NCBI GenBank assembly: GCA_031763025.1
Contig: JASSKH010000029.1
Coordinates: 4,430,862-4,494,861, forward strand
Reading direction: 5' to 3'
Length of the DNA: 64,000 bases
Source: Macrocystis pyrifera
Lineage: Eukaryota > Sar > Phaeophyceae > Laminariales > Laminariaceae
A program made the position numbers and the translations under genes. Below the pieces are notes generated by a model that was not told the DNA's origin, did no database searches, and saw nothing but the letters and a program-made list of their open reading frames with translations. Below, in pieces: positions 1-64,000 of the stretch (its first letter is position 1; each line of letters opens with the position of its first letter).

Positions 1-46
1 GGAAAAAAACAGGCGTTTCAGGCGAACTAAGGAAGGGAAACCGCGC

Positions 47-48
<2 letters not shown>

Positions 49-83
<35 letters not shown>

Positions 84-118
84 ACCCGATATCATGCATC
101 GCCGTAGTCGTATGACCA
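49..118 (-). repeat. Poly-G tract with SINE-like fragment
   Basis: Thirty-four G (49-82) are followed by TACCCGATATCATGCATCGC and GTCGTATGACCATAG, the start of the main SINE-like repeat. Confidence 0.7.
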
Positions 119-237
119 TAGCAGAGGGAAGAGGGAAGAGAAGGGGGGCACGGCACCGGACAGAAGTTGGGTTGCATCCGTACTATAAGCAGATCCTGCA
201 CAACCTCTCACAGCGACGGCAAGTTGAGACCTAGATG

Positions 238-530
238 GATCTGCTGTAGATATATACATAGATCATGATCTGTCTGAGGTGTGCCCTGTATTGGAAAGGC
301 TGTGAGATGGATCGAGCATCCTTCAATACCCCACCCTCCCTCCTATCAATCCTCCTCCCGATCCCTCCCCCCCCACCCCCCCCGGACGATCTGCTGTAGA
401 TAGATAGATCATGATCTGTCTAAGGTGTGCCCTGTATTGGAAAGGCTGTGAGACGGATCAAAGAATCCCAATACCCCAACCCTCTCTCTTATTAATCCTC
501 CTCCCGATCCTGCCCCCTCCCCCCACCCCC
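238..530 (+). repeat. 149-bp tandem duplication
   Basis: GATCTGCTGTAGATA, GATCATGATCTGTCT and GTGCCCTGTATTGGAAAGGC occur twice, offset by about 149 bp, each ending in a C-rich tract. It lies to the left of GCL exon h. Confidence 0.8.
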
Positions 531-589
531 ACCCCCCCCCCTGTACCCCCTCCCCTTTTAAAGGAATCCGAACCCAGGCGCCCACCCAC

Positions 590-721
590 CAGCTGGATCT
601 CCAAGCTCCGGAACTCCGTCCTCCAGCCGACATGGGGGTCATTCGGGCTGACCCTTGGGGGCGGCGGCTTCCACCGCACGGTCTGCCAGTTCGTTGACTG
701 AAGGTTTTCGAAGTGGTCCAC
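590..721 (-). CDS. GCL exon h (last in window)
   Basis: Forty-four codons, VDHFENLQSTNWQTVRWKPP to RTEFRSLEIQL. The acceptor is CCCACAG| and the donor is CTG|GTGGGT. DHFENLQSTNWQ and the GWR-EFR block are diagnostic for eukaryotic GCL. The following exons, starting near the family's TDFEN segment, are not in bases 1-589 and must lie to the left of the window. Confidence 0.9.
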
Positions 722-3700
722 CTGTGGGACGGGTCCATTTGATAGGTTGGTTCATTTAGTGTGGCTCGGTCGGTCGGTTGGTTTGGTTCGGTTTGGTTTG
801 GTTGGTTTTGGTTGGTTGGTTCGTTTGGTTGGTTCGGTTCGGTCGGTTCGGTCGGTTCGGTCGGTTCGGTATATTAGTTGGTTCACTTGCTCTTGAATTG
901 GTTGGTCCATTGATTATTTGACCGGTCGATTGGTGGGCTGGTTGGACGGCAGGTTGGTAGGATGCCGGCGTGGGGGTCGGTTGATGGGTCGGTTCGCCTG
1001 GTTGGTGCGGGTTCGTACCGCACAGACGGTAAAACATGAAAGACCAAGCGGTTCTCACGTTTCCGCCTAAGAATGGCACATCCTACGGGACGAAAATCCG
1101 AGGCGACTTTAACTCTCGAAAACTACGGGGGTGGGGCGGCGGGCACAACACGAACGAAAATCGTGGCTTTCGAAATGCCCCGACGAGAGACTTCCACTAC
1201 GGAGGGGGATAGAAAATAGGAATAATAATAGGACCTACGGCACACACACACAAAACCTACATACTTCCCCAATTACTACTAACAGCATTTGGTCCGATCT
1301 ACCAAAATATGGTCCCCCGGAAATAAAGTGTACGTTATCCATTGAGACGGTTGTCGGTTGTTCGCTTGGCGTTTTACTCTCTTGCCCTCGTCGAGTTTCG
1401 TTCGAGGGGAGGGGAGGGGGGGGGGGAGGGGGGGCCGGGGGGGGGGGGGGGGGGCGGGGAGGGGGTATATCTCGTCTCCCGTGTGATGCATAGTATGTTA
1501 CACGGTGGCTTGTTGGTTAATAGGTTTTGGTTGGTTGAGTTGGGGGCATGGGTATTGGTTGGTTCGGTTCATTGGATGCTCGGTTGGTGCGTTGTTTGCG
1601 TTTCAAAATTCCTTGGTTGCCTGCTCGATTGGCTGCCTGCCTGCCTGCCTGGATGCGTGGATTCCACAGTGCCACGTACGTACGGGATACCAGGGGGGGG
1701 GCAGCCGGGCAGGGCCCAGGACCTGCTGCGATGCGATCGGCTTCGCTCACAACACGAAACGACCAACAGGTGTGGGAGATATTTGGTGCTGTTTTGGGGA
1801 ACGATTTGAAGCGCTGCGTTGATTCCGTGTGCACGAATTCTACCTGACTTACCGGACTGCTTCAACTTCGAACCACCATCGGAAAAAAAAAAAAATAAAA
1901 ATAAAAATAAAAATCGAGTAGTCGCGTCTGAACAATAATACCATACACACGGCACCTGGCGCAATACGGTGGTAAGAAACGTCAATTTGGTGTCCAGGCT
2001 CAAATGTCTTACTTTTTCCGACCTTGATCTAACAACTCTGTTGTACTCGCACAAAGATTTAACAGTTGCCCCACACTTGAGTTGCGGTTCTTAACCCCAA
2101 TTTTCTGACTTGTTCGTGCCGATCTGAGCCTATTTTTATTAACGCAACGCGTCTTGACTGCGGGGCGCCCACCATATACGGGGGGCCACAGTAAATAGGA
2201 CCTACGGTACACAAAAAAAAAAAAAACTAGATATATATTTCCCTACTTTTGCTAACAATATTTGGTCCCATTTACTACGATCCCCCGTAATAGTCGCAGT
2301 GCTATGAGTAACTTGTATACCATCGTATACATATTATATGACGTACAGAGCACAAAACATGTACTCCACCGTGTATAGTTAACCCTTTTACCCTTCCAGG
2401 GCAAACTGAACTCTCGTTTTGGGGACAAATCGCTCAAAAACTCGAAGGGTTAAGGTCTTGGGTGGAGCGAGTATTTTTGTGCTGGACACTGGCGGAAAAC
2501 GCCCCAATATACCAGTGGAAACCCTGCGTTTTCGGGAGATTTTTCGGCAGCGGTTCTTCTCAAGCCGTTTCCATATTTGGCGGTTTTGCGGTGTCATGGA
2601 TACGTCCTCTTTTGGACCTGCGCTACTACAACATCTCTGGTCTACAATACAACACACGCAGCTGCCGATCGTGCCTGCAACCATGGGCTGGACTTTTAAC
2701 CTTAGAACAACAACAACAACAACAACAACAACAACCACGACAATAACAACGACAGCAGCGCACTCCTCTTCGTCATCGACCTCCTCTATCCTACCCTCGA
2801 AGATGACCAATGGGTCTCTCGAAAACAGGTGCGCGATGTGCTTCGAGAGGGCCTGTCCGGGACCAGGGGCACGGGCAGGGAACAGGGGACGGCAACACGC
2901 GCAGAAGGACAAAAAACATCCCAACAGAGGATGGAAACCCGGGGACAGAGGACGGGCACGCGAGGGCAAGGGACGAAAACACGAACACGGGGGACGAAAA
3001 TACGGGGACGGGGGACGGAAACACAAAGGGGATAGGGGACGAAAGCACAGGGGACATGGGACGAAAACACGGGGAGAGGGGACGGAAACACCGGGACAGG
3101 GGCGAAAGACAGGGAAGAAACGGCGACGGGGGGAGCCGGGACAGGAACACGCGAAAGGGGATGGAAACACGAGGACAGGGGAGAATAACACGGGGGAAAT
3201 GGAGGAAAAAACAAGCGCGCGGGGGGGGGGGGGGGGGGGGCGGGCGGGGGGGGGGGGGGGGGGGGGGGGGGGGCGGAGGATCAGGGACACGCGAAAAAGG
3301 CAGAACCATATTTTGTTTCGAAGGTTTCCCCGGACGCACAATAAATATCATCGGGCTAGGCAGACAATGAAAAAAGTTGACGAAAAATAAAGTCGGGTTG
3401 CGAAGAAGCTGTTGGGTGCTTCCTCCCTTGAGGTGTCGCCCCTGCCAGTCAGACCTGTTTGGGCCCAATAGTCCTCAGCAGGGGCATGGCTCGATATGCC
3501 GAATGACGCATGCCTATCGCATAGAAATCCGGCGTAAGGAACGTGGCAAGTGGTGAGGTATATAAGCACCGTCCGTATACTAACATTTAATCGAAGCACT
3601 CCTTATATTTAAAGGCAGAGTGACACACGATGCGTAGGCATGGGGTACACTGGTGTGAACGGTACATGGTATTCTTGTACTACTCTTTCCTCGAAGTGTA

Positions 3701-6700
3701 AGCACCGTCCGCATATTAAAGTATCATCACAACACTCCTTAAATTTTGGGACAGAGCGGTACGCGAAAGGACAAAGGTGCACTATAATACAGCAGTAGTT
3801 GGTACACGGTGAACGATAGACCCTGCCACTCCGAGAGTAAACGTGAGGACCGTTGGGGGATAAGCATCAAGACCAGACAGTCCTTACATTTCCGTCCACA
3901 GCAGTACACGGTAAACCATGTACCGTATTCGGCAAACGCTGTACGATACTCCCTAGGTTTACCTAGGGTTACGTATTAATAGAAGCAAAATTAAAAAGTT
4001 GTCGAAACGGACAAAAAGACAAAAAAAAAAAGGTACACCAGTGATTTTTTGCCGGTTTACGGTACAAAACAAATCAAACCAGGAAATCAGGGTGCACCGA
4101 CATTTTTTTGTCTGCAGCGGCGTTTAGTTGCTGTGCATAGAAGCGTATATCTGGACACGGGAGTTGGGAGAGGAGGCGGTGGCGAGAGATCTCCGCGAAG
4201 TGTATGGCGCGCACCTGCATTTTTCTCGTGGAAACAAAGCGTCGACGGTTGAAGGGAAAACTGGCAGCCGTACAGCATTTTCATCGCCGAGTGGGAACAG
4301 AATTGCCGACGAAGCATATCATCATAAATTCCGCGAAGGCAGGCAGCGCGAGGGAGAGTGCACCGAAGAGGGAACTTCGACGGATTCGGCGTTCAGCTTT
4401 CGTGGGCCATGTCTTAAGACAGGGCTTGTCGATTGTTCCGGAATGGGGGGGTATATGGGGGCAAAGCGATGCGGCTGATGCTATCAACAGCGGATTCGTC
4501 GTATTTTTTGGGAGTCGGGCGTCTGAAGAGATGTTTGCGTCTAATGACGGTAAAAATCCACAAAAAGATTTCGGAGTGTGACGAGGGGAGATGTGTCCTC
4601 TTCGTGTGGTACGGGTACAGTTATTGGCGCCACAACATTGTGGCGGTCTGCCGATCGGGTATTACCGGGGGGGGGTCATAGTAAATAGGACTACGGTAAA
4701 CACAAAAACCTATATATTTACCTATTTTTACTAACGATGCTTGGTCCTATTTACTGTGGTCCCCCGTGGTAGAAGTCTTGTTCAGAGGATCAAAAGGGAG
4801 ACCAGACGAAATACGGAAACACGGTTTCGCGCAAGAAAGCAGTGGCTTGGTGCGGGCGTTAAATCAATCGGGACAGCATGCCACCGTATGTTTCACATTT
4901 GAGGGTGGAGGCCGCGGCGGGTTTGAGGTGATGCTCGAATTGATGCTCCTGTATCCTAGCTTGGGGGCGTAAGCTGTCCTCTTGCTACATACGAGGACGG
5001 AATAGATGGAGAGTGTGGAATCGTAACCAAGCCACTGCTTGTGTCACCACGAGATTTAGTGGGAAGGCCATGGTTGGTACTCTGGCGACCTTTGTTTGCA
5101 TAACGTAGTTCTCGTGTCGCTGCTGCAAACTTTCCACTCCTGCCCAAAATGCACCTGACCTCTGCAGTATAGTGTTATCGTATCGCTGCTGCTATTTTTC
5201 GCTCCGACTCCCAAATGCACCTGCTTTTTTTCTGGCCGACCCGTGGCGAATGCATTGTTCCTATTTTTTGGCCGCTTTTCCAAGTCCGACCAATCCCTGA
5301 AATGCCCCACACCTCCGTCCAACCTTGTATTGAACGGTCACACCTAGGGAACAGCTGGGCAACGCTTGCCCTGCTCTACAATAATCATATGGCAAACGGT
5401 ATACTGTACCAGGTACACGGTGCGTGCGAGGTCAGTCCCGCGAGTCAGCAAAGCCTGGCGGGAGGGCGCGTCCAAGGTTTACGGTGTATGCGGCCAACGA
5501 CCCACAGGTATGGTACACGTATACGGTACGGCAGTACACTGAAAACGATGTACGGTATACCGCAAACACTACGCAGTACGGGTATGTGGTAAACGACATA
5601 CGGTGCATAAACGGTCAAGGATATAAGGCACATATATCGGGGGAACATACAGTAAGATCAGGATAAAACATGCCTCATAAAAAATACCGAAAATATATAC
5701 CAGGTTTTTGTGTACGAGATGGGTCCTGATTACTTGGTCCCTCCCTCGCAACAGTAGACGGTACCGTCCGTATCAAGGTGTCTGGTACATGGCACACCGC
5801 TGTGTATGACACATGGTACGTACCGGGTCAATGCCCTGGGCAAGTAACGCCTGTCGCGACGGCTCATCCACAGGGCAGTCGATGTCGTTGTACTTGTTTA
5901 CCACACGACACCGGTCCGTCCCCGTGCGGCAGTTGTAGATGAACGTGCTGATAGAATCGTACCTTGGGAAGGCGTTTTTCCAAAAACAAAGGGGGAGTCA
6001 TGTGAGCAGTTGTGGCGGAGAAGGAGCGGTTAAGCCAACTTTCAAAACACGGCAGAATGCGCAGCGGAACTGGTAAGCTACGAACTGTTCAACCGAGCAG
6101 AGCACAAGCGACGAGGCAATAATGAAGGGGCAAGCATTTTGAGTTTTTCGGCACAGGAGGGCAATGGACAGCCACGTAAGCTTCGTCGAACACGGCACAG
6201 CGCAACAGAAAGAGTCACGGGAGGGCGGCGGTCGGAGTTTTTCAACGCGGTACAAGCACGTCAAGATCCCGGCCAACACCTACATACAGCAAGTACCAAC
6301 GCATAAACCGAGGGAGTACCCCTCACAAAAAACGGACGTACAACCATCTGCACTCCCTCCCCCCCCCCTCTCCCTCCTCTCACACACCTACCCAGCACCC
6401 CTCTCCCACCTTCGCTCGACCCATGCACCCCCCCCAATCCCGTCCCCTTCACCGCCGTCCCCACCACCCCACATCCAACCAAAATATGTCAACCCTCACC
6501 TGCTCTTCGGCTGGCGCCTCACGCCCCCTTCTTCGCCCCCACCTTCCTCCTCATATAAACTCCCCCGCCTCAAACTCTCCCCTGATCGTCTCCTCTCGCG
6601 GTCGCATCTCTTCCTCCGTACGGTCATCGACGGATGCCGATATCGTGTCCCACCTCACATCAGTGTCGGCGAGTCGCCCCCTGCAATACGGATAGAGAGT

Positions 6701-9551
6701 AAGAGGCGGTGCGAGGGGGGGGGGGTACACCTTTGTTGCTTGTCTTAGTCGTATGACCATTGACCACGCATCCCTTTCGAGACGGTGGGGGGGGGGGGGG
6801 GGGGGGGGGGAGGGGGGGGGGGTGCACTCATTATCATGCATGGCCGTAGTCGTATGACCATAGACCCTCGCATCCCTACAATGCCGGGACGGAGGGGGGG
6901 GAGCTGGAGCCAAACCGCGGTGCGTATAATTCCTCGCGATTAACTACTGTACACTACAAAGTGACCACAATTTGAATACTTCACTATTATTAATATACCA
7001 CTGAACAATCCAACCTCAAATGCTAAACAAAGCACACTATTGTACAAAACAATATCAACTCAAACACACAACATAAGCGCTCCGTGTTAAAAACACCACC
7101 TCGGCCTCTACGTACGTACGTGCGTACGTACGTACGTACGTACGTAAAACCCTCTCGTACCCTGTCCTTCACACTGTTGTGCATTGAATTCATGCATCGC
7201 GTTGCTACAAAAGTAGGTCCTGCCATCCCCCCCCCCCCCCCCGCCCCCCGGCAACCCTTTGCGACCCGCCGAACACCTGTCGGCGCTTCGCGCCTGGTGC
7301 AACGCAACGCCTGCCTGGGTAGGTGAAAAACTGACGCGCTCCATCCCGGAACTGTTTCGCATGCGAAGGCCTACGAGTACCGTATATCGCACTATTAACA
7401 GGGTTATAAGACACCACACCCCCTCGGCCGAATGTCGAAGCTGATTTTTCTCGACAATGGGAAAGGCGCAAACGCCGATCTCGACAACATATTTCCCAAG
7501 CCACATTTCGGTTGCGTGTGCTTCTATGGGCTTGGAGAAACTCGGCCGCCAAAATGGTCCAAGCAGGGTAATTTATTGCGTGTTGCACGTGTACGGTACG
7601 GCCATGCACGACAATGAGCACACGCAGCCCGTCCACCAGCCCAGGGTCCCTGCTCGCGCCGGTCACCTACCTGTGTATCGGGGTCGCCGCGCTGAGCGCC
7701 AGCATGATGGGGCTGACGACGGCGAGCTGGTCGAACATGTACCGCGACTCGTCGATGTCTCGGGCCTTGTGCGCGTTCGGGGCACGGACGAGGAAACGAA
7801 AACACAAGCAGAGCAGAGGAAAGCGGTGAGATTGATAGGGAAGCTGATTGGGTTCGATTGATTGGTTGGTGGATTTGATTGGTTGGTTGGTTTTACTCCT
7901 CCGTTTGCCTCGTTTGGTTGAAAACAGCAAGCAGCAACAACAAACAAGAACAACGATGAACTCACCTGAAAGGTGACTTGCAGACAGCAGCAGCCCATCC
8001 CAAACGCCATTGCGTCCATATGGATCGTTGGCGGGGGAGGAGGACTCCTGGAGAGACGCCTCCTGGAACTCCGGGGTCCGCTCGTCCCGAAAGAGGGGGA
8101 TTTGGATGTCAACCTTGAAGTTCGACACAGAAAACGAGAAAGAAAAAATCAGAAAAATAAAATCGAAGAAGAATTGATTTCAAAGAAAGATCATAACACG
8201 CTACCAACAAGAATCGAACGAGACCGGCAGAACAGGAAAAAGCAAAACAAGCAAACAAGAAAGCAAGAAACAGGGAGAAGAAAGAATTAAGAGGCAGGAA
8301 AACCAAAACAGAAACGGCAAAACGAAGGAACAGAGAAGGGAATAAGAACGGGCGATGAAAGGCACACTAGATCTGACAAAACAAATCTCCACCTACCAAC
8401 TGCTTCTGGGACCAACGCGCATGAAAAAGACGACCAACTACATGATACCAATCAAACCTATCCCAATAGAGTGACCCTTCCTGCAACAATCTTGTACCAC
8501 TCTGGTACGTGGTAAAACAAAACATACATTTTTGGCTCACGACCCTGCACAGTCGGCTGCTCCAAACCCAATATTCAACAGATAGAAACAATGAACATCA
8601 AAACAACACACAACACACGAAACACCAACACAAAAACCACAACAACATACTTCACACCCCGGCACCCTCCCCCATACATCCTATACTCACCCCCCCCCCC
8701 CCCCCCCCCCGGACAAAGCGAAACGAAAAAGAACAAGAAAATAAACCACAATAAAAAAAAAAAAAAAAAAAAAAACAGAACGCAAAAAAAAAACAAAAAC
8801 AAGAGCAAAAACAAAACAAAAAAAAACGAAAACAAAAACGAAAAAAAAAAAAAACAGAAAACAAAAACAAAAAACAAAAACAAAAAAAACGAAAACGATC
8901 AACAACAACGTCGTCTCACCTTCCTCCCCCTTCTTTGTCGAATATTGGCGGTCAGCGCGGCGAACCTCGGGTGGGGGTTGATCACGCTGTCCGGCACGTA
9001 CTGGGACTGGGCGATGGGACCTTCGGGCAAAGCCGGGGGGTCCGTGAAATCCCCCACGCCGAACAACGGAAAGTTCGTCATCTTCATCCACGCCGACGCG
9101 AAAAACAAACGAGGCGGGACGGGGGGGAGAGGGTGCGGAGGGGCAAAGGGGGACGGGTGGTACTCATTATCATGCATGGCCGTAGTCGTATGACCATAGA
9201 CCCTCGCATCCCTACAATACCGGGACAGAGCACGTCGGGTTTTCACCGACCAGGCAGACATTGCTTGCACCAAGCTTAGCGAAGCGCGCGCGCCGTGAGG
9301 TGTTGGGCGAGTCGCATGAAGGGCGAGTTGCATCCTACTATTAATAAGAACCGCTTGTGAGGCGGATTTTCTTGCATATGGATGACAGCATCAATTGATT
9401 GGTTTAATTTCTGGTGTGGCCACTTCCAGAGACAGCAATGGGTTTACTATGTAACTACCTCGTGGGTGCCTCGCCATATACACACTACGTGATACGAGCA
9501 TCCCCCTTGTGCAGGGGGGAGGAGCACGGATGGGAGCGGGGGCGCAAGAAT

Positions 9552-9584
<33 letters not shown>

Positions 9585-10968
9585 GTACTCGATCTTATGA
9601 ATGGCCGTAGTCGTATGACCATAGACCCTCGCATCCCTACAATGCCGGTACGGAGCATATCGGGCTTTCACCGACCAGGCAGACATTGCTTGCACCAAGC
9701 GCGAAGCGCCGTGAGGTGTTCGGCGAGTCGCATGAATGGTGAGCTGCATCCAACTAAGAACCGCTTGTGAGGCGGACTTCTTGCATATGGACAACAAATT
9801 TCAAGAGTCAACCCCACTGCAAGGGAAAGCAATGGGGGGGGGTACTATGTAACTGCCTCGTGGGTGCCATACCATGAACAGCACGTGATACGATCATTCT
9901 CCATGTGCGGAGCAGAGGTTCTCCATCCCGCAAATATTATCTAACTCGATCGCCAGCTATGACCGACCAAAACAAAAAAAAGGGTGCCCTGGTCGTACTG
10001 TAGTGAGCGCCATGTTTTAATGTTTTACAGTGTCGTGGCCAACCGACGCCAACCAAACCTATACAAAAAAAAACAGGGGTCGGGGGTGGGGGGGGGGGGG
10101 GGGGGGGCAGGATCAGTATGGAGGGGAGGGAGGGTAAAAAAACGAGGAACACCAAACAAATAGTTTAGGTTCCAAGGTTTGTTCTTTATGAACTTAAAAA
10201 TCAAGCTACCGTGTGTCGGCGTGATAAGCTTGAACATAACACCGGTGCGCAGAGGTTTCCTGGCAGACAGCCACCCAGGCGAAAACACACCTATCTCGTT
10301 CCAACTCCACTCCTCCTGTCCTCCTCATCCTCTTCTACAATCCTCTCTCCTCCTTGTCTGTAGCAGGTAACAGAGCGAAAGCCAGACCCCAAACCAGTCA
10401 GTCACCCACCAATCAATCCTTCACCATTTAACCCGCACCCTTTTCCTTCTACCAATCCCTCAAATAAATATCCTCCCTCAGCCAACTCCCCCCCCCCCCA
10501 CCCCCCCCCCCCCCCCCCCCCCCCCTGCTCGCTATACCTCCGTCCCTTTCCACTCCCCCGCCTCTTCATCCCCACCATCCACTTCTCCACCCCACCCCAC
10601 CCCCTCCACCCCCCCCTCCTCAGCCCCCCTCAACCCTCTCCACCTCTCCACCCCCCTCTCCTTCCCGCCTCCCGCCCCCCCCCCCCCCCTCTCTCGCCCA
10701 TCCCCCCCCCCCCCCTCTACCCCCCCCCTACCCCCAACCCCCCAACCCGCCCCCCTCCTCTTGAGCAAAACATCTCACCGTCGGCGCAATTTCATCCTCC
10801 CCTAGAGTCGCCAAGAGTCTCTTCCTTCTCAGGCGCATGTTCCGCTCTACTCGCGCCAGGTGGGTGGTGAGGCCCCTCAAGGGCCGCTTGGGGGTCCCCT
10901 CCAGCATCCAGGAGCCGTACTCCGGCATCCACTGGCACCCCTCTGAACGGTAGGCGTGCTCGTCTTCC
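590..10968 (-). CDS. Glutamate-cysteine ligase catalytic subunit, partial gene (8 exons)
   Basis: This gene encodes glutamate-cysteine ligase (gamma-glutamylcysteine synthetase, eukaryotic GCLC/GSH1 type). The enzyme joins glutamate and cysteine using ATP, which is the committed step of glutathione synthesis. Eight exons joined in order give about 372 residues, aligning to roughly the central 60% of animal GCLC. Family signatures appear in the right order: PEYGSWMLEGTP, VERNMRLRRK, NPHPRFAALTANIRQRRG, MDAMAFGMGCCCLQVTFQ (with the Cys pair), SRYMFDQLA, SASVDDRT, KSRYDSIS, KYNDID, HIAHLFSRDPL, DHFENLQSTNWQ and VGWRTEFR. Introns are 200-2971 bp and GT-AG. The N-terminal part (the family's GDEVEY region) was not found, and the C-terminal third lies beyond base 1. 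Two exons each carry a one-base excess that breaks the frame, so this copy is either mis-assembled or a recent pseudogene. The family assignment is very secure. Confidence 0.93.
722..1480. repeat. Intron h-g, left part: GGTTCGGTC repeats and G tract
   Basis: The 750-1010 stretch is built of degenerate GGTTGGTT/GGTCGGTTC units. The 1408-1466 stretch is almost pure G. No coding sequence is seen. Confidence 0.7.
1202..1325 (+). mobile_element. TA-flanked MITE, copy 1 (degenerate)
   Basis: The internal AATAGGACCTACGGCACAC and the end TTTGGTCCGATCT...GGTCCCCCGGAAATA match the ~108-bp MITE family. Both terminal repeats are eroded. Confidence 0.7.
2175..2292 (+). mobile_element. TA-flanked MITE, copy 2
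   Basis: The terminal repeats are TACGGGGGGCCACAGTAAAT and ATTTACTACGATCCCCCGTA. The core is the family's ACCTACGGTACACAA with an expanded A run. Confidence 0.85.
2781..2852 (-). CDS. GCL exon g
   Basis: Twenty-four codons, ALSKHIAHLFSRDPLVIFEG followed by RIEE. This is the family's HVAHLFIRDPLTLFEE block. The acceptor CCGGACAG| is good. The donor, GAG|GTCGAT, is weak, so the 3' edge could be slightly off. Phase 0 at both ends joins exon f directly. Confidence 0.82.
2860..3274 (+). repeat. GGGGACGAAAACAC minisatellite and poly-G
   Basis: About 25 degenerate units of GGGGACGGAAACAC-like sequence (2860-3215) run into a G tract (3221-3273). They lie just upstream (minus strand) of GCL exon g. 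Confidence 0.8.
3540..5823. other. Intron f-g, right part: GTACGGTA-rich repeats
   Basis: Three ~140-bp diverged units with AAGCACCGTCCG, CTCCTTATATTT and CAGAG-GG-ACACG lie at 3540-3920. Further GTACGGTA/TACCGT-rich sequence fills 5380-5820. One MITE (copy 3) lies between. No exon was found. Confidence 0.5.
4660..4771 (+). mobile_element. TA-flanked MITE, copy 3
   Basis: Terminal inverted repeats TATTACCGGGGG and CCCCCGTGGTA. The interior AACCTATATATTTACCTAT is near consensus. Confidence 0.85.
5824..5962 (-). CDS. GCL exon f
   Basis: The exon encodes RYDSISTFIYNC, KYNDIDCPVDE and QALLAQGIDP. These match the family's SRYDSI and KYNDID blocks and the helix before the HVAHLFIRDP block. The acceptor is CCCAAG|G and the donor is CCG|GTACGT. 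It leaves phase 0, as the next exon needs. Confidence 0.9.
6500..6680 (-). CDS. GCL exon e, with one-base frameshift
   Basis: The exon opens with GRLADTDVRWDTISASVDDRT after an ATTGCAG acceptor and ends with QPKS and a split Arg codon before CAG|GTGAGG. The two ends are in different frames, and a TGA interrupts the first. Its length is 181 bp where 180 is needed. Removing one base from the C5 run at 6562-6566 (plus strand) gives an open frame that joins the next exon as PKSRYDSIS, a family signature. Confidence 0.85.
6718..6892 (-). repeat. Two short SINE-like fragments with G tracts
   Basis: A second-type fragment (6726-6786) and a main-type fragment (6824-6892) are separated by a ~40-bp G tract. 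Both lie in the intron between GCL exons d and e. Confidence 0.75.
7084..7300. repeat. ACGT-type simple repeat and C tract
   Basis: A CGTACGTA run (7108-7147) and a C tract (7217-7241) lie in the GCL intron d-e. Confidence 0.7.
7671..7765 (-). CDS. GCL exon d
   Basis: Ninety-five bases from ARDIDESRYMFDQLA to SAATPIH, leaving two bases of a split Arg codon that the next exon completes. The acceptor is GCACAAG| and the donor is CAG|GTAGGT. The join from exon c (LQVTFQ then ARDIDESRY) has the same spacing as in animal GCLC. The intron to exon c is only 200 bp. Confidence 0.9.
7966..8113 (-). CDS. GCL exon c, with one-base frameshift
   Basis: The exon starts with VDIQIPLFRDERTPEFQ and ends with MDAMAFGMGCCCLQVTFQ, but the two parts lie in different frames. 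Its neighbours require 147 bp and it has 148. The excess base falls between the two parts; the run of five G (plus strand, 8033-8037) is the natural place. With one base fewer the reading is continuous. The Cys pair matches conserved cysteines of animal GCLC. The donor is CAG|GTGAGT. Confidence 0.88.
8686..8893. repeat. Poly-C and A-rich simple sequence
   Basis: A C tract (8689-8710) is followed by A-rich sequence with AAAAC/AAAACG units to 8893, in GCL intron b-c. Confidence 0.75.
8920..9081 (-). CDS. GCL exon b
   Basis: Fifty-four codons, phase 0 at both ends, running from MTNFPLFGVGDF to NIRQRRGRK. The acceptor is GATGAAG and the donor is AAG|GTGAGA. NPHPRF and TANIRQRRG match the conserved family block before the VxxxxPIF segment, which opens the next exon. 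Intron a-b is 1697 bp and contains a tandem pair of SINE-like repeats. Confidence 0.9.
9161..9925 (-). repeat. Tandem pair of a long SINE-like repeat
   Basis: Two ~350-bp copies (9161-9525 and 9584-9925) share the repeat core (ATGACCATAGACCCTCGCAT, GGCAGACATTGCTTGCACCA) and a further 3' part with ACTATGTAAC and CTCGTGGGTGCC. The second copy is preceded by a G run at 9552-9583. Read on the minus strand, the core ends in poly-C. Confidence 0.8.
10491..10755. repeat. C-rich low-complexity tract
   Basis: Long C runs broken by CACC, CTCC and CAAC, immediately downstream (minus strand) of GCL exon a. Long open frames here are composition artefacts. Confidence 0.75.
10779..10968 (-). CDS. GCL exon a (most 5' exon found)
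   Basis: The exon has 63 full codons after one split base. It carries MPEYGSWMLEGTP and RVERNMRLRRKRLL, the substrate-pocket region of eukaryotic GCL. The acceptor follows a CTTACCTGTCCAG stretch and the donor is GTGAGATG, leaving phase 0. The upstream exon that should supply the GDEVEY region is not visible. Confidence 0.9.
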
Positions 10969-11849
10969 CTGGACAGGTAAGAGGGGAAAAGGAGAAGAGT
11001 GAGAGGACGGCATAACAGATTTAATGAAGAAAAAGAAAAAGAAAGAAAAAAACAGCTGGGAGATCGAGGATTTCGTCCAAGCTCGTCTCTGCAAGCTGTG
11101 TGCGATGCTTCGATCGAGCGATCTGTACAATCTGATATCATAAGGTACGATATCATCAATATAATTTCAAGCACAGAAAGGTCACACGAAAAGGCGTGAT
11201 ATCGACACATACGCACGGTTGTGTACAAATCGTAAGCGTACCGTATGATGTGATGTGGTCGAGGCTTCCATCGATCGCGCGATACGAGCAAACACGACAA
11301 CTATCATACTATATCACAAACACGATATTATCATGTGATTCAAACATAGAAATCTCACAAAAAAAAGGCAGTGATACACATATGTATATATATATATATA
11401 TACAAGGTTCCCCTCCGGGAGGTGCCGTATGAATAGGGGAGTGGTGCAAGAGCGAAATAATATTCGTATGTATGCAACCCTGCACACTTGTGTAGAAGTA
11501 GTACCTGCACCCACCCATCATTTTAACCTGAAGAACACACAACATATTTTTGAGGACAGACTATTATACTGTTCACGGAATTATAGTGTGCTGTGTGGTG
11601 TGGGATCATTACTACAAAATAATATGAAATAGGGTAGCGGTAAGTGGATATATCGATCCAGCCGACTCGCGGCGATTAATTCTTAAGTATACAAAAAAAA
11701 TGGCGCGAGGTCGAGGTTGCGCCATTATACTTTGTGACCGGTTGAGTAAGGTACAGCACATACATACTGGTACAATAATATATATGTTCTCCCAAAAATA
11801 TATGTTTCTTGGTGCTCACGGTAACATCATTCACAGATAAATGCTCGAG

Positions 11850-12620
11850 AACAAATCGTGGTCCGAGCACTGAGAGTATTGGAGTACTGGCGGCAAAAAA
11901 ATTGCCAGCACTGAGAGGGCCCAAATACTGAGAGTAATGAGAGTGAGCAGTACCGAACCCCGATAATACAGGAAAGTATGTGCCCGCAGTAGTAGTATCG
12001 AAACACGAAAGACTTGGAGTAAAGGCAATATGCGCAGTACAGAACCTCGAGATACTGAGAGTATTTCGCAGTACATGCATGATATATATTCCTCGCAAAT
12101 GCATATCTCGAAATACTGCCAGACTGCTTCAAGTACTCAAATCGTCTCCAGCGAAAGTGGTTTGCTCCAACTCCCACTCGTGTGGGACTATCTGGGTGTG
12201 TTTGGTGCCGAACGCTGGGCCTGAGAATTGTCGACGCGGTGCACAGACGGTTGAAGTATGCCTCATACTCGAAGTATACTGGGCATATTGAGGGTATTTC
12301 ATTACTGCGAGTACTGAGTCTCGCAGAAGAAACAGCAGTACGAACACTACCAACGGACGAAATACTGCTACTACTGTATACTAGAATACTTGTAGTACCC
12401 GCGGTACTTAACCCCCCTTGAGACACTTGAAGCACAGCAGTAGTAGCGAACCCCGTATTAGTGCGAGCCCGAAAGTATACGAAGTAGTATCGACAGAACC
12501 TGACAATACTGCGAGTACTCGCAGTATATATCTCGAGTACAAAACCCCCGAAATACTGCGAGTGTACGAAGTACCTACGATAATAATCAGTATTTTCTCG
12601 AGCATACTTTGCTTTACTCC
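11850..12620. repeat. AGTACTG/CAGTACT short palindromic repeats
   Basis: The stretch is dense in ACTGAGAGTA, ACTGCGAGTACT and GAAATACTG variants on both strands, with little other structure. Confidence 0.6.
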
Positions 12621-13239
12621 CAACTATTGCGATTGGGAGTAGCTGTGAAATGTTGAGGTGTGAACGCACGCCACACGTAAGCGGGCCCAATCTCTTGACC
12701 TTGGGTAAAAACACACAACAAGTAACTTGCATATCATATTATACGTTCAGAAAAGCAAGGGTGGATGAATGTACTGGTACAAAAAAAGTCACAAGTGGAA
12801 AATACCGGGGGGGAGAAGGGAAACACACACAACTTGTATTACAGCAGTATGAAAAAAAAAAAAAAAAAAAAAAAAAACCCATCATACTATACACTCAGAA
12901 AAGCAAATGTGTGAACGAATGTATGATTGTTAATACTACTGTTGTAGTCCTGGTACAAAAAAAGTCAAAAGTGAAATATAAAAAAAGCGTGGATGGTGCG
13001 AGTCGAACACGGAAGACGGCAAGAACCGCCTAAACCCAGCCCACAACTCTGAAAACGCGTCCTGGGCCGCAAATGAGCGGCCGATTACCCGGACCAGTCC
13101 CAACACTGAGCGAGGGGGGGTAGGCAGGACAAACCTCGGAAACGAAAATTTTTATCGCGCGCAGTATAAATGTCTACGCTAGAACAGTGCTCGTACAACT
13201 GGCACATCGTGTTTTTTTACGCAATCTAAAACACTTTGC

Positions 13240-14570
13240 ACGATCTCCTACAGCAGTAGAGTGGCTCGTACAGGTGCGACTGCATATACAGCAGTACTGC
13301 TGTAGAATGCCACGCGAGGAACGTACGTGTACTGACCCCCTTTCAGGATCTATCGGTCAGCAATGTAGGACACACAGCAATGAGAACTACTACTGCTGCT
13401 GTAAGTATGCTTTGTACGAACGCTGCTGCTGTACGAATAATTTGTGGTACATACAGCAGTACGAACGATTTGTTTTTGTTGTATACTCGAGACGACGAAT
13501 ATATCGATCCGGGGATAATGGGTCACACACTGCGGAAGGTACGTGCATCGGCCAATGAAGATGGCAACAACAACGAACTACAGTAGTAGTACTGAGCTTT
13601 CAGCGCGGATCTTCCACATGCGCATAGTACCCTGCCTGCTGCTGCTGTTGGCGCACTGTGCTGAGCACAGCTGGAGCAGTGGCAAAGTTGGATCACACAC
13701 AGCAATAAATAGTTACTGCTGTAGTTTGTGGAGTGGTCAAGTGATCGATCGAATAAACCAACTGGTGTGATAGCCGCAGTACGATCATGCCATACGCGCA
13801 AGGTGTGCCCACTGCTGTTACTGCTGGGCAGCAGGGCCGCAGGGTTGTGGTGCTGTAGGAAGCTGGAGGTAAGCGCGCTCTGTGCACTGCTGTGTGTATT
13901 GTTCTCTAGGCGGTGGTCCGTGCTCCGTGCAACACAAAAAATATGTACAGGGATATACCTGGTATACGTCATCCTGGGTATATACGGTTCAAAAAGTATA
14001 TGGCAAACGGTGGAATGCGGACTGCAGGCTCCGACAAACGCAACCAACCACAGCAACACTGCGCATATGGGCGTGCCGCACACGAACGGCGGGTGGGGCG
14101 GGGGGGGGCGGCAGCGTTGGGACGTTGGGATCTGTGCATGTTGTCTGTTGTGTACCTGGTACATGTCTGAGCTGTGTGCTTACACAGCTCGTGAGAGCCT
14201 ATATAGGGGAGAAAACAGACAGCATGAATGACATGTATGTACCGATACGTACGTACAAAGTAAGGCCTCTTTACTGAAACCAGGGAAATCGTCTTATCCA
14301 CTCCCGCCGGAAAAAAAACTTTGAGCGCCCGCCACGCGCTTCAGAGTGCACGGATCGCGCCGAGACCCAGACCAATGTGTCCGGCAGGGCTTCCCGTGTC
14401 CGTGCACTTAGTGTTTTGCCTAAAAGTGCTCGTGCGAAGAGAAAAGTTGGCAAAAGTACGAAAATTTGACATATATACGTACACATATATCGATATACTG
14501 CTGTATACAAGTCAGAAGCATTCCACAGCAGTATATGAAATACGATACATACCAGCACAACATTACACCA
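13240..14570. repeat. GCAGTACTGC palindrome-rich region
   Basis: ACAGCAGTACTGCTGTAG-like pieces and single ACAGCAGTA or TACTGCTG half-sites recur more than 20 times. Confidence 0.6.
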
Positions 14571-16400
14571 GGCATTAATTAAACACACTACCATATCATA
14601 TGCCATCAATATAACCCTTCCCACCGGTGCAGACTACACGTTGGTATACCCTCCCTCCCTCCCTCCCTCCTAGCGCGCGGGTACATGACGACGCAGTGCT
14701 GAGGGGGCCAGCCAGCCAAGAGCAAACGACAAATTGACGAACGAGAAACCATCACCACCACCACAACCACCACCAACACCACCAACAACATCAGCAAGGA
14801 CGGGACGCACCACCGAAGAGCGCTGCCGGACTCTCTAGAACTGAAGGGACGAGTGCTTACAACAGCAGCACGTCCCTTCCTTCGCCCTTTGGCAGTAAAA
14901 GCGTCGCGCTCTCTTCTTTCAACAACACAAGTATAGACACACACTTCGTATACGTACCGAAAAAAATGTTTCGAGTTCCCACCCGGGGCGCATCGGCGAC
15001 TTGCAAAATGACAAGAGCGAAGTGGCGCAGGACAAAGCATGCCGGGCGGGCTCCACACGCATCATTACGCGCGCGCGTTAGGCACACGCACGAAGTCGAT
15101 GATATCATGTGTAGGCAAGGAGAATATTGTTTTGAAACTTCGTCGTCATCGTTGAGAACGGAAAAAAAAAACATGCGCGTTCGTAGTGCATTATCGCCAG
15201 CTTGCTGCTTCTTTTGAATGTTTTTCGGTTTGAGATTCGAGTTCCGCATCTGCTTTTTTGGTTATTTGGCTTGTTTTTCAATCTTGTTTCTCGGGATTTT
15301 ATCTTGAATTCAGTGAAAAAGGGGCTATCTCGCTCAGTTTCGACCGCTCTTTCATCCTGACTCGAACTCTGACGACACATTTCTTGAGTTTGCCAAAAAA
15401 TAACTTAATACTAACAGTGTGGGATTTTTTTCGTCTTGGATGTAGTGTGAGCTGAGTTAAGCTGGGTGTGATTTTCGAAAAAACGAAAAAAAAAAAAAAA
15501 AAAAAAAAAAAAGAAAGAAGGAAGGAAGAAGGCAAAGATAGGCAGGAATGTTCCGCAAGTAGTCGAAGAAGGGTGCCCGGATGGTTCTCCGAGAGGTGGA
15601 GGTAGGCAGGCGTGTTTCGGGTGGGAGCTCTGGTAGCGCAGCAAGGCCTTTTCATCAAGCGTGGCCAGGACAAAATACTTGTTGAGGTGAATGCAGCAGA
15701 GTCCGTTTCTCGACACGACAGCAAATATACGCGAGCAACCTAACACACCGGCCAGAAACGAAAAGCCAGAACTCCACAAATGTGTCGCAAGGAAGGACCA
15801 AATGCGAGGGGTTAAAATGCAATCAAAACCCACGACGGACCCAAGAAGGATACAAGTATCGTACCTGGTACGTTTCCGAAATTATCAGTCAGTCACGATA
15901 GGGTGTCCATCATCAGTGTGTTCGGTGATCGGAGGGACGCATGCTACACTGCTGTGGATAGACGCATGCCTTCTGAGGCTCTCGCATGAGGAGCTCTCTA
16001 CGAAACCCCAAAAAACGGTTTTTTTTTTGTTTTTTTTTTTTTAAAGGAAAGTGTACCCTTGACCCGGTGACCATTCCCATGGCCTACCAGGTCTACTCCC
16101 ATCGAAATATAGAAAAAAAAAACGCATGACACTAATAATATTGGGTATAGACTTCCTAAGTTTAGAAGGTCCAAGCCAATCAGAAATGTAGTTCGGCCAA
16201 AAAAATTGCGACCCTTGTAGTACGCCTCCCGAATACGATACATTTATCCCCGAATGTTCACAAACCATGCTTGGTTCTTATTGCTACTGTATGTTTCCCA
16301 GACTAAACTGTTGCGGCTAGCCAACAAACAACTAAAAACCAGCCGGCGACTTGAAGTCGGCCTGCCTACGGCGCTACAGAAACAGACCACGTACCTCGTC

Positions 16401-16500
16401 NNNNNNNNNNNNNNNNNNNNNNNNNNNNNNNNNNNNNNNNNNNNNNNNNNNNNNNNNNNNNNNNNNNNNNNNNNNNNNNNNNNNNNNNNNNNNNNNNNNN
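16401..16500. other. Assembly gap (100 N)
   Basis: One hundred N, a conventional size for a gap of unknown length. Confidence 0.98.
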
Positions 16501-17324
16501 TTGGCCGCTTGTGGCCGCCATCTGTCTCCTAGGACAGCGATAATTTTTTCGCTGCTATCTAGAGTATCAAACTCCTCCATGTCACATTTGTCTACCCCCC
16601 TCATCTCCTCTTCTGATACATCCCGTTCCTTCGAATACATTTCACATTCTGCTACTACGTGAGTTCTACTCTCTATTTTTGCCACACGGGCACATCTGTG
16701 CATCTACTTCCTCCTCCTCCTCCTCCACCTCCTCCTCCCGGCTGCTGGTATACCTCTTTCTCCTTTCCGGCAATTACGGGGGGGGGGGGAATCGCTTGCT
16801 ATGTGACCGCGGATCTGAGTCACGACTCTTAAGGAGGTGGATAAAGAAGGGCGGAAATGACAGACGAAATGAAAAAAAAAAAAACGACGACGACGACGAC
16901 AGCGACAACAACAACATATCGTCATCTCCGCCCATGTACGAAACAGAGTGGTTATAGAATACCTCCCTCTTGACCTTGGCACATGCAGAGCACGGTATAT
17001 GATATCGTCACGTTGACCCCTCGTACATTCCCTGGTGCAGAGTACGGCGTAGAATATGGTCGTCCTCGTTAATACACCTGGCACCACAGAGTCCTGTACT
17101 CGTACAGGGTATCGTCCTCCCGACCGTGGTGCGTACCGCCGTGGTACACGTGTAATAAAATAACTCACACACCCCTCGGACTAAATCTCAAGGCTGCGTT
17201 TTTTCGACAACGCAGGAAGTAGGGCAAACACCGTGTGGTCGCCTGTAGAAGGATCTAAACGAGATATTCCCAAGGCCGCAACTACAGCACCGCTCTCGGC
17301 GGAAATATGAAGCCCTCTTTATCT

Positions 17325-17690
17325 TCATACTGAAGTATGTGTACTATATGATCCTTGCGTTTCCGCCCAGACGGTAATCGAGGGACCTCTTTACCTTCGT
17401 ATCAATGTACAAACGATTCTTATATTTCCGACCAGATGGCAATGTAGGGATCTCTTCATCTTCATGGTAATGTACAAACGATGCCTATGTTTCCGCCCAG
17501 ACGGTAATATAAGGACCTCTTCATCTCCATTGCAATGTAAAAATGATCCTTATATTTCCGCCCAGACGGTAATATCTCTTCATCTTCATATTAATGTGCG
17601 AACGGTCCTTATTTTTACTCCAATATTAGCACCTCTTTCATCTTCACACCAATGTAGTAACGATACCTGTATTTCCACCCAGGGTAGTAG
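17325..17690 (+). repeat. ~66-bp tandem array, about six units
   Basis: Units carry AATGTACAAACGATCC, TTATATTTCCGCCCAGACGG and ACCTCTTCATCTTCAT. Diverged single copies of the middle part occur at about 21330, 30850, 31575, 37785, 51935 and 60010. Confidence 0.8.
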
Positions 17691-18184
17691 TACAGATGCG
17701 TGCGCCCGTTCATACTTTGGACAAAAAACGGCTCCAAGTTTGGTGCCAGGAGGTGTGATATATCGCGTGCTATCATACGGTACCTGGTAGTTCTGTATGA
17801 CGCGGGGGAGTCGCCGGCCGGTACCACGGATATTTCCTCCACCCAAGAAAGAATGGAGAAATTGCGTGCGTGAGCTGAGTACCGATAAGTGGTGTCCCTG
17901 TTCGTGGCTGGAAAATACAAGAGACACAGAAGTTGCCTGGATCGGTGCTTCCCAGTCGCTGAATCTGGCATGCATTAATGTTCAGCGTACTTCCGCTAAG
18001 ACAGTGAACGCGCGGGCGGTATGGCGAGTAGCAACGGAGTGGCGTGTTACTCAAGGCGAACAGCACACAAGTACCGCTTCGTCGGCGCTACGTACCTCTA
18101 CCCTTCTACTTGCGCACTTGTGAAGAACCCTGAAGATGACTCTAAACATTTCAAGTGTTTTTGTACCTACAGTTCGACGCAAGT

Positions 18185-18310
18185 CGACGAGGGAAGAAAG
18201 GGCTGAAGTCTTCTTGCGAGGACCTTGCTGGGAAGGGGGGAAGGAGAGCCCGCTTGCTACCTGACCCGACTGTGAAGTGAAGGAGGGAGAGAGAAAAGAA
18301 GGGCAAAGGC
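18185..18310 (-). repeat. Dispersed ~180-bp pyrimidine-rich repeat, copy a
   Basis: An inverted copy of the family at 51640, 53870, 56870 and 60290. It contains CGACGAGGGAAGAAAGGGCT and AAGGAGGGAGAGAGAAAAGAAG. Confidence 0.65.
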
Positions 18311-18645
18311 AATATCAATATTGGGAAGAACGACCCAAAAAAAAAGCGGGAGTGCGGTCGTAAAAGGGGTAGATTTACAGAACATGCCCCCAACCCCGTT
18401 TCCGGTCCACTCGATCATGTACAAACGCAGCTAACGTTCCGCAGATATCCCCTCGTGGACCGCGCGTTTCAGTGCTGCGCCGGCGAAAAGAGAGCGCAGC
18501 GTAACTATTGATGCCTGCTCGAAGAAGCTCGGATGCCGGAACACACGATGTACACCTGAACATCACCCCGGAGAGCTGCGAAGAGGTCTGCCTTTTGGGG
18601 CGTCACCCGTGAACCTCGCTGCCTGCCTGGCTCAAGTCACGAGCT

Positions 18646-18754
18646 TATTACGGGGGTCCATAGTAAATAGGACCAAACATTGTCAGTAATAATAGGTAAA
18701 TATATAGGTTTTTATGTATACCATAGGTCCTATTAATTATGGACCCCCGTAATA
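18646..18754 (-). mobile_element. TA-flanked MITE, copy 4
   Basis: An intact copy in reverse orientation: TATTACGGGGGTCCATAGTA on the left, CCCCCGTAATA on the right. It lies 0.4 kb upstream of exon 1 of the CH/HEAT gene. Confidence 0.9.
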
Positions 18755-18924
18755 GAAACGCGGGCGTATTTATATCTACACACCTATATATGCGCTTCAT
18801 ATTGGGTATGCGCCCGCGCGCCGCCGAATCCTGAACCCCTCCATAAAATCTTTAATGCAATATATGCAAGCAAGGTAATGAGCGTCCAACTGTTGGAGGT
18901 ATCTTTAATCGAAGTAGGAACAGC

Positions 18925-18989
18925 GCTCCGTCTCGAAAGGGATGCGTGGTCAATGGTCAAATCACTAAGGCAAGTAACAAATGAGTACG

Positions 18990-19020
<31 letters not shown>

Positions 19021-19083
19021 CTTCGTCTCGAGAGGGATGCATGGTCAATGGTCAAATGACTACGACAAGCAACAAGTGAGTAC

Positions 19084-19113
<30 letters not shown>
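18925..19113 (+). repeat. Two tandem second-type SINE-like copies with poly-C tails
   Basis: Each copy reads CGTCTCGAAAGGGATGCGTG, GTCAATGGTCAAAT, CAAG-AACAA-TGAGTACG and then C(n): 18988-19019 and 19085-19113. The second tail lies 26 bp before the acceptor of exon 1 of the CH/HEAT gene. Confidence 0.8.
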
Positions 19114-19114
<1 letters not shown>

Positions 19115-19139
19115 GCTCCCCCGTTTCGTGCGCCAAAAG

Positions 19140-19235
19140 ATGGGACTGTCAGATTTGACGACGGCCGAGGAAGTGAACGCCATCATCCTGGCGGAAGATG
19201 GGGCCGTTGTCACCTTCGTCAACCGCGCGTACGAG
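19140..19235 (+). CDS. CH/HEAT gene exon 1 (first found)
   Basis: Thirty-two codons from MGLSDLTTAEEV to FVNRAYE, phase 0 at the end, donor GAG|GTGAGC. The acceptor CCAAAAG| is modest, but a 29-C tract sits just upstream at 19085-19113. The ATG may be an internal Met rather than the start, because the CH domain should begin about 80-100 residues earlier. The pattern resembles the last helices of a CH_2 domain. Confidence 0.65.
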
Positions 19236-22200
19236 GTGAGCCACTCAATCGCCAACGCTTTGTCTGGCTACGATGTACGGAAGACTGGGTCAACGTAGGC
19301 GTGTTTCGCGATAGCCCCCCGTGGGAACCCCAAGAGAAAATCCTTAGAAGCGCCACCGGAGGCCGCGCTCCGAGATAAACGCCACCAAAAGACAAAGCGA
19401 TGCCATGTATAGTGTGTTTGGGAGACGGGAGCTGATGAATGTCTTGAATCGGGGTGACTTATTGAATATGACATTAACTCAAGTCGTGACCCAATTCACA
19501 CGTTCCTATACTACGACGCGCTAAACAACGGGGTTTGGGTTAGGCTTAGGCTTATATGAATGAATATGCGCCCCAAGCCTCACATGTGCGGACAAAGTGT
19601 GGGTTTTTGACACCTCTTCGAATCTCAAAACGGTAAAAAAAAAAAAAAAAAAAGTGCACCTTTGAAAACTTCGCCGAGGCGACGGTATTCTTTGACAATT
19701 GCTTGTGCGTGCTGTCCCATTACGGGGGACCATAGTAAATAGGACCTACGGTACACACAAACCTATATATTTACCTATTTTTACTGAAAATTTGTGGTCC
19801 TATGAACTATGGCCCCCCGTAATAGTGCCTCTGCAGTAGTCAGTAACGAGCGGTGTACCGCGGTAATAAAAAATGCGCGCCGACCGAGACGGCTCCACTT
19901 GCCGCGGCCACCGTCAAGCCAACTTCGAACATCCCCGTAGATATCGTTCTGTTGTCCTGGGCAACATCGAACAGAGCGCACAAACCACCAAAAAGAGCAG
20001 CGGGAATGAGGAACGAGGCGGGGGTGGGTGTACTCATTATCATGCATGGCTGTAGTTGTACGAAGTATGACCATAGACCCTCGCATCCCTACAATGCCGG
20101 GACGGAGCTCGTCGGGTTTTCACCGACTAGGCAGACATTGCTTGCACCAAGCGCGAAGCGCCGTGAACTGTGGGACGAGTCGCACTAAGGGTGAGCTGCA
20201 TCCTGCTAAGAGCCGATTTTGAGATGGGAATTCTTGCATATGGATGCCAGCTTCGAATGACTTGAAGGAGGGGGGGGGGGGGGGGGCAGGGGATATCCAT
20301 CATCATTCATGGCGGTAGTTGTAATGACCATAGACCCTCACATCCCTACAATGCGGGGACCGAGGGGTGGGGAGGGGGGGGGGGGCAAGAGCGGCCATAT
20401 TGCTGACCACGCTCTTTTCGAGGAAACGTCGTCGACGTAGCCGTGCTACTGCAGGTATTGAGGTTCACACGTTTGGGGTTCAACAGTCATCACTGACGGA
20501 GCTTCTCCACTCTCCCACATACCCACTGTAGTTTTATCCAATTTATACTTCTCAATTATATTACTAGCACACGTAGCCCCATGGCATTTTTCATATCGGG
20601 CTTACGTGGCACATAACTGTTGCATATTTCGGACAGCTGATCGATTCCAACTTGGATGCTCTAGATATTTCAGCGCAGACAGATAGATAGATAGATAGAT
20701 AGATATCCTTGATCGGTATGATCTACTAGCTCACGTTGGCGCGTGGGAGCCGCAAATACCTTGCATGGTTTTGGGGGGAAAAAACAACTCCTGGGGTGGG
20801 GATTTGCAGTATACGCCGATCCTGCACAGCTTCGCACAGCGGTAGGTTAGGGCCTTAGATGATCTGGACGATTCGTCTGTAGAGGATATATCTGAAGATC
20901 ATCTACGCGGTCGAAGTGTGAAGAATCTCAAGGTCGGTCGCTGGGTGACTCACGAATAGTACTTAGTGAGTGGCTTACAAATACAGCAGTATGCAGCGAA
21001 CGTGCGCTAGGGTACAGGCAGCACCTCGCTTGAGCAACTCAACGTCTCCCTCAAAAACTGTTTCCTGACAAAAAAAAAAAAAATAATTAAATAACGGATG
21101 CTTGACCTCGGCCCTATCGTACGCAGGTGTTGTTGTCTAAGATACGTATATCGTAAAGCTAAAATGATATTATCGCTGGACAGTGGATCGTTCATCAGTT
21201 GGGAAACCCCGTGGAGTCGGAAAAAGTGATAGCCAAAACAAATGCTACCTCTAACAGTAGGACGCGTCTAGTAGATACACTCTGGGTGGAAATATACGAA
21301 CTTTTTATGCATTAATATGAAGACTAAGTGGTCCTTATATTTACACCCAGAGTGAATCCTCGGATGAGGAGCCTCATAAGGCCAATATCAGTTGCTACAT
21401 AGACCGACACTAATCAACAGATATAACTAACGGTCCTTCGTTGCCTTCGTTCAACACTGGTCCTTCCTGACCATCGAACAATACGTTTTACATCTATCTT
21501 GTCCCCACAATCCCCCCCCCCCTCCAGCTGCTGACGAGGCGCAAGGTTCAGGAGGTAGTGCGCCGCCCTCTGCCGGAGAACGTACCCACTTACGCCAGGT
21601 ACGACAACGACAAGCAAACAGAAACGGTGCCGCCGTCAAGACGGCAGGGGTCTCTCCGTCTGCACAGTCCGCACTACTACCATCACCGAGAATACAAGCT
21701 CTGTTTCATGTTTATATTGTAGTACAAACGTAAAATATAAGCTCCGATATTGATCCTTACATTGGATTTTGAGCGGTTTTTATATCACCGGCCCGAGTGG
21801 CACGTAGCTTCGAAGGTTTCCACATTTTCGGAGGCGATAGGATACGGTCCGGCCGCTACTGACCGAGAGAACCCGGTCGGTCCGCGATGAAAGTACACGA
21901 CCTTTCCAGGCGGCTTATTGCTGACTTTCGAGCGTCTCTACTCGACGCCGTATCAATATCGGTTGAGTCGCTCAGTTGTACTCTACGTTGACATGCTGGA
22001 GGTATCAACGCCGAGTTTGGGCCGAGCCGAAGAGGGGGGGTAGAACACCAATACGATGTACGTCTGGCAGCAATCACCAACTCTACGGGTATGTAGCCTT
22101 GCAGGGCTATCTTGAGAATCGACGGCCGGTTCCTGTCGTCATTTTTGTTGTTCGCAAATTACCCCATCGCTGTTAAACCCGGCCCGTGGTCACAGGACAG

Positions 22201-22634
22201 GCTGCAAAACCTCTGGAGTGAAAAAAAAACATCCTGGGAAAAAAAAGAACAGAACATTACGGTATGCATCACAACTGATCGTACACCTCAGACGAGAAGT
22301 GAAACCCAAAGTGAAGTCAGTATTGTACGTGGGTGAGGGTTGGGGGGGGGGGGGGGGGGGTACTCATTATCGTGCATGGCCGTAGTCGTATGACTATAGG
22401 GTTAGGGTTAGGGTTAGGGTTAGGGGGGGGGCGAGGGGGGGGGGGGGGGGGGGGAAAATCGAAAACTATGTTGTCAAGAACAGCGAGCGAGGGCGCCAAA
22501 CTGCCCGTCGTCGCGAACGAAGAATCCAAAGAAACTACTGCGGCAGGGGATGCGTCTTGAAGTACCCAACAGAGGGATTCGTATGTACGACGCCGGCGCA
22601 GAATTGCCAAAATAGTTGCACTCTTTTCTCTTGT

Positions 22635-22709
<75 letters not shown>

Positions 22710-25150
22710 ACCCCCCCCCCCCCCCCCCCCCCCCACCCCCCCCCCCCCCCCCTCAACAGCACTTGTCATAGGTCCAGGTCACTGTATCATTTCTGAGGCC
22801 CAACAAGGCTGTAGAACCAAGTACATTTAAAAAAAAAAGACTGAGCAAACAATGCACGAAGGGCGAGCGGCCAGCATGCTAGGCACGCCCCTCGTGCGCT
22901 CCCTGTTCCGTCCACACCCACCGCGACATCGTGTGTACCAGTATGCTACCATCGGCCATGATGCGGTGGGTTAAGCTTGCGACGCTCTTTATTGCTGCCG
23001 TTGTCGTGGGTCGACGTTGCCTTGCTTTTGCTTGGCGTCGGTTTTTTTCTCGTTTTTTGTGGGGTTTTTCCACGAGATCAGAGGGACGGGCTTGCAGGTG
23101 GTGCGGACCGCGTTGAAGGGATCGGAGCTGTCGGATGTGGGCGACGAAACGCTTCAGAGGGCGGCGGCTCAGACGGAAATCAACAAGTGAGATCAGAAGG
23201 AAACGAGACACCAGTCTGATCGGAAACATAAGGAGCATTTAGATGGCTACAATAGCTCCAAATATGATTTGCAATTGGCGATCAAAATGATGGGTACATA
23301 TGACTGGGCGGTTTGGTTTGGGTTCGGTTGGGTCTGGTCGAATCGGATCGGGTCGGGTCGGGTCGGGTCGGGTTGGCGGATTAGGTAGGGTTGGTACATC
23401 AGCAGTATGGCGAAGGCGAGCGTGTACGCGATGAATTGGAAGCACTCTGCAATGGCGACCACGCGGAACGATGGCCGTGGTGATGGGGTCGGTTGTCATC
23501 GTTTTCAAAAGCGCAGTTTCTGTTGCCCAAATCCCCACGATCGTGCGGTCTCATGGTCTCGAGCAATCACTGCGAGGGTGACGACGATAGACACCGACGT
23601 GATGACCACAGTTATTATTCCGGTCGTAATCATGATCGATCTGTTCGGTGATTACGATGTAGGTCGACGGTGAGGATGGCGATCCGTTGTATGTCCATTA
23701 CCGCCACAATCATTCCGCTAGGTGGTCGCGAAGGATTGGCATCGACGTTTCGGACGACGTATACCCCCCAGAATGATGAGCATATTATTTGCTCAAGTGT
23801 GTCTTTGATCAGTACTTGCCGTCCGGAAATGGGAAACGCCTCTATTGTCGGAACCTGCCCCCGCTCATTCTTTGACGCTGTAGTCGCTCGCGATGGGTGG
23901 TTTTCGTCGCGGAGTAGCGGTTCCTGATAGTTAATGTGAAGAGACACGCGTCATTTCGGCGCAGAGCTGCACACTACATTGAGTAGCAGATAGCAAACCA
24001 CCCACGCGGGAACTGGAAAGCTGGTTTATCACCCAAGACTGAATGGGTTGCTAGCCTAAATGTGAGCCCAGTGTAACTAAAAAACTGACTCGCGGCAGAT
24101 AACGATACTGTAAGAGCGGTGCAGATGATCCACTGCGAAGTCGCCATCACGAAGCGGCAGCAGATACCTTCGTCTCGAGTCACCCGAACCCCTGAAATTC
24201 TTGCACCGGCGCTAGATCTCGGAGCCCGCCTACTTCAGTTTTATTGCTGTAGTTTGCATGCTCGCGGAACCTGTTTAGACATGACCTATCGGAAGAAAGC
24301 GAGACGTGGGGTTTTATGCGGATGAGGATCCGACCAAAGGCGACCGCGTACTCCCCTCCAATCCTTGCAGGCTAAGACTGTGTGCGCAGACGTAGATGCA
24401 TAGGCCAAAGGGGTCTCGAGAGAGTGAATAATACCATAGAAGATGAGAAAAACATCAAAGAGGGGCCATTCTGTAAACAACAACAGGAACTCCCCGTCAC
24501 GTCCTTCCCACTTCCATCCAAGCTTCCCTTGTCAATATGAATCAAGTTCCAACCATTTGTCGCGAGTGCAGGTATGAGGCGTCGCTTCAAGAAGAGCGAA
24601 GCCATGCCGACACCGACAGATTCAGCTCCGTGTCAACCAACAAAATACCGCGCGCGCCCCCCAGGCGCGTCGACAACGAGAAGGTGAGGTGACATAGTTC
24701 GGGGAGTTTAAGCTTGACAGAACACCAGCTTAGGCTGGGACCACAGGGCGAGGTAGAAGAAACGAGTCTACACATCGGGCGGATCACAATCTGCTGTAAA
24801 GTCATGTAGATCTTAGCCTGAAGTTAGGAGAGATACCGTGCAGGACCTGTGTACTGTAGTGCAGATTCAACCTAGGAAACTTGCCGTAGATATCAAGCAG
24901 GTTAAGCGGCTCTCACTCGGCAACATGAACCGTTGTAGATCATCCAATACAGATCAAGAATACATCTGCCCTGAAGTATCTAGTTCGTGAAGTGGGGACC
25001 GATGGGCTGCCCGAGCCGTGAAAGAGCCCTCCTGACCGCCAAAAAGCTAAGTCGTACCGCACCAGCGGAGGAACGGCAAGAAAGGGAGTGCTACCGTTGT
25101 TGTGCTCTACCTCTTCTGCTTCTGTTCCCGCTGTTGCTGTTGCTTGTTGC

Positions 25151-25193
<43 letters not shown>

Positions 25194-26722
25194 GGTGTTG
25201 TACGGCGGCGGCAGACACGGGATACGGCTGCAATGCCCTGACCTAGCTGCCTGTTGGCATGGGTGTATGATTGCCTATATTTTCCCCTCCCCTTGGATTT
25301 TCCCAAGGGTGAAGGGATACCGTCCGTTGGGCTCGGGGAAGCCAAGGAAGCCCTCTCTCGTGTTTTGAGGGGTGTCTAGCACAAGATGTCGTCTGAATGG
25401 GACGACCGGGTGTCGACGGGGTCGACGGGGGCTCTGCTCTGCGTCCTTTTTGGTGCACGCGGGTGCAAGTGCTATAGAGAGAGCACTGCCGCGGCCAAGC
25501 CCTCCTCACGTCGGATCGATTGTAATCTACTGCTGTACGTACGTAGATCGTCCAGATCCTAGCCTGCCGTTTTGAGATACTGTGAAGGATCCTTGTAGTA
25601 TATAGATATTGCGGGGGACCTAGTAAATAGGACCAAGTATTGTTAGTAAAACTAGCGAAATATTCAGGTTTTTGTGTGTACCGTAGGTCCTATTTAATAT
25701 GGTCCCCCGTAATGGATCCGTCCCACGCAAAGTGCCCCATAGATCATGCAGCTTATACGGCAGGCAGTCCACTCGGGAATATGAACTTCGTACGGCAGAT
25801 CCGACAGATCATGCACCAATCTTCCCCGACAGTTCTCGATCGCATCAGAACCGGGGGGGATATGATACATACCTCTATGGTCTCCCCGTAATAGTTTATC
25901 ACCTATCTGTCGTTATGAGAGGGTGTGCAGGGTCTACGTGACACATATCCATCCGGACCAGGCAACAGTTGCTACGGTAGGTGGTGCAGCTTTTTGAGGC
26001 TCCCGCCCGGCATCATCAGCTAGACCCGACAGATGAAGAATATATGTTCCCTGCAATAATTATCTATTTCGGTGGACCATGGTAAGTAGGATCTACGTTG
26101 CACACGAAAAAAAACTGTATATCTTCATATTTTTACTGACAATATCTGGTCCTATTTACTATGGTCCCCTGTAAATAGATCATGAAGTGTACATCGATGA
26201 ATAGTCCGAGGTGTGGAAACCTTCCCCCCGTGTTTAGACCCAACTGCTCTCTCCTTTCGTCCCGTCTCGCTGGCGGAAGGTACAGCTGCCAAAACCTTCC
26301 CTCCTCGTTTCGACCCAATTGTTCTCTCCTTTCTGTCCCGTCTTGCCGGCACAAGGTGGAGCTACCCAAGGTGTCCGTCCGAGAGATCCAGGTGAAGCAG
26401 GTGGACCGGAACATAGCTCACTTGAGCGTCAACCACGACGCTGCTTCGGTAGGAGGGAACGGAGGTGAGCCATTTTTTTCCTTCCCCGCTGTATTCAGTG
26501 AGGGACCTGAGCAATGTGCACATGCTGTTACAGAACCCGGTACGCTCCGCCAGCCCCGACCCAGAACCAACGCGATGCCTCAGCTTTGTCATATTAGAGC
26601 TGAACGGTGGCTCTGCATACGCGCAACCTCCCCTCGCGCTACTGACAGCGCCCGCGCAGAGGGATGGGGGCGTTAACTCGATATCATGCATGACCGTAGT
26701 CGTATGACCATAGACCCTCGTA

Positions 26723-26753
<31 letters not shown>

Positions 26754-29700
26754 CGGGGGGGGTGGACGGCGGGGCGCCTAGGGGGTGGGGGCGCCCGGGG
26801 GGCGCGGGGGGTGGTGCGCCCGGGGGGGGGGGGGGCGCGCCCGTGCCTGATACCTTTTGAAGAATCAGACGATGAGACGAGTATAGCGCTGGGAAGCACG
26901 TCCAGGGAGCATCCCTGGCTTTTCTTTTCTTGCGAAGCAACTTCCTGGTCACATATATGTGGCCTCGGGGTTGCCGCGGCGACAAAAATAGCTCTACAGT
27001 TAGCCTGTCTCAACTCTGTTCGTCTCACGTAAAGTTCCAAGGGATGAAATAATTTGTCTTCGAATCACCCAGACACTCTGAGGCCAGCGGGGCGGTGAGA
27101 CGCAGACAGGCATGCCTGTCTGTCTGTGCTTATCTTGCATTTTGCGGGACGTTTCCCCCCCGAACGTTTCGGCGTGAACCTCGATGAGGGCACTGGACCT
27201 TCCCTTGTACAGCTAGCACGGTTCGTCGGAGTTGTCTTGCTGCGATGGCAGCGGTGGTACCTACATTCTCTCAGAGTTCTATTTTTCACCAGGGGTCCTG
27301 CATCTCGCCCAAGAAAAGCTTTCGACAGCCGCTACACACGCAACCCTACGAACAAAACGGTGCCCGCCGTTTATCAGTTTTGTTTCTCCTACGTGAACAA
27401 CACGAGGAGTCACGCGTATGCCTTGCTAAAAAAACGGTTTTGAGAACCATAGATAACATGAGGACTGTACCTCGGTTAAGAAACGATTAAAGGAAACTTC
27501 TTTTGCGCGAGACCCGACGACCAAAATGGCACCTACGCTTTGTCAGATTCCTACATAGATAACATGAGGAGTCCTGCATATGCCTCGCTCATAAAACGGT
27601 TTTGAGAACCGTTATTAACACGAGGAGCTTTGTACTTCGGTTAAGAAACGGTTTTTTAGGACCATTTTGCGCACAACCCGATGAAAAATGGTACCTCCAT
27701 CTCATCAGTTTCTTACAAATTGGTATAAAACATGTGAAGTCCTGCATATGCCTCGCACAGTAATCGGCTTTGAGAGCCGTTTTGCACGCAACCCGACAAA
27801 AACGATGATGCTCACATTTTATCAGATTATCAACATGAGAAGGCCTGTATCTCGCTCGAAAACAAACGGGTTTTGATAAACGTTGTACACGCAATCCGTC
27901 GAAGACAAAGGTGTCGTATCTACTTCTTCACAGATTGACCCCTGTACGCTAACTACCTCACTGAAACAAAACGGTTTCGACCAACCATTGCCCAGGTAAA
28001 TCATACGCACGACCCAATGCACGATCTCGCGCGCCACGAGGCATGTACATAAATCGAATACAGTTGTATAACACAAAAGGGATCGCACTTGAATGGGATA
28101 GAACTTCGTCGTCGGCTTGAAACGTTAGGTCGTACCGTGCGAGCCTATACGTAGCTGGGAGGCCATTGCGCCGTGGTTCGAGTCAACCCCCGAGGCCCCC
28201 GTGTCTCCGAGTCTTCTTGGAGTCGAGACCACTTTACCTTGTACGACGATGAACATGAAATCTGGCAAGGTTTCATTCGGACGAGAGCGTTTGGAGCCTG
28301 TTCGCTGGGTTCGCTCTGCATGCCCCTCGTGCCCTATATGGAGACGTGAGGTCCAGGGCCCGTGGGAGACGTATTCCCCCCCCCCCCCCCTCCATCAAAC
28401 CCACGTCGGGCAGCGCAGCAGTTGTCAGGAGACGGAAGTTTAGGCATTGCGACGGACGGCAGTCCAAATTCAGTTTAAAACACTGATTATTAAAGGAAAA
28501 GTGTGCAGGCCTGGAGGAAATTAAGCCTGAGCTATCACAGTAGTGTGAAACATCGTTATAGTTGTACTAGGAGACAATGTACTGCCACGTTGAGGGCAGC
28601 ATCTCCTGAAGGTGCGGTGTGACTTCACGACGACCGAAACTGCTGGTACAACTGTAGAGGTCTCCTGGAATATTCGCCGGGAGGGAGCAAAAAAAACAGA
28701 CAAAAGTTGATATATATATGTATGTATGGAAACGAAAAAAACAAGCAATCAGCTGCGAGATCGAAGATTCCATCGAAACTCATGGTATTTGCGAGCCGTG
28801 TGTGATACGTACTATGGTCGCGCGTACTGCGGATCTTGTGCTATCTCTCGAACCAAGTATATACCTGGTGTGCTGTACGCCCCGCATTGAGTGGATCAAG
28901 GTCTGGCTGCTCTATGTATGTGCTTCTTGGCATGCCTACCGTCGCCGCTGATCACGTAAACTCCACACCGTTTCCGTATGTTGCGTCGATGCAACAGGCG
29001 GGCCTGCCTCGGTGGGAGGGGGAGGAGGACAACGAGGCGCGATGAGCCGGGCGACCAGCAACGCCAGCGAGGTCCGACACACGACGGCGTTGTCACCATC
29101 GGGGTGCGTGTGTCCGCGACGGATTGCGCGCCGCATGGTCCCTACACTAACTGTTTGGCCACGAGGAGTGTGATCGGTAGGGAAAATGAGTAGACCCCCT
29201 CACGCTACGAAAAACCAATGAAGCCAACGTCTCAGAAACGGGGCATAACTCCTGTGATCTACTACATATACCGAAAAATTCTTCTCAAAGCTAGAGATAA
29301 AGGCGGGCACCGCCACAAAAACGCGCAAAAGCTATTATAAGCATACTCGTGCCCCCGTTATGCTCGTAATTCATGGTGATACTACGCTGCGGGAGGGAGG
29401 GGGGGGGGGGGGGGGGGAGGGGGGGAGAGGGGGGGGGGGGGGTGCTCGATATCATGAATGGTCGTAGTCGTTTGACCATAGACCCTCGCATCTCTACAAT
29501 GCCGGGACGGAGCATCTCGGGTTTTCACCGACCAGGTAGACATCGCTTGCACCAGGCGCGAAGCGCCGTGAGGTGTTGGGCGAGTCGCGTGAAGGGTGAG
29601 CTGCATCCTACCAAGAACTGCATGTGATGCGGACTGGGAGAGGGGGGGGGGGCGTATTCCCTTGTTTCTTGCCTTAATCATTTGACCATTGACCACGCAT

Positions 29701-32700
29701 CCCCTTCGAGACGGAGCACCGTTCCTACTCCTGATAGAAATACCTCCAACATTTTGGGCGTACATCGCGTTTTTTCCCATTTATCAAATAGTAACGTTCG
29801 GTTTTTGTTACGTATCGCCTTCTTGTTACGCCGTCGGGGGGGGGGTCGCTATTCTCAATCGCAGTACTCGTAGCGATGACAACCACAGGCGACAACAGCG
29901 TACGCAACTTTACCAGGCACCACGGATGTCTTAAACGTGCAAGCACGTTTCATGGGGGGGGGACGATACTCCGCCACCGAGTTGTAAAATGCAGCAAAAT
30001 CCGTCCCGGTCTGTAAGTAGCGAACCAGGGTGGGGTCCGGGCCTGTGGGAGCAAACTGTTGTTGGTGGTGGTGGTTGTGGCCTCGAAGGTCTCGTAGCAC
30101 TACGACGTACCATCTGGAGATGGCAGCGCCGGCGGTGACACACGGAAGAGACACAAAGGGTGCCTGATCTTCCCCCGCCCACGCCTCTCCTCGATCTCTC
30201 TTGAAGCTCCCCTTTCAAAACATGTGCAGTAATTTTTTGAGGGAAATTTCGAAGGAGTTTAGGGTCCCGATAACGGTCACCTTCAAGCTCTATAGATCTC
30301 CCGGTCGATGAGCGCCTCGAACTTTACGGAGTGCCCTACCCCGCGCGAAACAAAGCACTTGGGATGTGTGATGGAAACCCCTGAGAATCATTGCTCTTGC
30401 TGCCTTCTCGTCTTTAACAAATCGTCGCCCCCCCATTGCGTTTCCTACCTTCCCATTTTGAATAAATTATCGCCCCCCCCCCCCCCCCCCCCCCTCCCTC
30501 TCCCACGCATGCATTCATCATGCAGGGTGGAGGGGGGGCAGAGGGAGGGGCAGGACTGGAGGGCGCGGTCGCGATCATGAACGCTTGCATTTTTCGTCGA
30601 ATATCGGAGGAGGAGCTGGGCGGAGACCGAAGCGCAGACCCTTCGGACGCCTTCGCCGCGGCCGTGCTGTCTCTCGCGCGAGGGGGAGGGGATGATCACG
30701 GGGGGAACAGGGTTTTCGGAGAGCGTGGTAAGAGAGGGGGACGTTGTTTACGATGGGCACAGGTGGGGCAGATGGTCGCAGTAACGTATGTCACTCGGGG
30801 CGTGAATGTAAGGATGGTTTGGTCTTCCTTTAATGTCTAGATGTCCCTTATGTTTCCGATCAGAGTGGTGACACGCAAGATAACACAAACCCTGGGACGA
30901 TTTTTCGAGCCTGTTTTCTACAAAACTCAGGGGGGGGGGGGAGGGCGGGGGGGGCGCACGCAACAACTCCAGTTCGTACCAGAATGGTGGCTGTGGAAAG
31001 ATGTCGTCGTCGGGACCTTTCCATAGAAGACGCATCCATCGTTCGGTGGCTGCTGTACTCCCACCTTTGTCGAGAGAAGAAATCAGATCGGAAATCCGTC
31101 CGACCGTGTTGCTTGTGTTGTCTCGCGTGTTTTACGGCATGTTGTGTTGCATCACTGGTGGTTCTGGGTAATAATAGATCATTTCAGTCATCGCTGTCAC
31201 ACGGCGAAACAAATTATCAAATATGTTCCCACTGCCCCATGTTGAATAAGCAACAACTTTGGAAAGGCTGCTCGTTGCCAGCGTTGAGGCGTGCCCAAGT
31301 GTTTTTTTTTTTCTGGTCAGTAGTTTCACGTGGTCGTCCTGAGCTCCACACAATAACAGGCGATCGCAAGGAGAGCTTCGTGACCTAAAGGTCTGTGGTT
31401 TTTCGGGGATGGTCGATTTTTCGCTCCCTGGCTTGTAGATTCGATCCGGCACGCAGTATGTTTGCTCCGCACTCACTCCAAATAAATTCATTGATATTCC
31501 TCGAGGAAGGACAAAGAATACCATTCTGGGCGGAACAATAAGGAGCGTTTAGACTTTAGTATGGAGACGACGCTGTGCTTATATTTTCGGCCGGAGTGGT
31601 CGGTCGGTAACAGGCAGACCCGTTTTTTTGTTTCTGTGAGGTGAGCGGAACAAGATCGTTGCCGCCGCCATGAAATCAGGGATGGCTATTGACAATCGAC
31701 GCGTGCTATTACGGGGGTCCATAGTTAATAGGACCTATGGTATACGTAAAAAAAACTATATATTTATCAATTTTTACGAACGATATTTGGTCCTGTTAAC
31801 TATGGTCCCCCGTAATACTAAAGGGGATAACTCCCTTTGTTTATGAGGATCCCTACTTCAGGAGCTCTTAATCTTATCCACAAGCTGGCAAAAGTTGTAT
31901 GTAATGTAAATTAACATTTTCTGCAGCCCCATGACCAAAGTGTACAGCGAACATTATTGCGAAGTTGCGCAGATAAGGACCTCCGTCAGTTTTGAGACAT
32001 TTTTGCCAAAACAAAATAAGGCCACCTCCATCCTATAAAAGCACGGGTCAGTGTCTCACCGTTTCTTCTGGGTGTCGTCCCTACGTTTGGTTGTACAAAC
32101 AACACCGCGCACTCTCGAATACTCAGCCACGTTAACGTTCGTCTTGAGCACATTCATTCATGCTCGAACTGTCAAATCGGCGAGGTTGCCTCAACCGTGT
32201 CATACATGCCACCAACCATATGAGAATCCTCAGTCTCCGTCGTACCTGCATCGAATCTCACAAGCACGACAAATACATCCCCAACTCTTTGTCTCCCGTC
32301 CTAACGTTGCCAGCCGCAAGGGACTTTTTTTTCGCCAGCCGGTCGGAGGAAGACATTCATCAGTAAGGACGGTTTCACGTACTTTTTCAGCAAACGCTCT
32401 CAATAAAATTCTCGAGGAACAAACATTGTATTCCTTTTTCAAGAAGTCTCGCTACCTCATAAAACCCGCAGAACGTCGGAGGAGATTAGCTAGCTACAAA
32501 ACTAGTCTGGTCAATGGCTCTCCAAGCTAAGCTCTACCCCTCCAACACCAGCACACAACACAGTTACCAACCTTACTATTTTCTGGGGTTACACAGTCGT
32601 GGGCCAGGTTGAACCACCATCCATCTTGTAAACCAGGTTAAACCATCATCCCCCTTCCCCATGTTCCATCCTACCCTTGCCACAACACAGTTGCTACTTG

Positions 32701-35700
32701 TGCCACCAGCTAGCGTTAAATATTCCGAGGGCCGGGTGGAATCATCACCATTATCCACATTGCCCTCCCATCACACCCCGTGCCGGAAGTATACAGGCGG
32801 TAGCAGTCCTGGTTCGATGTGGTCATCCAGGTGCATACAACACACTTTCCAACAACAGAGGCTAAATACACATCATGGTGGGCCAGGTTGAGCATCAACA
32901 CGCCCCCCCACACACTTGCACTTTTCCCCTCGTGGGGGTTTATGCGCGCGCAGGCGGTAACGGTCCTGTCCGACATGGCCATCCAGGCGCACCAGCTCGC
33001 TGAGGCGTCACTTTTCAGCCCCAAGCAGTACTGGAGAGCGTCGGCTCTCCTTTGCTCGCTCCTGCTAGGATTGCCGGAAGACTCGGCGCCCTTCGCAGCG
33101 GCGGCCGGAGCGCTCAGGTGGCCTATTTTTCTCGCACGATGTATCCGTAGGCCCCAGCTGTACGTGTATGCTGCGTAATCTGCCGCTGACTTTCTTGCGA
33201 AAAATATCTGCATGTAGCCGCGCACGAAGTTACACCCACCAACGCAGACGCCAGCGGCTATCGCAGCGACCGTTTATTCGTAGTCGCATGCGCATCACCG
33301 ACAGCATAACAACAGATCACTGTTAATAATGTTTTGAATACACACTTCCATGGCTGGCCGACGATGGTCTTTAGAGGCTAGCGCAGAACCGTTGTTGGAC
33401 AAGCTCGGGCATCACTGATGATGTAGAAGATGCATGTCGAGTAGAAAGTGGTGCTCGATGGGCCAACAAAAGCATAATGAACGATGAACTATAGGACGTT
33501 GAGATGCGGTTGAGAAGAGTGAAGGTGGGGTGTGTGTACGAACACTCCAGTTCTTGAATCTCGATGCCCTCTTACAGCAACGTCTATCGACGGCTTGTCG
33601 CTGCAACTCGTCGATCACAAGAACTGCTGAAAGGCCTTCCAAATATCTCGTTACTCCTAATGCGGTGTCATCTGTTTGAACCCCAACTTATAAGCCGCAA
33701 CTTACGAAGCATCGACTCAATAGGTTATGCATTTGCTGCCTATTTCGTAACACCCCCCCTCAATGCAAGTCGCAAACCTAAAAAAAAAGAACGATCAATG
33801 TCTCAGGGCGATTGAACATAACTAAAGTGCTGATCATGGCCAACGATCACCAGCACTTGCTGGAAACGATAGAGACACTACTAAAGTGCCGATCACGGCT
33901 ACCAAATCACCAGCACTTGTTGGAAGCAACGACACTTCAGTGGAGCACTGATCATGGACACAAAACCATAAAGCTTGTGCAGTGGAATGCCATTCGAAAC
34001 GTGTTCTGCACTGTGTCACTCGTCAACGGCAATGATATTCCAATCGATACAAAATATCTCGCACAACACATATATCTCCTGAAGACAGGGGGTGCTAAGC
34101 TCAGTAGTATATTCTACTGAAGCATTGCAGCGTAGCACAAGCAGTAAAGGCACTACCGCAGCTGAATCAAAGATTCTATAGCACGTAACTCCCCCCTTCC
34201 CGCCAAAAAAGCATGCAAAGTTGAATAAAACGGACCCAGTGATTTCCTTGCTCCACCGTTTTTTTTTACGCCAGCTGCACTTGAATGGTCCGTCCCTAAC
34301 AACCCGGCTAGCTGCCTACTGTTGTACTCAATACTGAAAATAAACAGGCTGCCTCCCTAGCCTATTTTAGCGCACAAACACTCCCCCCTGAACGGAAATT
34401 CAAGTTCACTAAAATACTGATCATGGTTAACGATAAGCAGTATTCGATGTGCCCGATTGAAACGCGACTAAAACGCCGATCATGGCTAACGATCACCAGA
34501 TGGAAGCGAACATTGTTTCCTGGAAAAAAAGAGTGGCAACCGATCTCCGGTGCTTGGGGGTGAAACCCATATCAACAGACCACTTGTCGGATCCTTTTAT
34601 TGCGGGGGTATATAGTACTAACAATATTTGGTCCTATTTACAATGGTCCCCCGCAATAGGCTGCTGCTTCAGTACATACACACATGTAAAGCTATCCTTC
34701 CAGGCTCAGCTATCTTTCCAGGCTCTCGCTTCAGGGTCGGTCGACGACCGTGCGGCTTCTTCTACATCGGCGTTTAGTTGCGGAATGCATCCACCTTGTG
34801 TCCTGCATCTCGAGCAATCATTCCAAAATTGTCGCAACAAAGCTATGCTGGATCTGTGTGATACCTGTGCATCCAACTTATGGTATCCTGTATCTCAAGC
34901 AATCACTCAGAACCGTAATTTCCGCAACAAAAGTTATGCTGGATCGGTGCGGTATCTGCACGGGCGGTACCGCTGCTGCATTTCAAACAGGGTATACCTC
35001 TTATAGGACCAAGTGCTTTGATAAAGCACTATCGTGTGTCGAAATCTTCACTTTAGCACTCAAAACAGGGTGGGACCGCACGCTAATTATAGCACTGTGT
35101 GGGTCGACATCTTCACCTCACTTCTCACTAAAGAAAACTGACGAAATTCTCTCATTAAAGCACTATCATGCGTCGACATCTTCACTTCTGCACTCCAAAC
35201 AGAGACGGTTCCTGTGCCAAGTCTGTAGGGACGCTATGATACAGTTAGACCTCGCACATGGAAATAAACAACTCAGAACTGATGTCGGCTTAGAACCTAG
35301 AGTTGTGCTCGATAACATCTGGTGGATACGTCACGTGAGGGATGCCGTGCTACCCGATCAATGAGTTTCAACAATCTCGTCTAGAAGCTTTGTTCTCGGT
35401 TGAAGGGAATTATGTGACTCCCCTACGCGGCTGAAAAATATTGATCTATAGACGGATGCACATTTATGAGCGCAAAGTGCGAACCATAACTTACCACCAG
35501 TCGAGTGATGAATGCCAACAAACTTGCAGCACGCGAAGACATTCAAACGCTATAATAGCATTAAAACTGTAAAGGTATAAGGGATCCGCTTGCGCTGTAG
35601 TAGTGGCAATCTGAGCCATCGAGCTCATGTACCGACACCCTGTTGAAACGCAATACGTTATGCGTCACTCCCTTCGCCAAACATAAGTTCTGCGCGAGTG

Positions 35701-36511
35701 ATCGCAATACCTCCATTGCGCATTCTACCAACAAATGGTCTACCGTACAGTACTATTACCTGCTGTTGCCCCCGGCTCTACAGTACGAATACAGGAGGCG
35801 AAGAACGTTGACCAGCGATCTAGGTGCCAATGCCTTAATATCGGTTAGAATTATAACCAGACGAGGCACTTACGTCGAAGCTGCCAGCGGTAAAACCCAC
35901 AAGATGTACTCGATGGCATCTGATAGGTTATGGCACAAGATATGTGCGGTACAACCTGGGTCAACGAGCTTCAACTCTTGTAGAGAACATAAGAATGCCA
36001 CTGTCTGCATGCAACCTGGACATACATACTTGGTTCTCCAGCAGTGCTCTTCGATTGCTAAGGGGCCAGCAGCTACGTCTGGAACCCATCTTCCCTTCCA
36101 ATCCCAACCTCAAGTCTGGCACGTACAACTTGAACTTCTGATCACAATCGAACGAAAATTGAAAATCTAAATCCAACACCAAAAATAATTTAAGATGCCT
36201 GGTACAACAGAAAAGGTTCGCTTGCAATCAATCTAAAAATCTAAAATCTAAATCGAGCGGGTAGTATTGTTTGTTTGTTTGTTTGTTATTTTTGCTCATG
36301 ACACTCAAGATTTCTTGAGCGCTTCTTTCTCGTAGATTAAATGGCCACCGCCTGCCAAGAGGCACGCATTCATCATGAACGCCGAGACCAAAGCACACGG
36401 TCACATATGTCTTCCCTGGACAAACTTCAGTCCCGACAGAACACAATTGCCCCTGCTCACCCCCCCCCCACGCCTCCACCCTCGTGTGGAAAACCGCGAT
36501 TGCTTGACACG

Positions 36512-36563
<52 letters not shown>

Positions 36564-39500
36564 AGGGCCATCGGAGCCCAGTGCTCGGGCAGGGAGCCCT
36601 CAACGGCCTTCCATCTGTTCTGCGACTTCTCGCTGCCTAGGCTTGCCCCGGCTCTCGCCGTCAACCCGGCAAAGCGACGGTCGATTCTGGTCATTTTCTA
36701 CGCGTTCGTTGGCGGCGGCGGACACACCCGCGTTCAGGTGTGGTACGTACGTAGTAGAGGTGTGGGGGTACACAGCACCACTATTACGGGGGTCCATAGT
36801 TAATGGGACCAAATTTTGTTAGTGAAAATAGTTAAATATATTGGTTTTTATGTACTCCATAGGTCCTATTAACTATGAACCCCCGTATTATGTAGCCTAC
36901 ATGTATCGACACGTGACTGCCGTATAACGCGCGCGCGAACAGCGCACCCCATTGGGGTAAATTATCACCCTCCCCCACGGACGAAATTTAGCACACCCCC
37001 TCGAAAAAAATCAGAAAACCGTATTCTCCCTTAAAACACGACGGGACGGCAACAGAGCGAACGAAAAGGGGTGGTGGCTTTTGGAAATAACTATACAAAA
37101 CGAGAGAGGTGGCTTTGGGAACGATCTCGTAAAAAAAATCCATCATAGACGCCAGCAACGCTCGGCGTTTTGCACTCCCCATTGCCATGTAAACCCTTTT
37201 GGAAGGAATTTTTCCGAAGGGCTGTGCTGTGTTTTGCGCGCTACACGGTAGTAGTAGCAGTAGTAGTAGTAGTAGTAGCAGTAGTAGTAGCAGTAGTAGT
37301 AGTAGGAGCAGCAGTAGTTGGCACCAGTTCGATTTGCCTTGAGGTATGAGTTGCCCCACGCAGGCAGCGCGGGTCGACCGCGCGTGACAGGGCCGTGCGC
37401 GCATGGTCGTTACCGATGAGGTATATTATATACCGTAAAGGGGGTTGAGTTCGCACAAGCAGGGGTGCGATCGTTCTCAGTGCTCGGTTTCTCTCCGCGA
37501 CGGCAAAGGTGCTACAGCAGTCGTACCAGATAGAGATCATATTATATCAAGGCCCTCTACGAGATATTTCCGTTAAAACATTTTTTTTTTGGTATGACTA
37601 TTTGACAACTTTCCCGTCCTGGGAAAAATCGAGCGCTGTGAAAAGCGATCGCAGCCCCCACCCCTGTGCGGACTCGACGCGTCTTGAGGTACTCGTGCGT
37701 GATGTGATGAATACCATTATACCCCACAAAATATCAATCTGGACGGGAATTTTATACGAACCTAAGGACCAAGCGACCCTTATATTTCCGCCCAGAGCGA
37801 GATATAGTACAGCAGCAGTTAATCGAAACGGTTCTATAAAAAATCGGTACGTATTAGCACCATCGAGGTTTGAGCGAGCAGCGAGGACGAGGTTTACTGT
37901 AGAGGGGTTGGCATTCTCGCCTGCTTTTGTACAACTCCCTCTCACGGCGGCCCATACGCAGTACTCAGGACCCTATGGTTACCTACCATATTTGCTTATG
38001 ACACCTATTGGTACCATCGAGGTGCGAGTGAGCATCGAGGACGAGGTTTCCTGTAGAGGGGTTAGCGTTTTCGCCTTCCTTTGTACGCTTCCTCCTACGA
38101 GGGCGTATACGTAGTACTCATAACCCACCATGGAACCGAAAAAAAACCACATATCCCCCCTGTGCTTACCTACCGGATTTGATTGTGCTTTTCTGTGTTC
38201 CCCCGTGTAGTGGTTAGCAGAATTATTGTCGTCTGTCGAAACATCTAGAAGTTTAAGGACGAGCGTGCGGACGACAAATTAGTAGGGCGCCAGGAAAGGG
38301 TAGAAGATCGATTCTTCGCCTTTCTTCATTCTGTGCACTCCTCCGCCTGCCCGCGTGGCACCCCCATTTTTGCGACCCGTTTCCTCCCTCGCCCCGCTTC
38401 CACAAGGCAATCAAGAGGATGCAAGAAACTCTGCCCGATGGCGACGCCTTCCTGAGCTCGCTGGCGTCCCTAGCGCACCTAGAAGGGGAGGTGAGTTTGT
38501 GGGAACGTAAATATCAATCGAGAGGTACTTCTTGACTTCCTGTGACGGTAACGTCATGAGTTCTGGGAGTGCACCTTGAGAGATTTCCTATTTCTATCGC
38601 TTTGCCAATGCTGCTTAAGCTCGACTGTTACGTGTGGCCTAAATAGTCAGAACCCACGATAGACCCAAACAAAAACGTACTCGCCCCCTTCGTGTATACG
38701 CCATCTTTGGGTTTCGTTACTACGGTCCCCCGGTGATAGTGGTACCCAGCGCATGACTCGTCTGTGTCACCTGACCGCTCTCACAGGCTACGATAGCGCT
38801 ATAACACTTTTCGGCTAAACCATTTTGTAAATGTCGGGGGCTGCTCAACCCAAAATCGTCGGAATCCCTTTCATTTAAAAAAAAAAAAAGCAAAATGTTG
38901 TGTGTACCTACTACGGTACGAAGGTCATGGGATTGTTCATCGGTCTGTATTTTCGTATTTATCTCAAAATCGGTTTCTGGGGATCGCCGGGATACAAAAC
39001 TCCTCAAGCGAGGAACCTCAGAAACAGGACGGTGCACCTCTACCCGAGCATGTGTCCTCTGCCTCTGTTATCTATGGGAGCGTTTTTGTAGATCAGAGGA
39101 ATACCGAAACGCCTTCACCGGAAGAAGATGTCGGTGTAACGCTTTGGCGTCGTTTGGAAGTACATTCAATTCGAGTTTTCCTAAACGTTTCCCACCCCTA
39201 ACCCCTGGCCCCCGTCGTGGGCAACGCGCATAAACACCTTTGCCCCCATTCCCTCGCACCATACGAGGAGGATAGTCCCGCCGCGTATCGTAGCCAATGG
39301 GGTCCGCTGAGAGAATTGCTGCAACCTCGACAACATCCTCTACATGCTGCCATTCCAACCCCATCCCCTCGTTAAAATATCTGAAGAAAATGCGCCCAGA
39401 TGTTGGGGGTGTCTCTAGTAGGAGTAGGAATGGTGCTCCGTCTCGAAAGGGGTGCGTGGGAAATGATCTAGTGACCGAGGCAAGCAACACATGAGTGCTC

Positions 39501-42500
39501 ACCCCGTCCCATAGCAGGATGCAGTCCACCCTTCATGCGACTCGCCCAACACCTCACGCTTTGCTTCCCAAAGCTTGGTGCAAGCACTGTCTGTCTGGTC
39601 GGTGAAAACCCGACGTGCTCCGTCCCGGCGTTGTAGGGATGCGAGGGTCTATGGTAATACTACTGCGGCCATGGATGACATGAATACCCCCCCCCACCCC
39701 CCTCATCATATACCCCTATCGTGTATCCCCGCCACGCGCGTTCCATCACCATCCCCGTTTTCCCCGCGGGCCCTCGACCCACACCAACGGCATCACAGTT
39801 TTCCGGCGCGTTGATGGACATTTACCTCCACTACTGCTCGGTGGGCTTGAAGTCTCCGTCAACGGCCGTGCGCGCCGCCTGCGTCGGGATGCTCGGGCCA
39901 CTGCTGCCCCGATCCCCGGAATCCACGGGGGCGTTTCTGTCGACCATGTCACGGATGGCCGAAGAGGTACGAACTGCTGTGGTTCTGAGAGGAAACCTTG
40001 TCGGGGTTTCGGTATTTTCGTTATGCCATCTCGACTATTACGGGGGACCATACTAAATAGGAGCTACGGTACATACAAAAACCTATATATATTCCTGTTT
40101 TTACTAACAATATTTGGTCCTATTTACTATGGTTCCCCGTAATACTACTTGCTTGTGTTGCCTTAGCATGATCTTCTTCAACCCTTTTAGGACTGCAATC
40201 TACTTTTCGAGCGACGAACCAGTCAAATTCTAAGCAGTCAGTCGCCAAAGCGGGACTGCAGTTCCAAAAGAGTTACAACCCCGTTCAGGAACCGCCTCCA
40301 TCTCTTTAGGGGGGAGAAATCACTCGGAAGGTTCGTGTTGGAAAAATTTGCAGCAGTCATACCAGGGTCACTAGGCGCGAAAATGCATAACTGATACATG
40401 CTGCGTATATACCGCTCATATATGATATTCCCGTACGAAGCAGCGGTTGGGGGCATTGTGTAATAGCACTACTGCTGCCGTAGGACCGGGTGTGGATGTC
40501 TCATTGGAAAAGTGTGTGTGTCAACGTTTCGAGGTTGCAGGTATAGCATTGTTTGGCGTTATTTTTAAAGAAGATCAAGCTACGTACGACCCTAGCCAAC
40601 GTTATCTAAAAAACGTCGTGGTCTGTAGACGACCGATTCGTACTTGGTACGACATAGGCGCTTCGAACGTCACGACCTCCCTCTCGTACGTGCTATTAAT
40701 ATTCGGGAATGCTTATGGAGGTCAACGTTGAAGCTCGTGCTGCACGTTGTTGGACGACAAACGCTAATAACACCTATAATGATTGATGAGAAATGGTCAG
40801 AGCTGTGCTCAGGGTAGAGTACCAAAACGTTCTCTTAAGAGAGAAAGGGAGAAAGAGAGAGAGAGAGATAGAGAGAGGCAGAGAGTGAGAAAGAGAGGGT
40901 GACACCACGCCCCCCAAGTCACCGCACCTGTAGCCTCTGCCTGACCCACCGATGCTGCGTTTTATTTGCATATGCCACTGGACAGGACTCCTCCTGGGAG
41001 GTGCACGCGCAGTTGGTGGTGGCGGCGTGCGCCGTTCTCGAGGCTTCGCTGGGGACTGATCAGCTTAACGATCAGAAGAACGCGGCCCTGTCCATTATCT
41101 CGGTAAATATGACGGCCCTGTCCTTTTTCTCGGGAGGCATGGCCGGTTCTGTTCATTATCTCGGTTTTGATGGCTGGTCCTGTCCTTTTTCTCGGCAAAT
41201 ACGGCGGTCCAGTCCATTATGTGGGCACATATGGCGGTCCTGTCCATTATCTCGGTAACTAAGGGCCACTCCTAACGAACGAAAAAAAACCACGATTCGT
41301 GAGATTTTTGTCGTGAATCGTGATTTTTTTGTCGTGAATCACGACAAAAAAAATCGCGATTCATGACGCCATTTTTTTTAGCTTTTCCCTAAAAAAAACA
41401 AAATCACGATTCGCGACATTTGTCGTGTCTCAAAATACACCTGATCAAGGCAATACGCAACCCACGTGCACAAACGGTATCCGATGGTCGGCATAGGGAC
41501 ATGACAGACTCTGCTTCGTAGGCCGCTTGTGGACAACGGGCGGCTACCCAAAGACACCGCTGGGCGCGGGCTAACGAGGAGGTTGTGGCCTCGAAATTTC
41601 CAGGAGGAAGAGCCACTCCTGGAAGACAAACGCGAAAATGACCTGGGGATATCACAGGACAGGCCGGGCAGACGGCCTGCGAGATGGAATCTCGCTAAAC
41701 GAGCTTGGCCGACGGCCGGTGAAGTTGGAATCTCGCAGGCTGGGTCAGGCTTCGGCCCGCGATTCGAATATGTCACGGGCTGGGCGAGGTGCGGACGGCC
41801 CAGCCCGGCCTGGCCGTGCCCCACTCTCGAGAGTTTGCTCCACACCCCCCCAAAAACGTTGGGTTTGAAATATAAGAACTTTAACTATTTGAAAATATCA
41901 CGAAACGCGACGTTTTTCGGCTTTTTTCGTTAGAACTGAAATGTCACGGATCGTGATCTTTCGGCATGCCTAAAAATCACGAACCGTGATTTTTTTTTGG
42001 TTCGTTAGGAATGGCCCTAAGGCGATGCTGTCCATTATCGTGATAAATATGGCGGTCCGGTCCAATATCTGTGAACGTATGGAGTTCCTGTCCATTATTT
42101 TGATAAGCATGGCCGGTCCTGTCCACTATCTCGGTTAACACGGTGGTCTTGTCCGTTTTCTCGTCAAATATGGCGGTCCTGTCCGTTTTCTCGGCAAATT
42201 CGGCGGTCCTGTCAATTGTCTCGATGAGCGTGGCTGGTCCTGTCAATTATCTCGATAAGCGTGGCTGGTCCTGTTCATCATGTCGGTTGTTATGGCCGGT
42301 CTTGTCCAAGATCTCGGTAAATATGGCCGGTCCTGTCCATTTTCTTGGTGACTGTGGCGGTCCTGTCAATTTTCCCGGTGAATACGACTGTTCTGTCAGT
42401 TTTCTCATCAAATATGGCTGGTCCTATCCATTGCATCCGTAACAATGCCGGTCCTGTCGATATATTTCGGTAAGCATGGCTGGTCCTGTCCATTATCTCA

Positions 42501-45500
42501 GTTAATAACGCGACCGCGGCTCTCCTGCAGTAGATCACACGGTAGTAGCACTTAAGAAGTCGTGAGTACTACTAGAAGACCCGTCAAGACTGGCACGGTC
42601 AGGGTTTATATGGTGCAACACAAGCACGGGCGCCTGCGCGGGGCGTATCGCTCGCCCGTGTTATTGCTGCGGACCTGTTTTCCGTTAGCCTTGCGGGAGG
42701 GCTTCTGATTTATCGCTATCATTAATACGACTGAAAATGCTGTAGTCCGCAGAGGGACATGTATATCTCATATCTGCTTCTCTGCCTGCAACATCGAACC
42801 CTCACGTGCCAATGCTTTTATTCTTAAATTTATTTATTTTCATGTCGAACAAGGCATGCCTTCACCCGGCCGCGCCGCCCGAAGTTTGCAAGATTGGACT
42901 CTCCGCCGTGGCCCCCGTCCTCTCCGCGTCCGCGTCGACGCTGTCACCTATTTTCCTGTCGGTGCTGGTCTCCCTCGCCCCTGCCGACCGGAAAGCAATG
43001 CTGGGTGAGATGGTTGTTCCCTTTTACCATTACCGTAAAGAGAGTTTTTTTTTCAGCACTACGTTTTTCCGGAACGGGAAGAAAATCCGGAAAAAAAAAA
43101 AACTTTAGCTCCTGCCGACGGCGCCACTTGTTAAATTCAAGGTCGGGACACTTTGTATCCCTGGTTAGGTTAGCCTATTGAGCAGATACTCGTTGGGACT
43201 CACGTGCGATGTTTGCCTAGAGATGGAAGAAGACCAGCTTTATTCCTTTCGTGCACGACGAGATACGGAGAACAAGGCTCGTGCCTCGCTGGGAAAAAAA
43301 AAAAACTGGTTTTCCAACTAAGATACGCCTCCCAAAGTATTACACATACGATCCCAGTGCCTGAACCCAGGTGATTCCCGGCCCATCAGCCACATTCCAG
43401 GCAGTGCCATAAGACACCCTTGTTTACCGTTTTCGAGAGAAAACGAGCGCACAATAGAAAAAAAAAAAAAAAAAAAACCTAACTCAACCCTCTTCACGGT
43501 AGAACGGGGGGACACATTATACGAGTATCAGAACCAAACGCGGTGTGTAGACACACGGGATTTTCTGTTTTTTTTCCCTCTGCAGAACCAAGTTTGGCGG
43601 GTAAACCTGCGGGGATCTATGGTTTCTGGCACCGTCGTGGATTCTGATAACCCAATGTAATACTTATCACGAGCTAAAAAACGACTTTTTTATTTCCACG
43701 GCGTAATATATACATACATACACATATATGAGTGTACACATAAATATGTATGTATGTGTATATGTACATATATATATGCATAATATGCATATATACATAT
43801 ATACAATATACATATCAATATGCATACATATGCATATATATGTAGATATGCATGTATGTGTGTATATGTATACATATGTACATACATATATACACTTACA
43901 CATATATATAGATGTATATACTTATATGCATCTATATTATGCATACATATATATCTATGTATATATGTATAAATGCATATATAGCCGGCGTCCCCGGTGG
44001 CTTGGTAGGTGATCCGCGTGCCTATCAAGTCTCACCGAGTGCATGCTCGTAGGAACTTTTTCTTGCATCAAAAATTGATTAGCGGAAAGCGCGAGAACGT
44101 GAGTTAGCTACATCCGATGAAAATCGACGAACAGTGGGAATGCTGAACCCTATGCGCGACAAAAAATAAAAAGCACGTACCGGGGGGGAGAAGGGACGAC
44201 ACCTACCTGTGACCACGGCTTGTCCAGAAGATTGCTGAGGGTAAAACCTCCTACGAGTTAGGCTGGAAAGTAAAAGTGATGATTAAGAAATATATATATA
44301 TATATACGAGTATGCATACACGTATATATGATTGCATATATGCTTGTACGTATATCTCAGTCGGTCTGTCTGCCAAGAGCTAGCAAGTGACAACGACCTC
44401 AAAAATCGTAATTATATTTGTATTTATATATGTATATACCTGGTACGTGTGTATTACTGTCTATATGTATGTGTGCATATACATTATATACATCCATATA
44501 TACGTCATAAATGTATATATACATACATACATGTGTATATATACATATATCATATATATGTACATGTATATGTGGAAGCCAGGGTCGGAGATACCTATCG
44601 TAGATCTCGAAACACGAACGCGCGGAAGGACACTTCACCGGTCAAGCAATATCAAATCTCGGGGTCGCGAGCGCTCTCACGTCATTGACGGTGTTGATCA
44701 GTCCCCGGGAGATAGCTATCGGGACATTATTTCGCCACAAGACTCCGGGGGGACGAAAAGTCCTCCCCACCGAGTCAAGACTAGGTCTAGCATCTCCTTG
44801 CTAAATATCAACGAAGAACTCTGCTCGGTTTATTATGTCGGCCGTAACGACGGCTACAAGGGACCCTAGGTGGCGACCTCACCACGGCGACTTCTCCCCG
44901 ACTTCTACACTGCGACGTCTCCGCGATTACATCAGTACGAATGACGAGCACAGAATCTACATATATACGCATGTACATCTATACATGTATACATATATAC
45001 ATATATATAAATAAAAATAGGGACCTGCACTACAACCCGATTATCGTGGTAAGGGAATGGAATGCAGGTACCACTATTGGAACTGGAGGAAGGCAGTTTT
45101 TTCTTGTTCAGTAGGCTTCTTGTGTTGTCGCTTCATCATGACGAGAGAAGGGATCTATTGAGAGAGTGAATCGATAGGAGCTTGATTCAAGGTATCAAGC
45201 CCACTCTGCTCTCCTTCTATCAACCCGCTGGACGGGTAAAGACACTTGTCCGGGGAACTTTCCTCGGGCGCATGCGTACTCTTCTCCTATCGGCTATTAC
45301 TATTGTACTTCAAAGGAAACTTCAGAGCCCCTGGAATACTCTTAGGGTTTCCAGGGCTTTGATACTACGGGCTGTATCATAAACACTTCTATAGCCCGAT
45401 ACTATACCATATCACATTAGCCCACCCTGAATAGTCGTATATGCAGACCACACGACTGTAAAAAGATGATACCGGAATCATCCGAAAAGACCGGAAAAGG

Positions 45501-48500
45501 AAGTCGAAGATTCGGCTATTCGGAACAACGTAATGAGGCTATATATTTCCCCACACCTTGTAGTGAGGCCTAGGCGAGCTACGTATAAGAGCTACCGTCT
45601 ACGAATGAAGCCAATAGGAAACCGGAGAGTGCCTCGCTCTCGATGCTACGTTAATGCTGTACGCCTGCGCTGCTAATAAAGTCCTCTAACTACGAAGAAA
45701 AGAAAGAAAGGAATAAAAAAGTGACTATCTGGCCGATAGGTGTCTCATATTAAAACCCGCTGAACAGGAGAGGCTGCGCTCCAAAGCTCAGATGTCACTT
45801 GCGTCGACGTCAAGGGTAGTATAGTCCGATTACCGCGGTAAGGGAATGGAATGCAGGTACTACTATTGGAAGTGGCCTGGAAGGCAGCTTCTTCTCTTGT
45901 TCAGTAGACTTCTTGTGTTGTCGCATTATTCCTTATAATGACGAGAGAGGGGAGCTGTTGAGAGAGTGAATCGCTAGGGGCTTGGTCCAAGGCACCAAGC
46001 TCACTCTGCTCTCCTTCTATCAACCCGCTGGAAGGGTGAAGACACTTGTCCGAGGAACTTTCCTCGGGCGCATGTCTACTCTTCTCCTATCGGCTATCCT
46101 AACCATCGTACTGCAAAGGAAACTTCAGAGCCCCGGGAATGTTCTTAGGGTACTCAGGGCTTTGATACTACGGGCTGTATCATAACCACTTATATAGTCC
46201 GATACTATACCATACCGCAGACCCCATTGCGTGTTAGTTGCCTGGAGCGTCCGCCTGCACATGCGCCGTGCCAGCGTGCACAAGATTTACGGCAGTAGTA
46301 TTCTGCTCCGTGAGTTTCTTACACACAGATGATACCGTTTATCTATAGCATGCTGCCTTTTTCGCAAAAAACTAAACTAAACCCGGTTCCCAGCTTCAAG
46401 TGTCGTTGTTTCGCTCCTTGAGCGTGGAAAAACAGCAGGGAAAGGGTCCCCACTACGTTGGACAGATCGGACAGATGATATCCCCACCTCATGATCTACA
46501 GTGCACCTGATATATACATATGCGACGATCTGTTACGGGGGACCATAGTAAATAGGATCGAATATTGTTAGTAAAATGGGGAAATGTGTCGGTTTTTGTC
46601 TGTAACGTAGGTCCTATTTATCGTGCCCCCCCCCGTAATATATATCTCCATATCTGATGTTGCCGATTGGGGGCCGTAAAACCTGCGCGCGTGATCGGGG
46701 ATATTTTTCCAGTGGGGTCGAATCTGTGTAGTGCAGATCCTGCACAAGATCTTGTCATATCGCCAGGGTTCGGGATGTAGATGATCTACTGTAATACTAT
46801 TAACATCTGCGGGTCGTGATATTTGCCGCGTTTGAATCGATCGTATGGTTCCTTTGGGGCAATCAGACAAACAAAAACAACCGCGTCACACCCCGGACAG
46901 GTTATGATCTATCTATCTATCTACTGTAGATCATCTACTCCCTCGCCAGCCTTAGTGAGAGATTTTGCAGGGTATGTGTAGGACAGATCCCAACCAGGGA
47001 ACATGTGCTACTACTGTAGATGGTGCAGAGTATACGGAGCCTACCTGGCAACACGAGCCACCACCACTGCTGTAGATCATACACGACCGGGAATAGATCT
47101 ATTGTACTTTGAAAGGTCTACTAATGGTACATCATCCAACGGTAGGCGATGCTCCGTCCGACGTTTCTTTTGTTTTGGTTTTTGTGCCCCAGAGAGCGAG
47201 AGGAAACCCCTGTCCACACTTATTTATCTAGTTTTCGTGTACCGGTTCGAACCCGGCTCGTTTCTTCCATCATATTCGTCGGGCCTGTCTCTGACGGTCA
47301 TCAAAGGATGGTTTGCTCCGAGGATGAAGACGCCTGAGTAGTATTATCTCTCCCGACTCTGGTAGTGTAGGAGTTGAACCCACGGCAGGCAAAGCCTCTC
47401 AATAGTCTCCCCAGCTTGGCTCAGTGCACGAGTCACCCTACCCATCTGGGCGTCGGTCCGCAGATCTGTCCAAGGTGTTCAAAAGTATCACACACATAAA
47501 CGACGAATATACAGCAGCACGTACGTGCTGTAGCAGCGTCGACCAAATTGAGCATGCAGAGAAGCTGGGACAGATTTGGGCGTGTCCCCGTGTGCAGCGT
47601 ACCGCTCTGTGCCTAAACAAAAGGAGCGTTTGTATTCTAACATCAAATTTCTATTTTCCTAGTATTTAAGGACAGAGTGGTTTACTGCACTGGTATATAG
47701 CGGTGAGACGTTGCGACGGGCGCGCAGTGTGCGATTTTACGGCCGTGGTACGTACGCGCTGTCCCTGTATATAAGATACATGACGCGACAGCGGCTAAGA
47801 ATCTCATGCTTTGGCTATGCGCAGGGCTCACGCAGGGCTCACGACTTTTTTTTTGGTGTCGAGCACAGACTAGGCTCTTGACCTTTCTAGGAGGGCAGTC
47901 CCGTTCGAGGACGAACCGCTTGCATTTCAAGTAATTTGTCCCCCAAACGGGACAGCAGTCCTAAAAGGGCTGCTAAAGGCTTACCAGGAATTATATGTAG
48001 TACTTACTTGGAGCAGAGTCTCGCTGGGCACGAATGGTTTACCTGAGAATTATTGATGCGTGCATGGCGGGTGTCCACGTCAACCTCGTCGCAGCACGGG
48101 CATCTTACTGCCACATGCTCCTCTATCCCCATGAAGCGTCTTCCTATGTCCACGAACTCTGCTGCGGGTATGACACGAAGTGAGTCCGTTGGCATCGCCC
48201 GAAGGCATGGCGCGGCTCCTGCCCCCTGTAGATTCCTATAGAAAACCTTGGCGAAAGACTTGGTCCCGGTCCCACCCAGCGGGTCGCCCGGTCCGGGCGG
48301 GCGCGCTGTCTCCGGTAGCTCTTCCAACGAAGCAGCGTGGGCAGCGTGCCGACCTTGGTCCACTATCTTGCCCTACTTCTATTGGGCATTACGCGAATTG
48401 GAGGTTACGACGCCGTGCGCTGCCAGCGTGTCGGGCTCTGGGGATCTAGGAGCCAGGTCCCCCTCTGCGCCTAGACTCCATCCAGCCAAGATTCGGGGAC

Positions 48501-51500
48501 GATGCCCGCCATCGCTTCCTCCGTCACTCCCCATGTGTCTCGTATCTCCCGCAGGCTGCCTCCCAGCTGAGCAATCACGCTCGCTTCCGGGAGCCCCCTC
48601 CTCAGTTTATCTCCAAAAGGGTCTGTGAGGTCTGCTAGAACCTCCGGCAAGATCCCCCCCCTGCTCCCCATGAAGGCCGACATTCTCCTCGCTTCTGTCG
48701 ATGGCAGCCCTAACCCCCCCGCTCCCGTAGAAAGGCGTGCTTGGGCTTGCTGGTAGGGTTTGAAGGTCAGCCGATTACCCGGGCACCCCTCCGGGAAGAA
48801 CGACTGTGCCTCCGCCGCTCCCGGTAGCTCAAGGATTTACTCGTATGCCCACTGCGCCCCTTTGTTTGCCCTTCTGCATACTTCGAGGGACAGCCCTGGG
48901 TCGAGAGCCCTTTCGAGGTAGCTCGTCCGTTGCCCGAGAGATTCGACGGCTATGAGGGCCGCTGCTTGTTTATCGGGCTTAGCGAGGCAGCGCGCAAGGC
49001 GGTCCGCCCCCTCATCCCTCACTACCTCCATTGCTCGCCCCCGTACGTATTCCTTCGTGCCGATCGGGACACCCACCACCGTCACCCCTCCTTTGTCTGC
49101 GATGAGGACCTCAACGCTTTCCTGGAGCGAAAACTCCTCCGCCATCGGGGCGTGCCCTTTGGGTGATAGTGCCACTGTTTCGGCGGCGTTGACCACAATA
49201 CCGATGCCATCGAGCTCTCGCCGGAGGAAGGCAAATGCTCTAACTGTGTCGGCTGTGATGCCCGCAAGGCAGAGAGAATACTCCTCCGTATACGCGAAGC
49301 CTTCCGCACCTTCTCCTTCGAATTCCTGTCGGAATCGCTTCAACCCCGGTCGCAACGCCAGGCAGAACATTGCTGGTCCCATGGGATCCGCTTGCTAGAC
49401 ACCGCTGGATCAAGCGGTCGTCCTGGTCTCCTCTGAGTCCATCCGGGAAAAGATGTCAACTGGTCTTGTGCCGTAGTACTTGGCCACTAACGGCGTGAGC
49501 ACTGGCATGCAGTTTGGCACCTCTTTCACCGCCGTCCTTTTTACGGTGTTGAAGGCGTTGGAGAAGTTTGTGAGAATGAACCAGTTGTCCGTCTCGTGTA
49601 GCGTCCTAGCCCTCAATCCCACATGCTCCACTCCTCCGGGTACGGCGACCCCACAACTGTCTCACCTCTCGGTTTACCTCCTCCAATCGCGGCCGCCACT
49701 ACAGTCTGTCGCATAGCCCGTGCGGTGATGAGCCTCCACCATGTCATGGCCATGCAAACCGGCCGGTCCTTTTCCCCCAACGGAGTGAGGCTTGACTGTA
49801 GGAAGAGCTGCTAGAACTCTGGCGGGAACGGGTCAGGCTCGTCGACGATTCTCCGCCAGAAGGTTGTTGTACCCCTTCCGAACTCCTCTCTGCCAATGTC
49901 GATGTGAATGATGGATTATAGGAGAGAAACTCGTTGACCGTCGCTTCCACGGCCTGAGAGGGCGCTTCGGGAGCTGGTGACATCGAAGAGCACCTCGGAG
50001 GCGTACTCATCGCCAGGGCGCCACGGGGGGGCATTTCCATCTTCCACCTAGGTAGCGCTCGCCAGCACTGCAGCACCGCCGTGGTCTTTGGGGAGGAACT
50101 TGGCCGCCAATGTGTTCCACGTCTCCTCGTTCCCCTCTGATCGTGGTTCTGCCAAAAGGTTGGATGCTGCCACTTTGACCCCTCCCGCGTGGGGACACGC
50201 CGACGACGCTCGTTCAAGCTTCGCCTCGTCCGAAGCTTCCTGGGCGGCATCCCGTTGTCTCAAGTCCCCTCTCCTGGTATACGCTATCAGCCACGGGAGA
50301 AGGAGCACTGCGTGCCCGCTCTCCATCAGCGCGAACCTCTGTCGCCTCTTGATCCGGCCGTCCGGTGAGTGGAGCAGGGCTGGCATGAGGTACCATAACT
50401 TTATCGCCCGCAGGACCGAGTTCGGCGTCGCCGAGCCCTGGTTCGGCCGGTGCTCCCCCATAGCGTGGTTGAGGGTGCCAAGGATGTGAACGCTCAGGCA
50501 CGCGTGTGCTCCCGCCAGCTGCGGCTGCACGTTTTTCCCAGTTGCGAAACGTTGCCCCAGATCATCAAAGGAAATTGCTTCGAGTGGTGGCCCTATGCCC
50601 AGGCTGTTCTGATCCCATCCGTATGGATGTCTCCTGCGAAGGTGGCCCTTAGTCGCTGGTGGGGGCGCTCCGGAACCCCTAAAAATGTATCGACCGAGGT
50701 ACGTACACACCTGGTATGTAGCAACAGAGAATTTTCCGACCATCATCATCATCAAAGCATCAATCATTTTTCTCCTCCCCCCACCCTTGTCGTGATGCTT
50801 TTATCTTTTTTCACGACAGCAACGATGGCCGACAAGACGCGACCTTTCGCGAGCCCCCGAGGGAACGATCGCCTCCGGATCGAGACTCAGGTTTGGCGAT
50901 GGCGGACGTTCTTTTTTTTTTATTCCGTCGTATAAGCAATTGCTCATTTTAACAAACAGTAGTTATTCCCCACCCCAAAAAGAAGCATAGCTCTGCACGG
51001 CAAGGGTGAGATGCTTTTCAGAAGTTTTTGATCAGGTACGGAGAGAGCTATTGCGGGGGGGGCATACTCTTACGTTGTATTCAGAACCCACATCGTACCC
51101 AAAACTGAGGTATCCTCCCTATGTTATCACACATAATTCGGTTCTGGTTGCTGTTACCCCTATAGATATATCGGAAAACCTATTAATTCGATTCGGTGCC
51201 CGGGTCAATACCTGAACGCCGGATTTGGTTCGTTTTGCCCAGTCGCCGCGGTTCATGAAGCCACGCTGGCCGATAATATTATAAACATTTGATATACAGT
51301 GAGAATATCGAATGGGAGTTACATTCACGGCCAGAGGGGGGTAAGGGGTAAGGACGAGAGCGCGCTCCCGTGTGGGTGGTTGTTGTCGTCATCGTTCAAT
51401 CGACGGTTACATCGACCATACTGCCAACCATCGCAGCAGAGGGGTTAGACTCCACATTAACTTGTAGGAGCGCCCCTGTGTTCACGTAAAAAACTGTTTT

Positions 51501-52725
51501 CAGAGAAAAAAATGTTCGCGTCAACCCCGATAAGCAATGAAGGCCACGACCTGCGTACTATACAGTGGGTATATACTTCGAAAACGCACTCGTATATTGT
51601 AGTGCATGAAATCAATGTTTTGTCTTCTCATTATTGCCTTCACACTTTCTTTTTCCTCTCCCTCCTATTAGTAGTCGTACATCAGGTCCGGGGTCACGTG
51701 CGCAGGCTCTCCTCCCGCCCCCCTCCCCACGTGCCTTGTATCTTGTTTTTTTTCAAATCGCGACAGAAGACCTCAGCCCTTTTCTTCCTTCGTGGACTGG
51801 CGTCGAACTGCGCCTATAATCGTACGAAAGCATCGAATACATATGATACTGACACAAACTAGGACTCCTGGAGATACTAACTACTCTGGACTAAATTGTA
51901 AAGACCGTTCGGTATTCATACTACTGACTAAAATGCACCTTATATTTTCGTCCACGGTAGAGCAGAAGCTACCGGTTAGTATGCTATTTTTACTGATCAC
52001 GTTGGTGTTAGGACCAGCTCATATATACTGTACCAGGTATGCAGTACACGCGGGAAGAATTTCCCAATCGTGACAAGCTACGTGTAACCTCGAGCTGATA
52101 TCCACCTATTTCCCACGTATAGACAGACCCGCTCCTTGAATTCTGCAGCTCCAGCTTTTGTCTTTCTCGTGTACGGACTGTATTTTCCTGCATGAAGCCA
52201 TACTGCATGTGAAACCCGTACGTAGCACGTGCGCGATCGAAGCATCACAAACAGCTTGCAGAGATGAGGTTCGACCGAAATCCTCGATCTCAATGCCGCT
52301 GTTGTTGGTTCGACCGAAATCCTCGATCTCAATGCCGCTGTTGTTTTATTTTCATACAGCTTGCAGAGATGAGGTTCGACCAAAGCCCTCGATCTCCACA
52401 CTGCTGGCAGCGAGGATTTCCACTCCTCCCGCACAACGAAACCTCCACAGCAGAAACGATGGATCATGTTTTTCTTGGGTTCTATAAAAAGAGGTGCTCT
52501 ACGTATTGCATGCAGTCCTACACGTGCATATCGTAGACTAACCGCGACTCTAAACAAACTCGCCTGAGTGTAAAACAAACTCGAGATGGACCACACCATT
52601 GTTTTTGGTGCACAACGCACACTACTCGTGTATGATAGTGCCGATAGTGTGAGTTAGCCTTTCAATGTGTAGTGCTTCTGGGCTCATATACAGCTGTTCA
52701 AATAACAGCTTCTCTACCCCCGCTA

Positions 52726-52756
<31 letters not shown>

Positions 52757-55700
52757 CCCCGTGTGGACCCACCCCCCCCCCCCTGACGCCTCGTTGACCG
52801 TTTCTTCTGTGCTGTTGGTAACGGCACGCATCACCCTGCTTGACGCATGCATTGCGGCTTTTAACGCATCGTTCGCGGGTAATGTCTGGATCCACCAACG
52901 ATGCTCATGCAGAGCGGGGTCATACGTCTCCTTCCGCTGCCCGATGAGTGGGATGGCCTTGCCGTTGCGCGAGGTCTGTCGGAAGAGTTGGCCAGCCAGG
53001 GGGGGGGGGGGGGGAGAGGAGGCAATGGCCGGCGGCAGCAAGAGGGGTGCGGCCTACATGCAGGTGAACCGGGGGGGGCGTCGGTCGCAGGCGTTCGAAC
53101 GTAAGAAGTCTTGACGAAAAAAAAATGGGAATCGATAATAAACGCAACAAATTGGGATGTTTTTGTGGAAAACTTATGAAATTGGGAGTTCAGAACTGGC
53201 CTGTTTTCAAGAATCATAAAAAAAACACTTGGAATTAGGGTGGATACATCCTGCCCCCCTTAAGACTGTTGTGCTTGACCCAAAATTAAGAATTTCTTAC
53301 CTGCCGTAGGCTGCATCGGATGCTTCTCTGTAGGCAGAGGGTTGATGCACACGGTGTACGCCGATATTGCTGGTCGCTCCAGTTCAGTTTTTCATCAACA
53401 CCGGATGGTTGCTGGCTTCTTCACTTTCACGGCAATGGTTGTCTGCTGCAGACACGGCTGGTCCGGTGGGTGGAAAAAGGGGTGGCGCGGCCTACACGCA
53501 GGTGTTAGACAGAGGGGGAGGGCGGTCGCCGAGGTCTTAAAAAAAAGAGAGCTACAGTAGGGAAAAAAAAACTCGGTAAGAAAACGTTTACATCTCTCTA
53601 TAAACCGAAATGCCGCCGCCGCAGAGAAAACGCGCCGGCGATTGTTTCGTGGTGCAACTCACGAGCAAGAACGAAGGCGCCTCCACATCGCAGCACCTGA
53701 TCGGACTGTACCGAGGCACCAGCGTACTATTGGCCCTTTATTACGATAGAGGTACATACGTAGCGCTTTGTGGCCAATTCGGCATTTCTGGCTCTGGCTG
53801 ACGGGACAGGCCCCCCTTGACTGCACAACTACCAAATACCGTTGAAATGTCATTCATTCGGTTACAAGCGCGTTTTTCGCGGTGTTGCTCAGGCCGTTTT
53901 TTCCTTTCTTCTCTATCCCACTTATCAGCTTCGCCTTTCTTTTCTCTCTGCATCGTCAGGTCTAAGATCACAAAATTGGTCCCCCCCCCCCCCCCCCCGC
54001 CTCGCGCGCTCCCCGTTTCCCACAACGGTTCGTGCCTTTCATTTTTATGGCGAGAATGCTGCAGCCCTTTCTTGCTTCGTCGACTCGCGTCTCATTGCCG
54101 AGGGATTGTTGGTTGTCATGTTGTTGTCAGTTTTTCGGTGAGAGAGAGAGTGCTCCTCGCGTGGGAAAGAAGCCTCGCCAAAACCTGCTTCAGTACGGCC
54201 TACCCCTGCCGTACCTGGCGTCTAGTTAAAGTCTATTCAATGTACCGGGGTAACATGGGGGCGATGATTTAGCGCCGATGATGTCCAGATATCGACTCCA
54301 AGAACACCTCGTTTCTTTTTCCCGATATAACGGAAACGGCGAAAGGCACAAGCATCCTTCCACGTTCTTGGAATGAGGGAGGCTGTGTATAGCTACAGGG
54401 GCAGCGCGCAGACCATCATGGCCAGGCACCGCAAACCATTTTTCTGTCATGCTCTCAGTGCCCCCCCCCCCCGGGTGCTGCGATCCGGACGGCCCTGCTG
54501 CTTCAAGGAGCGTAGAACTTCACGCTTCACACGAAACCTAACATTTAGTACCTTGGGTGATGCTGCAGATGGTTGACCTTTGACTCCAGGCGACACACTT
54601 GAAGGACCCCTAGCTAAGGGAACGGGGAATAAGAGTCCTGTTATAGTTTCTGGTCTGCCAAAAATACGGTGTACGATCGCCGGTACCCCCCCCCCCCCCC
54701 CCCACCCGCGCCCGCGTCCTCGCCCCCCCCCACCCCCGCCCCGTGCCACGAAAGATTCTTGCGGCATGTGTTGGATCGCCGCGAAGCAGAAGCCGAACCG
54801 AGGGAGGAGACGACAGGCTCGACTCAACATTTCTGGGCCAGGAGGTAAAATGTAAACACACGAAGGCGAACACGGTCGGTGCGGCGCGATAGAGACCGAC
54901 CGACGTACAGTCCAAAACGAAACAGCTCCTGCATCTAAGGCTGGCGTCGTTTGACACATATTTCTTACTCTCGCAAGACCCCAAGATGCACTTGGATCGA
55001 AGCTTTCTTGGGCCGGGCGAAGCGTGTACCGCCCACCAGCTGAAGAGGCTTGAAAACGGGTTGAGTGAGAATAAAACTTAAAGGCTCTCACGAGCTGATC
55101 GGGCCTGAAATTTACCGGGTTTCGACTTTAAGTAGGATCCACTTGTTTTCGCTGGTTTACCCCCTCCAATCAGAAACCACCACAGGCAGTTCATATGACA
55201 AAGCTAGTCGGCTGGGGGTTCGAGAGAGAACCCACGCTTACGTGATCACCAGAACAGGGATCTCTGCCTGGTGTGGGAAGGAAAATACGAAAGCACGGGC
55301 TAAATATATCGCCTCCTATAAAAGCGAGACAAATCAATAGTTCACACTACTATAGCTCAATTGTGTAGCTGGATAATATTATTTTCACCCTCCCCTCCCC
55401 CCGGCGGGATGTGTTAGAAGGGGACATGAGGAACATAGACGAATGCAACACGGAGGAGTTTGGCACACCAGATAGTAGCGAGAAAACGAATGCTATCCTA
55501 GGGGCTAGGTGGTGGCCACAGACGGTGAAATGGGAAGGGGATATGAGTAGCAAAAAGTGTCTGTGTAATACGTGGAAACAACGCAATGAGCACCCGACTG
55601 CTCGAGTGTCTCTATCAGGAGTAGGAAGGGTGCTCCGTCTCGAAAGGTCAAATGACATAAGGCCAGCAATAAATGGGCACCCGCTCCCCCCTCCCCCCCC

Positions 55701-58700
55701 CCCCCGCCAACTGGCGATCGGGGTTTGATCTTCTGGGCGGGGAGGAGAACCTTTACTTCGCGCATGGGGAACGATCTATCACGGAGTGTTTATGGTACGG
55801 CAGTTACATAGTACCCCCATTGCTGTCTCTGGAAGTGGCCACACCGGAAAATAAAATAACTCATTGAAGCAGTCCTCCATACACAAGTCCACCTCACTAG
55901 CGGTTCTTAGTACGATGCAGCTCACCCTTCATGCGACTCGACGAGCACCTGACGGCGCTGCTCGCTTGGTGCAAGCAATGCCCGCCTGGTCGGTGAAAAC
56001 CCGACGTCTTCCGTCCCGGCATTGTAGGGATGCGAGGGTCTATGGTCATACGACTACGGCCATCCATGATATCGATTACAACCCCTTCCCACCCCCCCTA
56101 CCCTCTTATTAGCTACTTATTCGACAGTGTAGTCTTACATTTAGCTGCAGTAGGAGTTTGCCGAAGGGGTGGACCGTGGTACCGAACGAGTTTGAACAGA
56201 TCAAGACCAGCCAGAACCACAAACAAACCAACCGCTGAGAAATATCGACGTACTGCATGCTACGTGGACGGGTCGGGGTACTTTTTTCAAAAGTCTCGCG
56301 GGTGACGCCATGTCTCGATGGTGTTTTTTTTCCGTAGCCCGGAGTCGCACGTCCGAGGACGACGAACTCCGATAAGGGACGAGCAAATAGCCCACCCTTA
56401 TGCCGTGTTTTTCTTGCTCGATACCGATTGTTTGCGTGTTTCTCTCGTCGTTTCATCGCCGTTCAATCGCGGGCGGCCGCAGTGGGTGGAGATTTTCGAA
56501 GGGCTTGGGCACCACGTTTTCAGCGCCCTGTGCTACTCGGACAGCGTGGAGTCCGGGCTGGAGGTGCTGACGAGCTTCGTGCAGGGCTCGCAGCTCCGGG
56601 ATGCCGCCCTGAGGTACGTACGCGAGCCTATGCACCTTTGCAACAAATCCAGACCGGGAACAGATGTACCACTCTCACTCCCTCTCTCGGAATTTAAAGG
56701 ACAGGTCGTTGATTCATGTTGCTACAGGGGGCCGCAATAATTAGAACCGACGATGGGCCTTCAAAAACGTCGATTCCAATGTATTTAACAACCATTTTTG
56801 GTTCTGATTATTACTCTCCCCCGTAACAGTCATTACATGCCCCCGTAAGTTTCCGGACACATTTGGTTGTTTTTTTTATCCCATTTACTGTCTTCGCCCC
56901 TCTGTTATCTCTCTCGTTCCTAGTTGTGACTCAGGTCTGGGGTCACAAAGCAGGCTCTCCTCCTTCCCCCCACCATGGTCCTTGCCATACAGTTTTTTAT
57001 CCCGAGAAGACTTCAGCCCTTTCTTCCCTCGTCGGTTCTCGTCGAAGTGCGCCTACCCACGCTACTATTACGGGGGTACATAGTTAACAGGACCTATGGT
57101 GTACATAAAAACCTATATATTTGCCTATTTTTACTAACAAAATTTGGTCCCGTTAACTATGGACCCCCGTAATAGGCGCTCCCAGCGGTTGGTTGATCCC
57201 ATTTTTCATCTATTTTGTTTCTGAATAAACTCAAGCGCTCGACCCGCGGAGGATTAGAGCTCCAAGCATCAACTTTTAGCGGCATCCGAGGGTACCACTA
57301 GCCCGCCGGGGGCGACCGACTTCTTTGTGGGGATTTTTGCGCTTGCATGGCGAAGGCTGGTTGTGTCTTGGCGGCGAATGTCTCACTCATCTGACGGATC
57401 AGACAGATAGACCCCTCTTTCATTGTTTGCGCAACGTTCCGCGAAGGGGAGCAGATCCCTGATTTTGTCTGATCTGGACGATCTACTGCTGTAGCTGCAG
57501 CTCGAGGTTTGGTCGGGTGCAATCTGTGTGTAACGTCTCGTGTGCGCCCCGTGTGTTTACCGATACGGTTGATCTGTACCGTGCGGCGCTTGCGAAAACG
57601 CCATCATGACGGCAAAAGTATATAGGACCTACTGTAGTTTTTTTTTTTCAATCCTCCCGCTAGACAGTCCTTAATCGTGGGCTGAAATCAAGTCTAAGTT
57701 CTTTTTTTCTAATGCGGCATTTCGTCTCCCGGTTTGCGTTCGAGAAAACCTAGAACCAAAAGCGAATAAACGCACCGCATCATGCACAAGTGACGCAGCA
57801 GCAGGCGACTAAATCACTCTCCCAATACATCTTCGCCGTTTTATTTCGTAATTTCGCGTGGTTAACTTCGTAGTCTCTCGAGTGTCGGACTTCCGTGTGG
57901 GAAGGTACTCGGTGCTACGAGTACCTCCTGATCGTAATGGCCAATAGGCGGAGGTTCGCGGTCGTGGGTTTCGCAAACTGCGTGGGCCGCAGAGCTAGTT
58001 GGACAGCAGTTCGACGGCGGGTAACAGATGTGGTACAAACTCCATTTCCTGCCAGCGTGGGACAGATTCCATGTAGTTGGTGCTGCTCACCCCCTGCAGG
58101 CGCATCCCGAATCATTTTCGGCCAGCACTGGCAGAAAGTATAGTGGTGCTTCTCCCCCACGCAGGTGGTCGGGACCCCCCTCCCCCCCCTTGCACAATGT
58201 GGGCGTATAAACCTCCTTGTGGACATATCGCACAATGTCAAGTAGCAAACTCCACAAGGTGTCACCAACCTCTCAGTTCAGTTGTGTTCCACATTGTTCA
58301 TAGTCTTCACGAGATTTGTTTTGCGCCCACATCATGCCAGGGGGGGGGGGGGGGTAGGAGGGGTCCCGGCCACCTGCGCAGTAATAGAGGCGCGCTCCAT
58401 ACGCTGCACTGTCACAATATACAATCTACCGCAGTTTATCACCACGCATGCACCTCCACCCTCCAACCTACGCTAGATGTCGCAGTTCTTTTTCCTACGG
58501 CATACGTCGGCGTATCACATGGGAACGGTTGCGTTCGAGACACGTGCTACAATAGTAGAAGTAGCTCTTATTCGGCTAAACTGTCACCGGGACTGACCGG
58601 AATGCCGAAACGTGTGTTTTACTCTATTTTTCGTGACACATCGGGTCCAACCATTTGGTTTTTTCTCAGGATCAGTTTTTTGGGGTGAGGTTATTGGACT

Positions 58701-61402
58701 CCCTTGAGGTCAAGTGAGGACCTTAAGAAATTTGAGGTGCTACCTGTAGCTCTACCACAGCATGACTTTTCAGACCAATCGTTTCTCACCGTCGGGACCG
58801 CCCACTATGCCTGGTTCCCGACGATGTACACTTGAATATTTTGTCGACACGTGGAATGTCCTGCTCCTGGGATTATGCACCGGGTCGGTCAGCGCAGAGA
58901 AACAAGCAAGTTCTGATTTTCCTAGACCCCCCGCTACAACCAACGTTCGCTTCGAAACGTGCAGGGAAGGGGGTTTCGTTGGAGCGCTCAGGAGGCTTTT
59001 CTCTCTGAACGAACCGGGGAACAGAGAGTGCCAGGAGCAAGTCGCGGAGTTTCTGCTCGAGGTGAGAAAACGAATTAGGAGAAGAACAGATAAAAAAAAG
59101 CGACGTCGACCAAAAACAACAAAAACGGCATGAAAAAAAACAGTTAAAACATTTTTTCTGCGCTTAGGCCATCTCTTATGGGAGGGTTTTGAAAACAGAA
59201 ATAAAAAATCCCGAAACTGTGTTTTATACGTGCTTTCACGTATTTTAGACCCGGAGTGCGACCGAATCAAGCCCGCTCTTCTCGGAATACTTGCAGTTTT
59301 TTGGAGAGAGGTATCTAGATCTGTTTTTCTTTTCTCCAGGGGTGTCGTTCCAAGTTTTTACGATGTTGTCATTTTCAGACAAAATAATCAGCAAAGCATT
59401 TTCAGATGTATATCGACGTTTCAGCCGAAAAAAATGGCTTCTTTTTCAGATAAATCACGTCCGGAACTGAATAGAGGAAACTGGAGTGTATCGACATATT
59501 TTCTAACTGCTATCCTGAAGAAACGACAAGCAGCGTTGCACGCCTCTCGCAAAATGGCAGGTGTCACTCCAAGCAAAGCGTGACCGATCCGCCCGTTTCC
59601 CTGGTTTAACACGCCTGCGAAGGTGCTGAAACCTCGATTTCCGGAAAACAAAACCGGTTTGCCATAAGAAATGGCCTCACTGCGAAACAAGTTGTCACTT
59701 TGTTTTCGCGATATTCCAGTTTTTAAGAGCAGAACCTTCGGCGGAGTACCAACTGCAAGCGGCCGCCCGTTACGCATAGAAACACCTGGCACTTGTGCAC
59801 GGAGTTGCAGTACGTAGCCGGCCGGAAACCGGCCCGAAATAAATTTACTTGAGCCGTGTCTGTGTTGGCGGGGCCCTTTTATGCGTGCCAGCGAATGGCT
59901 CAGGTGTTATTAAGAAGATGAACGAACAACCGCCACAGAATAGACTTGTAAACGGCTACAGTTATGTCCGGAGATGCAAGGACCGTCTGGGTCTCCACAA
60001 TAATACACAAACGTGCCTTAAATTTCCGGACAGAGAGATGTGTAGATCCGAAAAGGTTGAACATCTGGGCACAGAGCCGTGCAAGATAAAATTAACAAGA
60101 TGCCACTGGACATCTATGAGTCTTGCCTGTTGTTGGTTTGGAGACCCACCGGTGCGGGTACTATGCATGGGATTATTGCGGGGGCTCTCCCAAATATCAA
60201 GCCCTTACAACGTTTTTGTAGTCGGGTCAATGTGTTCGCGGAGACAACCAGTGCGGGGGAGGTTTACGCTGCTCTCTTTTCTTCTTCCTCTATTTTGTTT
60301 CTTCTTTTTCCCATTCATTATTTTCGCCCTCCTTTTCTCTCTCCTTCTTCTTTTAATAGTCGTACCTCAGATCCAGGGTCACATGGCAGGCTCTCTTCCC
60401 TTTCCCCGCCACGACGGTTCGTACCTTTTTTTCACCGCGAGGAGACCTCCTCCCGTTCTTTCCCTGGTCGACTCGCGTCGAATACTCCACACAGTACAAA
60501 GAGACTGCGGATACGGATCGTATTCAGTTGCCTCGAGGCTCTAAAACTCTGCTTTGGCAGCATTGTAGACGCGGACGAATTGGTGGGCGTGTGCTAGGTA
60601 ACGCGAGGGTCCGGTAGCGCGGGGTTAAGCCACATTAACCACCTCGAAGCGGACAATAGGCAACCCATCCCTCAGCTATTACGGGGGACCATAGTAAATA
60701 GGACCAAATGTTGTTAGTAAAAAAAGGTAAATATGTAGTTTTTTGTGTGTACCGTAGGTTCTATTTACAATGGCCCTCAGTAATAGCAAATCATATTACA
60801 CACGGTCTTACCCGCGTCTCATATATCCTATCATGCGTATAATCTGTGCGCTAAGAAAGGTCTGTACAAAATCGGGCACCGAAACAGCTTTCCTTCTCTT
60901 CATTTCTTTCGCACGCAAAAATTCGCCGTGTCCTGCACCCTATTTTCACAAAGATTGTCCACGATTTCGATAAGAGCGGGCGTTTATTTCCGGGGAAGGA
61001 CCATTTGTGTCACCTGCACATGCTTCTTGATCAGAGAAGAAATAGATGGTACGCAGCCAGACAGGCCTACGTATTGCCTTAGCCTCCCATCATCGTAACT
61101 ATGCTTGCTTTCCATCTCTCGTTGTTGTGCCTTAATAATCTAACTTGCGCGCTGAGGGGGCTGGTTATGTGGCCCACGTACACAGCCGATGTTAGCCTCC
61201 AACCGTCGTAACGACACTTCCTACCTCCCCATGTATTCCGTTTTATCGTCAGACTCACGCTTTGGGAGGTCCAGTGTTACTGGCCGTCGAAGATGCCATC
61301 GCGCAGACGGAGGGGCTCCTGACAGGGAAGACTTCGGCTGTGGATGGACAGCTGTCAGATCTCTGTCGCGATGTGGCCACAAGAGGGACTAACGACGCGT
61401 GA
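19140..61402 (+). CDS. CH-like domain plus HEAT/armadillo-like repeat protein, 5'-partial gene (16 exons)
   Basis: Sixteen exons spread over 42 kb encode about 604 residues ending in TGA at 61400-61402. The first three exons read like the end of a CH_2 domain of the SPATA4/CLAMP class (helix with EEVNAIILAEDGAVVTF, then NRAYELLTRRK) and its linker. The rest is helix-rich and Ala/Leu-rich in the style of HEAT or armadillo repeats (e.g. AVRAACVGMLGPLLP). All exon phases agree except one junction between exons 3 and 4. The start of the CH domain was not found upstream. CH_2/SPATA4-like proteins occur in flagellated eukaryotes, so a microtubule or axoneme role is likely but inferred. The gene and its exon chain are well supported; the family name is less certain, and a generic HEAT protein is the alternative. 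Confidence 0.75.
19719..19824 (+). mobile_element. TA-flanked MITE, copy 5
   Basis: ATTACGGGGGACCATAGTAA on the left and CCCCCCGTAATA on the right, with a consensus interior. Confidence 0.9.
19848..19956 (-). CDS. Possible antisense exon, hydrophobic
   Basis: A strong pyrimidine-rich acceptor ends TTGCCCAG| before DNRTISTGMFEVGLTVAAA and SGAVSVGAHFLLPRYTA. A GTTACT donor follows. The stretch could be one membrane helix. No homologue is recognised; it lies in the CH/HEAT intron 1-2. Confidence 0.22.
20031..20368 (-). repeat. Two SINE-like copies
   Basis: A long copy (20031-20243) with TCATGCATGGC, GACCATAGACCCTCGCATCC and the GCGAAGCGCC block is followed, after a G tract, by a short copy (20289-20368). 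On the minus strand both would end in poly-C. Confidence 0.8.
21528..21598 (+). CDS. CH/HEAT gene exon 2
   Basis: Seventy-one bases encode LLTRRKVQEVVRRPL then PENVPTYA and a split Arg codon. The acceptor is a C-rich tract ending CTCCAG| and the donor is AG|GTACGA. It continues exon 1 as NRAYE-LLTRRK, which is how CH_2 domains typically end. Confidence 0.72.
22360..22454 (-). repeat. SINE-like fragment joined to (TTAGGG)4 and poly-G
   Basis: After a G run (22341-22359) comes TACTCATTATCGTGCATGGC and GTCGTATGACTATAGGG. It passes straight into four TTAGGG units (about 22397-22425), then a G tract. TTAGGG is a common eukaryotic telomere unit. Confidence 0.75.
22637..22752 (+). repeat. 116-bp poly-C tract
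   Basis: Almost uninterrupted C with two single A. It lies in the intron between exons 2 and 3 of the CH/HEAT gene and is the longest homopolymer tract in the window. Confidence 0.9.
23082..23186 (+). CDS. CH/HEAT gene exon 3
   Basis: The exon encodes GTGLQVVRTALKGSEL, SDVGDETLQ and RAAAQTEIN. A strong T-rich tract precedes GATCAG|. The one-base start completes the Arg of exon 2. The only good donor is AACAA|GTGAGA, which leaves two bases and does not fit exon 4 at 26356; a lost G (AAG|GTGAGA) would restore the phase. Confidence 0.68.
23386..23670 (-). CDS. Possible antisense membrane-helix coding segments
   Basis: Two hydrophobic segments are readable: MITTGIITVVITSVSIVV followed by TLAVIARDHE (about 23570-23640), and ECFQFIAYTLAFAILLM after an ATTGCAG acceptor-like site (about 23398-23450). 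They are in different frames and no connecting exons were established. Confidence 0.2.
24780..24975 (+). repeat. Dispersed TGTAGATC-type repeat
   Basis: Pieces such as GTGCAG-ACCTGTGTACT, AACCTAGGAAACTTGC, CTCGGCAACATGAACCG and TGTAGATCATCCAATACAG recur at about 20800, 25920, 46950 and 62160 in the same order. Confidence 0.6.
25120..25194 (+). repeat. TGC/CTG microsatellite
   Basis: About ten perfect TGC units, with a CTGTTGCTTGTTG-type prefix. Confidence 0.85.
25607..25713 (-). mobile_element. TA-flanked MITE, copy 6
   Basis: TATTGCGGGGGACC on the left and GGTCCCCCGTAAT on the right, reverse orientation. Confidence 0.88.
25915..26045 (+). repeat. Dispersed TGTAGATC-type repeat
   Basis: Shares GTGTGCAGGGTCTACGTG, CGGACCAGGCAACAGTTGCT and CCCGCCCGGCATCAT with the copies at 24780, 46945 and 62160. 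Confidence 0.55.
26065..26177 (+). mobile_element. TA-flanked MITE, copy 7
   Basis: Terminal repeats TATTTCGGTGGACC and GGTCCCCTGTAAATA, somewhat diverged. It sits just upstream of exon 4. Confidence 0.8.
26218..26370 (+). repeat. 76-bp tandem duplication carrying a splice acceptor
   Basis: AACCTTCC...CCCAACTGCTCTCTCCTTTC and AACCTTCC...CCCAATTGTTCTCTCCTTTC each lead to an AAG|GT acceptor-like site (26279/26280 and 26355/26356), followed by CAGCTGCCAA or GAGCTACCCAA. Confidence 0.8.
26356..26464 (+). CDS. CH/HEAT gene exon 4
   Basis: The exon encodes VELPKVSVREIQVKQ, VDRNIAHLSV and on to GGNG. The acceptor is GCACAAG| and the donor is GAG|GTGAGC, leaving one base. An alternative start at 26280, in an upstream copy of the same acceptor, is open in frame and would fit the phase of exon 3, but it adds 25 residues of intron-like sequence. 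Confidence 0.7.
26499..26539 (+). CDS. CH/HEAT gene exon 5
   Basis: A 41-bp exon encoding RDLSNVHMLLQNP after completing a Val codon from exon 4. The acceptor is GTATTCAG| and the donor is CCG|GTACGC. The intron to exon 4 is only 34 bp, unusually short for this gene, so a single read-through exon is a minor alternative. Confidence 0.65.
26677..26760 (-). repeat. SINE-like fragment flanked by poly-G
   Basis: GATATCATGCATGACCGTAG and GACCATAGACCCTCG are cut short by a G tract (26723-26760), followed by a G/C-rich stretch to about 26840. Confidence 0.7.
27290..27990 (+). repeat. Decayed tandem repeat, units of ~120-190 bp
   Basis: Recurring in order are ACATGAGGAGTCCTGCATAT, GCCTCGCT-AAAAACGGTTTTGA, GCGC-CAACCCGACGA-AAA and TATCAGATT. 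About five units are visible, some shortened. Confidence 0.7.
29444..29740 (-). repeat. SINE-like copies, both subfamilies
   Basis: The 29444-29630 part is the main type, preceded by G-rich 29397-29443. The 29651-29740 part is the second type, with ACCATTGACCACGCATCCCC and TTCGAGACGGAGC, preceded by a short G run. Confidence 0.8.
31707..31817 (+). mobile_element. TA-flanked MITE, copy 8
   Basis: TATTACGGGGGTCCATAGTT on the left and AACTATGGTCCCCCGTAATA on the right. Confidence 0.9.
32954..33117 (+). CDS. CH/HEAT gene exon 6
   Basis: The exon runs from AVTVLSDMAIQAHQLAEAS to PFAAAAGAL and ends with two bases of a split Arg codon. The acceptor is GCGCGCAG| and the donor is CAG|GTGGCC. It joins exon 5 in phase 0 (LLQNP-AVTVLSD). 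The paired amphipathic helices resemble a HEAT repeat. Confidence 0.78.
33795..34520 (+). repeat. GATCATGGCCAACGATCACC repeat
   Basis: The AAAGTGCTGATCATGGCC and ACGATCACCAGCACTTGCTG pair occurs at about 33825, 33890, 33940, 34415 and 34470 in diverged form. No coding signal is seen. Confidence 0.55.
34598..34658 (+). mobile_element. TA-flanked MITE, copy 9 (internal deletion)
   Basis: Only 61 bp. Both ends are kept (TATTGCGGGGG and CCCCCGCAATA) but the left half of the interior is missing. Confidence 0.85.
34790..35220 (+). repeat. Local duplications (~113 bp and ~140 bp)
   Basis: CTCGAGCAATCATTCC / CTCAAGCAATCACTC and TATGCTGGATCTGTG / TATGCTGGATCGGTG mark one pair. GTGTCGAAATCTTCACTT, GGTCGACATCTTCACCT and GCGTCGACATCTTCACTT mark a triplet. 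Confidence 0.65.
36566..36737 (+). CDS. CH/HEAT gene exon 7
   Basis: Fifty-seven codons from AIGAQCSGREPSTAFH to GGGGHTRVQ. The first base completes the Arg from exon 6. Fifty-two C (36512-36563) directly abut the AG acceptor. The donor is CAG|GTGTGG. Confidence 0.8.
36782..36890 (-). mobile_element. TA-flanked MITE, copy 10
   Basis: TATTACGGGGGTCCATAGTT on the left and AACCCCCGTATTA on the right, reverse orientation, 44 bp after the end of exon 7. Confidence 0.88.
37245..37320. repeat. GTA/GCA trinucleotide repeat
   Basis: About 23 units of GTA with scattered GCA. Confidence 0.85.
37851..38130 (+). repeat. ~165-bp tandem duplication
   Basis: AGCACCATCGAGGTTTGAGC / GGTACCATCGAGGTGCGAGT, GGACGAGGTTTACTGTAGAG / GGACGAGGTTTCCTGTAGAG and TACGCAGTACTCA / TACGTAGTACTCA mark two copies. 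Confidence 0.8.
38407..38490 (+). CDS. CH/HEAT gene exon 8
   Basis: Twenty-eight codons, AIKRMQETLPDGDAFLSS then LASLAHLEGE, phase 0 at both ends. The acceptor is TTCCACAAG| and the donor is a perfect GAG|GTGAGT. Confidence 0.8.
38641..38738. mobile_element. Possible decayed MITE, copy 11
   Basis: AATAGTCAGAACCCA on the left and TGGGTTTCGTTACTACGG plus TCCCCCGGTGATA on the right resemble a diverged subfamily. Confidence 0.4.
39410..39697 (+). repeat. SINE-like copies, plus orientation, ending in poly-C
   Basis: The second type (39410-39497: CTCCGTCTCGAAAGG, AAGCAACACATGAGTGCTC) is followed by the main type (39510-39684: GATGCAGTCCACCCTTCATG, TTGGTGCAAGCACTG, TCGGTGAAAACCCGACG, GGGATGCGAGGGTCTATGG). 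The latter ends in a C run just before the acceptor region of exon 9. Confidence 0.8.
39799..39966 (+). CDS. CH/HEAT gene exon 9
   Basis: Fifty-six codons, phase 0 at both ends, from FSGALMDIYLHYCSVGL through TAVRAACVGMLGPLLP to MSRMAEE. The AVRAACVGML helix is the clearest HEAT/armadillo-like signature in the gene. The acceptor is CATCACAG| and the donor is GAG|GTACGA. Confidence 0.82.
40036..40144 (+). mobile_element. TA-flanked MITE, copy 12
   Basis: TATTACGGGGGACCATACTA on the left and TATGGTTCCCCGTAATA on the right, 69 bp after the end of exon 9. Confidence 0.9.
40986..41102 (+). CDS. CH/HEAT gene exon 10, ending inside a minisatellite unit
   Basis: Thirty-nine codons, DSSWEVHAQLVVAACAVL to KNAALSIIS, phase 0 at both ends. 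The acceptor is CTGGACAG|. The donor TCG|GTAAAT lies inside the first unit of a 30-bp tandem array, so the last 8 codons and the splice site are part of the repeated unit. Confidence 0.78.
41079..42512 (+). repeat. 30-bp minisatellite, interrupted by the Harbinger-like element
   Basis: About 22 diverged units of about 30 bp, with consensus pieces GGCGGTCCTGTCCATTATCT and CGGTAAATATG, occupy 41079-41262 and 42018-42512. The first unit spans the 3' end and splice donor of exon 10. About ten units keep a GT at the donor-equivalent position. Confidence 0.85.
41263..42017. mobile_element. PIF/Harbinger-like non-autonomous DNA transposon
   Basis: A 755-bp insertion has terminal inverted repeats: GGGCCACTCCTAACGAAC on the left and GTTCGTTAGGAATGGCCC on the right, extending into A/T runs and CACGATTCG/CGGTTCGTGA. 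It is flanked by TAA (41260-41262 and 42018-42020), the 3-bp duplication typical of PIF/Harbinger. The interior has further inverted TCGTGAATC/GATTCACGA segments and a GC-rich core with no transposase. It splits a 30-bp minisatellite. Confidence 0.85.
42854..43004 (+). CDS. CH/HEAT gene exon 11
   Basis: The exon runs from ACLHPAAPPEVCKIGLS to VSLAPADRKAML, plus one base. The acceptor is TCGAACAAG| and the donor is GG|GTGAGA. It joins exon 10 in phase 0 as LSIIS-ACLHPA, a plausible continuous helix. Confidence 0.78.
43690..43985. repeat. AT-rich TATATGTATACATA simple repeat
   Basis: Imperfect TATGTATA/CATATATG repeats. Similar blocks lie at 44288-44345, 44400-44575 and 44960-45015. Open frames here are repeat artefacts. 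Confidence 0.8.
45037..46216 (+). mobile_element. LTR-like direct repeat pair
   Basis: Two direct repeats of about 380 bp (45037-45413 and 45826-46216) are roughly 85-90% alike by eye. Each starts near CCGATTA-CG-GGTAAGGGAA and ends near CCGATACTATACCATA. They flank about 410 bp with no coding capacity. The layout suggests a miniature LTR element (TRIM-like) or a segmental duplication; no primer-binding site was identified. Confidence 0.5.
46533..46640 (-). mobile_element. TA-flanked MITE, copy 13
   Basis: TTACGGGGGACCATAGTAAA on the left and CCCCCGTAATA on the right, reverse orientation. Confidence 0.85.
46945..47105 (+). repeat. Dispersed TGTAGATC-type repeat
   Basis: Shares TTTTGCAGGGTATGTGTAGG, CCAACCAGGGAACATGTGCT, ACTGTAGATGGTGCAGAGTA and CTGGCAACACGAGCC. 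Confidence 0.6.
48004..50767 (-). pseudogene. Non-LTR retrotransposon reverse transcriptase, decayed
   Basis: This remnant lies antisense in the intron between exons 11 and 12 of the CH/HEAT gene. In minus-strand order there is a 239-codon segment (50767-50048), a palm segment (49631-49410) with WFILTNFSNAFNTVKR, a second palm segment (49382-48837) with MGPAMFCLALRPGLKRF and FAYTEEYSLCL, and a C-terminal segment (48363-48004) with CPCCDEVDVDTRHARI, probably a zinc-binding tail. Stops and frameshifts separate them. The motif A Asp appears as Asn (LTNFSNAF), and the motif C Y-x-D-D appears as YTEE, so the enzyme would be inactive even if the frame were intact. No target-site duplication or poly-A tail was recognised. 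Confidence 0.85.
50820..50890 (+). CDS. CH/HEAT gene exon 12
   Basis: The exon encodes TMADKTRPFASPRGNDRL then RIETQ after completing an Ala codon from exon 11. The acceptor is TTTTTTCACGACAG| and the donor is CAG|GTTTGG. The phase fits both neighbours. It lies just to the right of the antisense reverse-transcriptase remnant. Confidence 0.65.
51630..51820 (+). repeat. Dispersed ~180-bp repeat, copy b
   Basis: Shares CATCAGGTCCGGGGTCACGT, GCAGGCTCTCCTCCC, GAAGACCTCAGCCCTTTTCT and TGGCGTCGAACTGCGCCTA with the other copies. Confidence 0.7.
52195..52480. repeat. Local triplicate of a GATCGAGG-type repeat
   Basis: GAGGTTCGACCGAAATCC and TCGATCTCAATGCCGCTG occur two to three times here. Inverted relatives are at 11050-11130 (GAGATCGAGGATTTCGTCC) and 28740-28810. 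Confidence 0.65.
52913..52999 (+). CDS. CH/HEAT gene exon 13, donor site replaced by poly-G
   Basis: Twenty-nine codons, SGVIRLLPLPDEWDGL to SEELASQ. The acceptor is CTCATGCAG|. The expected phase-0 end before exon 14 is GCCAGCCAG|, but a run of G follows where GT should be. Reading on to CAG|GTGAAC at 53061 is possible but adds Gly/Arg-rich sequence. Confidence 0.65.
53880..54110 (+). repeat. Dispersed ~180-bp repeat, copy c
   Basis: Shares GTCAGGTCTAAGATCACAAA, ACGGTTCGTGCCTTTC and GCAGCCCTTTCTTGCTTCGT. A C tract (53980-53998) is inserted in the middle. Confidence 0.65.
55600..56100 (+). repeat. SINE-like copies, plus orientation
   Basis: The second type (55600-55705) ends in C-rich sequence. 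The main type (55905-56100) has ATGCAGCTCACCCTTCATGC, CTTGGTGCAAGCAATG, GGTGAAAACCCGACG, GGGATGCGAGGGTCTATGG and a C-rich end. Confidence 0.8.
56483..56613 (+). CDS. CH/HEAT gene exon 14
   Basis: The exon runs from WVEIFEGLGHHVFSALC to QLRDAAL, plus two bases. The acceptor is GCGGCCGCAG| and the donor is GAG|GTACGT. The following exon completes the Arg codon. Confidence 0.8.
56723..56828. mobile_element. Related MITE subfamily, copy 14
   Basis: GGGGGCC-CAATAATTAGAACC on the left and GGTTCTGATTATTACT then CCCCCGTAA on the right form inverted ends like the main family, but the interior is different. Confidence 0.65.
56870..57062 (+). repeat. Dispersed ~180-bp repeat, copy d
   Basis: Shares GACTCAGGTCTGGGGTCACA, GCAGGCTCTCCTCCTTC and AGCCCTTTCTTCCCTCGTCG. 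It is followed directly by MITE copy 15. Confidence 0.7.
57066..57174 (+). mobile_element. TA-flanked MITE, copy 15
   Basis: TATTACGGGGGTACATAGTT on the left and AACTATGGACCCCCGTAATA on the right. Confidence 0.9.
58161..58379. repeat. Inverted repeat (~50-bp arms)
   Basis: The left arm (58161-58206) has GCAGGTGGTCGGGACCCCCC and TTGCACAATGTGGGCG. The right arm (58324-58379) is its complement with CGCCCACATCATGCCA and GAGGGGTCCCGGCCACCTGC. The loop is about 117 bp. A hairpin could form in the intron 14 transcript. Confidence 0.75.
58965..59061 (+). CDS. CH/HEAT gene exon 15
   Basis: Thirty-two codons after one split base: EGGFVGALRRLFSLNEP to AEFLLE. The acceptor is ACGTGCAG| and the donor is GAG|GTGAGA, leaving phase 0. 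Confidence 0.8.
60290..60485 (+). repeat. Dispersed ~180-bp repeat, copy e
   Basis: Shares CCTCAGATCCAGGGTCACAT, GCAGGCTCTCTTCCC and CTCGCGTCGAATACTCC. Confidence 0.7.
60677..60785 (-). mobile_element. TA-flanked MITE, copy 16
   Basis: TATTACGGGGGACCATAGTA on the left; the right end is decayed to GGCCCTCAGTAATA. Confidence 0.85.
61253..61402 (+). CDS. CH/HEAT gene terminal exon 16
   Basis: Forty-nine codons and TGA, from THALGGPVLLAVEDAIAQ to ATRGTNDA. The acceptor follows CCGTTTTATCGTCAG|, a good pyrimidine tract. Phase 0 joins exon 15 as EFLLE-THALGG. Confidence 0.78.
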   Translation, partial: THALGGPVLLAVEDAIAQTEGLLTGKTSAVDGQLSDLCRDVATRGTNDA

Positions 61403-62509
61403 CGCAGTGCATACGGGGGATGAATGTTGACATTTCTTCCGTGTCTGTACCTGTTTTCTGCACGGAGTTTCTGCGCTTCAATTTCATTTTTTTGTTTTAT
61501 CGTACGTTCAAGTTTTTTTTTGCGGGGATTAACGAATTCATGCACGTGTGTGTGTGCTGAAGGTGGCGTTTCAGCCAGCGGGGATAAAAATGTGGGTACG
61601 AGGCCATAGGGCGTACTCGGCGAGGCGACAACTAACGAAACAATTAGACTGCCTACGTTGTTCACACACTATTTTATCGGTCTCCGTCGGCTTCCGCTCC
61701 CACAGGGTGCTCAGCCAAAGCGGTGCCTCGTATCACGGCATCAATATGTCCAATCATCAGTTTTATTCCCTTGGCGGTTACGGCAGGTCCAGCGAAAGTG
61801 GTCCATACGCACCCGGTTCCTACTGCTAAAAAGCAAAGGTGTCAGGAGACAGAACGTTCACCCATTGGCAGACAGCAAGTTTTAGCCTTGACGTACCTCG
61901 ACCGACACCAAACTACTAGGGTAGGCTTGAGTGTGGAACACCGGGCCCTACGCCGTTGACAGCGCACGTGTTTGCCTTGCTTGACATGTCTGCTCCTGAC
62001 ATCTTTGATCAGCAGCTCGTGCCGAGGGGTATCGGTACGTACTCACCGGCAGATACACACAAGCACGGAAGATCACCACCATTCTACCGTCATTCATTCC
62101 GAAGGCTCCACACCAAGGTATATATCACCACCTAGGTCATCTAAACTCTAACCTACCACTATGAGGTGCCGTGGAGGATCTGTATGGTACAAATCCAACC
62201 CAGGAAACTCGTCCTACCTTGCATGCATGCAGAATATACGGCTTCCACCCGGCAACATGACGAGCTAGCTCATACAGACCAGAGGCCTATCAGCCCTGAA
62301 AGTACTAGAGCGTTTCAAGCGAAAGTCGACGCACCTGTTTTGATGAGTCAATGCGAGGTTTAACGCCGAGATCTACACAGCACGCTAATATTCGTTCCCG
62401 GGTCGTTTCAAGACACGTCGCTTTATTGATTTTGAGTACGTACGTCTCGACTCCGGGAGTGTTAGGTACAGTACTTCTATGAGAACGCCGCCTGCACCAT
62501 CCAACTCTA
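61403..62509. other. Downstream region of the CH/HEAT gene
   Basis: The 3' UTR and intergenic sequence. No clear AATAAA signal or gene is seen; one TGTAGATC-type repeat lies at 62155-62300. Confidence 0.4.
62155..62300 (+). repeat. Dispersed TGTAGATC-type repeat
   Basis: Shares GAGGATCTGTATGGTAC, CCAACCCAGGAAACTCGTCC, GCAGAATATACGGCTTCC and CCCGGCAACATGACGAG. Confidence 0.6.
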
Positions 62510-63397
62510 CTAGCAATCGCGAGGCGCCCCCCAAAACCACCCTTGTCCGGCGCCTAAACTCTGAACAGATGTGCGTCCCTCCTCCCACAATTCTTCAACT
62601 GCGGCAAAAGGGTTGCCGGCCACTTCTATCGCTTCCGGCTTTCCGGCAAGCCTATCCCCAACTCTGAGCCATTCAGCTGTGTCTGGTGGCGACCGTCGAT
62701 AGTCTCCACGGTCTGCCAAACGCGTGTTCTCCGGAGGTTCTCTAGCTCCCATCTTCGGCAATTCCCAAAGGCTATGAGCCCGTGAAGGGGCACGCGCGTC
62801 CCCATGCTGGGTTTCGTTTCCCAGGCCGGTGGGGGGCGTGGGGTCGCCTCGGAGTTCCGCGGGAAGAAAGTGGGAACGATCCCCAGAGGAACCAGTAGTA
62901 ATCTCGCGCTTTGTTCTACAACTGCCTTCTTCCGCCTCTTGGGCACCGCAGGGCGCATCGAATCGAAGGAGGGCGCGATTCTCGGGAACAGGACCGGTGG
63001 TATCCCTCCTGTGGCACGCGACATGTGCCTCACCTCGGCTTCCACTACTAATAGGATTATTACCAGCGGTGCTATTCATAGAACTCCCAGCGGTGGATAG
63101 AGGAGCCTCGCTCGTATCACCACCTCCCCTCGCACACCCGCTGCGAGCAGGTCCTGCAGTGCCAAGTATTGAGGCAGGTGTGAACCTCCTCGCGGGAACG
63201 CTCGTGTCGGGCGCCGATTGACTACGACTCGCGCCTTGCCCTGGTTGGCTACATGCGACGGCAGTGGACGACGATGAGTTTTCACGCCGGCACGCCCCGC
63301 GCTCAACTGCAGCAGGTGACACGCCACCACCACGCATCAGCAGCGCGCGCGCCGCAACATCACCTCGCTGACCCTTCGTTCTTTTCGCACCCCACAC
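62510..63397 (-). CDS. Unrecognised 295-codon open frame
   Basis: An uninterrupted minus-strand frame starts MWGAKRTKGQRGDV and is rich in Ser, Gly, Arg and Ala, with LWELPKMGAREPPE and DTAEWLRVGDRLAGKPE near the end. No domain is recognised. It has no visible intron and lies 1.1 kb beyond the stop of the CH/HEAT gene, tail to tail. It may be a retroelement ORF1-like fragment, a real gene, or a chance frame in GC-rich DNA. A second frame on the same strand (63045-62626) is also open. Confidence 0.3.
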   Translation of the reverse strand: MWGAKRTKGQRGDVAARALLMRGGGVSPAAVERGACRRENSSSSTAVACSQPGQGASRSQSAPDTSVPARRFTPASILGTAGPARSGCARGGGDTSEAPLSTAGSSMNSTAGNNPISSGSRGEAHVACHRRDTTGPVPENRALLRFDAPCGAQEAEEGSCRTKREITTGSSGDRSHFLPAELRGDPTPPTGLGNETQHGDARAPSRAHSLWELPKMGAREPPENTRLADRGDYRRSPPDTAEWLRVGDRLAGKPEAIEVAGNPFAAVEELWEEGRTSVQSLGAGQGWFWGAPRDC

Positions 63398-64000
63398 CCA
63401 GAAGTCTACCTCCTGCTGGATGAGGCGAGCGTGCGCCTACCGCGGCGAAACACGCACGCGGCAACGAGAACGGGGGGGGGGGAGAACGGTGTCGAACCGG
63501 GAAGGGGAAAGCGATGCGGTACGTTTTGACTGCGCGTGCACGAATTCACGACTGCTCGGCATAAGTAGAAGCAGAGCACTTTCTTCATGAATACATAAAC
63601 GCCTGGCACTACCTGGTATTCGTTTGTATCGTGTACGTACAGTAGTGAAAAAATCTGATACTACTCTAGGCATTCGTGCCCGGTACGAATAGCAGGCACA
63701 AAGTAAGGACGCACAACAAATACGCCGGTTGCTCTCCGAATATACTCATGTCGTACGCGACAAATAACAAGATTTTGAAAACGACTAGTTGGGTATACGG
63801 ATAGACAATTGCAATCAAGCCCGGCTGTCATACACTCTGAGCCTGAACAACGCAAAACCTTGAGTGTAACCCATCGTACTGCCAGGAAGGGTGGTGCACG
63901 ATGCTTCCACCGGCGTACGCAGCAATAATACCACAACGCTGTTCGGCTCAGATTTGGCCGGACACGGGGGTTCCGCAACGCGGCGCGGTCGATAGGGCCG
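63398..64000. other. Right edge, no supported gene
   Basis: Short overlapping frames only. A G run lies at 63473-63482. Nothing else can be supported. Confidence 0.4.

What the first reader, a model, noticed from the sequence alone, without database searches (positions are those of the whole stretch)
41079..42512. A minisatellite built from an exon end and its 5' splice site
The first 30-bp unit spans the last codons of exon 10 and its donor (CTCG|GTAAAT), and about 21 further units fill the intron. About ten keep GT at the same place, and one (near 42470, TTCG|GTAAGC) looks stronger than the true donor. Units are about 30 bp, so decoy donors in the first block would add about 10 codons each. 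The array may buffer or diversify splicing.
Basis: partly seen in the sequence, partly recalled or inferred. Interest (0 to 1): 0.8.

Follow-up and report, generated by a model that had tools for sequence, protein, structure and literature searches.

The report
Minisatellite copied from an exon end
An old repeat array appears to have grown out of the last 21 bases of a predicted exon and its splice signal, but its copies have decayed so far that none looks able to add an intact piece of protein, so it is most likely a harmless relic of a kind already described in human genes.

Summary
A 30/31-bp minisatellite of 22 units (41082-42509) begins inside a predicted exon. Unit 1 is the last 21 coding bases plus the first 9 intron bases and matches the array consensus at 29 of 30 positions. 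Ten of the 21 downstream units keep GT, and the one at 42470 scores above the predicted donor.

The functional reading is not supported. The two GT sites of the first block add 61 and 152 nt, both frameshifts. The eight later ones read into a TAA at 41256. Sites as strong as the predicted donor are about as dense in the array as elsewhere: 3 in 648 bp against 244 in 62,532 bp. Donor columns +1 to +6 are the most eroded part of the unit: 65% against 86% retention.

Best reading: a relic of tandem duplication across an exon/donor boundary, mostly disarmed. The kind is known (ABCA7 intron 18 VNTR; IFI6). No transcripts, orthologues or organism name were available, so splicing is untested.

The parts
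40986..41102 (+).
   Evidence: Acceptor cag|GAC, donor TCG|GTAAAT, open frame continuous with the neighbouring predicted exons; no transcript seen
41103..41108 (+). Predicted 5' splice site (GTAAAT), a weak donor
   Evidence: Score 1.2, U1 duplex -5.5, the weakest of the four predicted donors compared when the last is placed after 43004; the only GT in or at the end of this exon scoring above 0
41082..41262 (+). Minisatellite block 1: units 1-5 and unit 6 up to the insertion
41263..42017 (+). 755-bp element with 27-bp terminal inverted repeats (25 of 27 match), inserted in unit 6
   Evidence: leaving it and one TAA out restores a 30-bp unit in register
41260..41262 (+). Target-site duplication TAA, left copy
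   Evidence: flank GTAACTAA
42018..42020 (+). Target-site duplication TAA, right copy
   Evidence: flank TAAGGCGA
42021..42509 (+). Minisatellite block 2: last base of unit 6 and units 7-22
41256..41258 (+). In-frame TAA met by any exon extension that passes it; lies inside the former donor of unit 6
42470..42475 (+). Strongest donor-like site of the array (GTAAGC, unit 21); extension 1367 nt, out of frame and with a premature stop
42854..43004 (+).
   Evidence: the frame runs on from the exon before it in phase 0

Best explanation
A 30-bp stretch covering the last 21 bases of an exon and the first 9 bases of its intron was duplicated in tandem and expanded to 22 units by ordinary minisatellite turnover. 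The first unit stayed as the working exon end and donor. The downstream copies became intron sequence and diverged by about 18% from the consensus, with one-base indels that broke the 10-codon register. A TIR element later jumped into unit 6. Donor copies are now about as common as chance donor-like sites, and using any of the ten that keep GT would give a frameshift or a premature stop, so the array most likely has no product-level function and sits as tolerated, occasionally noisy intron sequence. Shown by computation: the anatomy, the insertion, the frame consequences, the decoy density and the column erosion. Inferred: that the exon came first, that 41103 is the used donor, and that decoys are rarely used.
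For: Unit 1 has the highest mean identity to the other units (0.787, rank 1 of 22), as expected of a constrained progenitor. Similarity stops abruptly at 41082 inside the exon. The exon part of the downstream units shows no codon periodicity (mean retention 17.7, 18.7 and 18.0 of 21 at codon positions 1-3), so they have not evolved as coding sequence. Of the 10 GT-keeping downstream units 0 give an intact frame into the next exon. Sites scoring at least the predicted donor: array 3 in 648 bp (4.6/kb); stretches taken as other introns (38492-39798, 39968-40985, 43006-45500) 20 in 4820 (4.2/kb); window + strand without array and element 244 in 62,532 (3.9/kb); - strand 236 in 63,961 (3.7/kb). 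Donor columns +1..+6 are kept in 65% against 86% for the other 24 columns (column permutation p 0.0003; rank 1 of 30 circular shifts), in both blocks and after dropping similar units (14 of 21 kept: 62% against 85%).
Against: No transcript, orthologue or second strain was available, so neither the donor at 41103 nor the non-use of decoys is shown. Three array sites (42317 equal; 42378 and 42470 higher) score at least as well as the predicted donor. The predicted donor is weak, so competition is conceivable. The two near decoys shift the frame but meet no stop before the end of the next exon, so what they would give further on is unknown. The gene was not identified; there is only a sub-threshold HEAT hit. 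The order of events (exon first) rests on identity ranking, and unit 6 ranks almost as high (0.781).
Confidence: 0.72

Rival explanations
1. The array is a set of alternative 5' splice sites that diversifies or tunes expression, through isoforms or through unproductive splicing that lowers mRNA (as reported for ABCA7, where one 25-bp unit is retained out of frame).
For: Predicted donor weaker than 42470; units 3 and 6 keep GT within 152 nt of the donor; ABCA7 precedent with a used decoy and frameshift.
Against: No frame-preserving decoy among 10; decoy density about background; the two near decoys are not stronger than the predicted donor: unit 6 (TCG|GTAACT) scores 0.9 against 1.2, and unit 3 (TCG|GTTTTG) is below the listing limit of 0; donor columns eroded, not kept.
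Confidence: 0.15
2. Selection actively disarmed the copies: units survived better when their donor was broken, leaving donor positions the most changed part of the unit. (Compatible with the best explanation, not exclusive of it.)
For: Donor +1..+6 columns lowest of 30 circular windows, permutation p 0.0003, true in both blocks. Against a null that spreads each unit's changes over the whole unit: GT 10 against 14.1 expected (P 0.049), mean donor score P 0.0022, sites at least as good as the predicted donor 3 against 6.4 expected (P 0.078).
Against: Against a null within the 9-nt site nothing stands out: GT 10 against 10.5 expected (P 0.51), mean score P 0.16, strong sites 3 against 3.4 (P 0.55). 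Conservation changes broadly around the unit, highest at columns 30 and 1-11, so a conserved minisatellite core explains it as well; against circular shifts alone the rank is only 1 of 30. Column 16, outside the donor, is also low (12 of 21). Lost GT in 5 of 6 units with +5G against 6 of 15 others, P 0.15.
Confidence: 0.25
3. The minisatellite came first, as an intron repeat, and its first unit was recruited as the exon end, adding about seven codons and moving the donor.
For: The units share one consensus; unit 6 is nearly as close to the rest as unit 1; the donor is weak.
Against: Unit 1 ranks first in identity. The joined peptide LNDQKNAALSIISACLHP is only weakly more amphipathic than its shuffles (fraction 0.13 reach it; read-through peptide 0.54), so this hardly decides.
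Confidence: 0.15

Closest known systems
ABCA7 intron 18 VNTR (De Roeck et al. 2018, PMC5954066; passages seen, outline and abstract)
   Same: Tandem array of 25-bp units immediately flanking the exon, the first GT of the array being the canonical donor; 23.7 units in the reference genome; use of a donor one unit downstream retains 25 bp out of frame
   Different: There the array starts at the GT, its length varies between people and isoforms were measured; here 21 exon bases are part of the unit, units are 30/31 bp, about 18% diverged and split by a transposon-like element; no expression data
IFI6 (6-16, G1P3) minisatellite (Turri et al. 1995; not held; known here from a passage and a reference entry in PMC4526556, and a reference entry in PMC2572611)
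   Same: A minisatellite said in the paper's title to provide multiple splice donor sites
   Different: In IFI6 two downstream repeat units are used as donors and give different isoforms; here no GT-keeping unit leaves an intact frame
Intron gain by tandem genomic duplication (PMC4974935; listing and start of abstract only)
   Same: Tandem duplication in a gene as a source of intron sequence
   Different: Here an existing intron seems to have been lengthened; by eye the acceptor region printed shows no resemblance to the unit (no alignment was run)
PIF/Harbinger-type non-autonomous element (family traits recalled, not from a call)
   Same: TIRs and a 3-bp TAA target duplication
   Different: No transposase found (one ORF tested); no other copy of its 20-nt end in the window at up to 3 mismatches

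Membership tests
Donor-containing exon-flanking VNTR (ABCA7 type) | Tandem array abuts the exon and includes its canonical donor | tested here: met
   (donor predicted, not seen in RNA); ABCA7 features
Donor-containing exon-flanking VNTR (ABCA7 type) | Copy number varies between individuals | not testable with these tools
   One assembly only; the genome search gave no answer in 7 tries
Donor-containing exon-flanking VNTR (ABCA7 type) | Decoy donors used in transcripts | not testable with these tools
   No RNA data
Multiple-donor minisatellite (IFI6 type) | Downstream units used as donors give protein isoforms | tested here: not met
   At sequence level only: 0 of 10 GT-keeping downstream units give an intact frame
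PIF/Harbinger-type element | TIRs and 3-bp TWA target duplication (recalled) | tested here: met
   27-bp TIR, 25 of 27; TAA on both sides
PIF/Harbinger-type element | Transposase gene | tested here: not met
   755 bp; the longest ORF listed in it (168 aa, 41378-41884 minus) has no Pfam hit at E 0.1; fits a non-autonomous copy only

The most novel reading that the evidence does not exclude
An array born from a splice donor that records splice-site disarmament at one locus: selection has removed donor function from most of 21 copies while the exon-derived part stayed similar, perhaps because the exon-like part still binds splicing factors that hold the weak true donor in use.
Probability: 0.15. 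Interest if true: 0.55.

Novelty: new member of a known kind. Interest (0 to 1): 0.3.

Why it matters
It is another case of the ABCA7/IFI6 situation, where a minisatellite contains the exon's own donor. With 21 decayed copies side by side with the presumed working donor, it is a small natural test of how donor copies decay in introns. The present data say that they have decayed to about background, which argues against reading such arrays as splicing devices by default.

Tried and rejected
Rejected: that the array is coding or was coding (31-bp units break the frame; no codon periodicity). Rejected: that 41263-42017 is diverged array (TIRs, TSD and exact register of the empty site). Rejected: decoy enrichment. 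Not decided: purging of GT (null within the site P 0.51, null over the whole unit P 0.049).

Led nowhere: identity of the gene (PDB phmmer gave only one hit each time, E 0.41 and 0.66, to a phosphoribosyltransferase; Pfam HEAT E 0.034, 14.8 bits against a cut-off of 23.5, and SCD E 0.16; I give no gene name). Relatives: predicted exons 9-11 in viral contigs, 6 pattern stretches, 0 relatives; in genome contigs, 72 stretches, 0 relatives; unit 17-mer in viral contigs, 1 hit, L001, where the 420 of 5404 bases that I read show no repeat by eye; unit 20-mer in genome contigs, 0; TIR 19-mer in viral contigs, 0. These collections hold viral and prokaryote records, so a miss says little about a eukaryote gene. 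Pfam on 10 window ORFs, 0 hits at E 0.1. Rfam at gathering scores, 0 hits. One script failed on N letters and was rerun; one paper search was turned back for a sign and rewritten. Structure prediction was not tried, because a spliced product is not read letter for letter from the window.

Full report
Setting. The window looks like eukaryote DNA with predicted exons on the + strand; the organism is not known to me (introns of 1308, 1019 and 1751 bases between the four exons modelled; many simple repeats). I modelled only the exons near the finding: 38407-38490, 39799-39966, 40986-41102 and 42854-43004; the three junctions between them are phase 0. The encoded protein looks HEAT-like, but only below threshold (Pfam HEAT, E 0.034, 14.8 bits against 23.5).

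The array. A wraparound alignment of 41079-42520, with the inserted element and one TAA left out, gives 22 full units, 41082-42509, 12 of 30 bp and 10 of 31 bp. Tandem Repeats Finder reports two blocks. Unit 1 is GCGGCCCTGTCCATTATCTCG|GTAAATATG, that is 21 exon bases and 9 intron bases, and matches the consensus at 29 of 30. The similarity begins at 41082 and does not extend further into the exon (9 of 30 upstream). I found no copy of the unit elsewhere in the window (22-mer at up to 3 mismatches; best gapless 30-mer 18 of 30). Mean divergence of the 21 downstream units from the consensus is 18%. There is no strong higher-order pattern: mean identity is 0.69-0.72 at lags 1 to 8 against 0.70 overall.

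The interruption. Between 41263 and 42017 lies a 755-bp element with terminal inverted repeats (25 of 27) and TAA on both sides. Reading across the empty site gives GCGGTCCTGTCCATTATCTCGGTAACTAAG, a 30-bp unit in exact register. The insertion is therefore younger than this part of the array. The family name PIF/Harbinger-like rests on recalled traits.

Decoy donors. Ten of 21 downstream units keep GT: units 3, 6, 10, 15, 16, 17, 18, 20, 21 and 22. Unit 16 has the same 9-mer as the predicted donor; unit 21 scores higher (3.5 against 1.2; U1 duplex -8.2 against -5.5). The consequences were computed for these ten. Units 3 and 6 extend the exon by 61 and 152 nt and shift the frame; the shifted frames meet no stop up to the end of the next exon. 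The other eight extend it by more than 1 kb and read the TAA at 41256; three of them (units 17, 18, 22) would keep the frame but for that stop. So 0 of 10 adds codons to an otherwise intact protein, contrary to the finding.

Are there more usable decoys than chance? With a cut at the predicted donor's own score, the array has 3 in 648 bp (4.6/kb). Stretches taken as other introns have 20 in 4820, the window + strand without array and element 244 in 62,532, the - strand 236 in 63,961. Two thousand mononucleotide shuffles of the array give 2.2 on average (sd 1.5; 38% reach 3). The array is not clearly enriched. The inserted element has 1 in 755 (41789, score 2.8) and the rest of the intron 0 in 344.

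Where has the unit changed? Exon-derived columns are kept in 86% and intron-derived columns in 71% of cells (60 of 441 against 55 of 189 changes; column permutation p 0.0018). The loss centres on donor positions +1 to +6: 65% against 86% (p 0.0003; lowest of 30 circular windows). It is seen in both blocks (60% against 89%; 67% against 85%) and after pruning to 14 of 21 units (62% against 85%). It is not due to base type alone: A/T columns give 0.87 in the exon part and 0.67 in the intron part (p 0.006). For a purge: against a null over the whole unit GT is low (10 against 14.1, P 0.049), mean donor score is low (P 0.0022) and strong sites are few (3 against 6.4, P 0.078). Against a targeted purge: within the 9-nt site GT is not hit more than its neighbours (P 0.51), nor is the mean score unusual (P 0.16); and conservation varies broadly around the unit, with a well-kept stretch at columns 30 and 1-11 and another low column (16) outside the donor. 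I therefore state erosion as a fact and selection as a possibility only.

Origin. Unit 1 has the highest mean identity to the others (0.787), followed by unit 6 (0.781). This fits an exon-first origin, with unit 1 held by protein and splicing constraint, but an array-first origin is not excluded without orthologues. The downstream units show no codon periodicity.

Known relatives. ABCA7 intron 18 carries a 25-bp VNTR whose first GT is the canonical donor of exon 18, with a cryptic donor one unit downstream giving an out-of-frame product (passages of PMC5954066; outline and abstract). IFI6 has a minisatellite said to provide multiple donor sites (passage and reference entry in PMC4526556; original not held). 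Literature searches that ran were made, in an open-licence library only; I make no claim that cases in other lineages are absent from print.

Verdict. The anatomy is real and neat, the interpretation as a splicing device is not supported, and the kind is known. Interest 0.3.

Noticed in passing
41263-42017: 755-bp TIR element with TAA target duplications inside the array; it carries further short inverted repeats around motifs like CACGATTCGTGA near both ends
   Followed up: partly
45170-45382 and 45970-46185: Two + strand ORFs about 800 bp apart encode nearly the same peptide (...TLLSFYQPAGRVKTLVRGTFLGRM...), so a diverged direct repeat; ungapped DNA identity of the surrounding 291 bases is 62%
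   Followed up: partly
48837-49661, minus strand: Stretch that to the eye resembles fragments of a reverse transcriptase (...FILTNFSNAFNTVKRTAV...); the two ORFs tested have no Pfam hit at E 0.1
   Followed up: partly
56524-56613: High-scoring exon candidate (ALCYSDSVESGLEVLTSFVQGSQLRDAAL) that may belong to the same HEAT-like gene; adding it to the PDB search gave nothing
   Followed up: partly
18924-19119: 95-bp tandem repeat with long C runs ending 20 bases before an exon candidate at 19140
   Followed up: no
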